From Shinella lacus (GTDB lineage: Bacteria; Pseudomonadota; Alphaproteobacteria; Rhizobiales; Rhizobiaceae): a DNA stretch of 64,000 nucleotides. The stretch lies in contig NZ_WHSB02000015.1 in assembly GCF_010994755.1 (NCBI RefSeq), forward strand, positions 62,001-126,000, read 5' to 3'. Position numbers and translations under genes: made by a program. Shown piece by piece: positions 1 to 64,000 of the stretch. Below the pieces are notes generated by a model. That model saw only the letters and a program-made list of their open reading frames with translations, ran no database searches and was not told the DNA's origin. Numbering within the stretch: the stretch's first letter is position 1; each line of letters starts with the position of its first letter.

Positions 1-266
1 AGATCGTCCTTGTTCTCGATCATCAAGTCGAACCACTTGCGCAGCACGGCCGAGCGTTCCTTGGCCGTGCGGGCGGCCCAGCCCTTCTGCGCGGCGGCAG
101 CGGCGTCGATCGCTTCCTTCGTCTCCTTCGCGCCGAGTTTCGGCACGTAGCCGACGAGTTCGCCGGTCGCGGGGTTCTTCACCGCTATGCCGCTCGAATC
201 CGCTTCGATCCAGCGGGTGCCCACCAGGGCTGCCTGGCGAAGCAGGCTCGGGTCTTTGAAGCTCAT
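1..266 (-). CDS. gabD: NAD(P)-dependent succinate-semialdehyde dehydrogenase, N-terminal part (cut by window edge)
   Basis: Only the first 88 codons lie in the window; the gene continues beyond base 1. The reading starts MSFKDPSLLRQAALVG and continues with TRWIEADSSG, NPATGELVGYVPKLG and KGWAARTAKERSAVLRKW. This is the N-terminal segment of the aldehyde dehydrogenase superfamily and closest to GabD, which oxidises succinate semialdehyde to succinate in 4-aminobutyrate breakdown in the cytosol. The ATG at 266 is preceded by GGGAGATATCC, a good ribosome binding site. The catalytic Glu and Cys lie outside the window, so assignment to GabD rather than a related semialdehyde dehydrogenase rests on the N-terminal pattern alone. 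Confidence 0.8.
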   Translation of the reverse strand, partial: MSFKDPSLLRQAALVGTRWIEADSSGIAVKNPATGELVGYVPKLGAKETKEAIDAAAAAQKGWAARTAKERSAVLRKWFDLMIENKDD

Positions 267-429
267 CGGATATCTCCCATTTCGCGATGCCGTTCTGACG
301 TGTTCGCCAAGCGTTATATTGCCTCCGCCCCCCGTTCGACAATGCGACAGAGAGGTGATTTTACCGCTTCGCGCGGGCGGGCGCCGGGTCTAGAGTTCAC
401 CCGGAAAAAACCCACATTCGAGGACTGCA

Positions 430-1023
430 ATGACTGAAAAGACCGGCCGCACCGCAGATCACGCCATCGACCCCATTTTCCTCGACCGCTGGTCGCCGCG
501 CGCCTTCACCGGCGAGGCCATGCCGCAGGAGACGCTGTTGTCCCTGTTCGAGGCGGCGCGCTGGGCGCCTTCGGCCGCCAACGGCCAGCCCTGGCGCTTC
601 GTCTACGGCCATCGCGGCACCGATGCCTTCGAGGCGATCTACCAGACGCTCGACGAGGGCAACCGCCGCTGGGCGGACAAGGCCGCCGTGCTCGCCGTGA
701 TCATCTCCCAGACCCACCGCAAGAATGCCGACGGCGAAATGCGCCCGGCCTATACCCACGCCTTCGATACGGGTGCCGCCTGGGCCTATCTCGCCCTCCA
801 GGCCATCCATGCCGGCTACCACGCCCACGGCATGGGCGGCATCGACCGCGCGAAGGCCATGGACGTTCTGGATGTTCCGGAGAGTTTTCGCGTGGAGGCG
901 GCGGTCGCCATCGGCAAGATCGCGCCCAAGGAGACGCTGCCGGAGGACCTGATGAAGCGCGAGATGCCGAGCGGGCGCAAGGCGGTCGAAGAGTTCGTTT
1001 CCGAAGGCCGGTTTTCCGCCTGA
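430..1023 (+). CDS. Nitroreductase family protein
   Basis: A 197-residue protein of the FMN-dependent nitroreductase fold. Family hallmarks are the early RWSPRAF segment (about residues 20-26), which in this family contacts the FMN phosphate, and the EAARWAPSAANGQPWRF segment (about 42-58). Members reduce nitro compounds, quinones or flavins with NAD(P)H in the cytosol; the physiological substrate cannot be read from sequence. It is monocistronic: divergent from gabD and convergent with gyrB, with which it shares a bidirectional terminator. The ATG at 430 follows CGAGGACTGCA, an acceptable ribosome binding site. The length is usual for the short single-domain members. Confidence 0.88.
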   Translation: MTEKTGRTADHAIDPIFLDRWSPRAFTGEAMPQETLLSLFEAARWAPSAANGQPWRFVYGHRGTDAFEAIYQTLDEGNRRWADKAAVLAVIISQTHRKNADGEMRPAYTHAFDTGAAWAYLALQAIHAGYHAHGMGGIDRAKAMDVLDVPESFRVEAAVAIGKIAPKETLPEDLMKREMPSGRKAVEEFVSEGRFSA

Positions 1024-1034
1024 CCCCTGAAATG

Positions 1035-1060
1035 AAAGAGCCGCCTCGCGGCGGCTCTTT
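1035..1060. terminator. Bidirectional intrinsic terminator between the nitroreductase gene and gyrB
   Basis: Perfect 11-bp inverted repeat AAAGAGCCGCC / GGCGGCTCTTT around a TCGC loop, with A and T runs at its two ends. It lies between two convergent stop codons (1023 and 1066) and can serve both strands. Confidence 0.85.
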
Positions 1061-1065
1061 AGGGA

Positions 1066-3498
<2,433 letters not shown>

Positions 3499-3567
3499 TC
3501 AGAAGTCTTTCCAGGTTGTCGCGGAAGACGGGAAGCGCGGCGAATCACGGCTTTCCGGGTCTTGCGA

Positions 3568-3595
3568 ATATAGGGATTTTGCCCTGAAGTTCCAA
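3568..3595 (-). promoter_or_regulatory. Candidate gyrB promoter
   Basis: On the minus strand TTGGAA (3595-3590), a 16-bp spacer and CTATAT (3573-3568). CTATAT is the usual rhizobial -10 form; the -35 matches TTGACA in 4 of 6. It lies about 70 bp before the gyrB start. Confidence 0.35.
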
Positions 3596-3631
3596 ATCAG
3601 AGAGGGGGTAAACACGGCAGAATTCAGGGGA

Positions 3632-4012
3632 TCAACGGGGTTTTGCCCGGGAATTGCATGCTTTTTCGAGAATGCCGGCGAGGCGACGCACCGTCTCGGG
3701 CGGCAGGCTGCCGATTTCAGCCGAAAGCCGGTTGGCAAAGGCCGTATATTCCGGCGGAAGGCCGGCCGTATCGACCACGACGCGCGGGTCGGAAATCTGC
3801 GCAATGCGGAAAAGTTCTTCCGCCTCGTCCCAGATCACGTTGAAATAACCGGCGACGCGCTGGAGGAAATCGAAGCTCGGCGTTCCGCGCCGTCCGTGCT
3901 CCAGCGCCGAAAGATAGGCCGGACTGACGCCGAGCGCCAGCGCCATCTCCTTCTGCGAGACGCCCTTGCGGTCGCGCAGGTGCCGCACGGCCTTGCCGAA
4001 GGGTGTCGTCAT
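3632..4012 (-). CDS. XRE-family helix-turn-helix transcriptional regulator
   Basis: 126 residues with an N-terminal XRE/Cro-type HTH at about residues 6-60: LRDRKGVSQKEMALALGVSP, then AYLSALEHGRRGTPSFDFLQR. The rest (about 65-126) is a short helical tail rich in Glu and Arg, consistent with dimerisation. The start is taken at the ATG at 4012 because it overlaps the stop of the upstream Smr gene as ATGA, implying translational coupling; the longer reading upstream is only the Smr gene in another frame. It is the last gene of a smr-mltA-tim44 unit. Its targets are unknown, and no ligand domain is visible. Confidence 0.85.
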   Translation of the reverse strand: MTTPFGKAVRHLRDRKGVSQKEMALALGVSPAYLSALEHGRRGTPSFDFLQRVAGYFNVIWDEAEELFRIAQISDPRVVVDTAGLPPEYTAFANRLSAEIGSLPPETVRRLAGILEKACNSRAKPR

Positions 4013-4575
4013 CGCTTCTCCCCCGGCTGGCGGGCAAGCCGCACATAGAGCGCACCCTCGCCGCCATGGTTGCGCGCCGCCGGCTCGTAGGAGGAGATCA
4101 GCGGGCGAAACTCCGGCAGCGAGAACCACAGCGGCACCGCGCGCTTCAAGGCACCGTCGCTGCCGAGCGAGGTGCCCTTGCCGGTGATGACCAGCACATG
4201 GCGCAAGCCGCGCTCATGCGCCTTGATGAGGAAGCCGAGCAGGAAACCGTGCGCCTCGCTCTGGATCATGCCGTGCAGGTCGATGCGCGCTTCGAGTGCC
4301 AGGTGCCCCTTGGCGATCTTGCGCTTGACCGGCCGCTCCATCGGGTGGTGCCGGACCTCCTTGTCACGCGACGGGGTGAGCGCGATGCCCTCGGCCGCCT
4401 TGCCGGGCTTCTTCTTCGGTTCCGGCTCCGGGGACTTCTGCGCCTCGGGCTTTTCGGCAAAGGCCGCCTCGAACTCCGTCAAGGCATCGAGCTTGCCCGG
4501 CATTGCCCGCGTGCTGCGCGCCACCTTGCCCCAGAGGATGCGGTCTTCGCTGGAGAGCGCCTTATCCTTCGGCAT
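4009..4575 (-). CDS. Smr (MutS2 C-terminal-like) domain protein
   Basis: 188 residues. The N-terminal half (about 1-95) is charged and low in complexity (PEPEPKKKPGKAAEG), probably disordered. The C-terminal half is a Smr domain: the DLHG motif (LEARIDLHGMIQSEA, about residue 108), VITGKGT, and the closing SSYEPAARNHGGEGALYVRL. Smr domains bind nucleic acid and some are endonucleases; standalone proteobacterial members are linked to ribosome or mRNA surveillance, so the role here is inferred only. The start at 4575 (MPKDKALSSEDR) is chosen because upstream codons lie in mltA and look unlike the family. It overlaps the mltA end by 14 bp and the HTH gene by 4 bp. Confidence 0.85.
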   Translation of the reverse strand: MPKDKALSSEDRILWGKVARSTRAMPGKLDALTEFEAAFAEKPEAQKSPEPEPKKKPGKAAEGIALTPSRDKEVRHHPMERPVKRKIAKGHLALEARIDLHGMIQSEAHGFLLGFLIKAHERGLRHVLVITGKGTSLGSDGALKRAVPLWFSLPEFRPLISSYEPAARNHGGEGALYVRLARQPGEKR

Positions 4576-5677
4576 GGAGGTATCTCTCCGCCGCCGCCCT
4601 GGGGATGAGGATGTGGAAGGTCGCGGCATTGCGGACATGGCCCGCCAGCGCCCCCGCCGCATCCCCCGAACCGGTAAAGATGTCGCCGCGCGCCGGGCCG
4701 ACGATCGCCGTACCCGTATCGAGCGCCAGCATCAGCCGCCGGAAGGGTTTGCCGCCGTCCATATGGTTGAGGCTGTCGCTCGACAGGAAGAAGGGCAGGC
4801 CGAAGGTGTGGATCAGCCGGTCGACCGCAAGCGACCGGCCGGCAACGAGCGGCACCTTGGCGGCGGCGATCGGCCCGAGCGACGGATCGTCGACCGCGGC
4901 TTCCTTGAAGAAGATGAAGGAGCGGTTGTGCCAGAGCACGTCGTCCACCTGATCCTCATGCCGCGCCAGCCAGTCGCGGATCGAGGCCATGGAGACGGTG
5001 GCGGCGTCGATCTCGCCGCGATCGATCAGGAGCTTGCCGATCGGCGAGAAAGGATGGCCCGACTTGCCGGCATAGGTGATGCGCTTCATCGCGCCGTCCA
5101 GATAGACGAGGCGGGCAGCGCCCTGCACATGGGCGAAGAACACATCCACCTTCGAGCGCGCATAGGCGATTTCCAGCCCGCGGCCGGCGAGATAACCGCG
5201 CTCGATCTCGCCGCGATCCGGATGTTCGACGAGCTCTCCGGCCTTTTGCAGCCCAAATGCAAAACCCGGCGCGAAAGCGGCCGGGCGATTGTCGTCGTCG
5301 ATATCGACCAGGTCGTCGGGCCGGGCATAGAAAGGATAGCGGTATTCCGCATCCGGCGCGGCGCGCACCGCCACTTCCGGCTCGTAGAAGGCGGTGACGA
5401 AACCGGGGGAGCCGTCCGCCTTCTCAATCAGGAACGGCACGCAATGGGCTTCGAAGAAAGCGCGGACCGCCGCCGGGCCTTCCGGTTTTTCGTCGGCCGC
5501 TGCATCCAGCAACACCAAAAGCTCGCCGGCGGAGATGCCGAGCGAGCCTGTCTTGTAGGGTTTTACGGTGCGGATGTGGTCTCGACAGCGGCCCATTGCC
5601 GCCATCAGCGGCGTCGGGTCGTCCTCGTCCCAGCCGGGAAGCGCCGAAAACCGGGCCGGAACCAGGCGATACTCCAT
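4562..5677 (-). CDS. mltA: MltA-type membrane-bound lytic murein transglycosylase
   Basis: 371 residues. MltA enzymes cleave the MurNAc-GlcNAc bond of peptidoglycan, leaving 1,6-anhydro ends. The MltA domain is seen in GFVTAFYEPEV, YPFYARPDDLV and the second half RITYAGKSGHPFSPIGKLLI, then HNRSFIFFKE; the C-terminal 3D domain follows with LVAGRSLAVDR and ALDTGTAIVGPARGDIFTG, which holds the catalytic-type Asp pair. Odd point: the first residues MEYRLVPARFSALPG carry no signal peptide or lipobox, and no in-frame upstream start supplies one before the tim44-like stop 13 bp away. It lies between smr and the tim44-like gene in one operon. Confidence 0.9.
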   Translation of the reverse strand: MEYRLVPARFSALPGWDEDDPTPLMAAMGRCRDHIRTVKPYKTGSLGISAGELLVLLDAAADEKPEGPAAVRAFFEAHCVPFLIEKADGSPGFVTAFYEPEVAVRAAPDAEYRYPFYARPDDLVDIDDDNRPAAFAPGFAFGLQKAGELVEHPDRGEIERGYLAGRGLEIAYARSKVDVFFAHVQGAARLVYLDGAMKRITYAGKSGHPFSPIGKLLIDRGEIDAATVSMASIRDWLARHEDQVDDVLWHNRSFIFFKEAAVDDPSLGPIAAAKVPLVAGRSLAVDRLIHTFGLPFFLSSDSLNHMDGGKPFRRLMLALDTGTAIVGPARGDIFTGSGDAAGALAGHVRNAATFHILIPRAAAERYLHAEG

Positions 5678-5690
5678 GGCTTGGCCCCGC

Positions 5691-6395
5691 TCAGCCTTCC
5701 GATTCGGTGGCGATCAGCTTCCAGTTCGGGTCGCGCGAGCGGATGTCGCGGGCGAAGGTCCACAGGTCGTTGACCTCGGCCACCGTCTCCGCATCGCCTT
5801 CGACCAGCGCACCTGACTTGTCATAGGTGGCGGAAATCAACTGGCTGATGATGCGCAGCGTCACGTTGACTTCGCTGTCCTTGACCTCGGCGCTGACGAT
5901 ATCGGCCTTCTCGATGCCGACGAAGCTGGAGCGCACGACCTCGCCCTTGCTCTCGCGTTCCGAGATGGCGGCGTCGAAGCCCTCGTAGACTTCGCGAGAC
6001 AACAGGTTCTTCAGCGCCTTGCGGTCGCCGTCGGCAAAGGCGACGACGATCATCTCATAGGCCATGCGGGCGCCATTGACGAATTCCTTCGGGTTGAAGG
6101 AAGGATCGACCTTGACCACCGAGCGCAGCTGCTCGTTGAGGGGCGTGCCGGGGGCGGCAAAGCCATCGACGGAGGCGTAGGGATTTTCCTCTTCGTCCGA
6201 GCCGTCGCGCCGCGGCAGCGTGACCACCTTGCCGCGATCGGCCGAATCAGCCTCGCTGACGGTCTCGCGCTTAGAGTACGGATCGAACGGCGGGCGCTCG
6301 CTGCCGGTACGCCGGCCGAGCACGCTGCGCAGCTGCAGGAAGATGACAACCGCAGCCACCAGGAAGAAAATCGTTACAAAGTCGAATGAGCCCAT
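5691..6395 (-). CDS. Tim44/TimA-family membrane-anchored protein
   Basis: 234 residues. An N-terminal membrane helix FVTIFFLVAAVVIFLQL (about residues 5-22) is followed by a charged linker (RRTGSERPPFDPY, then an acidic stretch) and a C-terminal Tim44-like domain (about 95-230) with FNPKEFVNGARMAYEMI, ALKNLLSREVYEGF and VNDLWTFARDI. In mitochondria Tim44 tethers Hsp70 to the import channel; the bacterial homologue TimA is proposed to act at the membrane in protein assembly, but its partner is not settled. The ATG at 6395 is used because the membrane helix then starts at residue 5; a longer reading adds a basic, unrelated extension. It faces fxsA and is close to secB. Confidence 0.85.
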   Translation of the reverse strand: MGSFDFVTIFFLVAAVVIFLQLRSVLGRRTGSERPPFDPYSKRETVSEADSADRGKVVTLPRRDGSDEEENPYASVDGFAAPGTPLNEQLRSVVKVDPSFNPKEFVNGARMAYEMIVVAFADGDRKALKNLLSREVYEGFDAAISERESKGEVVRSSFVGIEKADIVSAEVKDSEVNVTLRIISQLISATYDKSGALVEGDAETVAEVNDLWTFARDIRSRDPNWKLIATESEG

Positions 6396-6436
6396 TATCG
6401 ATCCGCAGCCGTTTTGGTTTTTCTTGTTCCTTCCCC

Positions 6437-6464
6437 ATATAGTCCGCAAAGACCGATCATTCAA
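6437..6464 (-). promoter_or_regulatory. Candidate promoter of the tim44-like/mltA/smr/HTH operon
   Basis: Minus strand TTGAAT, 16-bp spacer, CTATAT, ending 42 bp before the tim44-like ATG. The -10 is the usual rhizobial form. No other start signal is visible in the 6396-6539 gap. Confidence 0.4.
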
Positions 6465-6539
6465 ATGGCGATGACGTGAAAGCGGCCGAAACCGTGCCGC
6501 CAGTATCGGCACGCGCGAATCTGTGCGAGATTACGGGGC

Positions 6540-6998
6540 ATGCTGAGACTTCTTATTCCTTTCTTCATTCTTCTGCTGCCGCTCGCGGAGATCGCCTGTT
6601 TCATCCTCGTCGGGCGGCGGATCGGGCTTTTCTCCACCCTGTCGCTGGTCGTGCTTGCGGCCGTCGTCGGCATCGTGCTGATGCGCATCCAGGGTTTCGG
6701 CGTGCTGACCCGGCTGCGGCAATCGGCACAGACCGGGCGCGCGCCCGGCAAGGAGCTGCTCGACGGGGCGATGATCGTCGTCGCCGGCATCCTGCTTTTG
6801 ATCCCCGGCTTCCTCACCGATATCATCGGCCTCGCACTGTTCCTACCGCCGGTGCGCACCTTTCTCTGGAACCGGCTGATGCGCAACGTGGTCGTGGTCG
6901 ACATCGGCGGCGCGCGGCCAGACAATAGGCCGAAAACCGGCCCGCAGCGCACGATCGATCTCGACGAAACCGACTTCCAGCGCGACGACCGGCCCTGA
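6540..6998 (+). CDS. FxsA family membrane protein
   Basis: 152 residues, typical of FxsA. Three or four hydrophobic helices are visible: IPFFILLLPLAEIACFILV (about 5-23), LSLVVLAAVVGIVLMRI, and GAMIVVAGILLLIPGFLTDI with LALFLPP. The PLAEIA and LLIPGFLTDIIG segments are the family signature. The tail after about residue 118 is hydrophilic and cytoplasmic. FxsA is named for suppressing F exclusion of phage T7 in E. coli; its normal role is unknown. It is divergent from the tim44-like gene and stands 95 bp before secB with the same direction, so the two may be cotranscribed. Confidence 0.9.
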   Translation: MLRLLIPFFILLLPLAEIACFILVGRRIGLFSTLSLVVLAAVVGIVLMRIQGFGVLTRLRQSAQTGRAPGKELLDGAMIVVAGILLLIPGFLTDIIGLALFLPPVRTFLWNRLMRNVVVVDIGGARPDNRPKTGPQRTIDLDETDFQRDDRP

Positions 6999-7093
6999 GG
7001 GCAAAGGGCTGCCGGCCGGAAGGTCCAAGGGTTGTAAGGCCGGGGCTGAAATGCTAGATGGCCTGACTTTCCAGAGTCCCCGAGGATCTTTCC

Positions 7094-7570
7094 ATGACCG
7101 ACGCAGCAACCGAGAACAACGCCGCGAGCCCCTCGCTCAACATCCTGGCGCAGTATGTGAAGGACTTCTCCTTCGAAAACCCCGGTGCACCGCGGTCGCT
7201 CCAGGCCCGTGACAAGGCCCCGGCGATCAATATCAGCGTCAACGTCAATGCCAACCCGATGTCGGAAACGGACTTCGACGTTATCCTCTCGCTGAACGCA
7301 GAGGCCAAGGACGGCGACAAGATGCTGTTCAACGCCGAGCTTGCCTATGGCGGCGTCTTCCGCGTCACCGGCTTCCCGCAGGAACACATGCTGCCGGTGC
7401 TCTTCATCGAGTGCCCGCGCCTGCTCTTCCCCTTCGCCCGCCAGATCATCTCCGACGCGACCCGCAATGGCGGCTTCCCGCCGCTGATGATCGACCCGAT
7501 CGATTTCGCCCAGATGTTCACCCAGCGCATGGCCGAAGAACAGGTCAAGGCGAAGGTCCAGGCCAACTAA
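7094..7570 (+). CDS. secB: Protein-export chaperone SecB
   Basis: 158 residues, the usual SecB length. SecB is a cytosolic homotetramer that keeps preproteins unfolded and hands them to SecA. Family segments include [17 protein letters not shown] (about 19-35), [53 protein letters not shown] split over two strands, and [15 protein letters not shown]. The ATG at 7094 follows GAGGATCTTTCC, a good ribosome binding site. A strong bidirectional terminator follows, separating it from the convergent dnaQ gene. Confidence 0.97.
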
Positions 7571-7590
7571 GGCCCCATCGACTTCAAAGG

Positions 7591-7625
7591 AAAAACCCCC
7601 GGCTACCCAGTGGCCGGGGGTTTTT
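7591..7625. terminator. Bidirectional intrinsic terminator between secB and dnaQ
   Basis: AAAAACCCCCGGC and GCCGGGGGTTTTT flank a short loop; T tracts exist on both strands. It sits between convergent stops at 7570 and 7657. Confidence 0.92.
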
Positions 7626-7656
7626 CTTTGCCGAGTTTCTTTTGATTCGTTTGGCG

Positions 7657-8361
7657 TCAGGCTTCGTATTTCGCCCAGATCGCCTTGTCGCGCATCGTGG
7701 CGACCATGGCCGCATGGGCGGCGCGCTCTTCCTCGGTCAACCTTGGGGCCAGCGGCTTCGGCCGCACGCCGAGCGGCTGGATGACCTCGTCTTCCGTCTC
7801 GACCAGCGTCTTGCGGCCGCTTTCCGCCGAGCCGAGGCCAAGGGCCGCCTGCCGGCCGCCGATCATCTCGATATAGACTTCGGCGAGCAGTTCGGAGTCG
7901 AGCAGCGCGCCGTGCCGCGTGCGGTGCGAATTGTCGATGCCGTAGCGCCGGCAGAGCGCATCGAGCGAGTTCGGCCCCATCGGGTGTTTCCGGCGCGCCA
8001 GCGCCAGCGTGTCAGTCACCCGCTCCTGCAGGATCGGCGGCCGGCCGAGGCGGTCGAGCTCGGCATTGATGAAGCCCATGTCGAAGTTGGCATTGTGCGC
8101 CACCCAGCGCGCCTCGCCGAAGAAGTCCAGGATCGCATCCACCACGTCCGCGAAGACCGGCTTGTCCTTCAGCGACTCGTCCGTGATGCCGTGCACCGCC
8201 AGCGCATCGGGATGCACCTTGCGATCGCCGGGATTGATATAGAGGTGCAGGGTCTTGCCGGTCGGAAAATGGTTTTCCAGCTCCACGCCGCCGATTTCGA
8301 TGACGCGGTCGAGCTTGCTGTCGAGGCCGGTCGTTTCCGTATCGAAGATGATCTCGCGCAT
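7657..8361 (-). CDS. dnaQ: DNA polymerase III epsilon subunit (proofreading exonuclease)
   Basis: 234 residues. DnaQ is the 3'-5' proofreading exonuclease of the replicative polymerase. The DEDDh motifs are visible: FDTETTGLD at residues 6-14 (metal-binding Asp and Glu), VAHNANFDMGFINAEL (ExoII) and the late HGALLDSELLAEVYIEM (ExoIIIe with catalytic His and Asp). The acidic and basic C-terminal region, ending in EERAAHAAMVATM, would contact the alpha subunit. The start ATG at 8361 shares one base with the coaE stop (TGATG), so translation is likely coupled. It is the last gene of the operon running from the DUF299 gene. Confidence 0.96.
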   Translation of the reverse strand: MREIIFDTETTGLDSKLDRVIEIGGVELENHFPTGKTLHLYINPGDRKVHPDALAVHGITDESLKDKPVFADVVDAILDFFGEARWVAHNANFDMGFINAELDRLGRPPILQERVTDTLALARRKHPMGPNSLDALCRRYGIDNSHRTRHGALLDSELLAEVYIEMIGGRQAALGLGSAESGRKTLVETEDEVIQPLGVRPKPLAPRLTEEERAAHAAMVATMRDKAIWAKYEA

Positions 8362-8951
8362 CAGTCCCGTCGTCCCTTCAAGGTGTTGATTACCTCTTCC
8401 ACCTGTTTGCGCGCCGCTTCAAGCCCCTCGTCCGTATGGATGAGGAAATCGGCGCGCCGGCGCTTTTCCGCATCCGGCATCTGCCGCGACAGGATGAGCG
8501 CGAACTTTTCCTCCGTCATGCCGGGGCGTGCGAGCACGCGCTGGCGCTGGGTCGCCGGATCGCAGGTCACGACGACGACCTTGTAGACCCGCGCCTCGCC
8601 GCCCGTTTCGTAGAGCAGCGGAATATCGAGCAGGACGAGCGCCGAACCCTTCTGCCCCTCGGCATCGACAAAGGCCTTCTCCCGCGCCCGCACCAGCGGA
8701 TGGATGATCGCTTCCAACTCGCGGAACCGTTCGGGGGATTGCGCCAGAACCGCAGAAAGCGCCTTGCGGTCGATGACACCATCCTTCAGCGCTTCCGGAA
8801 AACGCGCTGCGACGGGGGCCACGGCCTCGCTTCGATAAAGGTCGTGCACCGTCGCATCCGCATCGTGCACCGGCACGCCGAAATCATGGAACATCGCCGC
8901 GGTCGTCGACTTGCCCGTGCCGATCGATCCTGTAAGGCCGAGCACGATCAT
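8361..8951 (-). CDS. coaE: Dephospho-CoA kinase
   Basis: 196 residues. CoaE phosphorylates the ribose 3'-hydroxyl of dephospho-CoA, the last step of coenzyme A synthesis. The P-loop [18 protein letters not shown] begins at residue 3. [12 protein letters not shown], the conserved core [12 protein letters not shown] and [17 protein letters not shown] follow, then [24 protein letters not shown] in two pieces, typical of the lid. ATG 8951 is chosen because it puts the P-loop at the usual distance from the N terminus and overlaps the aroE stop by 4 bp; the longer upstream reading is out of family. Confidence 0.96.
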
Positions 8952-9808
8952 GCATGCGTCTCCATGTCGGCAAGGATCAGCCGGCGCAGCGCTGCATCGA
9001 CGACCGGCCGCGTGCCGAACCATTTTTCAAAGCCGGGCGCCGCCTGGTGCAGCAGCATGCCGAGACCATCCACCGTGGCAAAACCCTGCTCCGCCGCCTG
9101 CCGAAGGATCGGCGTGATCAGGGGAACATAGACGATATCCGTCACCACTGCCCCGACCGCCAGCGGCGAGAAGTCGAAATCCGGCGCCGCCTCGCCATCC
9201 ATGCCGAGCGAGGTCGTGTTGACGAAGAGCCCGGCGCCCTTCGAAACCTCGGCCAAAGCCGGCATGGCATGGGCATGCACCTTCGGCCCGAAACGGGCGG
9301 CCAGCTCCTCAGCGCGCTCGACGGTGCGGTTCACCACATGGATTTCGCCCACACCCCGGTCACGCACCGCCTGGATGATCGCCCGGCTGGCGCCGCCCGC
9401 TCCCAGAATGACGGCCCGGTCCGTCCTGTCCCAACCCGGCGCTGTCGCATCGAGATTGGCGAGGAAACCAAAGCCGTCCGTGTTGGTGGCATGAAGCGCG
9501 CCCTCCTCCAGCCACAGCGTGTTCGAGGCGCCGAGTTCCTCGCTCAGCGCATCCGGTTTGTCGGCGAGACGAAACGCCAGCTCCTTGTGCGGGATGGTCA
9601 CATTACCGCCGACGAAGCCGGATTCACCGCTTTTCAATCGGGATAGGAAGCCGGCGAAATCCTCCGGCTTGACTTCCTGCCGCTTATAAGAGCCCGCCAA
9701 ACCCAGCGTTTCCAGCCAATAACCGTGGATCAGCGGCGAGCGGGAATGTTTGACCGGGTAGCCGGTGACGAAGGCCTGGCGGCCGAATGTTTCACGTGAA
9801 TCATGCAT
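8948..9808 (-). CDS. aroE: Shikimate 5-dehydrogenase
   Basis: 286 residues. AroE reduces 3-dehydroshikimate to shikimate with NADPH in aromatic amino-acid synthesis. The substrate pocket motif [11 protein letters not shown] lies near residue 17, [10 protein letters not shown] (catalytic Lys) near 68, NTDGFGF near 110, the Rossmann loop [10 protein letters not shown] near 134, [11 protein letters not shown] after it, and [18 protein letters not shown] near the end. The ATG at 9808 overlaps the maf stop by 8 bp (ATGCATGA). Codons 3-7 (DSRET) are written in a parS site at 9788-9803, so the N terminus is shared between protein and chromosome segregation signal. Confidence 0.95.
9788..9803. promoter_or_regulatory. 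parS-like ParB binding site 1
   Basis: TGTTTCACGTGAATCA differs from the canonical parS TGTTTCACGTGAAACA at one position. It overlaps the maf stop codon and aroE codons 3-7. Confidence 0.85.
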
Positions 9809-10397
9809 CGATGGCACCGAGTTCGCGAAGTTTAGCCAGCAACGGAAGCAGCGGCAGGCCGAGAATGGTAAAATAATCGCCGTCGATCCGCTCGAAAAGC
9901 TGCACGCCCTCCCCTTCGAGCTGGTAGGCGCCGACGCTTGCCAGCACCCGCTCGCCGACCCGCGCAAGATGGCGATCGATGAAAGACGCCGACAGCGGGC
10001 GCATGGTGAGATGCGCGATGGAGACATGGCTCCAGAGGGTTTGACCGTCCCGCACCAGCGCGATGCCGCAGTTCAGCGCATGGGTGCGCCCGGACATCGC
10101 CGTCAGATGCGACTTCGCCTCGGCCATGTCCGCCGGCTTGTGAAACACCCGGCCATCGAGCGACAGCGTCTGGTCCGAACCGATGACGAGAGCGCCCGGA
10201 CAGCGGCGCGCGACATCCTGCGCCTTTTCGATCGCCAGCGCCTCGGCCACCTGGGGCGGCGTCGGATTGCGCCCGGCGAGTGCGGCTTCCACCGCGCGCT
10301 CGTCGATCTCGGCCGCCCGCGTGTCGAAGGCCAGCCCGGCATTTTCCATCAGCATGCGCCGGAAGGGACTTTGCGAAGCGAGGATCAGCGGCGTCAT
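9801..10397 (-). CDS. maf: Maf-like nucleotide pyrophosphatase
   Basis: 198 residues. Maf/YhdE/YceF proteins hydrolyse non-canonical or modified nucleoside triphosphates to monophosphates, and in some bacteria affect septum formation. The N terminus [20 protein letters not shown] carries the family S-x-S-x-x-R loop. Later motifs are [35 protein letters not shown] with the catalytic-type Asp, MSGRTHAL, and [20 protein letters not shown]. Which nucleotide it prefers cannot be told. It lies between the DUF299 gene (27 bp upstream) and aroE (8 bp overlap), an order common in rhizobia. Confidence 0.93.
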
Positions 10398-10424
10398 CGA
10401 GAGATCTCCATTATGCGCCCCGCG

Positions 10425-11246
10425 TTAGCGGAGCTTGGGCCGAAGAGCAACGATGGCCGCCGCGGTTTCCTCGATCGAGCGGCGCGTGACATCGATGATC
10501 GGCCAGTTGTGGCGCGTGCAGAGCGCGCGGGCAAATTTCAGCTCTTCGGAAATCTGTGCCCGGTCGACATAATCCTCGCCACGAAAGCCCTGTGCCTGTC
10601 CGAGCACCCGGTTCTGCCGCACCTGGGAAATCCGGTCCGTCGTGGCGATCAGGCCGACGATCAAGGGCTTCGTCGCGCTCGACAGCCGGTCGGGCAGCGG
10701 CACGCCCAGCACGATCGGCACATTCGCCGTCTTGATGCCGCGGTTGGCGAGATAGATGCTCGTCGGTGTCTTCGACGTCCGGCTGATGCCGACAAGAATG
10801 ACATCCGCCTCGTCCAGATCGGCCGGCAATTGCCCGTCGTCATGGTCCATCGTGAAATTCAGCGCATCGATGCGCGCGAAATAATCCGCATCCATCACAT
10901 GCTGCGCACCCACTCGGCGGCGCGACGGCGCACCGAGATAGGACTGGAACAGATCGATTACCGGTTCGAGCACGGAAACGCAGGGCACGCCCATCTCGCG
11001 GCAGCGCTGGTCGATGATCTGCGACAGGTCCCGGTCGACGATCGTATAGAGCACGATACCCGGCGCACCATCGATGGCATCGAGCACGGGCATCAGCTGC
11101 TTGCGGTTGCGGATCAGCGGATAGACATGTTCCAGCGCCTGCGAGGACTGGAACTGCGCCGCCACGGCGCGGCCGGCCGCAATGAGAGTCTCGCCCGTCG
11201 AGTCCGAAATCAGGTGGAGATGGAAGTAGTTTTTGGTGCTTTCCAC
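10425..11246 (-). CDS. DUF299 bifunctional kinase/pyrophosphorylase (pyruvate,phosphate dikinase or PEP synthase regulator)
   Basis: 273 residues. This family adds and removes a phosphate on a threonine next to the catalytic histidine of PPDK or PEP synthase, using ADP as donor. Signatures are [15 protein letters not shown] at the N terminus, [26 protein letters not shown], and the P-loop-like [16 protein letters not shown] followed by [11 protein letters not shown]. The GTG at 11246 is chosen over upstream codons because GCGGAGGATATT stands just before it. PPDK rather than PpsA is the likely partner in rhizobia (inference). It is the first gene left of the origin and transcribed away from it. 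Confidence 0.92.
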
Positions 11247-11650
11247 AATATCCTCCGCCCCCTGTTGATGAACCGGGACAGCCACGAGCTAAGAACGGGA
11301 GGGGTCCGGAGGCAAGAGGACAAGTGCCGATTTATCCACAAATGGCGCAAAGCGGGAGAGGGATCGGGCGGCCATGTGGATAAGACTCACCGACGGGCAA
11401 AGTGTCGCGCTTCTCCACACCTCATCCACAGGAAGGCTTTTTTGAGCGCCGCCGGATCGTTTTGATTCCATGGATGGAATCCGGTTTTCCCTGTTTTGCT
11501 GCCGAAAACATCACACAGCCACGAACTTTTCCGGTGCCTGTGTGCGGAAGCCGGCTTCCTGTGGAGAGGATTTAATCCTTGATAGTCACCGACTCTAAGA
11601 AATAGAAACCTTCTTAAAAGAGATTATTTCTTTATTGGGAGAACCCTGCG
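11247..11650. other. Probable chromosomal replication origin (oriC)
   Basis: This gene-free stretch between the divergent DUF299 and hemE genes holds perfect DnaA boxes TTATCCACA at 11332-11340 (plus) and 11375-11383 (minus), one-mismatch boxes TTCTCCACA (11411-11419) and TCATCCACA (11422-11430), and a weaker TGTGGAGAG at 11560-11568. Near hemE, 11570-11640 has about 30% GC by hand count, a candidate unwinding element, against a GC-rich genome. GANTC sites lie at 11384, 11464, 11477 and 11591, and an 18-bp palindrome at 11464-11481. In Caulobacter and Sinorhizobium the chromosome origin is also next to hemE. Genes diverge from here, and parAB with parS is nearby. Confidence 0.85.
11464..11481. 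repeat. 18-bp inverted repeat inside oriC, with a GANTC site in each arm
   Basis: GATTCCATGGATGGAATC: arms GATTCCAT and ATGGAATC around GG. Each arm carries a GANTC (GATTC, GAATC), the recognition site of the alphaproteobacterial CcrM methylase. Function is unknown. Confidence 0.7.
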
Positions 11651-12685
11651 GTGTCAGTGAAAAGCCGGAAGATCGTCGATGTGCTGAATGGCAAGACGGT
11701 CTCTCCCCCTCCCCTCTGGCTGATGCGCCAGGCTGGGCGTTACCTGCCGGAATATCGGGAAGTGCGTGCACGAGCAGGGAGTTTCCTCGATCTCTGTTAT
11801 TCGCCGGAGCTGGCAACGGAGGTGACGCTCCAGCCGATCCGGCGCTACGGCTTCGATGCGGCAATCCTGTTTTCCGATATCCTCGTCATTCCCGATGCAT
11901 TGAAGCGCAACGTGCGCTTCGAAGAGGGTCATGGCCCGCGGCTCGATCCGATCGACGTCGACGGCATCCTGGCCCTGAAGGGCGACACTGTCGCAAACCA
12001 CCTGCAGCCCGTCATGGAGGCGGTCTCTCGCATCCGCCGGACCCTCCCCGAGGAAACGGCGCTGCTCGGCTTCTGCGGCGCCCCCTGGACCGTTGCGACC
12101 TACATGATCGCCGGTCACGGCACACCCGATCAGGCGCCGGCCCGGCTTTTCGCCTATCGCGAGCCGCGCGCCTTTGCACACCTGCTCGACGTGCTCGCAG
12201 AACTCTCGGCCCATTATCTGGTTGCGCAGATCGACGCAGGTGCCGATGCGGTGCAGATCTTCGATTCCTGGGCCGGCGTTCTCGGCGAGCGGGAATTCGC
12301 CGATTTCGCCGTGCGCCCGGTGCAGCGGATCATCGCTTCGGTCAAAGCCCGCCGCCCACAGGCCAAGATCATCGCGTTTGCCAAGGGCGCCGGCCTGCTC
12401 CTGAAATCCTACCGTCAGCAGACCGGTGCTGATGCCATCGGCCTCGACTGGTCGGTGCCGCTTTCCGTCGCCGCCGAATTGCAGAAGGATGGCCCCATCC
12501 AGGGCAATCTCGATCCGATGCGGGTCGTCGCCGGCGGTGCGGCGCTCGACGACGGCATCGACGCCATCCTGCAAGCCCTCGGCAACGGCCCGCTGATCTT
12601 CAATCTCGGCCATGGCATTACGCCGCAGGCCGATCCGGAAAACGTCGCCCGCCTCGTGGCGCGGGTGCGTGGAGAAGCCCGGTGA
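11651..12685 (+). CDS. hemE: Uroporphyrinogen decarboxylase
   Basis: 344 residues. HemE converts uroporphyrinogen III to coproporphyrinogen III by four decarboxylations in heme synthesis. The N-terminal signature [16 protein letters not shown] begins near residue 21. Other conserved blocks are [47 protein letters not shown] and the C-terminal [16 protein letters not shown]. The start is a GTG after TTGGGAGAACCCTGC; no better in-frame ATG exists upstream. It is the first gene right of the origin and its stop overlaps hemJ by 4 bp. Confidence 0.96.
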
Positions 12686-13221
12686 GCGAGAAGCAGACGG
12701 GCGAAAGTGCGGGGCGCCGCGCGCGGCTGCGCGCCGCCGTCGCGCTGACGCTTTTCGCCCTGCTGGCGGCCGTCCTGATTGCCTATCCGCCGGATGACCT
12801 CTACCTGTGGATCAAGGCGTTGCACATCATCGCCGTCATCTCCTGGATGTCGGGCCTGCTCTACCTGCCGCGCCTCTTCGTCTACCACACCGATGCGCCT
12901 GTCGGTTCCGCCCAGTCGGAAACCTTCAAGGTGATGGAACAGCGGCTCTACCGGGTCATCATGCAGCCGGCGATGGGCCTTGCCTGGCTGCTCGGCCTCT
13001 ACCTCGCCTGGTCGGTTTACGGTTTCCAGGGCGGCTGGCTGCATGCCAAGCTCGCATTCGTCGTGCTCCTGACGGGCGTCCACCACTATTACGGCCGCGC
13101 CGTAAAGGCCTTCGCCGAGGACCGCAACACCAAGACCGGCCGGCAGTGGCGGTTCTGGAACGAGGCGCCGGCGCTCTTGATGATCCTCATCGTCGTGCTG
13201 GTTGTCGTCAAACCGTTCTGA
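12682..13221 (+). CDS. hemJ: HemJ-type protoporphyrinogen IX oxidase, integral membrane
   Basis: 179 residues with about four membrane helices, for example [53 protein letters not shown] and [12 protein letters not shown]. HemJ oxidises protoporphyrinogen IX to protoporphyrin IX. The heme-ligand-type His of KALHIIAV (near residue 49) and the RLFVYH segment are the family marks, as are [16 protein letters not shown] and [11 protein letters not shown]. The GTG start overlaps the hemE stop (GTGA), so the two heme genes are probably translated together. An older label for the family is UPF0093. Confidence 0.92.
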
Positions 13222-13409
13222 GGCCGTCTGCAACAAAACCGACGAAATTCCCAAGCCCCCTTGCGAGCATCGACCGGAACAGCTATTTTCCGCGCATCTC
13301 ATCTCTCGTGGCATGTGACTTCGTTCAGTGGACTGCACCGGACCCCGCGCAGTTCGTCCTTGACCCGCACGCCTTTTCCCATCCCGACGACCACCAGCAT
13401 GGACCATTC

Positions 13410-14675
<1,266 letters not shown>

Positions 14676-14701
14676 TTCGGTCTTCATCTTTGCTTAACCG
14701 C

Positions 14702-14730
14702 ATGGTCCCGTTGCAAGACGGGACCATTTT
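14702..14730 (+). terminator. Intrinsic terminator after rho
   Basis: ATGGTCCCGT and ACGGGACCAT form a perfect 10-bp stem with a 6-nt loop, followed by TTTT. It lies 26 bp after the rho stop and so separates rho from mnmE. Confidence 0.85.
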
Positions 14731-14799
14731 CGTTTCACGAGAGAAAATCGATTCTTTACCGAAACAGAAGAATCGATTCGTACCCGGAATGTTGAAGAT

Positions 14800-16125
14800 A
14801 TGAACACCTCCGATACGATCTTCGCTTTGTCGAGCGGTGGCTTGCCCTCCGGCGTTGCCGTGATCCGCCTCAGCGGCCCCGCGAGTGGCCAGGCAATCCA
14901 GTCTCTTTGTGGACGTGTTCCGCCCGAGCGGCGCGCGTCATTACAATCGATTCGGGACCGCAACGGCGAAAAACTCGACGATGGCCTCATCCTGTTTTTT
15001 CCCGCACCCAATTCCTTTACCGGGGAAGATTGCGCCGAGCTTCAGATTCACGGCGGAAGAGCGACGGTAAAAGCCGTTCTGGCAGCTTTGGAGGACATGG
15101 AAGGCCTACGGGCCGCCGAAGCCGGTGAATTCTCCCGCCGGGCGTTCTTGAATGGCCGCATGGACCTGGTCGAGGTCGAGGGCCTCGCCGACCTGATCGC
15201 CGCCGAAACCGAAATGCAACGTCGCCTTGCAGCCGAACAAGCCTCTGGTGGTCTCTCCAAACTCTACGATTCGTGGGCGAAACGTTTGACGCATGCCCGC
15301 GCGATGATCGAAGCCGAATTGGATTTCGCTGACGAGGACGACATCCCCGGCTCTGTCGCAAGCCAGATCTGGCACGACATGCAGAAACTCGATCAAGAAA
15401 TCCTCAACCATATCGCCGAAGCACGTACTGGAGAAATCGTGCGAGACGGACTGAAAGTCGTCATCGTCGGCGAGCCCAATGCGGGAAAGTCGAGCCTGCT
15501 GAACTACCTGGCAAAACGCGACGTCGCGATTGTCACTGACGTACCGGGAACCACACGTGACGTCCTGCACGCCGATCTCGATCTTGCAGGCTTTGCCGTA
15601 CGACTCTACGACACCGCCGGCCTGCGAAAAACCGATGACATTGTGGAACGAGAAGGCATTCGTCGGACGCAGAGTTCGATGGCCGAAGCTCATCTGGTCC
15701 TTCTACTTTCTGCGGCGCACAAACCGGATTGGCATGAATTTGTACAAGGCTACGAAGTCCCCGTTCTCCGCGTCCAAACAAAGGCTGATTCACGAGATGC
15801 ATCTTGGCCAAAATCCGATGCCGATGTTATTATCTCAGCACGAACGGGTGAAGGCATACCAGAACTGCTGGATCTCCTCAGCCTGCATCTGCCAGATCTC
15901 GAGGCCGGCGGTGCCCTAGCGCTTCCAACCCGACAGAGGCACGCGCTAAACCTCACCATGGCTCGGGAACAGATACTACTTGCTTTGGGGTCTGCGGAAT
16001 CGGGCTTGGACGTGCAAGCGGAGTATCTCCGCTTGGCAGGACAAGCTCTCGGCCGCGTAACAGGACGCGTCGATGTAGAAAATCTACTCGACGTCATCTT
16101 CTCAGAATTTTGCATAGGCAAATGA
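14800..16125 (+). CDS. mnmE: tRNA uridine-5-carboxymethylaminomethyl modification GTPase MnmE
   Basis: 441 residues. With MnmG it makes the cmnm5 modification on U34 of several tRNAs. The N-terminal formyl-THF-binding domain begins with [20 protein letters not shown]; the G domain shows G1 [12 protein letters not shown] (near 222), the G2 segment DVPGTTRD, the G3 DTAG, and a weak G4; the C terminus ends in the conserved catalytic CIGK. GC content and codon bias drop here: bases 15721-15840 hold only 57 G/C of 120 by hand count. The stop codon is the first three bases of parS site 2. It leads the mnmE-mnmG-rsmG-parA-parB block conserved near origins. Confidence 0.97.
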
Positions 16126-16138
16126 TTCACGTGAAACA
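16123..16138. promoter_or_regulatory. parS-like ParB binding site 2
   Basis: TGATTCACGTGAAACA, one mismatch to canonical parS and the reverse complement of sites 1 and 5. It starts on the mnmE stop codon. Its centre is 42 bp from that of site 3. Confidence 0.87.
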
Positions 16139-16164
16139 GCACAACGTACACGAGTCGCTTTGAG

Positions 16165-16180
16165 CGTTTCACGTGAAACA
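16165..16180. promoter_or_regulatory. parS-like ParB binding site 3
   Basis: CGTTTCACGTGAAACA, 15 of 16 matches to canonical parS, in the mnmE-mnmG gap. The inner TTTCACGTGAAA is perfectly palindromic. Confidence 0.9.
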
Positions 16181-16192
16181 GGTAGGTCCAAC

Positions 16193-18076
16193 ATGACGAT
16201 GATAAAGAACTATGATGTTGTCGTGGTCGGCGGCGGTCATGCAGGCGTCGAAGCTGCCGCAGCGGCTGCCCGCGCCGGCGCCAAGACGGCTTTGGTCACA
16301 CACAAAGCGGCGACGATTGGCGTCATGTCCTGCAACCCGGCGATCGGTGGTCTCGGAAAGGGCCACCTCGTTCGCGAGGTGGATGCCCTCGATGGCCTGA
16401 TGGGACGAGTGGCGGATCGCTCCGGCATCCAGTTTCGCTTGCTAAACCGCCGAAAAGGCCCGGCAGTCCGTGGTCCCCGAACCCAGGCCGACCGAAAGCT
16501 TTACCGCGAAGCGATGCAAGCCGAAATCGCGGCGATATCTGGCCTGGATGTGATCGAAGGTGATGCCTTCGATCTCGAAATCAAGGATGGCACGATTGGT
16601 GCCGTTGTGATGAAGGACGGCCGGCGTCTCGGCTGTGGAGCCGTTGTGATCACCACTGGCACCTTCTTGCGGGGCCTCATTCATATCGGCAACGAAAAGA
16701 TTCCCGCCGGCCGCGTGGGCGAAGAGCCGTCACTTGGGCTCTCGGCAACATTTGAACGTTTCGGCTTCAAATTGGCACGTCTAAAGACCGGCACGCCGGC
16801 ACGCCTCGATGGCCGCACCATTGATTGGAATGCCGTAGGGCGCCAGGCGGCGGACGAAGATCCTGTGCCGTTCTCCTTCATGACGGATCGTATTACCACG
16901 CCGCAGATCGAATGCGGCGTGACGAGAACGACGCCAGCAACTCACCGCATTATCGAGGAAAACATCGGCAAATCCGCCATGTATTCCGGCCAAATCGAAG
17001 GCGTCGGTCCCCGCTACTGCCCGTCGATCGAAGACAAGATTGTCAAGTTCGGCGAGCGCGATGGCCACCAAATTTTCCTGGAGCCCGAAGGTCTCGACGA
17101 CGACACCGTCTATCCCAATGGCATTTCGACTTCCCTTCCCGCTGACGTGCAGGATGCGTTCATTCGCACAATCCCGGGCCTGGAGCGGGTCACGATACTG
17201 CAGCCGGGTTACGCGATTGAATATGATCATGTCGACCCGCGTGAATTGTCGGCCACGCTGGAAGCCAAGCGGCAACCCGGTCTCTTTCTCGCAGGTCAGA
17301 TCAATGGCACGACCGGTTACGAGGAAGCTGCGGCGCAGGGGCTCGTCGCCGGCTTGAATGCTGCGCGACGCGCGTCGGGTGCGGAGGGCCATATCTTCAG
17401 CCGAACGGAAAGTTATATCGGTGTCATGCTCGACGATCTCACCTCGCGCGGTGTGACCGAGCCCTACCGCATGTTCACCTCGCGCGCAGAATATCGTCTT
17501 TCTTTGCGCGCCGATAACGCGGATGTCCGTCTGACTCCCGTCGGTTTGAATTTGGGCATCGTGGGCACCGAAAGAGAGCAATGCTTTAGCCAATGGTCCG
17601 AGGACATGGGATTAGCCCGCGCGCAGCTCCACGATCTCAAATTGTCGCCGAATGAGGCGGCGAGTCACGGCTTGAAGATCAATCAGGATGGTGTGCGGCG
17701 AAACGCCTATGAACTGCTCGCTTATCCCGACATCGATTACGCGCGGCTCACTGCGGTGTGGTCCGATCTTGGGCGCTTCTCGCCGCGCGTTCGTGACGCC
17801 ATCGAGATCGAAGCGGCCTATGCCGTCTACATGAATCGTCAGGAAACGGATATTGCAGAGGCGCGGCGTGAGGAAGGGCGGGGAATTCCGGACGATTTCG
17901 ATTTCAGCACCTTGCCTGGTCTTTCCATCGAACTGCGGCAGAAGCTGGCGGCGGCGAAGCCGTCGAATCTCGCTCAGGCCGCACGTGTTGACGGCATGAC
18001 GCCCGCAGGGCTTACCCTCTTGCTCGCCTATCTGAAGCGCTTACCTGTTCCTGTGCAGCGAGCTGCACAGCTATGA
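16193..18076 (+). CDS. mnmG: tRNA uridine-5-carboxymethylaminomethyl modification enzyme MnmG
   Basis: 627 residues, also known as GidA. It is the FAD- and NADH-using partner of MnmE. The dinucleotide fold starts at residue 10 with [33 protein letters not shown] and the catalytic-Cys segment follow, then [12 protein letters not shown] and the late [16 protein letters not shown] near residue 370. The C-terminal helical domain ends in [13 protein letters not shown]. The ATG at 16193 follows CAGGTAGGTCCAAC; an ATG two codons later is also possible, and a frame opening at 16160 would force parS site 3 to be translated. Its stop overlaps rsmG by 4 bp. Confidence 0.97.
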
Positions 18077-18705
18077 ATCACCTACCGCCGGAACTGAATG
18101 GTCTGAATGTTTCACGTGAAACTGTGGATAGGCTGAATGCCTTTGTTGTGCTTTTCCAAAAATGGGCGAAGGCCATCAATCTAGTTGCGCCATCCACGCT
18201 TTCAGAGGTGTGGAGCCGCCATATTGTCGATAGCCTACAGATCTATTCGCTTTACCCAGGTCCGCGAACCTGGGTCGACCTTGGGAGTGGCGGGGGCTTT
18301 CCGGGGATCGTTACCGGCATTCTGCTCGTTGGCTCAGGGGATGGCTGGGTTCATCTTGTCGAGAGCAACAACAAGAAGGCAGCGTTCTTGCGCACCGCCA
18401 TTCTGGAAACCGGCGCCCGCGCATCTGTCCATGCAATTCGAATCGAGGATGCGCCGGCGGCGATTGCGCATTGCGATGCCATATCTGCCCGTGCTCTCGC
18501 CGATCTCGACCTGCTGATGGATTTCGGGCTCCCGTGGGCGGAGCGGAATGCCGATTTGCGGTTTTTTCTTCACAAAGGCCGGGATTACCAGCGGGAGATC
18601 GATAAAGCGCTTGGTCGGTGGAGATTCGATCTGGTAAAACATGCCAGCATTGTCGAGCCGGATTCCGTTGTGCTCGAACTTTCGAAGCTCTCGCGAACAA
18701 TTTAG
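18073..18705 (+). CDS. rsmG: 16S rRNA (guanine-N7)-methyltransferase RsmG
   Basis: 210 residues, also known as GidB. It methylates G527 of 16S rRNA with S-adenosylmethionine; loss gives low-level streptomycin resistance in many bacteria. The SAM loop [16 protein letters not shown] lies at about residues 58-73, [12 protein letters not shown] follows as motif II, and [13 protein letters not shown] after it. Residues 12-18 (NVSRETV) are encoded by parS site 4. The ATG at 18073 overlaps the mnmG stop as ATGA. Seventeen bases separate it from the parA start. Confidence 0.95.
18108..18123. promoter_or_regulatory. parS-like ParB binding site 4, inside rsmG
   Basis: TGTTTCACGTGAAACT, 15 of 16 matches to canonical parS; encodes V-S-R-E-T in the rsmG frame. 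It is the site closest to parA. Confidence 0.9.
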
Positions 18706-18721
18706 TGATCGGCGGATGTCC

Positions 18722-19516
18722 ATGGCAGGCGAAAAGAACCGAATCATTACCATTGCAAACCAGAAAGGCGGCGTCGGCAAAACGACGACCGCGATCAATC
18801 TGGCGACCGCGCTTGCCGCGATTGGCGAGCGCGTACTGATCGTCGATCTGGATCCCCAGGGCAATGCCAGCACCGGTCTCGGTATCGATCGCCGAAACCG
18901 TGAGTTTTCGTCGTATGATCTGCTGATCGGCAGCCACGGTGTGGCCGAGACAGTGTTGCAGACGGCCGTGCCGAACCTCTCGATTATCCCTTCGACCATG
19001 GACCTGCTCGGGGTCGAAATGGAGATCGCGCAGCAGAATGACCGCGTATTCCGTCTGAAGCGTGCTTTGGCCTCCGACGAGGCAGTGTCTTACTCTTACG
19101 TGCTCGTCGATTGCCCTCCGTCCTTCAATCTCCTGACGATGAACGCTCTCGCTGCCGCGCATTCCGTTTTGGTGCCGCTGCAATGCGAGTTTTTTGCCCT
19201 GGAGGGTCTCAGCCAGCTGCTTGAGACGGTGGATCAGGTACGCCGCACGATCAATCCGCGCCTGGATATACAGGGCATCGTGCTCACCATGTTCGACTCG
19301 CGCAACAATCTGGCGCAGCAGGTCGTCAACGACGTGCGCACGCATCTTGGCGAAAAGGTCTATCATACGCTCATTCCGCGGAATGTGCGGGTTTCCGAGG
19401 CGCCTTCCTATGGCAAGCCGGCGATCCTCTATGACCTCAAATGCGCCGGAAGCCAGGCCTATCTTCAGCTTGCTTCCGAGGTGATCCAGCGTGAGAGGCA
19501 GCGTAAGGCGGCCTGA
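18722..19516 (+). CDS. parA: Chromosome partitioning ATPase ParA (Soj)
   Basis: 264 residues. ParA is a DNA-binding ATPase whose gradient moves the ParB-parS complex during origin segregation. The deviant Walker A IANQKGGVGKTTTAINLA starts at residue 10, followed by VLIVDLDPQGNASTG (Walker A' / switch I) near 40, VLVDCPPSFNLLTMNAL (Walker B) near 123, and the switch region VPLQCEFFALEGLSQLLE. GGCGG ends six bases before the ATG at 18722, so that codon is preferred over the ATG at 18716. It is paired with parB 24 bp downstream, in the gid-par block next to the origin. Confidence 0.96.
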   Translation: MAGEKNRIITIANQKGGVGKTTTAINLATALAAIGERVLIVDLDPQGNASTGLGIDRRNREFSSYDLLIGSHGVAETVLQTAVPNLSIIPSTMDLLGVEMEIAQQNDRVFRLKRALASDEAVSYSYVLVDCPPSFNLLTMNALAAAHSVLVPLQCEFFALEGLSQLLETVDQVRRTINPRLDIQGIVLTMFDSRNNLAQQVVNDVRTHLGEKVYHTLIPRNVRVSEAPSYGKPAILYDLKCAGSQAYLQLASEVIQRERQRKAA

Positions 19517-19540
19517 ATTCAGTATTCGTGAGTAGAACCG

Positions 19541-20431
19541 ATGAATGATGACAACTCAAAGCGGCGTCTCGGCCGCGGCCTCGCAGCCCTGATCGGTGAA
19601 ATGGACCAGCTTCCGGCCGCCGATGTCGGCGCGCGCCCGGCGCTCAATCCGGACCGGGAAGTGCCGATTGAATTCGTCGGCCGCAACCCGCGCAACCCGC
19701 GGCGGTATTTCGACGAGTCGGAGCTGCAGGACCTGGCTTCGTCCATTCGGCAGCACGGTATCGTGCAGCCGGTCGTCGTGCGCACCATTGCAGACAATCG
19801 TTTCGAGATCATCGCCGGGGAACGGCGCTGGCGGGCGGCTCAGCTCGCTGGGCTGATCGAGATCCCGGTCATCATTCGTGACGTGGACGACCGTACGGCG
19901 CTGGAAATCGCCATCGTGGAGAACGTTCAGCGTTCGGACCTCAACCCGCTGGAAGAGGCGATGGGCTATGAGCTTCTGATTGCCGACCACGGTTACACGC
20001 AGAACGATCTCGGCGAAATCATCGGCAAGAGTCGCAGCCACGTGGCAAACAGCCTTCGCCTGCTGAAGCTGCCGGAGCCGGTGCGTGAAATGCTTGCCTC
20101 CGGCACGCTTTCCGCCGGCCATGCACGCGCGCTCATCCCGACGTCCGATCCGATTGCGCTGGCCAAGGCGGTTGTCGCGAAGGGCATGTCGGTGCGCGAT
20201 GCGGAGCGGCTTGCCCAAAACGATATCAAGGCACAGACCGATCCGAACCACGGCCAGACGGCGCGCAAGGACGAGAAGGATGCTGATACGCTGGCGCTGG
20301 AGCGCACGTTGTCGGATGTTCTTGGTCTCGACGTATCCGTGAACCACAAGGGCAGCGGTGGCCATCTGCGTATCGCCTACAAAACGCTGGAGCAGCTTGA
20401 GGAAATCTGCCGGCTTCTGGAGCGTCGCTAA
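19541..20431 (+). CDS. parB: Chromosome partitioning CTPase/DNA-binding protein ParB
   Basis: 296 residues. ParB loads at parS as a CTP-driven sliding clamp and spreads on neighbouring DNA. The N-terminal RLGRGLAALIGEM (about 6-18) is the conserved ParA-stimulating segment. The CTP-binding domain shows NPRNPRRYFDE, SIRQHGIVQPVVVR and IIAGERRWRAAQLAG. NVQRSDLNPLEEAMGYE and the HTH DLGEIIGKSRSHVANSLRLL at about 152-171 follow; the C-terminal dimer domain ends in EQLEEICRLLERR. Six parS sites are found within 13 kb. It converges with holA, and I see no intrinsic terminator in the 16-bp gap. Confidence 0.96.
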   Translation: MNDDNSKRRLGRGLAALIGEMDQLPAADVGARPALNPDREVPIEFVGRNPRNPRRYFDESELQDLASSIRQHGIVQPVVVRTIADNRFEIIAGERRWRAAQLAGLIEIPVIIRDVDDRTALEIAIVENVQRSDLNPLEEAMGYELLIADHGYTQNDLGEIIGKSRSHVANSLRLLKLPEPVREMLASGTLSAGHARALIPTSDPIALAKAVVAKGMSVRDAERLAQNDIKAQTDPNHGQTARKDEKDADTLALERTLSDVLGLDVSVNHKGSGGHLRIAYKTLEQLEEICRLLERR

Positions 20432-20447
20432 AAGTCCTTAGCCGGAT

Positions 20448-21482
20448 TCAGCGCCTGGCCGATTGCAGCACGGTTGCCAGCATGGTTTGCATGGCGATTG
20501 TATCTTCCAATGCCGGGCGTTGCCGGCTTTGCAGGATGGCCGCTTGCAGGCGCTGGGTTTCACGTCGAATGGCGGGGCCAGCCCAGGTTTTTAAAGCATT
20601 TTCGATGATCGGCTTGCGCCGGAAATGAAGATGGCGGCCGAGCGTCGCCATGGCCTGGGCTGCGGGCGCGCGTTTTTCATCCATTTCGGCACGCATCAGC
20701 TCCAGCAGCTGGAATTGCCGGAGGCAGCCTTGCAGGACGAGGAAGATCGGCGTCTTCGAGGAGACGATCTTCTGGATCGCGTGCATGAAACCGTCGCGGT
20801 CACCCTTGAGGATCGCGTCTATGGCGTCGTCCGTCGAAATCGCGCTGGCGTCGCCGACAATGTCCTCGACGTCCTGTTCCTCGATCAGCTCTTTGCCGCG
20901 GCAATAGAGGGCGAGCTTGCGGACTTCGTTGCGGGAGGCGAGCCGATCGCCGCCGATCGTCTCCACCAGGCGTTCCCGGGCAGCGGGGGAGATCCGCAGG
21001 CCTTCGGTGGCGAGTTCCTGGTCGATGAGGGCCTGCAAGGCGCGTCCGTCGTCAGCGTAACAGGCGATGGCGGCGGCCTGGCTGCTCGTTTCGGCCGCCT
21101 TGCGTAGCGCAGCGCCCTTCTTCAGGTCGCCGGCTTCGATGACGAGCGTGGAAGGGCCGGCGGGCATGCTTGCCAGGATTTCGAGCGCGTCGGCGAGGCC
21201 TTTTTCGCTGCCGGCATTGCGGATCCAGACGAGGCGATCGCCGCCGAAGAGGCCGATGGCGTTCATCTCATCGATAAGGCGGCCGGGCTGGTTGCCGATT
21301 TCGCCGGCGTCGAGTTTCACGACGGAGAAAGCATCGGCCAGATCAACGCCGCTGTTGGCGGCGAGTGCCGCGGCCCGTTCGGAAACCAGGCCGCGATCGG
21401 GGCCGTAGATGAGGAAGAGCCGTACGGGCAGCGGCTTCCGCTTCAGGAAACCATCGAATTCGTGCGACTTGACCTCTGCCAT
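20448..21482 (-). CDS. holA: DNA polymerase III delta subunit
   Basis: 344 residues. HolA is the wrench of the clamp loader that opens the beta ring. The N-terminal LIYGPDRGLVSERAAALA (about 23-40) resembles a degenerate AAA+ P-loop, as expected for delta. ELLAS-type helices follow, with LASRNEVRKLALYCRGKELI (about 183-202), VEDIVGDASAISTDDAIDAI and a C-terminal helical collar region around LQGCLRQFQLLELMRAEM. It forms an operon with leuS and lptE upstream: lptE ends 8 bp before its ATG. The lptE-holA pairing after leuS is usual in alpha- and gammaproteobacteria. Confidence 0.93.
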   Translation of the reverse strand: MAEVKSHEFDGFLKRKPLPVRLFLIYGPDRGLVSERAAALAANSGVDLADAFSVVKLDAGEIGNQPGRLIDEMNAIGLFGGDRLVWIRNAGSEKGLADALEILASMPAGPSTLVIEAGDLKKGAALRKAAETSSQAAAIACYADDGRALQALIDQELATEGLRISPAARERLVETIGGDRLASRNEVRKLALYCRGKELIEEQDVEDIVGDASAISTDDAIDAILKGDRDGFMHAIQKIVSSKTPIFLVLQGCLRQFQLLELMRAEMDEKRAPAAQAMATLGRHLHFRRKPIIENALKTWAGPAIRRETQRLQAAILQSRQRPALEDTIAMQTMLATVLQSARR

Positions 21483-21489
21483 AGCCGGC

Positions 21490-22014
21490 TCAGCGACGGC
21501 CGAGAGCGGCGGCGACGTCTGCGCGGATCAGCTCTGCCAGCTCGCGTGCGGCGCGGTTTTCCGCATCTCGCACGGCGCGCAGCTTTGCGAATTCCTGTAC
21601 CGGGAAATCGACCAGCGCGACGGACGAGCGTTTGCCGGAGGCCAGCGTTTCGCCGGAGTCGGTCTTCACGAGGTTATAGTCTGCCGCGACGACGATGCGG
21701 CCGGCGCGGGGAATATCGTCGGCAACGTCGATGAGCACGCCAATGTTGCGCACGGTGACGTTCATTTCGAGGTGATAGGTCGCGTTCTGCGGCTCGCCGG
21801 CACCACCGGCGAGGAGGAAGATCAGGTCGTTGCGAACCTTCTGTTCCACGCGGTCATTCGCTTCCGAAATGGACACGGAGGCGAGCTTGCCTTCCGTGCC
21901 GCTTCCCGTGGAATAGAGTGGGCGCACCTGGCAGCCGGCGAGCGCGCCGAGGATGGCGAGGCCGGCAAGCGCCTTGGCAAACCGCGAGAGGCCGGTTCCG
22001 TCAGACAACAACAT
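21490..22014 (-). CDS. lptE: LPS-assembly lipoprotein LptE
   Basis: 174 residues. LptE plugs the LptD barrel that inserts lipopolysaccharide into the outer leaflet of the outer membrane. A lipoprotein signal ends in the lipobox [13 protein letters not shown], with Cys28 the expected lipidated residue after the hydrophobic run [21 protein letters not shown] directly after the Cys is the typical LptE start. The mature part contains [33 protein letters not shown] and a C-terminal helix [19 protein letters not shown]. The ATG overlaps the leuS stop by 14 bp. Sequence conservation in this family is low, so context between leuS and holA carries much of the weight. Confidence 0.9.
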
Positions 22015-24631
22015 TCACGATCCTCTGCGGTACGACGATAATCTTCTTGGGGCGTTGGCCGGCGAGCGCGGCCTGGACGGCTTCGAGCGCCAGCACGGCC
22101 GCTTCGACCGCACTCTGGTCCGCATCGCGGGCGATTGTCAAATCCGCGCGCTTCTTGCCGTTGATCTGCACCGGCAGCGTGACCTCGTTGTCGGCCACCA
22201 GGCTGTCCTGGTAGGCCGGCCAGCCGGACGTGGCGACGAGGCCTGCGCCGCCGATCTCGCGCCAGCACTCTTCGGCGAGATGCGGTGTCATGGGGGCGAC
22301 GATGCGGATCAGGATGCCGACAGCCTCGCACAGCGCGGACGCGAGCTCGGGCGAGGCCTTGCCGGCAGCGGCGGTTGCCAGCGGTGCTGCAAGCGCGTTG
22401 ACGAATTCGTAGATGCGCGCGACGGCCTTGTTGAAGGCGAGCTTGTCGTAGTCGGCCTGCACGGCCTTCAGCGTCTTGTGTGCGATCTGCGAGACGGCGA
22501 GCGCATCGCCCTCTGTGCCCGGACGGCTTTCGGCGGTTTTCAGGGCGACGGCAGCTTCCGACACCAGGCGCCAGACGCGCTGGACGAAGCGGTGTGCGCC
22601 TTCGACGCCGGCTTCCGACCAGATGACGTCGCGGTCCGGCGGGGAATCGGAGAGCACGAAGAAGCGGGCGGTATCGGCGCCGTAGGAGGCGATGATATCG
22701 TCCGGGTCGACGACGTTCTTCTTCGACTTCGACATTTTCTCGATCGAGCCGATGGCGATTTCTTCGCCGGATTCGAGGTGCAGGGCGCGGCGCTTGCCGT
22801 CCAGTTCCTCGATGCGGATTTCGGCCGGTGTCACCCATTCGCGCTTGGCGCCTTCGCCGCGGCTATAGGTCTCGTGCACAACCATGCCCTGGGTGAAGAG
22901 GCCCTTGAAGGGCTCCTTGACGTCGAGATGGCCCGAGACCTGCATGGCGCGGGTGAAGAAGCGCGAATAGAGCAGGTGCAGGATCGCGTGCTCGATGCCG
23001 CCGATATATTGATCGACCGGCAGCCAGGCGTTGGCGGCGACCGGATCGGTCGGGTCGTTTTCCCAGGGTGCAGTGAAGCGGGCGAAATACCAGGACGAAT
23101 CGACGAAGGTGTCCATCGTGTCCGTCTCGCGCCGCGCGTCCTTGCCGCAATGCGGGCAGGCGACGTGGCGCCAGGTCGGGTGCCGGTCGAGCGGGTTGCC
23201 GGGCTTGTCGAAGGTGACGTCGTCCGGCAGCTTTACCGGCAGGTCGGCCTTCGGCACGGGAACCACGCCGCAATCGTCGCAATGGATGACCGGGATCGGG
23301 CAGCCCCAGTAGCGCTGGCGCGAAATGCCCCAGTCGCGCAGGCGGAAATTCACCTTGCGCTCGCCCTGCGGCGCATTGCCGAGGGTCGCGGCCGACAGGC
23401 GGTTCGCCACGGTCTCGAAGGCATCTTCGGTGCTCAGACCATCGAGGAAGCGGGAATTGATCATCACGCCATCGCCGACATAGGCCTCGTCGCCGATCGC
23501 GAAGGTCGCAGCGTCGGCGTCCTTCGGCATGACGACGGGCACGACCGGCAGGTCGTATTTGTGGGCGAAGTCGAGGTCGCGCTGGTCGCCGGAGGGGCAG
23601 CCGAAGATGGCGCCCGTGCCGTAATCCATCAGCACGAAGTTCGCGACATAGACCGGCAATTCCCAGCTCGCGTCGAAGGGATGGCGAACGCGGATGCCCG
23701 TGTCCATGCCCTTCTTCTCGGCGGTTTCAAGGGCAGCCAGCGAGGTGCCGGCGCGGCGGCACTCCTCGCAGAAGGCCATGATCTCGGGATTCTGCGCGGC
23801 AGCATCCTTGGCCAGCGGATGGTCGGCGGAAATCGCCAGGAACGAGGCGCCGAACAGCGTGTCGGGACGCGTCGTGTAGACGGTGACGTCCTTTTCGCCC
23901 GTGAGGCCGGCGCTTTCGGCGATTTCCCAGCGGATCAGCATGCCTTCCGAGCGGCCGATCCAGTTCTTCTGCATCAGCCGGACCTTTTCCGGCCACTGGT
24001 CGAGCGTGTCCAGCGAATCGAGCAGGTCCTGGCTGAAATCCGTGATGCGGAAGAACCACTGGGTGAGTTCCCGCTGTTCGACCAGCGCGCCGGACCGCCA
24101 GCCGCGGCCGTCGATCACCTGTTCGTTGGCCAGAACCGTGTGGTCGACCGGGTCCCAGTTCACCTTGGACTGCTTGCGGTAGACCAGGCCCTTTTCCAGG
24201 AAATCCAGGAAGAGGTGCTGCTGGCGCTGGTAATATTCGACGTCGCAGGTGGCGAATTCACGCGACCAGTCTAGCGACAGGCCCATGGATTTCAGCTGTC
24301 CGCGCATCGTCGCGATGTTTTCGTAGGTCCAGCCCTTGGGGTGGACCTTGTTCTGCATGGCGGCGTTTTCGGCGGGCATGCCGAAAGCGTCCCAGCCCAT
24401 CGGGTGCAGCACGTTGAAGCCGCGCGCACGCTTGTAGCGGGCAACCACGTCGCCCATGGCATAGTTGCGCACATGGCCCATATGGATGCGGCCCGACGGA
24501 TAGGGGAACATCTCAAGCACGTAGTACTTTTCGCGCGGATCGTCGTTCTTGGTCAGAAAGACGTTTTCTTCGTTCCATTTTGCCTGCCAGCGGGGTTCGG
24601 CATCGCGCGGATTGTAACGTTCGGTGGCCAT
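22001..24631 (-). CDS. leuS: Leucyl-tRNA synthetase
   Basis: 876 residues, the normal LeuRS length. It charges tRNA-Leu and edits mischarged tRNA. The class I HIGH motif appears in [18 protein letters not shown] near residue 43; the CP1 editing domain follows with its T-rich region and [22 protein letters not shown] is in [17 protein letters not shown] near 630. The C-terminal anticodon-binding and extra domains end in [13 protein letters not shown]. The ATG at 24631 ([12 protein letters not shown]) is chosen because upstream codons are basic and unlike the family. It is the first gene of a leuS-lptE-holA operon. Confidence 0.97.
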
Positions 24632-24829
24632 GTCTTTGATGTTCCGGAAGTCTTTTGGGAGTCTTGGAGGGCGGTTCGCCCATGCGAATATAGTGGCGAG
24701 ACCTTCATCATGAAACCGCCGAAGCGTCAAGTTTTGTGGGCTCCGCGGGGCTGTGTCGCATCGCCCGCGGCTTGGCAAGCGGCGCCATTTTGGCTAGGTC
24801 CGGAGCATGATGCCGAAGGGAGAATGACC

Positions 24830-25489
24830 ATGGACCTGCAGGACCGTCTCGAAGACGTTCGCAACCGGATGCGCAAGGCCGCCAGCGAGGCCGGCCGGGA
24901 GCCGCAGGCGGTGACGCTGGTCGCGGTCTCGAAGACCTTTGAGGCGGACGCCATCCGTCCGGCCATTGAGGCTGGCCAGCGGGTTTTTGGCGAGAACCGC
25001 GTTCAGGAGGCGGAGGGCAAGTGGCCGGGTCTTCGCGCAGAAACGCCGGATATCGAGCTGCACCTCATCGGCCCGCTGCAATCCAACAAGACGGCCGAGG
25101 CCGTGGCATTGTTCGATGTCATCGAGACGGTCGATCGCGAGAAGATTGCGCGCACCATCGCCGCCGAGATGGCGCGGCAGGGGCGCAGCCTGCGGCTCTA
25201 TGTCCAGGTCAATACGGGCCTTGAGCCGCAGAAAGCCGGCATTGCGCCGGACGATACGGTTGCCTTCGTTGCCCTCTGCCGCGACGAACTCGGCCTTTCG
25301 ATCGAGGGGCTGATGTGCATTCCGCCGGCGGACGAGTATCCCGGCCCGCATTTTGCGCTGCTGGCGAAACTCGCTGAACGCTGCGGTCTCGAAAAGCTCT
25401 CGATGGGCATGTCGGGCGATTACGACGTTGCCATCGGCCTTGGCGCAACCAGCGTGCGCGTCGGCTCGGCGATCTTCGGGACGCGCTGA
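24830..25489 (+). CDS. YggS/PLPBP-family pyridoxal phosphate homeostasis protein
   Basis: 219 residues. This alanine-racemase-fold protein binds pyridoxal 5'-phosphate and buffers its level; no catalytic activity is known. VTLVAVSKTFEADAIRPAIE (the PLP Lys is in VSKT, about residue 31) is followed by RVFGENRVQEAEGKWP, LHLIGPLQSNKTAEAV, VQVNTGLEPQKAG, GLMCIPP and SMGMSGDYDVAIGLGATSVR. AAGGGAGA stands before the ATG at 24830; an ATG two codons earlier is too close to it. It is divergent from leuS and followed 137 bp later by prpE. Confidence 0.94.
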   Translation: MDLQDRLEDVRNRMRKAASEAGREPQAVTLVAVSKTFEADAIRPAIEAGQRVFGENRVQEAEGKWPGLRAETPDIELHLIGPLQSNKTAEAVALFDVIETVDREKIARTIAAEMARQGRSLRLYVQVNTGLEPQKAGIAPDDTVAFVALCRDELGLSIEGLMCIPPADEYPGPHFALLAKLAERCGLEKLSMGMSGDYDVAIGLGATSVRVGSAIFGTR

Positions 25490-25626
25490 CCGCGTCTCCG
25501 GTTTGACGAAGCGCAAGACGGCGGCCCTGCCGTCTCAGGCTTTCGTCTGGCTTTGCGCATCGCCCGCCCTTCCCTATTCTCTCCCAAGGAGAAACCGGCC
25601 GTTTCGCGGTCGGGTGGGAGGAAACG

Positions 25627-27531
25627 ATGCCGAAAACTTATGCCGAAACCTACCGGGCCTGGAAGGACGACCACAGGACGCATTGGACGGAGGCCGCACG
25701 GGCGATCGACTGGTTCAAGGAGCCGGTGGAAATTTTCGATGGCGCGCAGGGCGTCTATGGGCGCTGGTTTCCGGATGCCGTGGGCAATACCTGTCACAAT
25801 TGCGTCGACCGGCATGTGGCCGCGGGACGCGGCGACCAGGCGGCGCTGATCTATGATAGCCCGGTGACGGGCCGCAAGGCGCGCTACAGCTATGCCGACC
25901 TGCTTGCGCAGGTGAATGCCATGGCGGCCGTGCTTGTCGATCACGGCGTCGTAAAGGGCGACCGCGTCATTCTCTACATGCCGATGATCCCGGAGGCGAT
26001 TTTCGCGATGCTCGCCTGCGCGCGCATCGGGGCGATCCATTCGGTGGTCTTCGGCGGTTTTGCCGCCAGCGAGCTCGCGGCACGCATTGATGATTCCACG
26101 GCAAAACTCGTCGTCACCGCAAGCTGCGGTGTGGAGCCGAACCGGGTGGTTGCCTACAAGCCACTGCTCGATACGGCGGTCGCGTTGGCGCGGCACAAGC
26201 CGGACCATTGCCTCGTGCTGCAACGGCCGGAGTTGGCGGCGGAGCTTCACGACGCGCGCGATGTCGATCTCGGAGCGGCGCTAGAGGCGGCGCGGGCTGC
26301 GGGGCGGGAAATCCCCTGCGCGTCACTCGCCGCGACCGACCCGCTCTATATCCTCTACACATCCGGCACGACCGGCCAGCCGAAGGGCGTCATCCGCGAC
26401 AATGGCGGGCACATGGTGGCGCTCGCCTGGACGATGCGGGCGCTCTACGGCGTGGAGCCGGGCGAGGTCTATTGGGCTGCGTCGGATATCGGCTGGGTCG
26501 TCGGCCATTCCTACATCGTCTATGCGCCGCTTTTGAACGGCAGCACGACGGTGCTCTATGAGGGCAAGCCGGTCGGCACGCCGGATGCCGGGGCCTTTTG
26601 GCGGGTGGTGGAGGAGTACAAGGTCTCCGTGCTCTTCACCGCGCCGACGGCGTTCCGCGCGATCCGCAAGGAGGATCCGGAGGGGCTGTTGGTGAAACAC
26701 CATGACCTGTCCAGCCTACGCGCATTGTTCCTGGCGGGCGAGCGCGCCGATCCGGAGACGATCCGCTGGGCGGAGGCCGTGCTCGGCGTACCGGTGGTGG
26801 ATCACTGGTGGCAGACGGAGACGGGGTGGGCGATCGTCGGCAACCCGCTCGGCCTCGACCGGCTGCCCGTGAAACACGGCTCGCCCACCGTGCCCATGCC
26901 GGGTTACGAGCTGCATGTGCTGGATGATGCCGGCCATGAGGTGGCGTCGGGCACGCTCGGCAACATCGCCATCAAGCTCCCCTTGCCCCCAGGCTGCCTG
27001 CCGACCTTCTGGAATGCCGACGAGCGGTTCCACACGACCTGCCTTGCCGAGTTCCCCGGCTATTACAAGACGGCCGATGCCGGCTATGTGGACGAGGATG
27101 GCTACGTCTTCATCATGTCGCGCACCGACGACATCATCAACGTCGCCGGCCACCGTCTTTCGACGGGGGCGATGGAGGAGGTCTGCGCCAGCCATCCGGA
27201 CGTCGCCGAATGCGCGGTCATCGGCGTAGCCGATGCGGTGAAGGGCCAGCTGCCGGCGGGCTTCCTCGTTTTGAAGAGCGGTGTTTCACGTGAATCATCG
27301 CTCGTGGAGCAGGAGGTCATCGCGCTGGTGCGCGAGCGCATCGGCCCGGTCGCCGCCTTCAAGACGGCGCTCTGCGTGAAACGCCTGCCCAAGACACGCT
27401 CGGGAAAAATCCTGCGCGGCACCATGCAGAAGATCGCCGACAAGCAGGACTGGAAGATGCCCGCGACCATCGACGATCCGGCCATTCTCGACGAGATCGC
27501 CGAGGTGCTGTCGACGCGCCGGTTCGGCTAG
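25627..27531 (+). CDS. prpE: Acyl-CoA synthetase of the propionyl-CoA synthetase (PrpE) type
   Basis: 634 residues. AMP-forming acyl-CoA ligases activate an acid to acyl-AMP and then to acyl-CoA. The P-loop YTSGTTGQPKGVIRDNGGHM lies near residue 241, the adenylate motif DHWWQTETGWAI near 395, the hinge YYKTADAGYVDEDGY, and the catalytic-Lys motif [14 protein letters not shown] near 596. VIRDNGGH and GWVVGHSYIVYAPLL favour PrpE over Acs, which has GVLHTT at that place. Residues V-S-R-E-S in the C-terminal domain are written in parS site 5. Propionate as the substrate is an inference from these blocks. It converges with trcR. Confidence 0.88.
   Translation: MPKTYAETYRAWKDDHRTHWTEAARAIDWFKEPVEIFDGAQGVYGRWFPDAVGNTCHNCVDRHVAAGRGDQAALIYDSPVTGRKARYSYADLLAQVNAMAAVLVDHGVVKGDRVILYMPMIPEAIFAMLACARIGAIHSVVFGGFAASELAARIDDSTAKLVVTASCGVEPNRVVAYKPLLDTAVALARHKPDHCLVLQRPELAAELHDARDVDLGAALEAARAAGREIPCASLAATDPLYILYTSGTTGQPKGVIRDNGGHMVALAWTMRALYGVEPGEVYWAASDIGWVVGHSYIVYAPLLNGSTTVLYEGKPVGTPDAGAFWRVVEEYKVSVLFTAPTAFRAIRKEDPEGLLVKHHDLSSLRALFLAGERADPETIRWAEAVLGVPVVDHWWQTETGWAIVGNPLGLDRLPVKHGSPTVPMPGYELHVLDDAGHEVASGTLGNIAIKLPLPPGCLPTFWNADERFHTTCLAEFPGYYKTADAGYVDEDGYVFIMSRTDDIINVAGHRLSTGAMEEVCASHPDVAECAVIGVADAVKGQLPAGFLVLKSGVSRESSLVEQEVIALVRERIGPVAAFKTALCVKRLPKTRSGKILRGTMQKIADKQDWKMPATIDDPAILDEIAEVLSTRRFG
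27282..27297. promoter_or_regulatory. parS-like ParB binding site 5, inside prpE
   Basis: TGTTTCACGTGAATCA, identical to site 1 and one mismatch from canonical parS. It lies within the coding region of the acyl-CoA synthetase. Confidence 0.83.
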
Positions 27532-27556
27532 GGATTCCGGCGACCACATACCTCTC

Positions 27557-27631
27557 CTCCGTCATGGTCGGGCTTCACCCGACCATCCAGCAAGCCGGTG
27601 GATCCTCGGGTCGAGCCCGAGGATGACGTTG
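27557..27631. repeat. RIME-like double-hairpin repeat, copy A
   Basis: Two palindromes, ATGGTCGGG/CCCGACCAT (27564-27586) and ATCCTCGGG/CCCGAGGAT (27602-27624), with conserved CTCCGTC at the left and GACGT at the right. Matches three other copies in this window. Confidence 0.9.
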
Positions 27632-27651
27632 TGGGGTTGGTAGGTTCCCAA

Positions 27652-27684
27652 ATAAAAAAACCGGCCGCTTTGGGCGACCGGTTT
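27652..27684 (-). terminator. Intrinsic terminator of trcR
   Basis: On the minus strand AAACCGGTCGC and GCGGCCGGTTT form an 11-bp stem (one T-G pair) with loop CCAAA, followed by a T tract. It lies 23 bp past the trcR stop. Confidence 0.85.
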
Positions 27685-27706
27685 AAGATCTGCGATGAAG
27701 CGGCGC

Positions 27707-28408
27707 TTAGAAGCGCTCGTCTTCGTCCTCGTCGGGCGTTGCCGACTTCAGCGACTTGAGCTTGGCGAAGACGGCATCGGCGTCGATTTCCTTCTCCTCT
27801 TCCACATCGGTGCTGTAGGGCAGCTTTTCCGTTTCGCGGGCGGCTTCCAGCGTTGCGCCGAGTTCGGCGGCGGTCGGCAGCGGGCGGCCCTTCGAGGCGC
27901 GTTCGACCTCGAGGTCGAGGTCGATCTGCGAGCACAGGCCCAGCGTTACCGGGTCCATCGGCGCGAGGTTGGCGGAGTTCCAGTGGGTGCGTTCGCGGAT
28001 CTGCTCGATCGTCGACTTGGTCGTGCCGACGAGACGCGAGATCTGCGCATCCTTCAGTTCCGGATGGTTGCGCACGAGCCAGAGGATGGCGTTCGGGCGG
28101 TCCTGGCGCTTGGAGACCGGCGTGTAACGCGGGCCCTTGCGCTTGGATTCCGGCACGCGGACCTTCGGTTCGGAAAGTTTCAGCTTGTGATACGGGTTGC
28201 CTTCCGCACGCGCGATCTCCTCGCGGGAAAGCTGGCCGGTGGAGATCGGGTCGAGACCTTTGATGCCCTGGGCCGATTCGCCGTCGGCGATCGCCTTCAC
28301 TTCAAGCGGATGCAGTTTGCAGAATGTGGCGATCTGGTCGAACGACAGCGCCGTGTTGTCGACCAGCCAGACCGCGGTCGCCTTTGGCATGAGGAGCTGC
28401 TGAGCCAT
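27707..28408 (-). CDS. trcR: DUF1013 family cell cycle transcriptional regulator TrcR
   Basis: 233 residues. The DUF1013/TrcR family is restricted to alphaproteobacteria and is linked to transcription control in the cell cycle. Family blocks are KATAVWLVDNTALSFDQIA (about 9-27), FCKLHPLEVKAIADGE, GLDPISTGQLSREEIARAEG, and a predicted helix-turn-helix around RPNAILWLVRNHPELKDAQI followed by RLVGTTKSTIEQIRERTHWN. The C terminus is acidic and low in complexity (EEEKEIDADAVFAKLK, then PDEDEDERF). The DNA-binding mode is inferred. It stands alone between two acyl-CoA synthetases, with its own terminator. Confidence 0.9.
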   Translation of the reverse strand: MAQQLLMPKATAVWLVDNTALSFDQIATFCKLHPLEVKAIADGESAQGIKGLDPISTGQLSREEIARAEGNPYHKLKLSEPKVRVPESKRKGPRYTPVSKRQDRPNAILWLVRNHPELKDAQISRLVGTTKSTIEQIRERTHWNSANLAPMDPVTLGLCSQIDLDLEVERASKGRPLPTAAELGATLEAARETEKLPYSTDVEEEKEIDADAVFAKLKSLKSATPDEDEDERF

Positions 28409-28642
28409 GCATATAGTCCTTCTGTCCGTCCGCGCCGGTGTCGCGGGTCGTGGGGTAGTTAACCACTATGTTCCGGGAATTCGGCCCTCTATAACGCCAC
28501 TGTCGCAGAAATGCAATTCTTCAAGAGACAAATGACCTTTGTCTAATTGCCCGGGTGATTTGACCTGATATGTATGGCGCAGGAGGTGCGGGGCCGAAGG
28601 AGAATGCGGCTTCCCGCGCATGCGCAGTCAAGGGAGGCATGA

Positions 28643-30598
28643 ATGTCCGCAAAGACCTATCCGGTCCTGAAATCCGCGAAAAACCGTGCGTTGATCGACA
28701 ACGATACCTATCAGAAATGGTATCGCGAGAGCGTCGAGAACCCGGAGCGTTTCTGGGACAAGCACGGCATGCGGATCGACTGGTTCAAGCCCTATACCAA
28801 GGTCAAGAACACGTCCTTTAACGGCAAGGTCCCGATCAAGTGGTTCGAGGACGGCATCACCAACGTCTCCTACAATTGCATCGATCGCCACCTCAAGGCG
28901 CACGGCGATGACGTCGCCATCATCTGGGAAGGCGACAATCCCTATATCGACAAGAAGATCACCTATAACGAGCTCTACGAGCACGTCTGCCGCATGGCGA
29001 ACGTGATGAAGAAACACGGCGTCAAGAAGGGCGACCGCGTCACCATCTACATGCCGATGATCCCGGAAGCGGCCTATGCGATGCTCGCCTGCGCGCGCAT
29101 CGGCGCCATCCATTCCGTGGTGTTCGGCGGCTTCTCGCCGGATGCGCTGGCCGGTCGTATCGTCGACTGCGAATCGACCTTCGTCGTCACCTGCGACGAG
29201 GGCGTGCGCGGCGGCAAGCCGATCCCGCTCAAGGAAAACACCGATACGGCGATCGACATCGCCGCCAAGCAGCACGTCATCGTCAACAAGGTTCTCGTCG
29301 TGCGCCGCACCGGCGGCAAGACCGGCTGGGCACCCGGCCGCGACATCTGGCACCACCAGGAAGTGCTGACCGTGCCGCGCGATTGTCCGCCGGCAAAGAT
29401 GAAGGCGGAAGATCCGCTCTTCATCCTCTACACGTCGGGTTCCACCGGCAAGCCGAAGGGCGTGCTGCACACCACGGCCGGCTACCTCGTCTATGCCTCG
29501 ATGACGCACAAATACGTCTTCGACTACCAGGACGGCGACGTCTACTGGTGCACCGCCGATGTCGGCTGGGTCACCGGCCATTCCTATATCGTCTATGGGC
29601 CGCTCGCGAACCGCGCCACCACGCTGATGTTCGAAGGTGTGCCGAACTTTCCGGATGCGGGCCGCTTCTGGGAAGTGGTCGACAAGCACAAGGTCAACAT
29701 CTTCTACACTGCGCCGACGGCCATCCGCGCCCTGATGGGCGCCGGCGATGCCTTCGTGAAACGCTCGTCGCGCTCGTCGATCCGCCTGCTCGGCTCGGTC
29801 GGCGAACCCATCAACCCGGAAGCCTGGGAATGGTATTACAACGTCGTCGGCGAAGGCCGCTCGCCGATCGTCGATACCTGGTGGCAGACGGAGACCGGCG
29901 GCATCCTGATCACCCCGCTGCCGGGCGCGACCGACCTGAAGCCCGGCTCCGCGACGCGTCCCTTCTTCGGCATCAAGCCCGAGCTCGTCGACAACGAGGG
30001 CAATGTGCTGGAAGGTCCCGCCGACGGCAATCTCTGCATCACCGATAGCTGGCCGGGCCAGATGCGCAGCGTCTACGGCGATCACAAGCGCTTCGTCGAA
30101 ACCTATTTTGCGACCTACAAGGGCAAATATTTCACGGGTGACGGCTGCCGCCGCGACGAGGACGGTTATTACTGGATCACCGGCCGCGTCGACGACGTGC
30201 TCAACATTTCCGGCCACCGCCTCGGCACGGCCGAAATCGAATCGGCCCTCGTCTCGCACCACCTGGTCTCGGAAGCCGCTGTCGTCGGCTATCCGCACAG
30301 CCTCAAGGGCCAGGGCATCTACTGCTACGTCTCGCTGATGGCCGGCGAAGAGGGCAACGATGCGCTGCGCCAGGACCTCGTCAAGCATGTGCGCAAGGAG
30401 ATCGGCCCGATCGCGACCCCGGACAAGATCCAGTTCGCGCCCGGCCTGCCGAAGACCCGCTCGGGCAAGATCATGCGCCGCATCCTGCGCAAGATCGCCG
30501 AGGACGATTTCGGCGCGCTCGGCGATACCTCGACGCTCGCCGATCCGGCCGTCGTGGACGACCTGATCGCCAACCGGCAGAACAAGGCCGCCGGCTGA
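28643..30598 (+). CDS. acs: Acetyl-CoA synthetase
   Basis: 651 residues, typical Acs. It makes acetyl-CoA from acetate, ATP and CoA. The P-loop [20 protein letters not shown] is near residue 262, [18 protein letters not shown] near 411, [17 protein letters not shown] near 500, and the lysine acetylation motif [15 protein letters not shown] near 606. [15 protein letters not shown] and the W in WWQTE favour acetate. GGGAGG precedes the ATG at 28643 by 6 bases. It is divergent from trcR and followed by a strong terminator. In rhizobia acetylation of the C-terminal Lys is the usual control of this enzyme. Confidence 0.96.
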
Positions 30599-30619
30599 AC
30601 GAACCAACCGGCATGAAAC

Positions 30620-30646
30620 AAAACGGCGGCCTCAGGCCGCCGTTTT
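30620..30646 (+). terminator. Intrinsic terminator of acs
   Basis: AAAACGGCGGCC and GGCCGCCGTTTT flank a TCA loop, 21 bp after the acs stop, with a T-rich end. Confidence 0.9.
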
Positions 30647-30687
30647 CGTTGAATGGTTGTTTGCAGGAAAATTGTCTCCTCCCCTCT

Positions 30688-30763
30688 TCCGTCATCCTCG
30701 GGCTTGACCCGAGGATCCATGCGGCGGGTGGGATGAATGGTCGGGTCAAGCCCGACCATGACG
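30688..30763. repeat. RIME-like double-hairpin repeat, copy B
   Basis: ATCCTCGGG/CCCGAGGAT (30694-30716) precedes ATGGTCGGG/CCCGACCAT (30737-30759), the reverse order of the hairpin cores in copies A and D. It lies between the acs terminator and the SdhAF4-type gene. Confidence 0.9.
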
Positions 30764-30814
30764 AGGGAGCTGGCTCCGGTGGGAGCCACATTATCCTGAG
30801 CCGGATTCCACCTC

Positions 30815-31012
30815 TCAGAAATCGATCGCCCGGCCCTTGATTTCCCAGTCGCCGAAGCGCGCGGGGTCGGCGCCGCCGCGGCCGCCGATTTCGGGGGCGG
30901 GCTCGGCGGTTTTCTCGGCCTTGCGCCGTTCCTCGGCTTCCTGGAGGGCGCGCTGGGCTGCGGGCGGAAGCACTTTCCGGCCGTCCGAATGATTGTCGTT
31001 GTCGTTCTGCAT
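30815..31012 (-). CDS. DUF1674 / SdhAF4-type succinate dehydrogenase assembly factor
   Basis: 65 residues. The C-terminal block GGRGGADPARFGDWEIKG then RAIDF is the invariant signature of DUF1674. Eukaryotic SDHAF4 helps the flavoprotein subunit of succinate dehydrogenase mature; the bacterial homologue likely acts the same way on SdhA. The N-terminal half is charged and low in complexity. Start choice is uncertain: the ATG at 31012 (MQNDNDN) matches the usual family N terminus, while an ATG at 31024 adds four residues; the only ribosome binding site, GGGAAGG, is close to the latter. It is monocistronic, downstream of htpX in reverse orientation and not next to sdh genes. Confidence 0.85.
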   Translation of the reverse strand: MQNDNDNHSDGRKVLPPAAQRALQEAEERRKAEKTAEPAPEIGGRGGADPARFGDWEIKGRAIDF

Positions 31013-31095
31013 GAAAATCGGCATCCTTCCCGGATATTGAAGAATTCCTGTTCGCTTACCATCATATAGAAGCGTGACGACGCTGTGGAAAGCGT

Positions 31096-31111
31096 TGATT
31101 CACGTGAAACA
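31096..31111. promoter_or_regulatory. parS-like ParB binding site 6, upstream of htpX
   Basis: TGATTCACGTGAAACA, identical to site 2 and one mismatch from canonical parS. It lies in the 159-bp gap between the SdhAF4-type gene and htpX, 61 bp before the htpX ATG. Confidence 0.85.
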
Positions 31112-31171
31112 CTCCCTTGACAACAGGGGAAGAGCAACCGGGCCAAGAGACCCAACAGGAGCCGTAACCGT

Positions 31172-32134
31172 ATGAACATCGTTCGCACAGCCATGCTTCT
31201 CGCCTTCATGACGGCGCTTTTCATGGGCGTGGGCCTGCTCATCGGCGGCAAGGGCGGCATGATGATCGCGCTTCTCGTCGCGATCGCCATGAATTTTTTC
31301 TCCTACTGGAATTCCGACCGCATGGTTCTGTCCATGTATGGGGCGAAGGAGGTCGATGAGCGCTCCGCGCCGGAATATTACGGCATCGTGCGCGACCTCG
31401 CCAAGCGGGCCGGCCTGCCCATGCCGCGCGTCTTCGTCATCAACAGCGACCAGCCGAACGCCTTCGCCACCGGCCGCAACCCGCAGAACGCCGCCGTCGC
31501 CGCCTCGACCGGCCTTCTCCAGGCGCTGAGCTACGAGGAGGTGGCGGGCGTGATGGCGCACGAACTGGCGCATATCCAGAACCGCGACACGCTGACCATG
31601 ACGCTGACGGCGACGATTGCCGGCGCGATCTCCATGCTCGCCAACTTCGCCATGTTCTTCGGCGGCGGCAACCGGGAGAACAACAATCCGCTCGGCTTCA
31701 TCGGTGTGCTGATCGCGATGATCGTCGCCCCCTTCGCCGCCATGCTGGTGCAGATGGCGATCAGCCGGACGCGCGAATATTCGGCCGACAAGCGCGGCGC
31801 GGAAATCTGCGGCAACCCGCTCTGGCTTTCTTCTGCGTTGAAGAAGATCGCCGTCGCGGCGGGCCGCGTGCCGAACGATGACGCCGAGCGTAATCCCGCG
31901 ACCGCGCATATGTTCATCATCAATCCGCTGTCGGGCGAGCGCATGGACAACCTGTTTTCGACCCATCCGAACACGGAAAACCGCATCGCCGCGCTCGAGG
32001 AAATGGCCCGCGGCATGCAAGCGCGCTCGACGGAGCCGGTCCGGGCTGATAATCCCGTCCGCAAATCGCGCTCCGTTCCGACGACGGGCTGGGGACGCGG
32101 TGGTTCCGAACCACCCAAAGGTCCCTGGTCTTGA
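31172..32134 (+). CDS. htpX: HtpX-type membrane zinc metalloprotease (M48)
   Basis: 320 residues. HtpX digests misfolded inner-membrane proteins. Two N-terminal membrane helices ([19 protein letters not shown] and [18 protein letters not shown]) precede the zinc motif [13 protein letters not shown], whose third ligand is the Glu in [14 protein letters not shown] near residue 199. Two more helices lie between ([32 protein letters not shown]). The C-terminal tail [16 protein letters not shown] is typical, then an extended low-complexity tail. The ATG at 31172 follows AGGAGCCGTAACC. It overlaps the rsmB-like gene at TTGA. Confidence 0.95.
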
Positions 32135-33540
32135 ACGACGACAGAACGAAACACAGAGCGCATCCGAAACGTTATGCCGGCGGCCGCGGGCCGAAGGCGC
32201 CCGAGGCGGATGCGGGCTATCCGGAAAAGCCCGGCCTGCGCGCCCGCCAGGCCGCCGCCAAGATTCTTGCTGCCGTGGTGGACCGCAGGACGCCGCTCGA
32301 TGGCATGCTCGACTTCGAAAACGGTAACCCGGCCTATCGGCAGCTCAACGATGCCGATCGCGCCTTGGTCCGCGCCATCCTCAACACGGCGCTGCGCCAC
32401 CTGCCGCGCATCGATGCCATCATGGATACGCTGGTCGGCACGCCCCTGCCGGAAGGGGCTCGCGCGCTGCACCATGTGCTGACGGTCGCTGCCGCGCAGA
32501 TCCTCTATCTCGATGTGCCGGACCATTCCGCCGTTGATCTCGCGGTCGAGCAGGCGCAGATCGACCCGCGCAACCGCCGCTTCGCCAGTCTCACCAATGC
32601 CGTGCTGCGGCGCCTGGCGCGCGAAAAGGCCTCGCATCTGACGGCGACTCGCACGGTCCCGGTCATTCCGCCCTGGTTCCATGAGCGTCTCGTCGCCATC
32701 TACGGCCGCGAACACACCGCGCGCATCAACGATGCGCTGCTCGAAGCCTCCACCATCGACCTCACCGTCAAGTCCGATCCGGACGGCTGGGCCGCGCGGT
32801 TTGGCGGCCTCCTTCTGCCCACCGGCTCCGTCCGCCTGCCCGTCGCCTCGGGCGCCATCCCGGCGCTCGAAGGTTTCGAGGCCGGCGAATGGTGGGTGCA
32901 GGATGCCGCGGCGAGCCTGCCCGCAAAACTCTTCCGCGACCTTGCCGGCAAACGTGTCGCCGATCTTTGCGCCGCGCCCGGCGGCAAGACCGCGCAGCTT
33001 GCCGCGGCGGGTGCCGTGGTGACGGCGCTCGACCAGTCCGCCAACCGCCTGAAGCGGCTCGCCGGCAATCTGGAGCGTCTCGGTCTTTCCGCGACCGTGG
33101 TGGAAGCCAATATGGCGGACTACCGGCCGGATGAGTTGTTCGACGCCGTGCTGCTCGACGCGCCCTGCTCTTCCACCGGCACGATCCGCCGCCATCCCGA
33201 CGTGCTCTGGACCAAGGGTCCGGAGGATATCGAAAAGCTTGCCCGGTTGCAGGAGCGCCTGCTGCGCCATGCGCTGACGCTGGTGAAGCCCGGCGGCGAG
33301 CTGGTGTTTTCGAATTGCTCGCTCGATCCGATCGAGGGCGAGGAGATGATCGCCCGCGTTCTCGCTGACAATCCGGCTTGGCGCATCGAGCCCGTCGATC
33401 CAGCCGATTGGCCGGGCCTTGAGGCGGCGATTTCACCCCGCGGCGAATTCCGCACCACGCCCGCCATGCTGCCCGCGACGGACACGCATGCCGGCGGCGT
33501 GGACGGGTTTTACGCGGTGCGTCTTAGCCATGGCGGCTAA
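32131..33540 (+). CDS. RsmB/NOP2-Sun-type RNA (cytosine-5) methyltransferase
   Basis: 469 residues. An N-terminal NusB-like domain ([21 protein letters not shown], about 32-52, and [20 protein letters not shown]) is fused to a SAM-dependent m5C methyltransferase. [17 protein letters not shown] is the SAM loop near residue 274; the catalytic cysteines are in [18 protein letters not shown] and in the [10 protein letters not shown] region. The RsmB assignment (16S C967) follows from the NusB fusion. The start is a TTG at 32131 overlapping the htpX stop (TTGA); no better codon is visible before the domain, so coupling to htpX is likely. Confidence 0.87.
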
Positions 33541-33656
33541 GCTGGAAAAATCGTCCCGAAATGCTTCCGAAGTCATCAACAGCCCATCAGCAGTCGATGA
33601 ATTGACGCCGCTTGCCTCCTCAGCCTACCTATAGGTTCAGGAGGCATTCGTTAACC

Positions 33657-35339
33657 ATGCAGCTTTCCGACAGGCAGCGGCTACTCTATCTGTATATGCG
33701 TGAGGGTTGGCGCCGTTTCTCGCGCAGGCTTGCCTTGGGACGAATCAGCGCCATGCGCTTTTCCGGCGGTACGCCGGACCGGCTGATCGTTGCGCCGACG
33801 GACCTGCATCCGGCCGATCTCTTTGCCGGCGAAGAAATCGTCGGCGGCCGCTTTCCGCTCGCCGGGCGCATTCTCGAATGCGAGGGCGAATCACCCTTCG
33901 CGCTGGAGCTTCCCTCGGAAGAGTTCGCGGTCCGCCTGCATTCCTTCGGCTGGCTGCGCCATATGCGCCTCGTCGATCCGGAAAAGGCGGCGCTCACCGC
34001 CCGCTTCATCGTCGACGACTGGTTGCAGAGCCATGGTCGTTACATCGGCGGGCTGGCCTGGCGGCCGGATGTCGCGGCGCAGCGCATTATCGCCTGGCTG
34101 TCCCATTCGCCGGTCGTGCTGAAGGATGCCGATTACCCCTTCTATCGCCGCTTCCTGAAGAGCCTCGCCTTCCAGGTGCGCTACCTTCGTCACGTCGCCG
34201 ATACGACGCGCGACGGCGAGCCGCGGCTTCGGGTGCGCATCGCGCTCGCCATGGCATCCATCGCCATGCCGGCCTCCCCCTCGCGCATGCGCAAGGCCGC
34301 GCGCCATCTCGACGAGGAACTCGACCGTCAGATCCTTCCCGATGGCGGCCATTGCTCGCGCAATCCGCGGGCAGCGCTCGACGTGCTGCTCGACCTGCTC
34401 CCGCTGCGCCAGACCTATGTCAATCTCGGCCACGACATGCCGGCGCAACTCATTCCCTCCATCGACCGCATCTATCCGGCCCTGCGCTTTTTCCGCCACC
34501 AGGGCGGCGAACTCGCGCTCTTCAACGGCGCGACCTATACGCTGGCGCACGAGCTGATGTCGGCGCTGCGCTACGACGAGACCGGCGGGGCGCCCTTCAA
34601 GGCGCTGCCGTCGAGCAATTACGATCGCCTGGCGGTGAAGGAGACGGTCGTGCTGATGGATACCGGCGTGCCGCGCTCGGTCGATCTTTCGGCAACGGCC
34701 GCGGCCGGCGCGCTGTCCCTCGAAATGTCGTCGGGAAAGAACCGCTTCATCGTCAATTCCGGCCGGCCGCGTTTTGCCGGCGAGGCGCTGCGGCAATTGT
34801 CGCGCACCACGGCGGCCCATTCGGTCGCGACGCTCAACGACACGTCCTCCGCACGCATTTCGACTTCGCGTTTTATCGGCCCGATCGTCGTCGGCGGTAT
34901 TTCCAAGGTCGATGTGTCGCGCGCCGAGCGCCAGTCCGGCGCCGACAGCGTGACGGCGACCCATGACGGCTACCTCAAGCGCTTCGGCCTGCTCTATGAG
35001 CGCGACATCCTCGTTGCGGCGACGGGTAGCGAGATCCGTGGCCGCGAACGCTTCTACAAGCCGAGCGATCCTGACGGCGCCATCGAGAAGGGTACGGCGG
35101 TGGTGCGCTTCCACATCCACCCGACCATCCAGCTCTACCGGGTCTCCGCCAACGAGACGCGGCTCATCGCGGTGGATGGCGAGGCCTGGGCGCTGACCTG
35201 CGTCGACGTGCCGGTGGAAGAGGAGGAGGACGTCTTCTTCGCCGATCCCTCCGGCGTGCGCGCCTCGCGCCAGCTGACGCTCACCATGCCGCTGGCCAGG
35301 GTGGCGGAAATTCAATGGTCGCTGGCGCGACAACGCTGA
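33657..35339 (+). CDS. Heparinase II/III family protein
   Basis: 560 residues. An N-terminal helical toroid, with SFGWLRHMRLVDPEKAALTA (about 85-104), WRPDVAAQRIIAWLSHSPVV and RNPRAALDVLLDLLPLRQTY, resembles alpha/alpha polysaccharide lyases. The C-terminal part, ERDILVAATGSEIRGRERFY and VVRFHIHPTIQLYRVSANE, is the beta-sandwich of heparinase II/III. The substrate is unknown: these rhizobial proteins are single copy, next to purH, and lack a clear signal peptide, so a cell-wall or other acidic polymer is only a guess. The ATG at 33657 has AGGAGG upstream but at an unusually long 12-13 bases. Confidence 0.83.
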   Translation: MQLSDRQRLLYLYMREGWRRFSRRLALGRISAMRFSGGTPDRLIVAPTDLHPADLFAGEEIVGGRFPLAGRILECEGESPFALELPSEEFAVRLHSFGWLRHMRLVDPEKAALTARFIVDDWLQSHGRYIGGLAWRPDVAAQRIIAWLSHSPVVLKDADYPFYRRFLKSLAFQVRYLRHVADTTRDGEPRLRVRIALAMASIAMPASPSRMRKAARHLDEELDRQILPDGGHCSRNPRAALDVLLDLLPLRQTYVNLGHDMPAQLIPSIDRIYPALRFFRHQGGELALFNGATYTLAHELMSALRYDETGGAPFKALPSSNYDRLAVKETVVLMDTGVPRSVDLSATAAAGALSLEMSSGKNRFIVNSGRPRFAGEALRQLSRTTAAHSVATLNDTSSARISTSRFIGPIVVGGISKVDVSRAERQSGADSVTATHDGYLKRFGLLYERDILVAATGSEIRGRERFYKPSDPDGAIEKGTAVVRFHIHPTIQLYRVSANETRLIAVDGEAWALTCVDVPVEEEEDVFFADPSGVRASRQLTLTMPLARVAEIQWSLARQR

Positions 35340-35439
35340 GACGTCAGGACGTTTCGCGGTTTTCTCGCGGGCGCGCCTGTGATAACGGGGCGCATGACCA
35401 TCCGGCCCCTCCCTCCCGGGCCGCAGAACGGAGCGCCCC

Positions 35440-37050
35440 ATGGCCGTCATTTCCAAGAAAATCCCCGCCCCCGATCGCGTCGCCATCCGCACGGCGCTGC
35501 TGTCCGTGTCCGACAAGGCCGGTATCGTCGATCTCGCCCGCGCACTTGCCGAAAAGGGCGTGCGGCTGCTGTCCACCGGCGGCACGCACAAGGCGCTGAG
35601 CGACGCCGGCCTCGCGGTGACCGACGTTTCCGAGGTGACGGGCTTTCCGGAAATCATGGATGGTCGCGTCAAGACGCTGCATCCCGCCGTGCATGGCGGC
35701 CTGCTGGCGATCCGCGACGATGCGGAGCATGTCGAGGCGATGAAGGCGCACGGCATCGGCGCGATCGACCTCGCCGTCATCAACCTCTACCCGTTCGAAG
35801 AGGTGCGCGCCAAGGGTGGCGATTATCCGACGACCGTCGAGAACATCGATATCGGCGGCCCGGCGATGATCCGCGCGTCCGCCAAGAACCATGCCTATGT
35901 GACCATCGTCACCGACCCGGCGGACTATCCTGCCCTCATCGAGGAACTCGCCGATGGCTCGACCTCCTATGCTTTACGCCAGCGTCTCGCGGCCAAGGCC
36001 TATGCCCGCACGGCGGCCTATGACGCCGCGATCTCCAACTGGTTTGCCGAAGCGCTCGACATCGCCATGCCGCGCCACCGCGTGCTCGGCGGCGTGCTGA
36101 AGGAGGAGATGCGCTACGGCGAGAACCCGCACCAGAAGGCCGGCTTCTACGTCACCGGCGAGAACCGCCCCGGCGTGGCGACGGCGACGCTGTTGCAGGG
36201 CAAGCAGCTTTCCTACAACAATATCAACGACACGGACGCCGCCTTCGAGCTCGTTGCCGAATTCCTGCCGGAAAACGGCCCGGCCTGCGCGATCATCAAG
36301 CACGCCAATCCCTGCGGTGTCGCCACCGGCAAGACGCTGAAGGACGCCTATGCAAGGGCGCTCGCCTGCGACCCGGTCTCGGCCTTCGGCGGCATCATCG
36401 CACTCAATTCGACGCTCGACGGCGAGACGGCGGAAGAGATCGTCAAGCTCTTCACCGAGGTCATCATCGCACCGGATGCCGACGAGAAGGCCCGCGCCGT
36501 CATCGCCGGCAAGCCGAACCTGCGCCTGCTGGTGACCGGCGCCCTGCCCGATCCGCGCACACCCGGCCTGTCCGCCAAGACGGTCTCCGGCGGATTGCTC
36601 GTGCAGAGCCGCGACAATGGCATGGTCGAGGACCTCGAACTGAAGGTCGTCACCAAGCGCGCACCGACGGCGCAGGAGCTGATCGACATGAAATTCGCCT
36701 TCAAGGTCGCCAAGCACGTCAAGTCGAATGCCGTGGTCTATGCCAAGGATGGCCAGACCGCCGGCATCGGTGCCGGCCAGATGAGCCGCGTCGATTCCGC
36801 CCGCATTGCCGGCCTGAAGGCAGAGGACGCCGCCAAGGCGATGGGCCTTGCTGAGCCGCTGACGCGCGGGTCGACCGTGGCCTCGGAAGCCTTCCTGCCC
36901 TTCGCCGATGGCCTGCTTTCGGCGATTGCCGCGGGCGCCACGGCCGTCATCCAGCCCGGTGGCTCGATGCGCGATGCGGAAGTGATCGCCGCCGCCGACG
37001 AGGCCGGCGTCGCCATGGTCTTCACCGGCATGCGCCACTTCCGGCATTGA
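35440..37050 (+). CDS. purH: Bifunctional AICAR formyltransferase/IMP cyclohydrolase
   Basis: 536 residues. PurH catalyses the last two steps of IMP synthesis. The N-terminal cyclohydrolase domain has [20 protein letters not shown] (about 20-39), [25 protein letters not shown] and NLYPFEEV. The formyltransferase domain holds [48 protein letters not shown] (catalytic Lys-His) and [11 protein letters not shown], with the C-terminal [20 protein letters not shown] and FTGMRHFRH. It is monocistronic, followed by RIME-like copy C and a strong terminator. Length is slightly above the usual 529 because of the [13 protein letters not shown] start. Confidence 0.97.
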
Positions 37051-37099
37051 GCCGGATTCTTCGCCGGGCTTAAAACGTCGGCGTTAACCTCAACCCCTC

Positions 37100-37180
37100 C
37101 TCCGTCATGCTCGGGCTTGACCCGAGCATCCACCGCCGCGGACGAGACGTGGATCCTCGGCTCAAGGCCGAGGATGACGT
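37100..37180. repeat. RIME-like double-hairpin repeat, copy C
   Basis: ATGCTCGGG/CCCGAGCAT (37107-37129) and ATCCTCGGC/GCCGAGGAT (37153-37175). Both stems hold changes that keep the pairing, unlike a decaying copy. Confidence 0.9.
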
Positions 37181-37210
37181 TGTGGGTGCGGCAAGGTTGC
37201 CATGAAGCTG

Positions 37211-37234
37211 ACGCCCCGCTTGCGGGGCGTTTTG
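37211..37234 (+). terminator. Intrinsic terminator after purH
   Basis: ACGCCCCGC and GCGGGGCGT around a TT turn, followed by TTTTG. It lies between purH and the convergent MFS gene, 5 bp before the latter's stop. Confidence 0.85.
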
Positions 37235-37238
37235 CGTT

Positions 37239-38618
37239 TCAGGCCTTGTTGGCCGGATAGGGGGTGCGCAGCAGGAGCAGGAAGCCGACGACGAGGAAGG
37301 CGATGAGCGCCATCATGCCGATGCGGGCGGAGCCGGTCGCGGTGGTGATGAGGGCGACGGAGAGCGGGGCGAGGAAGGACGTGGCGCGGCCGGACAGGGC
37401 ATAGAGGCCGAAATAGCGGCCTGCCTCATCGGGATGGATGCTTTGCGCGAGATAGGAGCGGGCGGAGGCCTGGACGGGGCCGAAGGCGACGCCGATCAGC
37501 AGGCCGTAGAGGATGTAGGCCTTCTCCGCAGCGGTGGCGAACAATCCGCCGGAATCGGCGGTCGGCAGCGGGATCAGGCCGAACAGGGTGAAGCCGGGGC
37601 CGGTGGAGACGATGCCGACGGTGGCAATGGTGAGGCAGACAAGGCTCATCACCACGACGGTCTTCGAGCCGAGCCGCTTGTCCAGCCGGCTGGCATAGAG
37701 GCAGCCGCCGATCGCCACCACGTTGAGAATGATGCCGTAGATGCCAAGTTCGAAGGTCTGCCAGGCGAACATGCCGGCGGCGAAGGTGCCGCCCAGCGCC
37801 AAGAGGCCGTTGACACCGTCCTGATAGATCATGCGGGCGATGAGGAAGCGCAGGATGCCGGGCTTCTTCTTGAGATCGCGCAGCGTCGCGGAAAGATCGG
37901 CGAGGCCGGCGCGCACGGCCGCGGCGATCGGCAATCCCTTTTCCTGGTCCGGCGTGAAGAAGAACATCGGCAGGATGAAGACGAGATACCAGAGCGCCGA
38001 GATCGGCCCGGTGATGCGGGCATCCTCGCCGGCGGCGGCGTCGAGGCCGAAGAGCGGCGCGATGCCGATTGCCGTCTTGCCGGTCTCGGGATTGGCGGCG
38101 AGAAGGGCGACGACGGCGATCAGCACGATCATGCCGCCGAGATAACCGAGGCCCCAGGCGATGTTGGAGATGCGGCCGGCATCCTCGGGACGCACGAGGC
38201 GCGGCATCATCGAATCGTTGAAGACGATGGAGAATTCCGCCGCGACGGTCGCCAGCACGATCATCGCCATGGCGAAGAGGAGGCCGGAGCCCGGTGCCGC
38301 ATACCAGAGTGCGGCGAGCGACAGGATCTTGATCACCGCAAAGACGGCGATCCAGGGTTTGCGGGCGCCGGAGGCATCGGCAATCGAGCCCATGATGGGG
38401 GCGAGTAGTGCGATCAGGATGCCGGAAAGCGTGAGCGTGTAGCTCCAGGCCGCCTGGCCCGCGGCGTGGTCTTCGGTCAGGCGTGAGACGAGGTAGGGGC
38501 CGAAGATGAAGGTGGTGATGACCGTGAAGAAGGGTTGCGCCGCCCAGTCGAACAGCATCCAGCCCGTGATGCCGGCCCGGCTCGTGCGCGGCTCCCGGCT
38601 TTCCGTCGCGATCGTCAT
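37239..38618 (-). CDS. MFS transporter (UMF1-type)
   Basis: 459 residues with about 12 membrane helices. The N terminus GITGWMLFDWAAQPFFTVITT (helix 1, about 16-36), LSGILIALLAPIMGSIADAS and GARKPWIAVFAVIKI are the UMF1 pattern, where the loop reads SIADASGARKPW instead of the common GxLADRxGRR. IAWGLGYLGGMIVLIAVVAL and a C-half FGPVQASARSYLAQSIHPDEAG with LYALSGRATSFLAPLSVAL follow. The substrate is unknown. It follows gdh in the same direction 89 bp away, behind a hairpin, and converges with purH. Confidence 0.85.
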   Translation of the reverse strand: MTIATESREPRTSRAGITGWMLFDWAAQPFFTVITTFIFGPYLVSRLTEDHAAGQAAWSYTLTLSGILIALLAPIMGSIADASGARKPWIAVFAVIKILSLAALWYAAPGSGLLFAMAMIVLATVAAEFSIVFNDSMMPRLVRPEDAGRISNIAWGLGYLGGMIVLIAVVALLAANPETGKTAIGIAPLFGLDAAAGEDARITGPISALWYLVFILPMFFFTPDQEKGLPIAAAVRAGLADLSATLRDLKKKPGILRFLIARMIYQDGVNGLLALGGTFAAGMFAWQTFELGIYGIILNVVAIGGCLYASRLDKRLGSKTVVVMSLVCLTIATVGIVSTGPGFTLFGLIPLPTADSGGLFATAAEKAYILYGLLIGVAFGPVQASARSYLAQSIHPDEAGRYFGLYALSGRATSFLAPLSVALITTATGSARIGMMALIAFLVVGFLLLLRTPYPANKA

Positions 38619-38661
38619 CGCCCCTCCAATTCGCGGGGGCGACGACTGTGCGCCCGTCCGA

Positions 38662-38697
38662 TGCCGGCTAACGGAGCCTTCGCTCCCTCAGCCGGCA
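38662..38697 (-). other. Strong stem-loop between the NAD-GDH stop and the MFS start
   Basis: TGCCGGCT and AGCCGGCA enclose an inner GGAGC-GAAG-GCTCC hairpin (read on the minus strand). There is no T tract on either side, so it may be a processing or attenuation element rather than an intrinsic terminator. Confidence 0.5.
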
Positions 38698-38707
38698 CGG
38701 GACTTTG

Positions 38708-41700
38708 TCACTTCGACCGTGCCTGTGCAAGGTCGCTCAGGATGCCTGCGGCGACGCTCACCTTGGCGAGCGTGGCTTCGCCCGTCTCGGTCAGCGCCGA
38801 GAGGTTTGCCGTCACGCGGGCAAGCCGTTCCTTGTCGGCCTGCTGCCAGGTCGCAAGCGGCGCCTTGTCGCCCTTGTGGCCGGTCAGCACGACGCTCGCC
38901 AGGTCCCGGCGGGCATTGGCGATGTCGGTGAGGCTGCGTTGCAGGGCAAGCGACTCGTAGAGATCGCCGGTCGGAATGCGGCTTGCCGCGGAAAGCAGCC
39001 GGCCGATATTGAGCGCCGCGCTGATGCCGGCAAAGGTCTGCGCCGTCTTGCCGAGCGTGTCGCCGGTCGCCGATGCGATCAGCATCACTTCCGGCACGAA
39101 GGTCAGCATGGAAAGCGTGGCGATCTCCTCCGCCAGGTCCGCCGGCACGCCCTCGTCCTCATAGGCATGGGCCTTGCGGCGCGCCTCGTCGCCGGCGGCT
39201 TCCGAGATCAGCGTCGAGAGCTGCGGGCGAAGCTGCTTCAGCGCCTGCTTGAGCTTGTGGACGGCCTGGTCGAGCGGGCCGGACACGGCGCTGGTCGTCA
39301 GCAGCAGGCTGGTGACGGTGGCGTAGATGCGGCCGATCTCCTCGTAGAGCTCGTTCTGCACCGCGCCTGCCACCAGGGTGTCGAGCGCGTCGACGCCGGC
39401 ATAGAGGGCTGCGAGGCCATAACCATCGCGGGCGATGACGGCGGCCTTCACGGCATCCGCCGGGCCGAAGCCGGTGCCGTCGGTCAGCGAGTTGATGAAG
39501 GCCGGGCCGCCGCGGTTGATCACCTCGTTGGCGAGGATCGTCGCGATGATCTCGCGGCGCAGGCGATGCGAGCGGATGTCGTCGCCATAGGTCTTCTGCA
39601 TCTTCGCCGGGAAGTAGCTGATCAGCGTCGGCTCGAAATAGGGCTCGTCCGGCAGGCCGGTGTGCACGAGCTCGTCGAACAGCACGAGCTTGGCATAGGA
39701 GAGCAGCACGCCGATCTCCGGCCGGGTCAGCGGCTTGCTGGCCTGGTAGCGTTCGGCGACCGTGCGATCGTCGGGCAGCGTCTCGACCTTGCGGTTGAGC
39801 TGGCCGGCGGCCTCGAAGCGGTCCATCAGGCGTGTCAGCGGCGCGCGGTTGGCGGCGCCCTGCTTTTCCGTCAGCGAAATCGCGAGCGATTGCAGGTAGT
39901 TGTTGCGCAGCACGAGGTGGCCCACCTCGTCCGTCATCGAGGCGAGCAGCACGTTGCGCTTGGCGCGTGTCAGCCGCTCGTCGCGCATGGCGGAGGCGAG
40001 CGCGATCTTGATGTTGACCTCGACGTCCGACGAATTCACGCCGGCCGAGTTGTCGATGGCATCCGAGTTGCAGCGTCCGCCCTTCATGGCGAAGGCGATG
40101 CGGCCGCGCTGGGTGACGCCGAGGTTGGCGCCCTCGCCGATCACCTTTGCACGAAGATCGTCGGCGACGATGCGGATCGGGTCGTTGGCGCGGTCGCCCA
40201 CTTCCGCGTCCGTCTCGTTCTGGCCGCGGATATAGGTGCCGATGCCGCCGAACCACATCAGGTCGACCGGCGCCTTGAGGATCGCCGTCATGATCTCGAA
40301 CGGCGTCGCCTTGGCCTTGTCGATGCCGATCACCGCCATGGCTTCCGCCGTCAGCGTCACGGATTTCTCCGTGCGCGGAATGATCATCGCCCCCTTGGAG
40401 AGGACCGAGCGGTCATAGTCCTGCCAGCTCGACCGCGGCAAAGCGAACATGCGGCGGCGCTCGGCGAAGGACGTATCGGTATCCGGATTCGGATCGATGA
40501 AAATGTCGCGGTGGTCGAAAGCGGCCACGAGCCGGATTTTTCGCGACAGCAGCATGCCGTTGCCGAAGACGTCGCCCGACATGTCGCCGACACCGGCGAC
40601 GGTAAAGGGCGTCTTCTGGATGTCGATGTTCATCTCGCGGAAGTGGCGCTTGACGGTCTCCCAGGCGCCGCGGGCGGTAATGCCCATCTTCTTGTGGTCG
40701 TAGCCGGCCGAACCACCCGACGCGAAGGCATCGTCGAGCCAGAAGCCAGCTTCCTGGGCCAGCCCGTTCGCCGTGTCGGAGAAGGTCGCCGTGCCCTTGT
40801 CGGCGGCGACGACGAAATAAGGGTCGTCGCCATCGAGGCGGACCGTATCGGCCGGCGGCACGACGTCCTGGCCGACGATGTTGTCGGTGACGGAGAGCAG
40901 CGTGCGGATATAGGTCTTGTAGGCCTCGGTGCCGGCCTTGAAGATGGCGTCGCGGCTGCCGCCGGCGGGAAGCTGCTTCGGATAGAAGCCGCCCTTGGCG
41001 CCGACCGGCACGATGACCGAGTTTTTCACCTGCTGTGCCTTTACCAGGCCCAGCACTTCCGTGCGGTAGTCCTGCGCACGGTCCGACCAGCGCAGGCCGC
41101 CGCGGGCGACCTTGCCGAAGCGCAGGTGCACGCCTTCCACCTCGGCGCCGTAGACGAACATCTCGCGGAAGGGCCGCGGTTCCGGCAGGCCGTCCAGCGC
41201 CTTCGGATCGAGCTTGATCGCCAGCGTCTTGCGCGGCTTGCCGTCGGCATCGCGCTGGAAATAGTTGGTGCGCAGCGTCGCCTGGATGGCGTTGACGTAG
41301 CGACGCAGAATCCGGTCCTCGTCGAGGCTCGGCACGTTGGCGAGCGCCTCTTCGATCGCCGTGGCGGTCTCGCCGGTCTTCTTCTCGCGCTGGCGATCCG
41401 AAAATTTCGGGTCGAGGCGGGTCTTGAACAGGCGGAAGAGGTTGGCGGCGATCGGCGGGTATTTGTTCAGCGTGTCGGCGATATAGCCCTGCGAATAGGG
41501 AATGCCGGTCTGACGCAGGTAGCGCGAATAGGTGCGCAGCGCCATGATTTCGCGGGCGGAAATGCCGGCGGTCAGGATGAGGCGGTTCAGCGCGTCGTCG
41601 TCGACCTCGCCATGCCAGGCCGCAAGGAACGCCTCCTCCAGCATCGGGCTCAGCTTGTCGAGATTGATCTCGATGCCGTCGCGGTGCTTGAGCTCCATGT

Positions 41701-43489
41701 CGTGCAGGATGACCCGGCGCTGTTCGCCGTCGAAACCGGCGACCGTGAGATCATGCGTCTGTTCGCTGACGACGTTGAAGCCGAGGTTTTCCAGCAACGG
41801 CACGCGGCGCGACAACGAAACGGGCTCGCCGGCATGGAAGATCTTCAGCTCGACCGTGCTCAGGTCGGTGTTCCAGGCCTTGCGGTAGAAGGAAATGCGG
41901 ATCGGGTTGTCCGGCGTCGCCGTCGAAATGAGGGCGAGGTCGGCATGGGCTTCGGCGGGCGTGAAGTCCTCCTGGTAGCCGCGATCGGTGACGAGGCGCA
42001 GGCCATCGCCGCCGGAGAGCGTTTCGAAGCGGTCGGTCCAGCGCGTGGCGATCTCGCGCACGGCCTGTTCCAGCTTTGGCTGCGGAATGCGTGGCGTCTT
42101 GCCGCCGGAGCGGCCGATGATGAAGTGCACGCGGGCAAGTCCGCCTTCCGGGAAAGCCGGGTAATAGGCGGAGACGCGGCCATCGTAAGCCGACTTCAGA
42201 TAGTTGCCGATCTTTTCACGCACGTCGGAATCATATTGTTCGCGCGGCACGTAGACGATGACGGAGACGAAGCGGTCGAAACGGTCGATGCGCGGCAGCA
42301 CGCGGATGCGCGGCCGGTCGGACAGTTCGTTGATCTGTTCGCAGAAGGTGGCGAGCAGGCCGGTGTCGATCTGGAAGAGATCGTCGCGCGGATAGGATTC
42401 CAGCGTGTTGATCAGCATCTTGCCGGAATGGCTCTTCGGGTCGTAGCCGAAATGCTCGACGACGTCAGCCACCTTGGAGCGCAGCAGCGGGATCTGGCCG
42501 GCAGCATGCGTATAGGCGGTGGAGGTGAAGAGGCCGACGATGCGCAGTTCGCCGATCACCTTGCCCTTCTCGTTGAACCGCTTCAGGCCGATATAGTCCA
42601 TATAGGCGCGGCGGTGCACGAGGGATTTCACATTGGCCTTGGTGACGATCAGGAAATCCGGGCCTTCGAGGAATTCGAGGATTTCCGGCGTCGTCGTCAC
42701 GGCGTCCTTGCCGAGCCGCAGCACGCGCACGTCGGGGTCGGACAGGATGCCGAGCCCTTCGCCGCCGCGCTCCACGGTCGCCTGCTCGCCCTTGCCGGAA
42801 TAGCTGTATTCGCGCATGCCGAGGAAGGTGAAGTTGTTGCTGCGCAGCCAGGTCATGAAGGCGAGCGCTTCATCCTTGTCGGCCTTGGCCTTGGCGTAAC
42901 GCTCCATGTCGGCCATGGCGCTGTCGAGCTTTTCCACCATGGCGGGCCAGTCGTCGACGGCCTGGTGAACCTGGTTCAAAACGGTGTTCACGCGCTCGAC
43001 GAGCGAGGCGGCTTCGCCCGGTGCGAGTTCCGACAGGTGGATCTCGATATGGCTGACCCGGTGCGCCGGATCGCTTTCCTCGTCCGGCGAGAAGAGTTTC
43101 GGCGTTTCGCCCGGGGTGACGACGAGGATCGGATGGACCGCGAGGTGTATGTCGCGGTGCGTGCTTGTCACTTCGCCCATCACCGAATCGTAGAGGAACG
43201 GCTGGTTGCGGTCGGTGACCGAGAGCACGGAGACGGGCTCGCCCTCCGGGCGAACCTCCGGCAGCGTGGTGACGGTGACGCGCGGCGTGGCACCGTCCCA
43301 GGCCTCGATTTCGGCCATGGCATGGGCGGCGGCAACCGCCAGCATCGGGCCGGTATAAAGCTCGATGTCGTCCTTGCTGGCACGCCCGAACAGGATGTCG
43401 GGGTTCAGTGTCTTTGCGCCGAGGGCGGCAGCTGCAGCCTTTGCGGCTTCGATGTGTTTTTCTCGTTTCACGTTGGTCCGGGCACCCAT
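38708..43489 (-). CDS. NAD-specific glutamate dehydrogenase, large (about 180 kDa) type
   Basis: 1593 residues. This GDH type (GdhZ in Caulobacter) deaminates glutamate to 2-oxoglutarate with NAD+. The long N-terminal region (about 1-700), with ACT-like segments such as VTVTTLPEVRPEGEPVSVL, is regulatory. The catalytic core holds RFGKVARGGLRWSDRAQDYR near residue 800, VPVGAKGGFYPKQLPAGGSR with the catalytic Lys, the nucleotide-binding AGVGDMSGDVFGNGM near 970, and GGRCNSDAIDNSAGVNSSD. The C-terminal helical domain ends in LAKVSVAAGILSDLAQARSK. It is monocistronic except for the MFS gene that follows. In Caulobacter the homologue links glutamate breakdown with FtsZ control; whether that holds here is unknown. 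Confidence 0.95.
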   Translation of the reverse strand: MGARTNVKREKHIEAAKAAAAALGAKTLNPDILFGRASKDDIELYTGPMLAVAAAHAMAEIEAWDGATPRVTVTTLPEVRPEGEPVSVLSVTDRNQPFLYDSVMGEVTSTHRDIHLAVHPILVVTPGETPKLFSPDEESDPAHRVSHIEIHLSELAPGEAASLVERVNTVLNQVHQAVDDWPAMVEKLDSAMADMERYAKAKADKDEALAFMTWLRSNNFTFLGMREYSYSGKGEQATVERGGEGLGILSDPDVRVLRLGKDAVTTTPEILEFLEGPDFLIVTKANVKSLVHRRAYMDYIGLKRFNEKGKVIGELRIVGLFTSTAYTHAAGQIPLLRSKVADVVEHFGYDPKSHSGKMLINTLESYPRDDLFQIDTGLLATFCEQINELSDRPRIRVLPRIDRFDRFVSVIVYVPREQYDSDVREKIGNYLKSAYDGRVSAYYPAFPEGGLARVHFIIGRSGGKTPRIPQPKLEQAVREIATRWTDRFETLSGGDGLRLVTDRGYQEDFTPAEAHADLALISTATPDNPIRISFYRKAWNTDLSTVELKIFHAGEPVSLSRRVPLLENLGFNVVSEQTHDLTVAGFDGEQRRVILHDMELKHRDGIEINLDKLSPMLEEAFLAAWHGEVDDDALNRLILTAGISAREIMALRTYSRYLRQTGIPYSQGYIADTLNKYPPIAANLFRLFKTRLDPKFSDRQREKKTGETATAIEEALANVPSLDEDRILRRYVNAIQATLRTNYFQRDADGKPRKTLAIKLDPKALDGLPEPRPFREMFVYGAEVEGVHLRFGKVARGGLRWSDRAQDYRTEVLGLVKAQQVKNSVIVPVGAKGGFYPKQLPAGGSRDAIFKAGTEAYKTYIRTLLSVTDNIVGQDVVPPADTVRLDGDDPYFVVAADKGTATFSDTANGLAQEAGFWLDDAFASGGSAGYDHKKMGITARGAWETVKRHFREMNIDIQKTPFTVAGVGDMSGDVFGNGMLLSRKIRLVAAFDHRDIFIDPNPDTDTSFAERRRMFALPRSSWQDYDRSVLSKGAMIIPRTEKSVTLTAEAMAVIGIDKAKATPFEIMTAILKAPVDLMWFGGIGTYIRGQNETDAEVGDRANDPIRIVADDLRAKVIGEGANLGVTQRGRIAFAMKGGRCNSDAIDNSAGVNSSDVEVNIKIALASAMRDERLTRAKRNVLLASMTDEVGHLVLRNNYLQSLAISLTEKQGAANRAPLTRLMDRFEAAGQLNRKVETLPDDRTVAERYQASKPLTRPEIGVLLSYAKLVLFDELVHTGLPDEPYFEPTLISYFPAKMQKTYGDDIRSHRLRREIIATILANEVINRGGPAFINSLTDGTGFGPADAVKAAVIARDGYGLAALYAGVDALDTLVAGAVQNELYEEIGRIYATVTSLLLTTSAVSGPLDQAVHKLKQALKQLRPQLSTLISEAAGDEARRKAHAYEDEGVPADLAEEIATLSMLTFVPEVMLIASATGDTLGKTAQTFAGISAALNIGRLLSAASRIPTGDLYESLALQRSLTDIANARRDLASVVLTGHKGDKAPLATWQQADKERLARVTANLSALTETGEATLAKVSVAAGILSDLAQARSK

Positions 43490-43766
43490 GGAATTCTCCC
43501 TCGAATCCGATGGCCGGACGTTAGCAGAAGAAAAAATACCTGCGACGAAATTTGTGGAATCGTCAGAAAATTCAATCGATTTTGTCCGGAATAGGTCAGT
43601 TACACTGTCGTTTCGCCCAGGAATTCCTGTTTTTTCGACGAAAAGACGTCACAAACCGGTCATGCGGAGCGATCGGCGGTGTCGCGCGAGAGGTGGATGG
43701 CAGGGCGGGCGTTGACAGGCTCGGACCCCCTTGTCATCACTCGACTGGACGAAAGGGAGCCGGCTT

Positions 43767-44642
43767 ATGAACGAGAGCGACAAGGGCACGGTCATCGTGA
43801 TTTCGAGCCATGTGGTGCGCGGCACGGTCGGCAACCGCGCCGCCGTCTTCGCGCTCGAGACGCTCGGGCACCCGGTCTGGGCGCTGCCGACGGTCATCCT
43901 GCCCTGGCATCCGGGACACGGAAAATCGACCCGCGTGGCGATCTCGGCGGAAGATTTCGACGCGATGATCTCCGACCTTTTGCGCGCGCCTTGGCGCGGC
44001 GAGGTGAAGGCGGTGTTGTCGGGCTATCTCGGCAGTGCTGCGCAGGTGGCTTCCGTGGCGCGCCTTGTGTCGGGGCTCAAGGCGGAAAATCCGGACCTTC
44101 TCTATATGTGCGATCCGGTCTGCGGCGACGAGAGCGGCCTTTATATTGCGGAAGAAACGGCGGTGGCGATCCGCGACCGGCTGATCCCGCTCGCCTCGAT
44201 CGCCACGCCCAACCGGTTCGAGCTGGCCTGGCTTTCCGGTGCGCCGCTGGAAACCAATGCGGCGGTCATGGAGGCGGCTTTGTCGCTCGGGCCGTCGCGC
44301 ATGCTCGTCACCTCTTCGCTGCCGCTGATGGCGGGCAGCACGGGCAATCTCTATCTCTCCGGGCGCAGTGCGCTTCTGGCGGAACACCGCCTCGTGCCCA
44401 ATCCGCCGAACGGCACCGGCGACCTGCTTTCGGCGATCTTCCTCTCCCGGCTGATGGAAGGCCTGGCGGAAGAACGGGCCTTGATGATGGCGACAGCCAG
44501 CGTCTTCGAGATCGTCGCGCGCACCGCCAAGCGCGGTGCCGACGAGTTGACGCTGGAACAGGATGCCGGGAGCATTTCCACGCCCATGGCCATGGTGCAC
44601 ATGCGCCGCCTCCTGCATCCGGCGCAGACCAAACGGCCCTGA
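43767..44642 (+). CDS. pdxY: Pyridoxal kinase (PdxY type)
   Basis: 291 residues. PdxY phosphorylates pyridoxal to PLP. VIVISSHVVRGTVGNRAAVF (about 10-29) is the substrate-site loop, GHPVWALPTVILPWHPGH follows, YMCDPVCGDESGLYIAEE is near 112, TPNRFELAWLSG near 150 and the ATP/Mg loop NGTGDLLSAIFLSRLM near 225. GAAAGGGAGC precedes the ATG at 43767. The ribokinase-like fold and the Asp of GTGD, the catalytic base, are intact. It is divergent from the NAD-GDH gene and 91 bp upstream of a carbonic anhydrase gene with the same direction. Confidence 0.9.
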   Translation: MNESDKGTVIVISSHVVRGTVGNRAAVFALETLGHPVWALPTVILPWHPGHGKSTRVAISAEDFDAMISDLLRAPWRGEVKAVLSGYLGSAAQVASVARLVSGLKAENPDLLYMCDPVCGDESGLYIAEETAVAIRDRLIPLASIATPNRFELAWLSGAPLETNAAVMEAALSLGPSRMLVTSSLPLMAGSTGNLYLSGRSALLAEHRLVPNPPNGTGDLLSAIFLSRLMEGLAEERALMMATASVFEIVARTAKRGADELTLEQDAGSISTPMAMVHMRRLLHPAQTKRP

Positions 44643-44733
44643 ATCGTCTTGCGCCATCCCGTGCGGAGTGGTTTATGCACATCCGGATGGGGCCTCATCC
44701 GGCAGATCGTTTGCACGGGGGTATTTTGACACC

Positions 44734-45375
44734 ATGAACAGCTTTCCCGACCGTCTTCTGAATGGCTACCGCAATTTCATGTCCGGCCGTTATGCCGAAC
44801 AGTCGGCGCGCTACCGGGCGCTGGCCGAGACCGGCCAGAAGCCGAAGACGCTGGTGATTGCCTGTTGTGACTCCCGGGCAGCACCCGAGACGATCTTCGA
44901 CAGCGGACCGGGCGAACTCTTCGTGATCCGCAACGTCGCCAACCTCGTGCCGCCCTATGAGCCGGACGGGCAGTACCACTCGACGTCGGCGGCGCTTGAA
45001 TTTGCGGTGCAGTCGCTGAAGGTCAGCGATATCGTGGTGATGGGCCATGGCCGCTGCGGCGGCATTTCGGCAGCGCTCGCGCTCGATGCCGAGCCGCTCT
45101 CGCCCGGCGACTTCATCGGCAAGTGGATGGGCATGCTGAGGCCCGTCGCCGAACAGATCCAGGGTGCCGAACTCCTGACGCAGGGGGAACGCCAGCGTGC
45201 GCTCGAGCGCGTCTCGATCCGCAACTCGCTCGCCAATCTCAGAACCTTCCCCTGCGTGCGCATCCTGGAAGAAAAGGGCCGCATCCAGCTGCACGGCTCA
45301 TGGTTCGACATTTCGACCGGCGAGCTCTGGATCATGGACGCCAAGACCGGCGATTTCGTGCGCCCTGGCACGTAA
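44734..45375 (+). CDS. Beta-class carbonic anhydrase
   Basis: 213 residues. It interconverts CO2 and bicarbonate, here likely for biosynthetic carboxylations. The zinc ligands are Cys and Asp in IACCDSRAAPETIFD (about 43-57), and His and Cys in VVMGHGRCGGISAAL (about 98-112). VIRNVANLVPPYEPDG and STSAALEFAVQSL are the usual active-site flanks. The ATG at 44734 gives the family start MNSFPDRLLNGYRNFMSGR; a frame opening inside pdxY is unlikely. A strong terminator follows. Confidence 0.94.
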   Translation: MNSFPDRLLNGYRNFMSGRYAEQSARYRALAETGQKPKTLVIACCDSRAAPETIFDSGPGELFVIRNVANLVPPYEPDGQYHSTSAALEFAVQSLKVSDIVVMGHGRCGGISAALALDAEPLSPGDFIGKWMGMLRPVAEQIQGAELLTQGERQRALERVSIRNSLANLRTFPCVRILEEKGRIQLHGSWFDISTGELWIMDAKTGDFVRPGT

Positions 45376-45379
45376 AGAA

Positions 45380-45408
45380 AAACCCGGCGCGAAGCTCGCA
45401 CCGGGTTT
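45380..45408. terminator. Bidirectional terminator after the carbonic anhydrase gene
   Basis: AAACCCGG and CCGGGTTT with a partly self-complementary 13-nt loop (CGCGAAGCTCGCA), between convergent stops at 45375 and 45432. Confidence 0.75.
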
Positions 45409-45431
45409 CCTGCATTCGATCTTGTCCCGAC

Positions 45432-46253
45432 TTATTCGCCGTCGATTTCCGCGCCGATGATGGCGATCGCGCGCTGGTAGACGCTGGCCGCGTTCCAGCC
45501 CTGCAGGGCGCCGAAATTGCCCTGGCCCGGCTGGTAGCCGCCGCCGGCGCTCCAGCCGTGGCCGCGCAGGAAGTTCGCGGTGGAGGCGAGTGCGTCGGCC
45601 TTCGAGCCGACAAGGTCGATGCGGCCGTTGCCGTCGCCGTCGACGGCGTATTTCAGCACGTTTGCCGGCAGGAACTGCGTCTGGCCGATTTCGCCATGCG
45701 CGGCACCCCGTGCGGACGTCGAGAGAATGCCCTTCTGGACAAGCTGCATCGTGGCGTTGAGCTGATTGGTGAAATATTCCGAACGGCGGCAATCATAGGC
45801 GAGTGTCGCCACGGCCGAGATCGTGTGTTCCTTGCCGAGGAAGCCGCCGAAGCCGGTTTCCATGCCCCAGATGGCCAAGAGCGGGCCGGCCGGGACGCCG
45901 TAGCGGCCCTCGATGCGCTCGAATAGCGCTGCGTTCTGCTTCTTCAGGCCCTTGCCGCGGCGGATGATCGCCTGGCCGCCACGCTTCTGCATGAACTGTT
46001 CGAGGGAGAGTTTGAAACTCTTCTGGCCGCGGTCGGCGCGGATCGTCGCGCGGGCATAGCTGACATTGGCGAATGCCTTGTCCAGCGTGGCGCGGTTGAT
46101 GCCGCGGCCGGCGGCCTCGTCCTTGTATGCCTCTACCCAGGCAGGAAAACCGCCTGCATCGTTGCCGCACTTGGCAGCTTCAGCCGCCGCCGGCACTGCT
46201 GCCGTGGCGATCATTGCGGCCAGTACCTTGGCCACGCTCCGTGTCATGCCCAT
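45432..46253 (-). CDS. MltB-family (SLT_2) lytic murein transglycosylase
   Basis: 273 residues. A signal peptide (MTRSVAKVLAAMIATAAV, cleavage near AEA-AKC at about 26-28) sends it to the periplasm. The lytic transglycosylase core has AIWGMETGFGGFLG (about 128-141), in which the Glu is the catalytic acid, and GEIGQTQFLPANVLKYAVDG near 188, followed by DIDL-like GNGRIDLVGSKADALAST. The family cleaves peptidoglycan to 1,6-anhydro products. It stands alone, downstream of asd and reading toward the carbonic anhydrase terminator. Confidence 0.9.
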   Translation of the reverse strand: MGMTRSVAKVLAAMIATAAVPAAAEAAKCGNDAGGFPAWVEAYKDEAAGRGINRATLDKAFANVSYARATIRADRGQKSFKLSLEQFMQKRGGQAIIRRGKGLKKQNAALFERIEGRYGVPAGPLLAIWGMETGFGGFLGKEHTISAVATLAYDCRRSEYFTNQLNATMQLVQKGILSTSARGAAHGEIGQTQFLPANVLKYAVDGDGNGRIDLVGSKADALASTANFLRGHGWSAGGGYQPGQGNFGALQGWNAASVYQRAIAIIGAEIDGE

Positions 46254-46370
46254 GAAAAACCCCGTGATCTAAATCAAATTCCGCTGCGGGAGCATGCCAT
46301 GCCCCGCCGTTCCTGTCATCGCACCTTGCCGTGAAGCCGTTCCGGCCTGTCCGCCGGCATGGTTCAAAGC

Positions 46371-46410
46371 AAAGTCCCGATCGTTCTCAGACGGAACAAT
46401 CGGGACTTTT
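46371..46410 (-). terminator. Intrinsic terminator of asd
   Basis: AAAGTCCCGATCGTTC and GAACAATCGGGACTTT form a 16-bp stem with one C-A mismatch, 80 bp past the asd stop; TTTGCTTTG follows on the minus strand. Confidence 0.75.
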
Positions 46411-46489
46411 ATTTAAAATTGGTTACCGGAACGTTGCCACATTTGCCAGAAACGCGGAAACACTCCAATTTTGCCGTCCGCTCCCGTGA

Positions 46490-47524
46490 TCAGGCAGCCT
46501 GCTTCTTCGCCTTGATCAGGCCGCGGGCGACGAGCAGTTCCGCGATCTGGATGGCGTTGAGCGCGGCACCCTTACGCAGGTTGTCGGAGACGACCCAGAT
46601 GTTGAGGCCGTTTTCGACGGTTGCGTCCTCGCGGATGCGCGAGATGTAGGTGGCGTCTTCACCGGCCGATTCGTACGGGGTGATGTAGCCGCCGTTCTCG
46701 TGCTTGTCGATGACTTGGCAACCCGGCGCCTCGCGCAGGATCTCGCGGGCCTCGTCCGCCGTGATCTCGTTTTCGAACTCGATGTTGACCGATTCGGAAT
46801 GACCGATGAAGACGGGGACGCGCACGGCCGTGCAGGTCACCTTGATCTTCGGATCGAGGATCTTCTTGGTCTCGGCCAGAACCTTCCACTCTTCCTTCGT
46901 GTAGCCGTCTTCCATGAACGAATCGATGTGCGGAATGACGTTGAAAGCGATGCGCTTGGTGAACTTCTTCGATTCGACCGGATCGGCGACGAAGACGGCG
47001 CGGGTCTGCTGGAAGAGCTCGTCCATGCCTTCCTTGCCGGCGCCGGAGACGGACTGGTAGGTCGAGACGACGACGCGCTTGATCGTGGCGCGGTCATGCA
47101 GCGGCTTCAGCGCGACGACGAGCTGGGCGGTCGAGCAATTGGGGTTGGCGATGATGTTCTTGCGGGTAAACATCGTGATCGCGTCAGGGTTCACTTCCGG
47201 AACGACAAGCGGAACGTCGGCGTCGTAGCGCCAGGCCGAGGAATTGTCGATGACGACGCAGCCCTTGGCGCCGATCTTCGGCGAATACTTCTGCGAAACC
47301 GTGCCGCCGGCCGACATCAGGCAAATATCCGTGTCGGAGAAGTCGTAGTTTTCCAGGTTCTGGACCTTCAGCGTCTTGTCGCCGAAGGAGACTTCGGTGC
47401 CGAACGAACGGCTGGACGCAAGGGCGACGACTTCGTCGGCCGGGAAGCCGCGCTCAGCCAGGATGTTCAGCATTTCACGGCCGACATTGCCGGTCGCGCC
47501 GGCGATTGCGATCTTGAAACCCAT
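46490..47524 (-). CDS. asd: Aspartate-semialdehyde dehydrogenase
   Basis: 344 residues. Asd reduces aspartyl phosphate to aspartate semialdehyde, the branch point to lysine/diaminopimelate, threonine and methionine. The N-terminal fold FKIAIAGATGNVGREMLNIL (about 2-21), CLMSAGGTVSQKYSPK, IDNSSAWRYDADVPLVVPEV, the catalytic Cys in IIANPNCSTAQLVVAL (near 129) and the His of PHIDSFMEDGY are typical. The ATG at 47524 is preferred: GAGAG is spaced 7 bases before it, while the ATG at 47530 is too close. A 39-codon leader ORF and hairpins lie upstream. A terminator follows. Confidence 0.95.
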   Translation of the reverse strand: MGFKIAIAGATGNVGREMLNILAERGFPADEVVALASSRSFGTEVSFGDKTLKVQNLENYDFSDTDICLMSAGGTVSQKYSPKIGAKGCVVIDNSSAWRYDADVPLVVPEVNPDAITMFTRKNIIANPNCSTAQLVVALKPLHDRATIKRVVVSTYQSVSGAGKEGMDELFQQTRAVFVADPVESKKFTKRIAFNVIPHIDSFMEDGYTKEEWKVLAETKKILDPKIKVTCTAVRVPVFIGHSESVNIEFENEITADEAREILREAPGCQVIDKHENGGYITPYESAGEDATYISRIREDATVENGLNIWVVSDNLRKGAALNAIQIAELLVARGLIKAKKQAA

Positions 47525-47551
47525 ACTCATGCTCTCTTTCTCTGTCTCTCC

Positions 47552-47613
47552 GCGGGTTCTGGAGGGAAACCCGCCGGCCTCGACGCGGGTTTCGGTCCCC
47601 GGCCATACCGGGG
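47552..47613 (-). promoter_or_regulatory. Candidate attenuator hairpins before asd
   Basis: On the minus strand, in order: hairpin A CCCCGG-TATGG-CCGGGG (47613-47597); hairpin B AAACCCGC/GCGGGTTT (47592-47567); hairpin C GCGGGTT/AACCCGC (47574-47552). B and C share the segment 47567-47574, so only one can form. No long T tract follows, so control could act on translation or via Rho. This is inferred from pairing by eye. Confidence 0.55.
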
Positions 47614-47635
47614 AGAGAGCGGTGGGCCAGAGACG

Positions 47636-47755
47636 TCAGACGGTTTTCGTCGTCGTTTTGGCCGTTGTTTTGGAAATGGATGCGCAATGGCGAACCCGTC
47701 CGGCGTTGAAGGCCGGATCGATCATGCTGGCGATGGTAAGACCAAGGCGGGACAT
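47636..47755 (-). CDS. Thr/Lys-codon-rich 39-residue leader peptide of asd
   Basis: ATG at 47755 follows AAGGAACCGCC, a good ribosome binding site. The ORF has 39 codons and ends TGA at 47636. Its last 11 codons read K-T-T-A-K-T-T-T-K-T-V: six Thr and three Lys, the products of the pathway that Asd feeds. A CTTGAC-N17-TATTCA promoter would start the RNA about 16 nt before the ATG, and asd begins 111 nt after the stop. The layout matches leader peptides of amino-acid attenuators such as thrL in E. coli, but I know of no description of this one. Translation is not shown by sequence. Confidence 0.6.
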   Translation of the reverse strand: MSRLGLTIASMIDPAFNAGRVRHCASISKTTAKTTTKTV

Positions 47756-47777
47756 GGCGGTTCCTTTGCGTGGGTGC

Positions 47778-47806
47778 TGAATACGCTCATCTCACGAAGA
47801 GTCAAG
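47778..47806 (-). promoter_or_regulatory. Candidate promoter of the asd leader transcript
   Basis: Minus strand CTTGAC (47806-47801), 17-bp spacer, TATTCA (47783-47778). CTTGAC-N17 is the rhizobial housekeeping pattern; the -10 matches TATAAT in 3 of 6. Confidence 0.5.
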
Positions 47807-48015
47807 CCTTGCGCGTGCGCAAAGCGGCGCTTCGTCGAAGACGTCCATCTTCGACCAAAGTCTTACACCCAAAGTCATAAGCCCAAAGCAGCGCTGCTGT
47901 CACAGTTCTTTTTCTGCCATCCTTCCAATCAGGCGCACCCTGTCCTGGGTTTTAAGGGAGAAACTCCGGACGATCATGGGCTGCCCGACACGCCGTTTTT
48001 GTGGAGGACAATGAA
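47807..48015. other. Intergenic region before the MHS-type MFS gene, with 14-bp phased direct repeats
   Basis: CCAAAGTC at 47855 and 47869 and CCAAAGC at 47883 start exactly 14 bp apart. The rest of the 209-bp stretch holds no gene I can support. GGAGG at 48003-48007 is the ribosome binding site of the next gene. Confidence 0.5.
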
Positions 48016-49905
48016 ATGGCAAATGTTTCGACAGTGGGCGCGGCCAAATCGACGCCCATGACCGGCGAGCAGAAGAAGGTGATCTTCGCCTCTTCGCTCG
48101 GCACTGTTTTCGAATGGTATGATTTCTACCTTTACGGTTCCTTGGCGATCTATATTGGCGCCACCTTCTTCAGCCAGTATCCTGAAACGACGCGCAATAT
48201 CTTCGCGCTTTTGGCCTTTGCTGCGGGCTTCCTCGTGCGTCCGTTCGGCGCGCTGGTGTTCGGTCGCCTCGGCGACCTCGTCGGCCGCAAGTATACCTTC
48301 CTCGTCACGATCCTGATCATGGGCTTCTCGACCTTCGTGGTCGGCCTTCTGCCCGGTGCTGCCACCATCGGCATCGCCGCTCCGATCATCCTGATCATCC
48401 TGCGCATGCTCCAGGGCTTGGCGCTCGGCGGTGAATATGGCGGTGCCGCGACCTACGTCGCCGAACACGCCCCGGACGGCAAGCGCGGTTACTTCACCTC
48501 GTGGATCCAGACGACGGCGACGCTCGGCCTGTTCCTCTCGCTGGTGGTCATCCTGCTGGTCCAGTTCATTCTCGGCAAGGAAGCCTTCGCCGAATGGGGC
48601 TGGCGCATTCCGTTCCTGCTTTCGGCCATCCTGCTCGGCGTTTCCGTCTGGATCCGTCTGAAGATGAACGAATCGCCGGCCTTTGCGAAGATGAAGGAAG
48701 AGGGCAAGGGCTCCAAGGCACCGCTGACGGAAGCCTTCGGCCAGTGGCGCAATGCCAAGATCGCGCTGCTCGCGCTGTTCGGCGCCGTCGTCGGCCAGGC
48801 CGTCGTCTGGTATTCCGGCCAGTTCTACGCGCTGTTCTTCCTGACCGGCGTACTGAAGGTGGACGGCCAGTCGGCCAATATCATGGTCGCCTGCTCGCTG
48901 CTCATCGGCACCGGCTTCTTCGTGCTGTTCGGCTGGCTGTCGGACAAGATCGGCCGCAAGCCGATCATCATGGCCGGCCTGCTGCTCGCCATGCTCACCT
49001 ACTTCCCGCTCTTCAAGGCCATGACCTGGGCCGGCAACCCGGCGCTCGCACAGGCGCAGGAATCGATCCGCGCGACGGTCACCGCCGCCCCGGGCGATTG
49101 CAAGTTCCAGTTCAACCCGACGGGCACGGCGAAGTTCACCACCTCGTGCGATATCGCGACGTCGTTCCTGACCCGCAACTCGGTGCCCTATGATGTCGTC
49201 GCCACGGCGGCTGCCGGCACGGCTGCGACCGTCAAGATCGGCGACAAGACGATCAACAGCTACGACGCCATCGCTTCGGCCGACCAGGCCAAGGCGCTCG
49301 ACGCCGCCTTCCAGAAGGAAACCAACCTTGCCCTGCAGGCCGGCGGTTACCCGCTGGTGCGCGGCGCGATCAAGGTGCCGGACTCCAAGCTCGACGCCTT
49401 CGTCGCAGCCAACCCGGAACTCGCGCTCGATGCCGCCGCGATCCGCGCCGGCGAGAAGGCGACGACGCCCGCTGCCGACCTCGTCACCGCCAAGCTGCTG
49501 ACGGCCGAAGAAGCCGCTGGCGTCACCGAGATGGCGGTCTACACGGTCGACAAGGGCGGTGCCTTCACCATGGTCGCCGATCCGGCAAATGTGAACTGGA
49601 TCATGACCATCGCCGTGCTGACGGTCCTCGTGATCTACGTCACGATGGTCTACGGCCCGATCGCCGCCCTGCTGGTCGAACTCTTCCCGACCCGCATCCG
49701 CTACACCGGCATGTCGCTGCCCTACCATATCGGTAACGGCTGGTTCGGCGGCCTGCTTCCGGCAACGGCCTTCGCAATGAGCGCTGCCCAGGGCGATATC
49801 TACTACGGCCTCTGGTATCCGATCGTGTTCGCCGGCATCACGCTGGTCATCGGTCTCCTGTTCCTGCCGGAAACCAAGGACCGCGACATCCACGCCATGG
49901 ATTGA
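48016..49905 (+). CDS. MFS transporter, metabolite:H+ symporter-like, with a large periplasmic insertion
   Basis: 629 residues, about 150-200 more than usual for the MHS family. Helix 1 segment SSLGTVFEWYDFYLYGSLAI (about 27-46) is the MHS signature; the loop 2-3 motif GRLGDLVGRK and the loop 8-9 motif GWLSDKIGRKP are clear. The next helix IIMAGLLLAMLTYFPLF is followed by a soluble stretch (about residues 350-520) with a Cys pair (APGDCKF and TTSCDIA), then IMTIAVLTVLVIYVTMVYGP and the MHS block LFPTRIRYTGMSLPYHIGNG. Placement after helix 9 puts the insertion in the periplasm, where the two Cys could form a disulfide. The substrate is unknown. GGAGG is spaced 8 bases before the ATG. Confidence 0.88.
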   Translation: MANVSTVGAAKSTPMTGEQKKVIFASSLGTVFEWYDFYLYGSLAIYIGATFFSQYPETTRNIFALLAFAAGFLVRPFGALVFGRLGDLVGRKYTFLVTILIMGFSTFVVGLLPGAATIGIAAPIILIILRMLQGLALGGEYGGAATYVAEHAPDGKRGYFTSWIQTTATLGLFLSLVVILLVQFILGKEAFAEWGWRIPFLLSAILLGVSVWIRLKMNESPAFAKMKEEGKGSKAPLTEAFGQWRNAKIALLALFGAVVGQAVVWYSGQFYALFFLTGVLKVDGQSANIMVACSLLIGTGFFVLFGWLSDKIGRKPIIMAGLLLAMLTYFPLFKAMTWAGNPALAQAQESIRATVTAAPGDCKFQFNPTGTAKFTTSCDIATSFLTRNSVPYDVVATAAAGTAATVKIGDKTINSYDAIASADQAKALDAAFQKETNLALQAGGYPLVRGAIKVPDSKLDAFVAANPELALDAAAIRAGEKATTPAADLVTAKLLTAEEAAGVTEMAVYTVDKGGAFTMVADPANVNWIMTIAVLTVLVIYVTMVYGPIAALLVELFPTRIRYTGMSLPYHIGNGWFGGLLPATAFAMSAAQGDIYYGLWYPIVFAGITLVIGLLFLPETKDRDIHAMD

Positions 49906-49932
49906 TCTCCCCCTTCCGATTGTTCATGGCGG

Positions 49933-49965
49933 ACCCGGCTCGTGGCAACACGGGCCGGGTTCTTT
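49933..49965 (+). terminator. Intrinsic terminator after the MHS-type MFS gene
   Basis: 12-bp stem ACCCGGCTCGTG/CACGGGCCGGGT (one T-G pair) with a GCAA tetraloop, then TCTTTATT. The T-rich end overlaps the PAP2 stop codon on the other strand. Confidence 0.85.
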
Positions 49966-50662
49966 ATTGGGGCTTGGGCGGCAACAAGGCTTTCGGCAGC
50001 GGCCAGCCGTGCTCGTTGAAGCGGAAGAGCCATTCCTGGCGGGCGAAGACGAAGGCGGTGGCGACGGCGGTCCAGAGGCCGAGCAGCAGGCCGGCCGCGA
50101 CGTCGCTCGGATAATGCGCACCGACGATAACGCGGGAGATGCCGATCATCAGCGCGCCGATCAGGAAGAGCGGCCGCAGCCGCGGCGCCAGCATGGAAAA
50201 GGCGCCGAAAAACGAGCCGACGGCCGCCGAATGGCCGGACGGGAAGCTCGCATAGAGATTGTCATAGGCGAAAGGCGTCAGGCTGTAGGCGCCGAGTTCG
50301 GAGAAGAGTTCCGGCCGCGCCCGCCCGACGATCAGCTTGAAGAGATGCACCAGCGCGCTCGTCGCGCCGATCGTCACGAGGAAATAGAGCGACAGCCGCC
50401 GCGCCGTGCGGGCACGACCCGCCAGCGTCTCGTTGCGGCTGACCCGGTGCACGATATAGGCGAGCATGACGACGAGGCCCGAGCCGTAAATCATCCAGCT
50501 GAAGGTGCCGAAATCGGTGATGCGCTCGTTGAAGGTGACGACGCCGCCCGGAAGGCCCTGGGCGCGCTGGGACAGTGTGGGATCGAAGGGCACGAGGGCC
50601 ACGACGAGCAGCACGGTGGTGGCGAGGATCCAGAGCGAGGAGGTCGCAAACGATCGGTTCAT
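49964..50662 (-). CDS. PAP2-family membrane phosphatase
   Basis: 232 residues with about five membrane helices (for example SLWILATTVLLVVALVPF, SWMIYGSGLVVMLAYIV). The three PAP2 motifs are present: KLIVGRARPE (about 114), PSGHSAAVGSF (about 146; catalytic His) and SRVIVGAHYPSDVAAG (about 178). Members dephosphorylate lipid phosphates such as undecaprenyl pyrophosphate or phosphatidic acid at the membrane; which one is not clear. The ATG at 50662 has AAAGGA spaced 5 bases before it. It converges with the MFS gene. Confidence 0.9.
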   Translation of the reverse strand: MNRSFATSSLWILATTVLLVVALVPFDPTLSQRAQGLPGGVVTFNERITDFGTFSWMIYGSGLVVMLAYIVHRVSRNETLAGRARTARRLSLYFLVTIGATSALVHLFKLIVGRARPELFSELGAYSLTPFAYDNLYASFPSGHSAAVGSFFGAFSMLAPRLRPLFLIGALMIGISRVIVGAHYPSDVAAGLLLGLWTAVATAFVFARQEWLFRFNEHGWPLPKALLPPKPQ

Positions 50663-50732
50663 GGTCATCCTTTGAAAACAGCGTCGCTTCCATGTGTTGG
50701 CGGCAGCCGGCATTTCAAGGGAGCGCAAACGA

Positions 50733-50768
50733 AAAAGGCTCCCGGAGCACCTGCGCCGGGAGCCTTTT
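50733..50768 (-). terminator. Intrinsic terminator after leuB
   Basis: AAAAGGCTCCCGG and CCGGGAGCCTTTT around a 10-nt loop; the T tract is on both strands. It lies 18 bp past the leuB stop. Confidence 0.88.
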
Positions 50769-50785
50769 CAGCGAAGATGGTGGTC

Positions 50786-51895
50786 TCAGGCCGAGAGCTT
50801 CTTGAACGCTTCGAGAATAGCGTCGCCCATCTCGGTCGTGCCGACCTGGCGGCTGCCTTCCGACATGATGTCGCCGGTGCGCACGCCGCTGTCGAGCACG
50901 TCGGCGATCGCCTTTTCGAGGTTGTCGGCTTCCGCGACCATGTTGAAGGAGTAGCGCAGGCACATGGCGAAGGAGGCGATCATGGCGATCGGGTTGGCGA
51001 TGCCCTTGCCGGCAATGTCCGGTGCCGAGCCGTGCACGGGCTCGTAGAGCGCCTTGCGCTGGCCCTTGGCATCCGGGGCGCCGAGCGAGGCGGACGGCAG
51101 CATGCCGAGCGAGCCGGTCAGCATGGCGGCGACGTCGGAGAGCATGTCGCCGAACAGGTTGTCGGTGACGATGACGTCAAATTGCTTAGGAGCGCGCACG
51201 AGCTGCATGCCGCCGGCGTCGGCCAGCATGTGCTCGAGCTGCACGTCGGAATAGGCGCGCTTGTGCGTCTCGGTCACGACCTGGTTCCACAGCACGCCGG
51301 ACTTCATGACGTTGCGCTTTTCCATCGAGCAGACGCGGTTGCCGCGCGTGCGGGCGAGTTCGAAGGCGACGCCGGCGATGCGTTCGATCTCGTAGGTGTC
51401 GTAGACCTGCGTGTCGATGCCGCGCTTCTGGCCGTTGCCGAGATCGATGATCTCCTTCGGCTCACCGAAATAGACGCCGCCGGTGAGTTCGCGCACGATC
51501 AGGATGTCGAGGCCCTCGACGAGTTCGGCCTTCAGCGAGGAGGCATTGGCGAGCGCCGGGTAGCAGATGGCCGGGCGCAGGTTCGCGAAAAGCTTGAGGT
51601 CCTTGCGCAGGCGCAGCAGGCCGGCTTCCGGGCGGACTTCGTAAGGAACGTCATCCCACTTGGGGCCGCCGACGGCGCCGAACAGCACGGCATCCGCCGC
51701 AAGCGCCTTCTCCATGTCGCCTTCCGAGATCGCCGCGCCGTGGGCGTCGTAAGCCGAGCCGCCGACGAGGCCTTCGTCGGTCTCAAAACCGGCGCCGAGT
51801 TCGGCGTTCATATAGGCGATGATCTTGCGGACTTCCGCCATGGCTTCCGGGCCGATGCCGTCGCCGGGCAGGAGAAGGAGGGTACGCGCTGTCAT
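50786..51895 (-). CDS. leuB: 3-isopropylmalate dehydrogenase
   Basis: 369 residues. LeuB oxidatively decarboxylates 3-isopropylmalate in leucine synthesis. [20 protein letters not shown] (about 6-25), [20 protein letters not shown] (about 71-90), the catalytic Tyr block [16 protein letters not shown] (about 194) and [19 protein letters not shown] with metal-binding Asp, then [18 protein letters not shown], are all intact. It is preceded by ridA and leuD in the same direction; the 96-bp gap to ridA holds no clear terminator, so leuD-ridA-leuB may be one unit. Confidence 0.97.
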
Positions 51896-51991
51896 GGCAT
51901 TTTCCTTGATGTCATGGAATGGTCGCGCGCTTCTTAGCGCAACTTCCGTTCAAGGAAAATCGCCGGGACGAAAGATTTTTGCGCGAGCGTT

Positions 51992-52372
51992 TCAGTTTTG
52001 CCGGAGCGCCGTCACTTCGATTTCGATCAGCATTTCCGGTCGGATCAGGTCGCAGACGACCATGGTCGCGGCGGGGCGGATCCGCCCGAAGGTCTCGCCG
52101 AGGATCGGAAAGACCCGGTCGGCGAAGGCGGCGTCGGTCACGTAATAGTGGCAGCGCACGATGTCAGCGAAGGAGAAGCCGGCCTCCTCCAGAACCTCGC
52201 CGATCGTGGCGAGGCAGCGGCGCGTCTGCTCTTCGACGCTCTCGGGCATGGTCATGGTGGTGTAGTCGTAGCCGGTCGTGCCGGAAACGAAGCACCAGTC
52301 ACCCTGCACGACGGCGCGCGAATAGCCGGCCTTCACCTCGAACGGCGAGCCGGACGAGATCAGCCGGCGCAT
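51992..52372 (-). CDS. RidA-family protein
   Basis: 126 residues. RidA proteins deaminate reactive enamine/imine intermediates formed by PLP enzymes such as threonine dehydratase. VVQGDWCFVSGTTGYDYTTM (about 21-40), CLATIGEVLEEAGFSFADIV, YVTDAAFADRVFPILGETFG and IRPAATMVVCDLIRPEMLIE make up the YjgF fold; the R of IRPA and the E in IEIEVTAL are active-site positions in the family. It lies 4 bp after leuD and before leuB, so it probably protects the branched-chain pathway (inference). The member is a side branch; the catalytic Arg is present as R-P. Confidence 0.85.
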   Translation of the reverse strand: MRRLISSGSPFEVKAGYSRAVVQGDWCFVSGTTGYDYTTMTMPESVEEQTRRCLATIGEVLEEAGFSFADIVRCHYYVTDAAFADRVFPILGETFGRIRPAATMVVCDLIRPEMLIEIEVTALRQN

Positions 52373-52376
52373 CGGC

Positions 52377-52982
52377 TCAGGCCCAGGGCCGCGAGGAAGC
52401 GGTCTGCTTCTCGTAGCTGTCGATCGATGTCGCCTTTTCCAGCGTCAGGCCGATGTCGTCGAGGCCGTTCAGCAGGCAGTGGCGGCGGAAGGCGTCGATA
52501 TCGAAGGTGATGCGGCCGCCATCGGGGCCGGTGATTTCCTGGGCTTCCAGGTCGACGGTCAGGATGGCGTTCGAGCCGCGGCTCGCATCGTCCATGAGCT
52601 TGTCGAGGTCGTCCTGGCTGACGACGATCGGCAGAATGCCGTTCTTGAAACAGTTGTTGTAGAAGATGTCGGCGAAGCTCGTCGAGATGACGCAGCGGAT
52701 GCCGAAGTCGAGCAGCGCCCACGGCGCGTGTTCGCGCGAGGAGCCGCAGCCGAAATTGTCGCCGGCGACCAGGATCGTGGCGTTCTGGTAGGCGGGCTTG
52801 TTCAGCACGAAGTCTTCGTTGACGCTGCCGTCTTCATGAAAGCGCGCTTCGGCAAAGAGGCCCTTGCCGAGGCCGGTGCGCTTGATCGTCTTCAGGTAAT
52901 CCTTGGGAATGATCATGTCCGTGTCGATATTGACAACGGGAAGCGGCGCGGCGACGCCGGTCAGCTTGACGAACTTTTCCAT
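52377..52982 (-). CDS. leuD: 3-isopropylmalate dehydratase small subunit
   Basis: 201 residues. LeuD with LeuC isomerises 2- to 3-isopropylmalate. [20 protein letters not shown] (about 16-35) and [20 protein letters not shown] (about 70-89) are the swivel-domain signatures, followed by [19 protein letters not shown] and the C-terminal [17 protein letters not shown]. LeuC is not in the window, which is usual for rhizobia where leuC is apart. The ATG at 52982 gives the normal start; the longer reading upstream adds unrelated sequence. It leads a leuD-ridA unit (4-bp gap). Confidence 0.95.
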
Positions 52983-53086
52983 GGCAAGGACCCTCGGAAT
53001 ACGGTGATGTCGGTTTCGCCAAGCGTTTAGATCAGTTTTCCCGGAATTTGAAGGAGAATCTTCCGAACCGCCGGGCGACCAGACGC

Positions 53087-53113
53087 AAAAGCCGGGCGCG
53101 GTCTGCGCCCGGT
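53087..53113 (-). terminator. Intrinsic terminator of the small membrane protein gene
   Basis: Minus strand ACCGGGCGC-AGACC-GCGCCCGGC then TTTT, 25 bp past the stop at 53138. A smaller hairpin CCTCC-TGAA-GGAGG lies at 53115-53128. Confidence 0.8.
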
Positions 53114-53137
53114 GCCTCCTGAAGGAGGGAATGCGGC

Positions 53138-53392
53138 CTAAAGATCGATGATCGTGCCGCGGCCGTCGTTCCAGATACGCGGTTCGCGCTGGCCGGGGGC
53201 GGCGCGATCGTTGCGCGCGCGGGCCGTCGCCCGGACCGGACGGGGCTGGAGCTTGCCTGCGAGCATGCTGCCGAGCATCAGCACGGCGACGATGCCGGCG
53301 ATGGCAAGGCCGAGCGAGGCGGCGAACAGGAAGGTCGCGCCGGCAATCAGCATGGTGAGGACGGTGAAGACGATGGAGCGTATGCGCTGCAT
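53138..53392 (-). CDS. Small membrane protein, unknown function
   Basis: 84 residues. After MQRIR there are two close hydrophobic stretches ([19 protein letters not shown] and [19 protein letters not shown], about 6-24 and 26-44), then a strongly basic tail ([19 protein letters not shown]) and the acidic end RGTIIDL. AAAGGGCAAAATCCC stands before the ATG at 53392. It has its own intrinsic terminator and reads away from the CitE-like gene. Support: ribosome binding site, terminator and composition. I do not recognise a family. Confidence 0.65.
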
Positions 53393-53500
53393 GGGATTTT
53401 GCCCTTTCTGTAGAAAAGAATGTGGGGGTCGATTTTGTCCATTGCAAGGCCGAAACCGGTAGTGCTTGCCGGCTGCGACAAAGCGCGGCAAAAAGGACGG

Positions 53501-54412
53501 ATGAACAGGACACCGCACCACCATCCGCTCGCTCTCCGCCGCTCGGTGCTGAGCGTTCCCGCTATAAACACTCGGGCGCTCGCCAAGTCCGCGACGCTCG
53601 ACTGCGACACGATCATCTTCGACCTCGAGGATTCCGTGCTGCCGGAGAAGAAGGCGGAGGCGCGGGCGGCCCTCGTCGCCCATTTCCAGGGCCTCGACCG
53701 CTCGGGCGCTCACGAATATGTCATCCGGATCAACCCGCTCGACGGACCGGACGGCGCGCTCGACCTCGAAGCGGTGCTGGACTGCATGCCGGACGCTTTG
53801 CTGCTGTCGAAGGTCTCGGCGCCGCAGGACGTGCTCACCGTCGCCGACTGGCTTTCCGAAGCGGGCGCCGACGAGGGGCCGCGGCTTTGGGCGATGGTCG
53901 AGACGGCCGCCGGCCTGCTCAACCTTGCGGAAATCGCCGAGACGGGCCGCACCCATGGCGGCCGGCTCGACTGCTTCGTCGTCGGCCTCAACGACCTGCG
54001 CAAGGAAACCGGCATCGCCGATATTCCCGGTCGCCCCTTCCTCGTGCCGCTGCTGCTTCAGGTGGTCGTGGCGGCGCGCGCCTCGGGGCTCGATGTCATT
54101 GACGCCGTCTTCAACGATTTTTCCGATACGGATGGCCTCGAGGCGGAATCCCGGCAGGGCCGCCAGATGGGCTTCGACGGCAAGATGCTGATCCACCCGG
54201 CCCAGATCGCCATCGCCAACGAGGCTTTTGGCGTGACGGAGGCCGAAGCCGCCGAGGCGCTGGCCATCGTCGCGGCCTTCGACGCGCCGGAAAATGCCGG
54301 CAAGGCCGTCGTCGAGCTTGCCGGCCGCATGGTCGAGAAGCTCCACGCCGAACAGGCCGGGCGCGTGCTCGCCAAGGCCGACCTGATCAACGAGAGAAAG
54401 AAGAAAGCATGA
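53501..54412 (+). CDS. CitE-like/HpcH family CoA ester lyase
   Basis: 303 residues. CitE-fold lyases cleave acyl-CoA esters such as malyl- or citramalyl-CoA. [20 protein letters not shown] (about 15-34), the metal-binding [18 protein letters not shown] (about 42-59), [50 protein letters not shown] (Glu ligand, about 132) and [13 protein letters not shown] (about 160) followed by [20 protein letters not shown] are all typical. RBS AAAAGGACGG is next to the ATG. The substrate is not evident. The stop overlaps the DUF1737 gene (ATGA). Confidence 0.88.
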
Positions 54413-54615
54413 AAGTCTACCGCTTCCTGACCGGTCCCGACGACGCCGCGTTCTGCCACAAGGTGACGCTGGCGCTGAACAAGGGCTGGGACCTGCACGG
54501 CTCGCCGACCTATGCCTACAATGCCGAAACGAAGCTGATGCAGTGCGGCCAGGCGGTGGTGAAGGACGTGCCGGGCAAGGAATATACGCCGGACATCAAG
54601 CTTTCCGAGCAATAA
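54409..54615 (+). CDS. DUF1737 family small protein
   Basis: 68 residues. The pattern [20 protein letters not shown], then ALNKGWDLHGSPTYAYNAET and KLMQCGQAVVKDV, is the DUF1737 signature; the same fold occurs as a small domain in several proteins of unknown role. Its ATG overlaps the lyase stop as ATGA, so it is translationally coupled to the CitE-like enzyme. That suggests a stabilising or regulatory partner, which is inference only. RIME-like copy D follows 38 bp after the stop. Confidence 0.85.
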   Translation: MKVYRFLTGPDDAAFCHKVTLALNKGWDLHGSPTYAYNAETKLMQCGQAVVKDVPGKEYTPDIKLSEQ

Positions 54616-54653
54616 GCGCGAAACAAAACGCGGCGCCGCCACTCCCCACCTCT

Positions 54654-54733
54654 CCTCCGTCATGGTCGGGCTTGACCCGACCATCCATGGCCAGGGTGCC
54701 GCGTGGATCCTCGGGTCAAGCCCGAGGATGACG
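54654..54733. repeat. RIME-like double-hairpin repeat, copy D
   Basis: ATGGTCGGG/CCCGACCAT (54662-54684) and ATCCTCGGG/CCCGAGGAT (54707-54729) with CTTGA and TCAAG loops, left flank CTCCGTC and right flank GACGTCGTGGG. Closest to copy A. Confidence 0.9.
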
Positions 54734-54773
54734 TCGTGGGTGGGGCGCCGTCGGTCGCTAAACGTCGTCAGCC

Positions 54774-55208
54774 TCAGCCCGCCGCGATCTCGGCGCTGGC
54801 CTCGATGCGTTCCATGTCGTCGTCCGACAGGCCGAAATGGTGACCGATCTCGTGGATCAGGACGTGGGTGATGATGTCGCCGAGCGTTTCCTCGTTCTCC
54901 GCCCAGTAGTCGAGGATCGGGCGGCGGTAGAGGGTGATGCGGTTCGGCATTTCACCGGTCTCGACCGTGAAGCGTTCGCTGATGCCGCGGCCCTCGAACA
55001 GGCCGAGCAGGTCGAAGGGCGTTTCGAGCGCCATGTCCTCGAAGACGTCGTCGCTCGGGAATTCGGCGATCTCGATGATGAGATTGCCGGTCAGCGCACG
55101 GAACTCTTCCGGCAGGTGCCCATAGGCTTCGAGCGCCAGCGATTCGAACGCGCTGATCGTCGGGGCGTGGCGCGTCCGCCAATCATCGGTCTGGTCTATG
55201 CGGGCCAT
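54774..55208 (-). CDS. Metallopeptidase family (zincin-like) small protein
   Basis: 144 residues. The zinc motif is VLIHEIGHHFGLSDDDMERI near the C terminus (His-Glu-x-x-His at about 120), with the DDDME segment of the minimal gluzincin/zincin-like family (Pfam DUF1025). The N-terminal half contains DWRTRHAPTISAFESLALEAYG and LPEEFRALTGNLIIEIAEFP, then ITLYRRPILDYWAENEETL. These are small cytosolic proteins, common in alphaproteobacteria and actinobacteria, with no known substrate. The ATG at 55208 follows CAAAGGAGAGCCC. It stands alone with a RIME-like copy at its 3' side. Confidence 0.85.
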   Translation of the reverse strand: MARIDQTDDWRTRHAPTISAFESLALEAYGHLPEEFRALTGNLIIEIAEFPSDDVFEDMALETPFDLLGLFEGRGISERFTVETGEMPNRITLYRRPILDYWAENEETLGDIITHVLIHEIGHHFGLSDDDMERIEASAEIAAG

Positions 55209-55434
55209 GGGCTCTCCTTTGCCCGTCATATAGACGATTTCCAGCGTTTTTCGAGGGTCGAATTTGCATGCCCCGCCTGCATCCTATGCGTAAATGGGGC
55301 GGTTCGCGCGACGATTCGACGTTTGGGCCGGCAGGGGACGGAATCGGAGGCTTTCGGGAAAATCTGGGTCGAAAGCGAGTTTTGCAATAAAATGTGATCG
55401 GTCAGTTTGCCGCACCGTTCGAAGTCTTTTTGAC

Positions 55435-55452
55435 ATGTCACTGAACTGTAAC
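55435..55452. promoter_or_regulatory. Weak PhoB-box-like direct repeat
   Basis: ATGTCAC TGAA CTGTAAC, two 7-mers 11 bp apart, 5 of 7 matches each to the CTGTCAT repeat of PhoB boxes. The match is poor and may be chance. Confidence 0.25.
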
Positions 55453-55481
55453 CCTCTGAAAAGACGATATTTATAATCAAG

Positions 55482-55498
55482 TTTAGAATGACTCTAAA
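55482..55498. promoter_or_regulatory. Iron control element (Irr box) upstream of bfd-bfr
   Basis: TTTAGAATGACTCTAAA, a 17-bp inverted repeat with one mismatch to the rhizobial ICE consensus TTTAGAANNNTTCTAAA bound by Irr. A TATAAT lies at 55472-55477 and TTGACA-N17-CTTAAT at 55531-55559. The 390-bp gap 55209-55599 shows nothing else I can support besides the weak Pho-like repeat. Confidence 0.75.
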
Positions 55499-55599
55499 TT
55501 CATGAGTCAGCAAGGCTGACCTGTTCATTCTTGACAGCAAAGGTCGTCTTTTGCTTAATGCCGGAAACTCAGTGCTTTGCGTATGACAGGCAAGACGAA

Positions 55600-55911
55600 A
55601 TGCTGGTTTGCAGCTGCAACTTCATAACCGATAGTGAAATTGTCGACGTGATCAACGAGCTCCTTGATGAGGACTGTTGGCAGCTCATCGTGCCTGCAAA
55701 AGTCTATCACGCGATGCAGAAGCGGGGCCGCTGTTGCGGCTGTTTCCCCAACGTCGTCGACATCATCATTCGCACAACCGAGCAGTACCACGCCGGCCGC
55801 CACTCGACGGACGACGAGATATTTGATTTCATGATCCGCCTCAAACAATTCCATGAAGAAAACAGGAGAGCGGACCTTGAAAGGCGACAAAAAAGTCATC
55901 GAGCAGCTTAA
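55600..55911 (+). CDS. Bacterioferritin-associated ferredoxin-type (2Fe-2S)-binding protein
   Basis: 103 residues. The four cysteine ligands are in [14 protein letters not shown] (residues 4 and 6) and in the later [15 protein letters not shown] (C-x-x-C type), the [2Fe-2S] pattern of Bfd. Bfd reduces heme in bacterioferritin to release stored iron. The tail from about residue 65 ([20 protein letters not shown]) is longer than in E. coli Bfd and overlaps bfr by 35 bp in another frame. The ATG at 55600 gives Cys at residue 4 as in the family; a longer reading starting at 55531 begins on the TTGACA and lacks a ribosome binding site. The gene is behind an ICE motif. Confidence 0.92.
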
Positions 55912-56362
55912 CGAAGCGCTCTATCTCGAGCTGGGTGCTGTCAACCAGTACTGGCTCCACTACCGCCTTCTGGAGGACTGGGGTTACACGCTTCTCGCCA
56001 AGAAGGAGCGTGCCGAGTCGATCGAAGAGATGCAGCATGCCGACAAGCTCGTCGCCCGCATCATCTTCCTCGAAGGCCACCCCAACCTCCAGACCGTCGC
56101 ACCGCTTCGCATTGGCCAGAACGTCAAGGAAGTGCTGGAAGCCGACCTCGCCGGCGAATACGACGCCCGCAAGGCCTACAAGAAGTCGCGCGACATCTGT
56201 CATGACGCCGGTGACTACGTCACCATGAAGCTCTTCGAAGAGCTGCTGATCGACGAGGAAGGCCATATCGACTTCCTCGAAACCCAGATCGACCTTCTGA
56301 AGAAGCTCGGCGAGGAAAAATACGGCCAGCTCAACGCCGCACCGGCAAACGAAGCCGAATAA
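55877..56362 (+). CDS. bfr: Bacterioferritin
   Basis: 161 residues. Bfr is a 24-subunit heme-containing iron store. Start at TTG 55877 follows AGGAGAGCGGACC and makes the residue numbers fall on the E. coli Bfr ferroxidase ligands: E18 and Y25 in [11 protein letters not shown], and E51/M52/H54 in EEMQHADK (M52 is the heme ligand), with E94 in EADLAGEYD and E127/H130 in [12 protein letters not shown]. An ATG at 55853 gives a longer N terminus without a ribosome binding site. It overlaps bfd, so both are one iron-regulated unit. An intrinsic terminator follows. Confidence 0.95.
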
Positions 56363-56388
56363 GCGCGCATCCGCGCCATCCGAAATGG

Positions 56389-56416
56389 AAAATCCCCGGC
56401 TTTGCCGGGGATTTTT
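56389..56416. terminator. Bidirectional terminator between bfr and rppH
   Basis: AAAATCCCCGGC and GCCGGGGATTTT around a TTT loop, between convergent stops at 56362 and 56422. Confidence 0.92.
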
Positions 56417-56421
56417 GTTTG

Positions 56422-56949
56422 TCAGGGCGCCAGGTGCGCGAAGGCGGCGACGACCTCTTCGTAGACCTTGCGCTTGAAGGGTACGATGAGCCCCGGCAGG
56501 TCGTGCATCGCCTTCCATTCCCAGGCGTCGAATTCCGGCTCGTGGCCACCCGGCGGTGGGTTGATGGCGATCTCGCTTTCGTCGCCCTCGAAGCGGAAGG
56601 CGTACCAGCGCTGCGTCTGGCCGCGATATTTGCCCTTGAGGCCTATGCCGATCAGCTGGGCCGGCAGGTCGTAGTTGATCCAGCGCCCGGCGTCGGCGAG
56701 GAGCGAGACGCTCTTCATACCGGTTTCCTCGTAAAGCTCGCGATGGGCGGCGGCCAGCGGGTCCTCGTCCTTGTCGATGCCGCCCTGCGGCATCTGCCAG
56801 AGCTGCGGCGAACCGTCATATTCGGAATTGCCGACGGGAATCCGCCGGCCGGCCCAGACCTTGTTGTCCGCGTTCAGCACCATGATGCCGACACAGGGGC
56901 GGTAGGGCAGGTCCTCGGCCCGAACCACCTTGTCCTTATCCTTGCCCAT
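56422..56949 (-). CDS. rppH: RNA 5' pyrophosphohydrolase (RppH/NudH)
   Basis: 175 residues. RppH removes pyrophosphate from mRNA 5' ends, which opens the RNA to RNase E, and also hydrolyses diadenosine polyphosphates. [20 protein letters not shown] (about 15-34) precedes the Nudix box [20 protein letters not shown] then TG, which starts at about residue 56. [17 protein letters not shown] and [20 protein letters not shown] are RppH-specific. It is 9 bp downstream of the deacetylase-like gene and transcribed in the same direction, the last gene of the envC-ctpA unit. Confidence 0.95.
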
Positions 56950-56958
56950 CGAAAATTC

Positions 56959-58161
56959 CTATTTTTTGGCGGGAACGGCTGCAAGCGACGCGACGCCGAC
57001 GATCTCGATGCCGCGGCCCTGCGCTTCCTCGCACCATTCGCGGATCGCGTCCACACTTTCATCGAAGGCCGAGGCCATGCCGATCGCCGTGCCGTTGCGT
57101 CGCGCGATGCGCTCCAGCTCGTCAAGTTTCTTCAGCACCGCATCGCGCGAAAGGTCGGCGTCGAGCTGGAGGTCGGCGAAGGCATGCGGCGCCTCGACGG
57201 CGCCGGCGATGGTTCCCGACAGCGACTGCGCCGAGCTGCCGTCGTCGAGGAAGAGCAGGCCACGGCTGGACACATCGCGGATTACCGGCTCCAGCGCATC
57301 GGCGTCGGAAAGGAAGCGGCCGCCCATGAAATTGACGATGCCGGTATAGTTGGTGATCTGCGCCATGGCGCGGTGCAGTTCGGCAAGGTTTTCGGTTTCG
57401 CCGAGATCGGTGCGCAGCGTGTAGAGGCCGGGGTCGTTCTGCGGATAGTCGAAGGGTTCCAGTGGCATCTGCAGCAGGATTTCGTGGCCGTTGCGGCGCG
57501 CCTCCTGCATCCAGCGCGGCAGGCTGTTGCCGCTCGCGGCAAAGGCCAGCGTCACCTCGCCGGGCAGCTCGCGGATCGCGCGCTGCGTGCCCGTCTGGCT
57601 GAGGCCGAGCCCGCCGACGACGATGGCGATGCGCGTGCCGCGCGCGCCAGACCATGGCCGGGCGTATTGGTCCATCGGCCGCGTGCCGTCGAGGCCGATG
57701 ATCGGGATCTTGCCGTCGGAGGTCTCTTCCAGCAGGTCTTCGTTCGGGAAGGCGGCGGAGCGCGCATCCTGGCCGATGCGGTTGGCCTCGATGATGAGCG
57801 GGCCGGTGCCGTCGCGCGCGCCCGGCGTGTATTTGCGCACGACATTGCCGTCGTCGGTCAGCGCCTCCTCGACGCGCACGCCGGAAAGGCCGGTCGTCCG
57901 GCGCACGCCGTCCTTCGCTTCAGCCGTCTTCTGATCGGGTTTGGTGTCGGTCGTCGTGTCGGAGGAGGCTTCTTCTGTGGGCACCGTGAGCGGCGCGGTG
58001 CGCAGGCCGGTCGGCGCGAGTGCGGTCCAGCCGGAAAAGCCGAGCATGCCGGCGATCGCTACGGCAAACACGACATTGCCGGCGGAGAACCGAGACGGTC
58101 CTGCCGGTCCTGGCCTTGCCTTGCGGTCCTGGCCGAGAGGTGCGTGAATGTCTGTGCCCAA
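56959..58161 (-). CDS. Divergent polysaccharide deacetylase family protein (DUF610, YibQ-like)
   Basis: 400 residues. One membrane helix NVVFAVAIAGMLGFSGWTAL (about 29-48) is followed by a low-complexity Thr/Glu/Asp linker (about 60-110) and a periplasmic domain of the divergent deacetylase fold: RIAIVVGGLGLSQTGTQRAI (about 176-195), EVTLAFAASGNSLPRWMQEA, ILLQMPLEPFDYPQNDPG, FMGGRFLSDADALEPVIRDV and the C-terminal RGIEIVGVASLAAV. The catalytic metal sites of true deacetylases are not recognisable, so activity is doubtful. It is in one unit with envC, ctpA and rppH, an arrangement seen in other alphaproteobacteria and pointing to cell wall work. Confidence 0.88.
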   Translation of the reverse strand: MGTDIHAPLGQDRKARPGPAGPSRFSAGNVVFAVAIAGMLGFSGWTALAPTGLRTAPLTVPTEEASSDTTTDTKPDQKTAEAKDGVRRTTGLSGVRVEEALTDDGNVVRKYTPGARDGTGPLIIEANRIGQDARSAAFPNEDLLEETSDGKIPIIGLDGTRPMDQYARPWSGARGTRIAIVVGGLGLSQTGTQRAIRELPGEVTLAFAASGNSLPRWMQEARRNGHEILLQMPLEPFDYPQNDPGLYTLRTDLGETENLAELHRAMAQITNYTGIVNFMGGRFLSDADALEPVIRDVSSRGLLFLDDGSSAQSLSGTIAGAVEAPHAFADLQLDADLSRDAVLKKLDELERIARRNGTAIGMASAFDESVDAIREWCEEAQGRGIEIVGVASLAAVPAKK

Positions 58162-58234
58162 GGTCAGTCCGTGCTGGCCGGAAGGTGCAAGAAGAAATCC
58201 TGGCCCGTGCGGTGACGGGCCAGGAGCAAGCGGC

Positions 58235-59557
58235 TTACTTCTTCAGCTCTGCCTTTTCCGGATTGGCCGGGAAGGCCTTGTCCGTCTTCTGGCCGCGCAG
58301 CAGTTCCAGCGCATATTGAAGCTGGAGGTCGTCCTTGGCTTCCGGCGGCACGTAAGCCGAGGAGCCGGAACCTTCCTGCGTTTCGCTCTGGCCCTGGATG
58401 TGGCCGCGCAGGCTGGATTCACCAGCGGCTTCCAGCTTGCCCTGCAACTCGGCCGGCAGCGGCTGTTCGACCGTGATGTCCGGCGTAATGCCGGTGCCCT
58501 GGATCGATTTGCCCGACGGCGTGTAGTAGAGCGCCGTCGTCAGGCGCAGTGCACCGGCGTCGCCCATCGGGATGATGGTCTGGACGGAGCCCTTGCCGAA
58601 GGACCGCGTGCCGAGCACGGTGGCGCGGCGCAGGTCCTGCAGCGCGCCGGCGACGATTTCCGACGCCGAGGCCGAACCGCCATTGACCATGACGATAACC
58701 GGCTTGCCATCGGTGATGTCGCCCGGCGTCGCGTTGAAGCGGCGGGTTTCGTCCTCGTTACGGCCGCGGGTCGAGACGACCTCGCCGCGCTCCAGGAAGG
58801 CGTCGGAGACGTTGATCGCCTGGTCGAGAAGACCACCCGGGTTGAGGCGAAGGTCGAGCACATAGCCCTTCAGCTTGTCGGCCGGAACCTCTTCCTTGAT
58901 CTTGGTGATCGCGGCTTCGAGGTCGTCATAGGTCTTTTCCGTGAACGAGATGACGCGCAGGTAACCGACATCGTTCTCGACGCGGGACTTGACCGCGCGC
59001 ACCGCGATGATGTCGCGCATGATGGTGAGTTCGATCGGCTTGTCGGCGCCCTTGCGGATCAGCGTCAGCTTGATCGGCGTGTTGACCGCGCCGCGCATCT
59101 TCTCGACCGCTTCTTCCAGCTTCAGGCCGCGCACGTCCGCGCCGTCGATCTTGGCAATGAAGTCGCCGGCGAGAACGCCAGCGCGGGCGGCGGGCGTATC
59201 GTCGATCGGGGTGATGACCTTGACGAGCTCGTCCTCCATCGTGACCTCGATGCCGAGACCGCCGAATTCGCCGCGCGTCTGCGTGCGCATGTCGTCGGCG
59301 TCCTTGGCATTCATGTAGGAAGAATGCGGGTCGAGCGAGGTGAGCATGCCATTGATGGCATTCTCGATCAGCTGGTCTTCCTTCGGCGGCGTCACATATT
59401 GCGCGCGCACGCGTTCGAAGACGTCTCCGAAGATGGAGAGCTCACGATAAGTTGACGAGCCGGCAGCTTCGGCAGGCAATGTCGCCGTGTTGATGACGCT
59501 CATGGCGGTCGCACCCATCAGTGCACCGACGATCACAAGTGAAGCCCTACGTATCAT
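58235..59557 (-). CDS. ctpA: Carboxyl-terminal processing protease (S41)
   Basis: 440 residues. A signal peptide (MIRRASLVIVGALMGATAMS) takes it to the periplasm. The PDZ domain is GEFGGLGIEVTMEDELVKVI to ADVRGLKLEEAVEKMRGAVN (about 90-165); the S41 protease core has LRLNPGGLLDQAINVSDAFL, the nucleophile Ser in NGGSASASEIVAGAL (about 312) and the general base Lys in LGTRSFGKGSVQTIIPMGD (about 340). In rhizobia and Brucella CtpA affects envelope integrity. The ATG at 59557 gives the normal signal start and overlaps envC by 11 bp. It is the second gene of the envC-ctpA-deacetylase-rppH unit. Confidence 0.94.
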   Translation of the reverse strand: MIRRASLVIVGALMGATAMSVINTATLPAEAAGSSTYRELSIFGDVFERVRAQYVTPPKEDQLIENAINGMLTSLDPHSSYMNAKDADDMRTQTRGEFGGLGIEVTMEDELVKVITPIDDTPAARAGVLAGDFIAKIDGADVRGLKLEEAVEKMRGAVNTPIKLTLIRKGADKPIELTIMRDIIAVRAVKSRVENDVGYLRVISFTEKTYDDLEAAITKIKEEVPADKLKGYVLDLRLNPGGLLDQAINVSDAFLERGEVVSTRGRNEDETRRFNATPGDITDGKPVIVMVNGGSASASEIVAGALQDLRRATVLGTRSFGKGSVQTIIPMGDAGALRLTTALYYTPSGKSIQGTGITPDITVEQPLPAELQGKLEAAGESSLRGHIQGQSETQEGSGSSAYVPPEAKDDLQLQYALELLRGQKTDKAFPANPEKAELKK

Positions 59558-60977
59558 TGCGTGCCTTTCCAGAATTTTTTGCGGACCACCACGGCCGGGA
59601 ATCAACCGGTTTTCCGTTCTTTCGGAATTCAATGTAAAGTGTCGGCTTGTCTGTTTCCAGCGTCAAAGCGTTGACACTCGCGACCCTTTTTTCACCCATC
59701 ACGGCAAGTGGTTCTCCCGCCACGACGAATTGACCCTCTCGCACGCTCACCCGGTCCATGCCGGAGAGCACAAGATGGTAGCCCTCCCCCGCATTCAGGA
59801 TGATCATGCGCCCGTAACTGCGGAACGTGCCGGCAAAGACGATCCAGCCATCCGAAGGAGCGGTGACCAGCGCGCCGGGATTTGCGGCGAGCGTCAGCCC
59901 CTGCGAATCATGGCCGGTGCCGTCTGCTTCGCCAAATTGGCGCAGAACGTCTCCGGCCACGGGAAAGTCCAGTTTTGCCTGCAGTTCGGAGAATTCATAT
60001 GCCGGAGCAATGCGGTTTTTGTCGGGCACCGAGTCGCGCGCGAGCGCCCTCGCCCGCTCCCGTTCGGCGTCCGTCTGGTTGCGCCGTTCCTCTTCCTTCG
60101 TGCGGGCCAGGGCGGCCGCATCGCGCACGGAGCCGATGTCGCGTTCCAGGCTGCCGATCAGGCCTTCCAGGCTGGTGGCGCGGGCCGCGAGTTCCTCGGC
60201 GCGCCGGCGTTCCGCGGCCAATGTGCGGCTGTTGGTGGCCGCTAGCGCCTCGTTCTGGGCGACCAGCAGTTCGGAGCGTTTTTCCTCCTCGACGCGCAGC
60301 AGCATCGCCTGGGCAAGCTCGGTCCGCTCGCGGTCGATGTCCGTCTTCACGTCCATCAATTCTTTGAGATCGGCGACGAGTTCCTCGGTCTCCTTGCGGA
60401 TGCCGGGAACGACGGCGCCGAGAAGGATGGCGCTGCGCACGGAGGAGAGCGCATCCTCGGGCTTGACGAGCAGCGCCGGCGGCGGATTGCGGCCCATGCG
60501 CTGGAGGGCGGCGAGAACTTCCGCCAAAAGCCCACGCCGCTCGTGCAGCGAGGCGCGCACGCCCGCTTCGCGCTCGCGCATGCCTTCCAGCCGCTTTTCG
60601 CCGGCAAGAATCTTGTTTTCCATGTCCTTGCGCATCGCGGCGGACTTGACGATGGCATCGCGCAGGCTCTGGCGGGATTTTTCGAGCGTGGCGATCTCGG
60701 CTTCCAGCTCCTTCGTCTTCTCGCTCGAAACCGTGATCGACTGGGACAGCGTTTCGAGTTCCCGGCGCGTGCTGTCACGACGCAGTGCAAGAGCGGCGGC
60801 GGGATCGGGCTCGACCTTCGGCAGGGAACCGGTCTTCTCTAGCGCGACATTTCCCTCGACGAGCTCGGCGGCAATGGGGTGGGAAACAAGGGCCAGCGAC
60901 AGGACGGCCGAAAGCAGGGCCGGTCGCAGCAGGCGACTGACCCCCTCACCCGGATTAACTGTGCCGGCTTTCCTCAT
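59547..60977 (-). CDS. EnvC-type murein hydrolase activator
   Basis: 476 residues. A signal peptide (LLRPALLSAVLSLALVSHPI) precedes two long coiled-coil regions (about 60-140, and 200-330, rich in Glu, Arg, Leu; the second contains ERERARAL), then a LytM domain at the C terminus. The usual zinc motif HxGxD reads SQGLT (in DSQGLTLAANPGA) and the HxH end is degenerate (GYHLVLSGM), so it is an activator, not a peptidase: EnvC switches on amidases at the septum. Coiled coils then LytM match E. coli EnvC. It precedes ctpA with an 11-bp overlap. Confidence 0.93.
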   Translation of the reverse strand: MRKAGTVNPGEGVSRLLRPALLSAVLSLALVSHPIAAELVEGNVALEKTGSLPKVEPDPAAALALRRDSTRRELETLSQSITVSSEKTKELEAEIATLEKSRQSLRDAIVKSAAMRKDMENKILAGEKRLEGMREREAGVRASLHERRGLLAEVLAALQRMGRNPPPALLVKPEDALSSVRSAILLGAVVPGIRKETEELVADLKELMDVKTDIDRERTELAQAMLLRVEEEKRSELLVAQNEALAATNSRTLAAERRRAEELAARATSLEGLIGSLERDIGSVRDAAALARTKEEERRNQTDAERERARALARDSVPDKNRIAPAYEFSELQAKLDFPVAGDVLRQFGEADGTGHDSQGLTLAANPGALVTAPSDGWIVFAGTFRSYGRMIILNAGEGYHLVLSGMDRVSVREGQFVVAGEPLAVMGEKRVASVNALTLETDKPTLYIEFRKNGKPVDSRPWWSAKNSGKARNDT

Positions 60978-61130
60978 CGTCTCCCGAACGTCCGTTCCCC
61001 CAACGCTCTATGCTGATTTGGAGGTTTCGCCAAGAAATCCCGCTGTCGGGAAAACACTTGGCCAACAAACCGCGCCAAAAATACGGCCTCTGCCACCCTG
61101 CGCGCTCAGGCTTGCGTGACGATTGCGCGT

Positions 61131-61232
61131 AGAGCAATTCCAGCAAAAGTGTGCAGCGGTTTTGCGTCCGGAATTGCGTAAGAACAAAGAAAGAGAGTGT
61201 TTTCGCGATTCGAAGAAACGCGGAAATGCTCT
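61131..61232. repeat. Second type of intergenic mosaic repeat, bounded by AGAGC/GCTCT
   Basis: AGAGC at 61131 and GCTCT at 61228-61232 bound two hairpins: GCAATTCC/GGAATTGC (61134-61141 and 61170-61177) with inner GCAAAA/TTTTGC, and a second near 61195-61230 with CGCG arms. It resembles a repeat common in Rhizobiaceae intergenic space. Its right end includes the first two bases of the rlmH stop TAG. Confidence 0.75.
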
Positions 61233-61713
61233 AGCTGCGGTGATAGGGGTGGCCGGAGAGGATGGTGACGGCGCGGTAGAGCTGTTCGGCGAGCAGGATG
61301 CGCACCAGCTGGTGCGGCCAGGTGAGCTTGCCGAGGCAGAGCGTGGCGTCGGCACGGTTGTAAAGTGCGGGGTCCAGCCCGTCGGCGCCGCCGATCGCGA
61401 TCATCAGGTCGCGTTTTCCGCCGTCGCGGAAATTGCCGATCAGGTCGGCAAAGGCGGGGGAATCGAGCGATTTGCCGCGCTCGTCGAGCAGGATCAGCAC
61501 GGCGCCGTCGGGCAGCGCCTTTTCCAGCAGGACCGCTTCCTCGCGCTTGCGCGTCTCGGCATTGCCTGCGCGGCTTTCGCCGACTTCGACAAGCTTGCCG
61601 AGCTCCAGGCCGATGGCGGGGCCGGCCTTGGCGAAACGGTCCAGATAGCGGGCCGCAAGATCCTTCTCAGGGCCGGCCTTCAGCCGTCCAACCGCGAAAA
61701 GTCCAACCCGCAT
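61231..61713 (-). CDS. rlmH: 23S rRNA (pseudouridine-N3)-methyltransferase RlmH
   Basis: 160 residues, the usual length. RlmH is a SPOUT dimer that methylates pseudouridine 1915 of 23S rRNA in assembled ribosomes. VGLFAVGRLKAGPEKDLAAR (about 3-22), EEAVLLEKALPDGAVLILLD, ERGKSLDSPAFADLIGNF, MIAIGGADGLDPAL and LTWPHQLVRILLAEQLYRAV lead to the C-terminal SGHPYHR. Its stop codon falls at the edge of the repeat at 61131-61232. It is 78 bp downstream of rsfS. Confidence 0.96.
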   Translation of the reverse strand: MRVGLFAVGRLKAGPEKDLAARYLDRFAKAGPAIGLELGKLVEVGESRAGNAETRKREEAVLLEKALPDGAVLILLDERGKSLDSPAFADLIGNFRDGGKRDLMIAIGGADGLDPALYNRADATLCLGKLTWPHQLVRILLAEQLYRAVTILSGHPYHRS

Positions 61714-61791
61714 CGCCCAAACCCTGTCCGTTCGTGAGTGCGCTCAAGCCGCGCACCCGCTTTTCCTCAGCGGACAGGCGTCCGGCGTCTG

Positions 61792-62196
61792 TTAATGGAC
61801 GGTGCCGTCCTCGATCTCGGGAGTCGCCCACATCCGTTCGATGGCGTAGAACTCCCGGACTTCCGGCCGGAACACGTGGATGATGATATCGCCTGCGTCG
61901 ATCAGCACCCAGTCGCCAGCCTCCAGGCCTTCGACGCGGGCATTGCCCAGGCCTTCGTCCTTGAGATCGGAGATGAGGTGATCGGCAATCGCCATGACGT
62001 GACGGTTCGAGCGTCCGGACACGACCACCATGTAGTCGCCCAGTGCTGATTTTCCGGCAATGTCGATGGTAACGATATCTTCTGCCTTGGAGTCCTCGAG
62101 GCTTGCGAGGACCAGTTGAAGCGCGCGGTCGGCGGCATCGTCGCCACGTCCCGGGCCTTTCGAGAAGACGCTGCGGGCGCTTCCCTTTGCGTGCAC
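61792..62196 (-). CDS. rsfS: Ribosome silencing factor RsfS
   Basis: 134 residues as drawn. RsfS (also RsfA, formerly YbeB/DUF143) binds L14 and blocks subunit joining when nutrients are low. LVLASLEDSKAEDIVTIDIA (about 29-48), SALGDYMVVVSGRSNRHVMA and VEGLEAGDWVLIDAGDIIIHVF then REFYAIERMW are typical. The start is uncertain: AAGGAACG lies 4-5 bases before an in-frame CTG at 62205 (reading L-T-T-V-H-A-K-G), but about 14 bases before the GTG at 62196; either could be the true start. It precedes rlmH, as usual. Confidence 0.9.
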   Translation of the reverse strand: MHAKGSARSVFSKGPGRGDDAADRALQLVLASLEDSKAEDIVTIDIAGKSALGDYMVVVSGRSNRHVMAIADHLISDLKDEGLGNARVEGLEAGDWVLIDAGDIIIHVFRPEVREFYAIERMWATPEIEDGTVH

Positions 62197-62241
62197 TGTT
62201 GTCAGGTTCGTTCCTTTCTGGGTAACAGGACAGCACGTCTC

Positions 62242-62265
62242 GTACCGGCATTACCTTACCGGTAC
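62242..62265. other. Stem-loop between nadD and rsfS
   Basis: GTACCGG and CCGGTAC flank a 10-nt loop in the 109-bp nadD-rsfS gap. There is no T tract on the minus strand, so it is not a classical terminator. Confidence 0.4.
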
Positions 62266-62305
62266 AGTGTAAATGTAGGCATCAATGCATGCCAGTTTCA
62301 AGACG

Positions 62306-62914
62306 TCACTTCTGAGGGGTGGTTTTCTCTACGGCCGCGCGGTCGCGCAAGGCGGTCGAACTCAGTGCCGAACGCGGCCCGTGGATGAAGGTCCAGGCCG
62401 GTGCCCGGCGGCCCGGAAGGCTCATCGCATCCTCCTCGTCGACGCGCGCATAGTCGAAGGTTTTCGCCATGCGCGAGGAGAGGTAGGAGAGCGTCGAGCC
62501 GGGGCGGTCGATGACGGCGATCGGGAAGGTGCAGGCGATCTTCTGCCAGTTCTGCCAGCGGTGGAAGGTGCCGAGATTGTCGGCGCCCATGATCCAGACG
62601 AAGTGGACGCCGCGGTTCAGCGCCTGCACGCGCTCCAGGGTCTTTGCCGTATAACTCTGGCCGAGGCGTTTTTCGAAGGCCGTCACCTTCACCCGCGGGC
62701 TGGGGGCGATCGCTTCGCTGAGCTTGATGCGCTCGGCAAGCGGGGCCAATTGCCGGTGGTCCTTCAGGGGGTTGCCGGGCGTCACCATCCACCAGAGCTG
62801 GTCGAGCCCGAGGCGGCGCAGCGCCGTTTCGGCGACGAGCGCGTGGCCTTGGTGCGGCGGATTGAACGAGCCGCCGAACAGGCCGACCGCCATGCCCTTT
62901 TCGACATGCGGCAT
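62306..62914 (-). CDS. nadD: Nicotinate-nucleotide adenylyltransferase
   Basis: 202 residues as drawn. NadD makes deamido-NAD+ from nicotinate mononucleotide and ATP. VGLFGGSFNPPHQGHALVAE at about 9-28 holds the HxGH-type nucleotidyl transferase site; WWMVTPGNPLK, RVKVTAFEKRLGQSYTAKT, FVWIMGADNLGTFHRWQNW and GPRSALSSTALRDR (the ISSTxxR motif) follow. Two starts are possible: ATG at 62914 (MPHVEKGM) and GTG at 62950, one base after the proA stop, giving 12 more residues; neither has a good ribosome binding site. It is coupled with proA upstream. Confidence 0.93.
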   Translation of the reverse strand: MPHVEKGMAVGLFGGSFNPPHQGHALVAETALRRLGLDQLWWMVTPGNPLKDHRQLAPLAERIKLSEAIAPSPRVKVTAFEKRLGQSYTAKTLERVQALNRGVHFVWIMGADNLGTFHRWQNWQKIACTFPIAVIDRPGSTLSYLSSRMAKTFDYARVDEEDAMSLPGRRAPAWTFIHGPRSALSSTALRDRAAVEKTTPQK

Positions 62915-62951
62915 TTTTAGGTAGCGGTCTGCAATGGCGTCCGGCGTCACT

Positions 62952-64000
62952 TCAGGGCCGCACCTGTCCGGTGCCGCGCACCCGGTATTTGAAGGAGGTG
63001 AGCTGCTCGACGCCGACGGGGCCGCGCGCATGCATCTTTCCGGTCGCGATGCCGATCTCGCCGCCCATGCCGAACTCGCCGCCATCGGCAAATTGCGTGG
63101 AGGCGTTGTGCAGAAGGATCGCCGAGTCGATTTCCGCGAAGAAGCGTTCGACGACCGCCGGGTCCTCGGCGATGACGGCCTCGGTGTGGGCGGAGGACCA
63201 TCGGTTGATATGCTCGATCGCGCCGGAAATGCCGTCGACCAGGGTGACCGAGATGATGGCGTCGAGATATTCCGTCGACCAATCCGTCTCGGTGGCGGCA
63301 ATGAGACCCGGAATGCGGACGAGGATTTCCGCCGTCGCGCGGACTTCGCAGCCGGCGGCGCGCAGGCCCTCCACCAGCGGCGCCAGATGCGTGTCCGCAA
63401 CGGCGCGGTCGACCAGCAGCGTTTCCGCCGCGCCGCAGATGCCGGTGCGGCGCATCTTGGCGTTGACGACGATCCTTTTGGCCATGTCGAGGTCGGCGGA
63501 CTTGTCGACATAGATGTGGCAGAGGCCTTCGAGATGGGCGAAAACCGGCACGCGCGCTTCGCTCTGCACGCGCGCGACGAGGCTTTTGCCGCCGCGCGGC
63601 ACGATGACGTCGATGGCGCCATTGAGGCCGGACAGCATGGCGCCGACGGCGGCGCGGTCCGTTACCGGCACGTACTGGATCGCATGTTCCGGCAGGCCGG
63701 CAGCCTTCAGGCCCGCGACGAGGCAGGAATGGATCGCCTGCGATGAATTCACGCTGTCCGATCCTCCGCGCAGGACCACGGCATTGCCGGCTTTCAGGCA
63801 CAGCGCGCCGGCATCCGCCGTGACGTTCGGCCGGCTTTCATAGATGACGCCGATGACGCCGAGCGGCGTGCGCACGCGTTCGATATGCAGGCCGTTCGGG
63901 CGGTCCCATTCGGCGATCACGTCGCCGACCGGGTCCTTCAGGTCCGCGATATCGCGGATCGCGGCCGCGATGCCCTCGATGCGCTCGGCCGTCAGCGTCA
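62952..64000 (-). CDS. proA: Gamma-glutamyl phosphate reductase (cut by window edge)
   Basis: The visible 349 codons are the C-terminal part; about 80 residues lie beyond base 64000. ProA reduces gamma-glutamyl phosphate to glutamate semialdehyde in proline synthesis. [60 protein letters not shown] and the catalytic Cys in [19 protein letters not shown] are all typical, as is [20 protein letters not shown] near the end. The stop TGA is one base before the alternative nadD GTG. ProB is outside the window. Confidence 0.95.

Follow-up and report, generated by a model that had tools for sequence, protein, structure and literature searches.

The gene for aspartate-semialdehyde dehydrogenase (asd) in the Shinella lacus window (the whole 64,000-nt stretch of DNA that was analyzed) is preceded by a short open reading frame (ORF) that ends in a run of threonine and lysine codons, and this leader is very likely a leader-peptide attenuator of asd. 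The attenuator is probably controlled by the ribosome and would sense the charging of threonyl- and lysyl-tRNA, with starvation raising asd expression, most likely at the level of translation. The whole leader/asd arrangement is on the minus strand, and comprises the following elements.

47778 to 47806, minus strand: putative promoter CTTGAC-N17-TATTCA, read from the sequence (CTTGAC at 47806-47801, TATTCA at 47783-47778)
47761 to 47767, minus strand: leader ribosome binding site AAAGGAA, read from the sequence
47636 to 47755, minus strand: leader peptide ORF, 39 amino acids plus stop codon, its tail conserved in relatives
47639 to 47671, minus strand: regulatory codon run KTTAKTTTKTV (six Thr, three Lys), the last 11 leader codons
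47625 to 47634, minus strand: s1, GUCUCUGGCC, immediately 3' of the leader stop, forming the 5' side of the long hairpin
47611 to 47619, minus strand: s2, CUCUCUCCC, loop at the tip of the long hairpin, with complementarity to s4
47595 to 47604, minus strand: s3, GGCCGGGGAC, forming the 3' side of the long hairpin and also able to pair with s2
47596 to 47614, minus strand: P2, short alternative hairpin (s2:s3), 47614-47607 pairing with 47603-47596
47566 to 47593, minus strand: hairpin B of the earlier note, 47593-47585 with 47574-47566
47552 to 47574, minus strand: hairpin C of the earlier note, 47574-47568 with 47558-47552
47545 to 47551, minus strand: s4, GGAGAGA, partner of s2, 5' of the asd Shine-Dalgarno
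47531 to 47537, minus strand: AGAGAGC, Shine-Dalgarno-like stretch of asd, an alternative partner of s2 (GCUCUCU) in folds
46490 to 47530, minus strand: asd, aspartate-semialdehyde dehydrogenase (TIGR01296, 472 bits against a cut-off of 324)

Comparison of starts places the asd start that is common to relatives at 47524 (ATGGGTTTC). An earlier note, made from the letters of the window, had described the promoter-like hexamers, the 39-codon ORF with its ribosome binding site, the six Thr and three Lys among the last 11 codons, and three hairpins downstream, and all of these are present on the minus strand at the positions given above (B and C share 47567-47574, and the third hairpin is at 47614-47596). 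Judged from its sequence, CTTGAC-N17-TATTCA is a plausible promoter for the leader. Of 80 named relatives, 68 have a TTGAC-N15-19-TA pattern 5' of the leader, and in 45 of those 68 it lies 166-170 nt before the leader stop; a strict sigma-70 consensus scan returned no promoter at the site. The divergent neighbor of the leader (48001-49905, plus strand) is a 634-aa ORF resembling MFS transporters, in which the last membrane segments are separated by a long non-membrane stretch.

Conservation and codon choice of the leader tail

We gathered 267 asd loci and analyzed 253 of them (13 had no located start and one contained an N). Upstream ORFs ending 60-215 nt before asd were scored for Thr/Lys richness over their last 12 codons, with Ile counted half and a threshold of at least 5.5. 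A tail reaching this score was found in 207 of the 253 asd upstreams, compared with four of 759 dinucleotide shuffles and none of the 253 reverse complements, so the suggestion that a short ORF with a Thr/Lys codon run is kept upstream of asd in relatives was borne out; two lineages with short or weaker leaders score under the threshold, and thus 207 may be low. By set, the tail is present in 108/122 genomes of the family, 79/79 of the closest named relatives, 17/28 other genomes of the order and 3/24 other genomes of the class, counts that are not independent because the named and unnamed sets overlap (the same contigs occur in both). The 80 named loci are the best 80 of 592 confirmed and so are biased to close relatives.

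Comparison also shows that it is the codon run that is conserved. In 98 representatives the last 10 leader codons are 47% Thr and 22% Lys, versus 9% and 3% for the preceding 12 codons, and the N-terminal part varies freely among species while the tail is kept. The third codon position is the most variable in seven of the last eight leader codons, the exception being the last codon, which is mostly Val (GUC in 97% of tail Val codons). Thr and Lys swap places among tails, as does Ile in Agrobacterium and Hoeflea-like leaders; taken with the variable third positions, this indicates that the amino-acid composition of the tail is what is kept. The order and number of T, K and I differ by lineage (e.g., KTKTTKTV, TTIKTKTTI, KTTKTTKTTA), and AKTTTKTV is almost fixed across much of Rhizobiaceae. 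Shorter leaders, with the stop 72-95 nt before asd, were seen in L112, L115, L148, L171, L176, L190 and similar loci; these lineages have very short peptides (MRTTIKTKTTI) or RSLTKTSIS-like tails that mix Thr, Lys, Ile and Met.

The product of Asd is the precursor shared by lysine, threonine, methionine, isoleucine and the diaminopimelate of the cell wall. By the tail counts and the TIGR01296 assignment of asd, the locus therefore has a short ORF with codons for products of the downstream gene's own pathway. Within its own genome the codon run is unique: the 7.04-Mb sequence to which the window belongs has a single match to the pattern AARACNACNACNAARACN, at this leader (a reversed control pattern also matches once), no second copy of the leader RNA was found in that genome (best other match E 0.06), and the leader peptide has no match in phages. 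In the hom, lysC and thrC families, no comparable leader was found at 35 loci in seven genomes; the best chance tails there score 5.5, all in loci of one genome. In S. meliloti, the ORF before asd is annotated as a hypothetical protein and ends RKTTAKTTTKTV. Incidentally, one 3.7-Mb S. meliloti record that carries asd (L312, CP090106.1) is titled plasmid pSymB, yet looks chromosome-sized and is possibly mislabelled.

Codon choice in the tail is unlike that in asd itself. Across 129 loci, AAA makes up 82% of leader-tail Lys codons versus 5% of asd Lys codons, and the AAA share is greater in the leader than in asd at 124 of 128 loci. Within the window, the five long ORFs around the leader together have four AAA and 72 AAG codons. 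For Thr, ACG makes up 57% of codons in the leader tail vs. 30% in asd. The AAA bias may reflect tuning of the leader to a single Lys tRNA, or a requirement that the RNA be A-rich and unstructured.

These patterns bear on two readings in which codon-run decoding has no role. An arrest peptide that senses a metabolite would suit the position of the run directly before the stop codon and the near fixation of AKTTTKTV in much of Rhizobiaceae, but we rate it as very unlikely, given that lineages differ in how many T, K and I they have and in how these are ordered (composition is kept, whereas order and length vary, and no fixed peptide sequence of the kind expected for an arrest peptide was found) and that the AAA preference points to decoding. 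Still harder to credit is an ordinary small protein with incidental RNA helices downstream: the S. meliloti protein is detectable when tagged (PMC10117765), but only the tail of the leader is conserved, not its N-terminal part, and the helices covary, both in comparisons of own with swapped partners and in an alignment, as described below.

Alternative helices downstream of the leader

Past the leader stop, the order is s1, s2, s3, a variable hairpin (at the position of B) and s4. Pairing of s1 with s3 gives a long hairpin whose loop of 9 nt is s2, and pairing of s2 with s3 gives the short hairpin P2. Three helices (s1:s3, s2:s3 and s2:s4) emerge from comparison of relatives as well-supported predictions. 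Pairings within a species were compared with those obtained after exchanging one partner between species, using 64 representatives of less than 80% similarity and leader-bearing upstreams only; the similarity filter reduces the phylogenetic dependence of such tests and does not remove it. The s1:s3 energy was -21.9 kcal/mol for own partners versus -17.5 kcal/mol for swapped ones (p=4e-11), and the contiguous Watson-Crick helix of s2:s4 was 6.95 versus 5.96 bp (p=4e-6), reaching at least 7 bp in 43 of the 64 (about 22 expected). The s2:s4 signal is also found in the 23 lineages whose s2 lacks CUCUCC (6.61 vs. 5.08, p=4e-4), with s2/s4 pairs such as CGCUUCCC/GGGAAGCG (L030), UCUCUUCCCG/CGGGAAGAGA (L131) and CCCUCACC/GGUGAGGG (L095). 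An earlier s2:s4 duplex test with wide windows, on 54 representatives, gave p=0.01.

In alignment A1 (60 of 82 references, with the 22 most divergent left out), 83.6% of cells are paired in the long hairpin and 93.7% in P2, and in both cases none of 500 shuffles reached the value. Both hairpins outperform slid versions of themselves in cells paired and in covariation score, and RNAalifold predicted s1:s3 unprompted. Pairs in which both partners changed are not unusually numerous in this alignment, as their number was reached by 47/500 shuffles for the long hairpin and 76/500 for P2, and the long hairpin slid by +2 has 43 such cells versus 41 unslid. A covariation test of our own making, run column by column on 122 sequences against a tree-based null, found no significant pair (best E 2.6), because there is very little variation in s2 and s4 and a single deep split is dominant. 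Taken alone, the RNA from the window has no unusual folding stability (z -1.31 and -1.34), and thus the case rests on comparison.

The three helices are not all compatible with one another. In the 42 of the 64 representatives that have a clear s2:s4 helix plus the long hairpin, the bases complementary to s4 are 29% paired in the long-hairpin fold versus 78% in the fold with s1 masked (p=9e-7). Thus, s2:s4 can coexist with the long hairpin, in the form of a loop-to-tail pseudoknot, whereas P2 largely excludes it. On this basis we infer that s2:s4 forms a pseudoknot with the long hairpin. Nested folds of the Rhizobiaceae core also allow P2 alongside GCUCUCU:AGAGAGC, the latter being the Shine-Dalgarno stretch. 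Two other pairings were considered and set aside: that of the Shine-Dalgarno with the s1/s2 side is not significant across lineages (own vs. swapped p=0.07), nor is that of s4 with the bases just upstream (p=0.74).

The dependence of s1:s3 on ribosome position was modeled by moving the ribosome edge stepwise relative to the leader stop and folding the RNA from that edge to s3. With the edge at -12 to +1, s1:s3 pairs average 7.1-8.0; the mean is 6.0 at +4, 3.3 at +7, 0.56 at +13 and zero at +16. A ribosome on a stop codon should protect to about +13, and one in the codon run to about +7 or less. Taken together, the long hairpin would be prevented by a ribosome at the stop and permitted by one at most positions within the run. 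When s1 is exposed, 48/64 representatives have the long hairpin as their best predicted fold, and the other 16 do not prefer it. Comparison and folding models, with a negative single-column test, therefore describe mutually exclusive helices that would be chosen by ribosome position. This part of the earlier proposal, mutually exclusive helices downstream of the leader, is supported with s1:s3 against s2:s3 (plus s2:s4) as the helices concerned, and is not supported for the B and C pair that had been named as the switch.

The B/C switch is a feature of very few sequences. A perfect B arm with its complement recurring downstream was found in four of 170 distinct sequences at 6 nt and three of 170 at 7 nt, so we rejected it. 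At 6 nt, the four are L001 (the window), L003, L017 and L031, the last being Shinella fusca; L001 and L003 belong to a single genus. When G-U pairs were accepted, in a looser and cruder test, the result was 12/82, and perfect arms of at least 6 nt occur at a B-like place in 88/170 sequences. Hairpin C is not general but confined to the window and close relatives; it is in the window's own equilibrium fold and thus may contribute in this lineage. As a separate observation, the hairpin between s3 and s4 (B, 47593-47566, minus strand) recurs in relatives with very different sequence; the loop of the hairpin at this position often contains GGCC, which could pair with s1.

Proposed mechanism, output and alternatives

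In the mechanism that we propose, the leader would be translated first. When Thr and Lys are ample, the ribosome would reach the stop codon and cover s1 (in the first dozen bases past the stop), s3 would join s2 to form P2, and s4 and the asd ribosome-binding region would be left to other pairings. When Thr or Lys is scarce, the ribosome would stall in the codon run, and the free s1 would pair with s3 to form the long hairpin. Its loop, s2 (9 nt), would dock on s4 as a pseudoknot, or would at least be kept off the Shine-Dalgarno, and asd expression would rise, most likely at translation.

The level of control is suggested by three features. There is no long T tract, as had been noted from the sequence, and no terminator-like site on the minus strand of 47400-47900; an intrinsic terminator (hairpin plus T tract) before the gene, as in attenuators of the thrL/trpL type, was not found. 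An 8-nt window with at least five T between leader stop +20 and asd is absent in 52 of 64 representatives and present in 12. In addition, s4 stands at a steady distance from the asd ATG (median -24.5 to -19, i.e., about -25 to -19), whereas the distance from leader to asd spans 72 to 144 nt. Together, these favor control of asd translation, and we infer that asd is controlled translationally rather than transcriptionally. The opposing view is that P2, hairpin B, or the C-rich s1-s2 stretch acting as a Rho site ends transcription before asd, by intrinsic or Rho-dependent attenuation. Transcription is where classical attenuators act, the 12/64 representatives with a T-rich window would be in keeping with it, and B has a short T stretch in a few lineages (L101, L165). 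We nevertheless think it improbable, given the minus strand free of terminator-like sites, the 52 representatives lacking a T-rich window and the constant s4-to-ATG distance.

The cost of opening the asd start is 4.79 kcal/mol with the long hairpin versus 5.27 kcal/mol with s1 masked, a difference that is not significant (p=0.18); among 49 cases, opening is cheaper with the long hairpin in 22 and costlier in 18. At equilibrium, exposure of s1 makes the start slightly harder to open (about 6.6 vs. 6.0 kcal/mol). Thus, the opening costs do not bear out the most straightforward thermodynamic expectation, namely that the asd start becomes open on stalling, and neither the output nor the sign is evident from folding energies. 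As for occlusion of the start region, s2 does pair near the asd start, the opening cost shows no significant difference, and s4 is upstream of, and not on, the Shine-Dalgarno in most lineages. In a reading with the opposite sign, the long hairpin with s2:s4 would block asd initiation and a ribosome at the leader stop would free asd through P2, so that asd would be coupled to successful translation of Thr and Lys codons. This would fit the compatibility of s2:s4 with the long hairpin, its exclusion by P2, and the slight rise in opening cost when s1 is exposed, but the gene for a biosynthetic enzyme would then be lowered when its products are scarce, unlike in known amino-acid leaders, and s4 is 5' of the Shine-Dalgarno in most lineages; we consider it unlikely. 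The sign stated at the outset, in which starvation would raise asd, is adopted by analogy with known amino-acid attenuators.

More tentatively, the preferred mechanism can be given a specific form, a pseudoknot gated by the leader peptide. Stalling at Thr or Lys codons would free s1 to build the long hairpin, and the loop would dock 5' of the asd Shine-Dalgarno, such that the position of a ribosome in one ORF would set the translation of the next, free of any terminator. One run would read two aspartate-family amino acids, Lys by way of a codon that asd almost never uses, and the device would be ancient, extending across Hyphomicrobiales and a few other alphaproteobacterial families. We regard this full form as possible rather than probable.

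Relation to known systems

The earlier note knew of no report of such a leader, a statement now superseded. SEP5 of S. meliloti, which lies in the 5'-UTR of a gene there named the aspartate dehydrogenase gene, carries six Thr codons and three Lys codons toward the 3' end, is translated according to Ribo-seq and Western analysis, and was proposed to be a leader peptide (PMC10117765). From this description, SEP5 would be the S. meliloti ORF before asd that ends RKTTAKTTTKTV: its Thr/Lys codon content, its 5'-UTR place and the leader-peptide proposal all match the asd leader. The two accounts differ in that SEP5 is described as conserved in Sinorhizobium only, whereas the asd leader is family-wide and occurs in 17/28 other genomes of the order, and in that the available text of PMC10117765 gives no RNA switch for SEP5. 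Our literature search found no report of a regulatory test, wider conservation or an RNA switch, a prediction in the standard survey (Vitreschak 2004) being possible. In the text available for each, PMC2965389, PMC4833913 and PMC1273637 do not mention asd, and PMC12218461 has none of the terms sought. The wide conservation of the leader and the RNA switch thus appear to be new, and the peptide itself has been noticed before in one genus.

S. meliloti also has a trp attenuator with the leader peptide peTrpL (PMC7298713; PMC10117765). Like the asd leader, peTrpL is an alphaproteobacterial leader peptide of an amino-acid gene; as far as the available text describes it, it differs in having other codons and in being a transcription attenuator, whereas the asd leader is without a terminator. 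Covariance models in Rfam gave no matches at gathering thresholds in the window, and in 47480-47830 only two matches, far below gathering.

If the proposal is true, a large bacterial order steers the asd branch point through joint decoding of Thr and Lys codons, and does so without the terminator that usually serves as the search handle for attenuators, which would explain why such leaders are missed. It would also assign a role to a small protein that has already been observed in S. meliloti.

In thrL of E. coli and relatives, a leader with regulatory codons precedes Thr-pathway genes and the position of the ribosome picks the hairpin. The asd leader is similar in having a putative regulatory codon run and hairpins that would be selected by the ribosome, but has Lys besides Thr, precedes asd, and has no intrinsic terminator that we could find; moreover, its run reaches the stop codon, an extra helix extends to the asd start region, and Rfam has no match to it. 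In translational attenuators of the ermC type, a ribosome stalled in the leader alters access to a downstream start site. Stalling in the asd leader would come from amino-acid shortage, and occlusion of the asd Shine-Dalgarno is only putative, but the principle proposed for asd, a stalled leader ribosome that changes access to the downstream start, would be the same.
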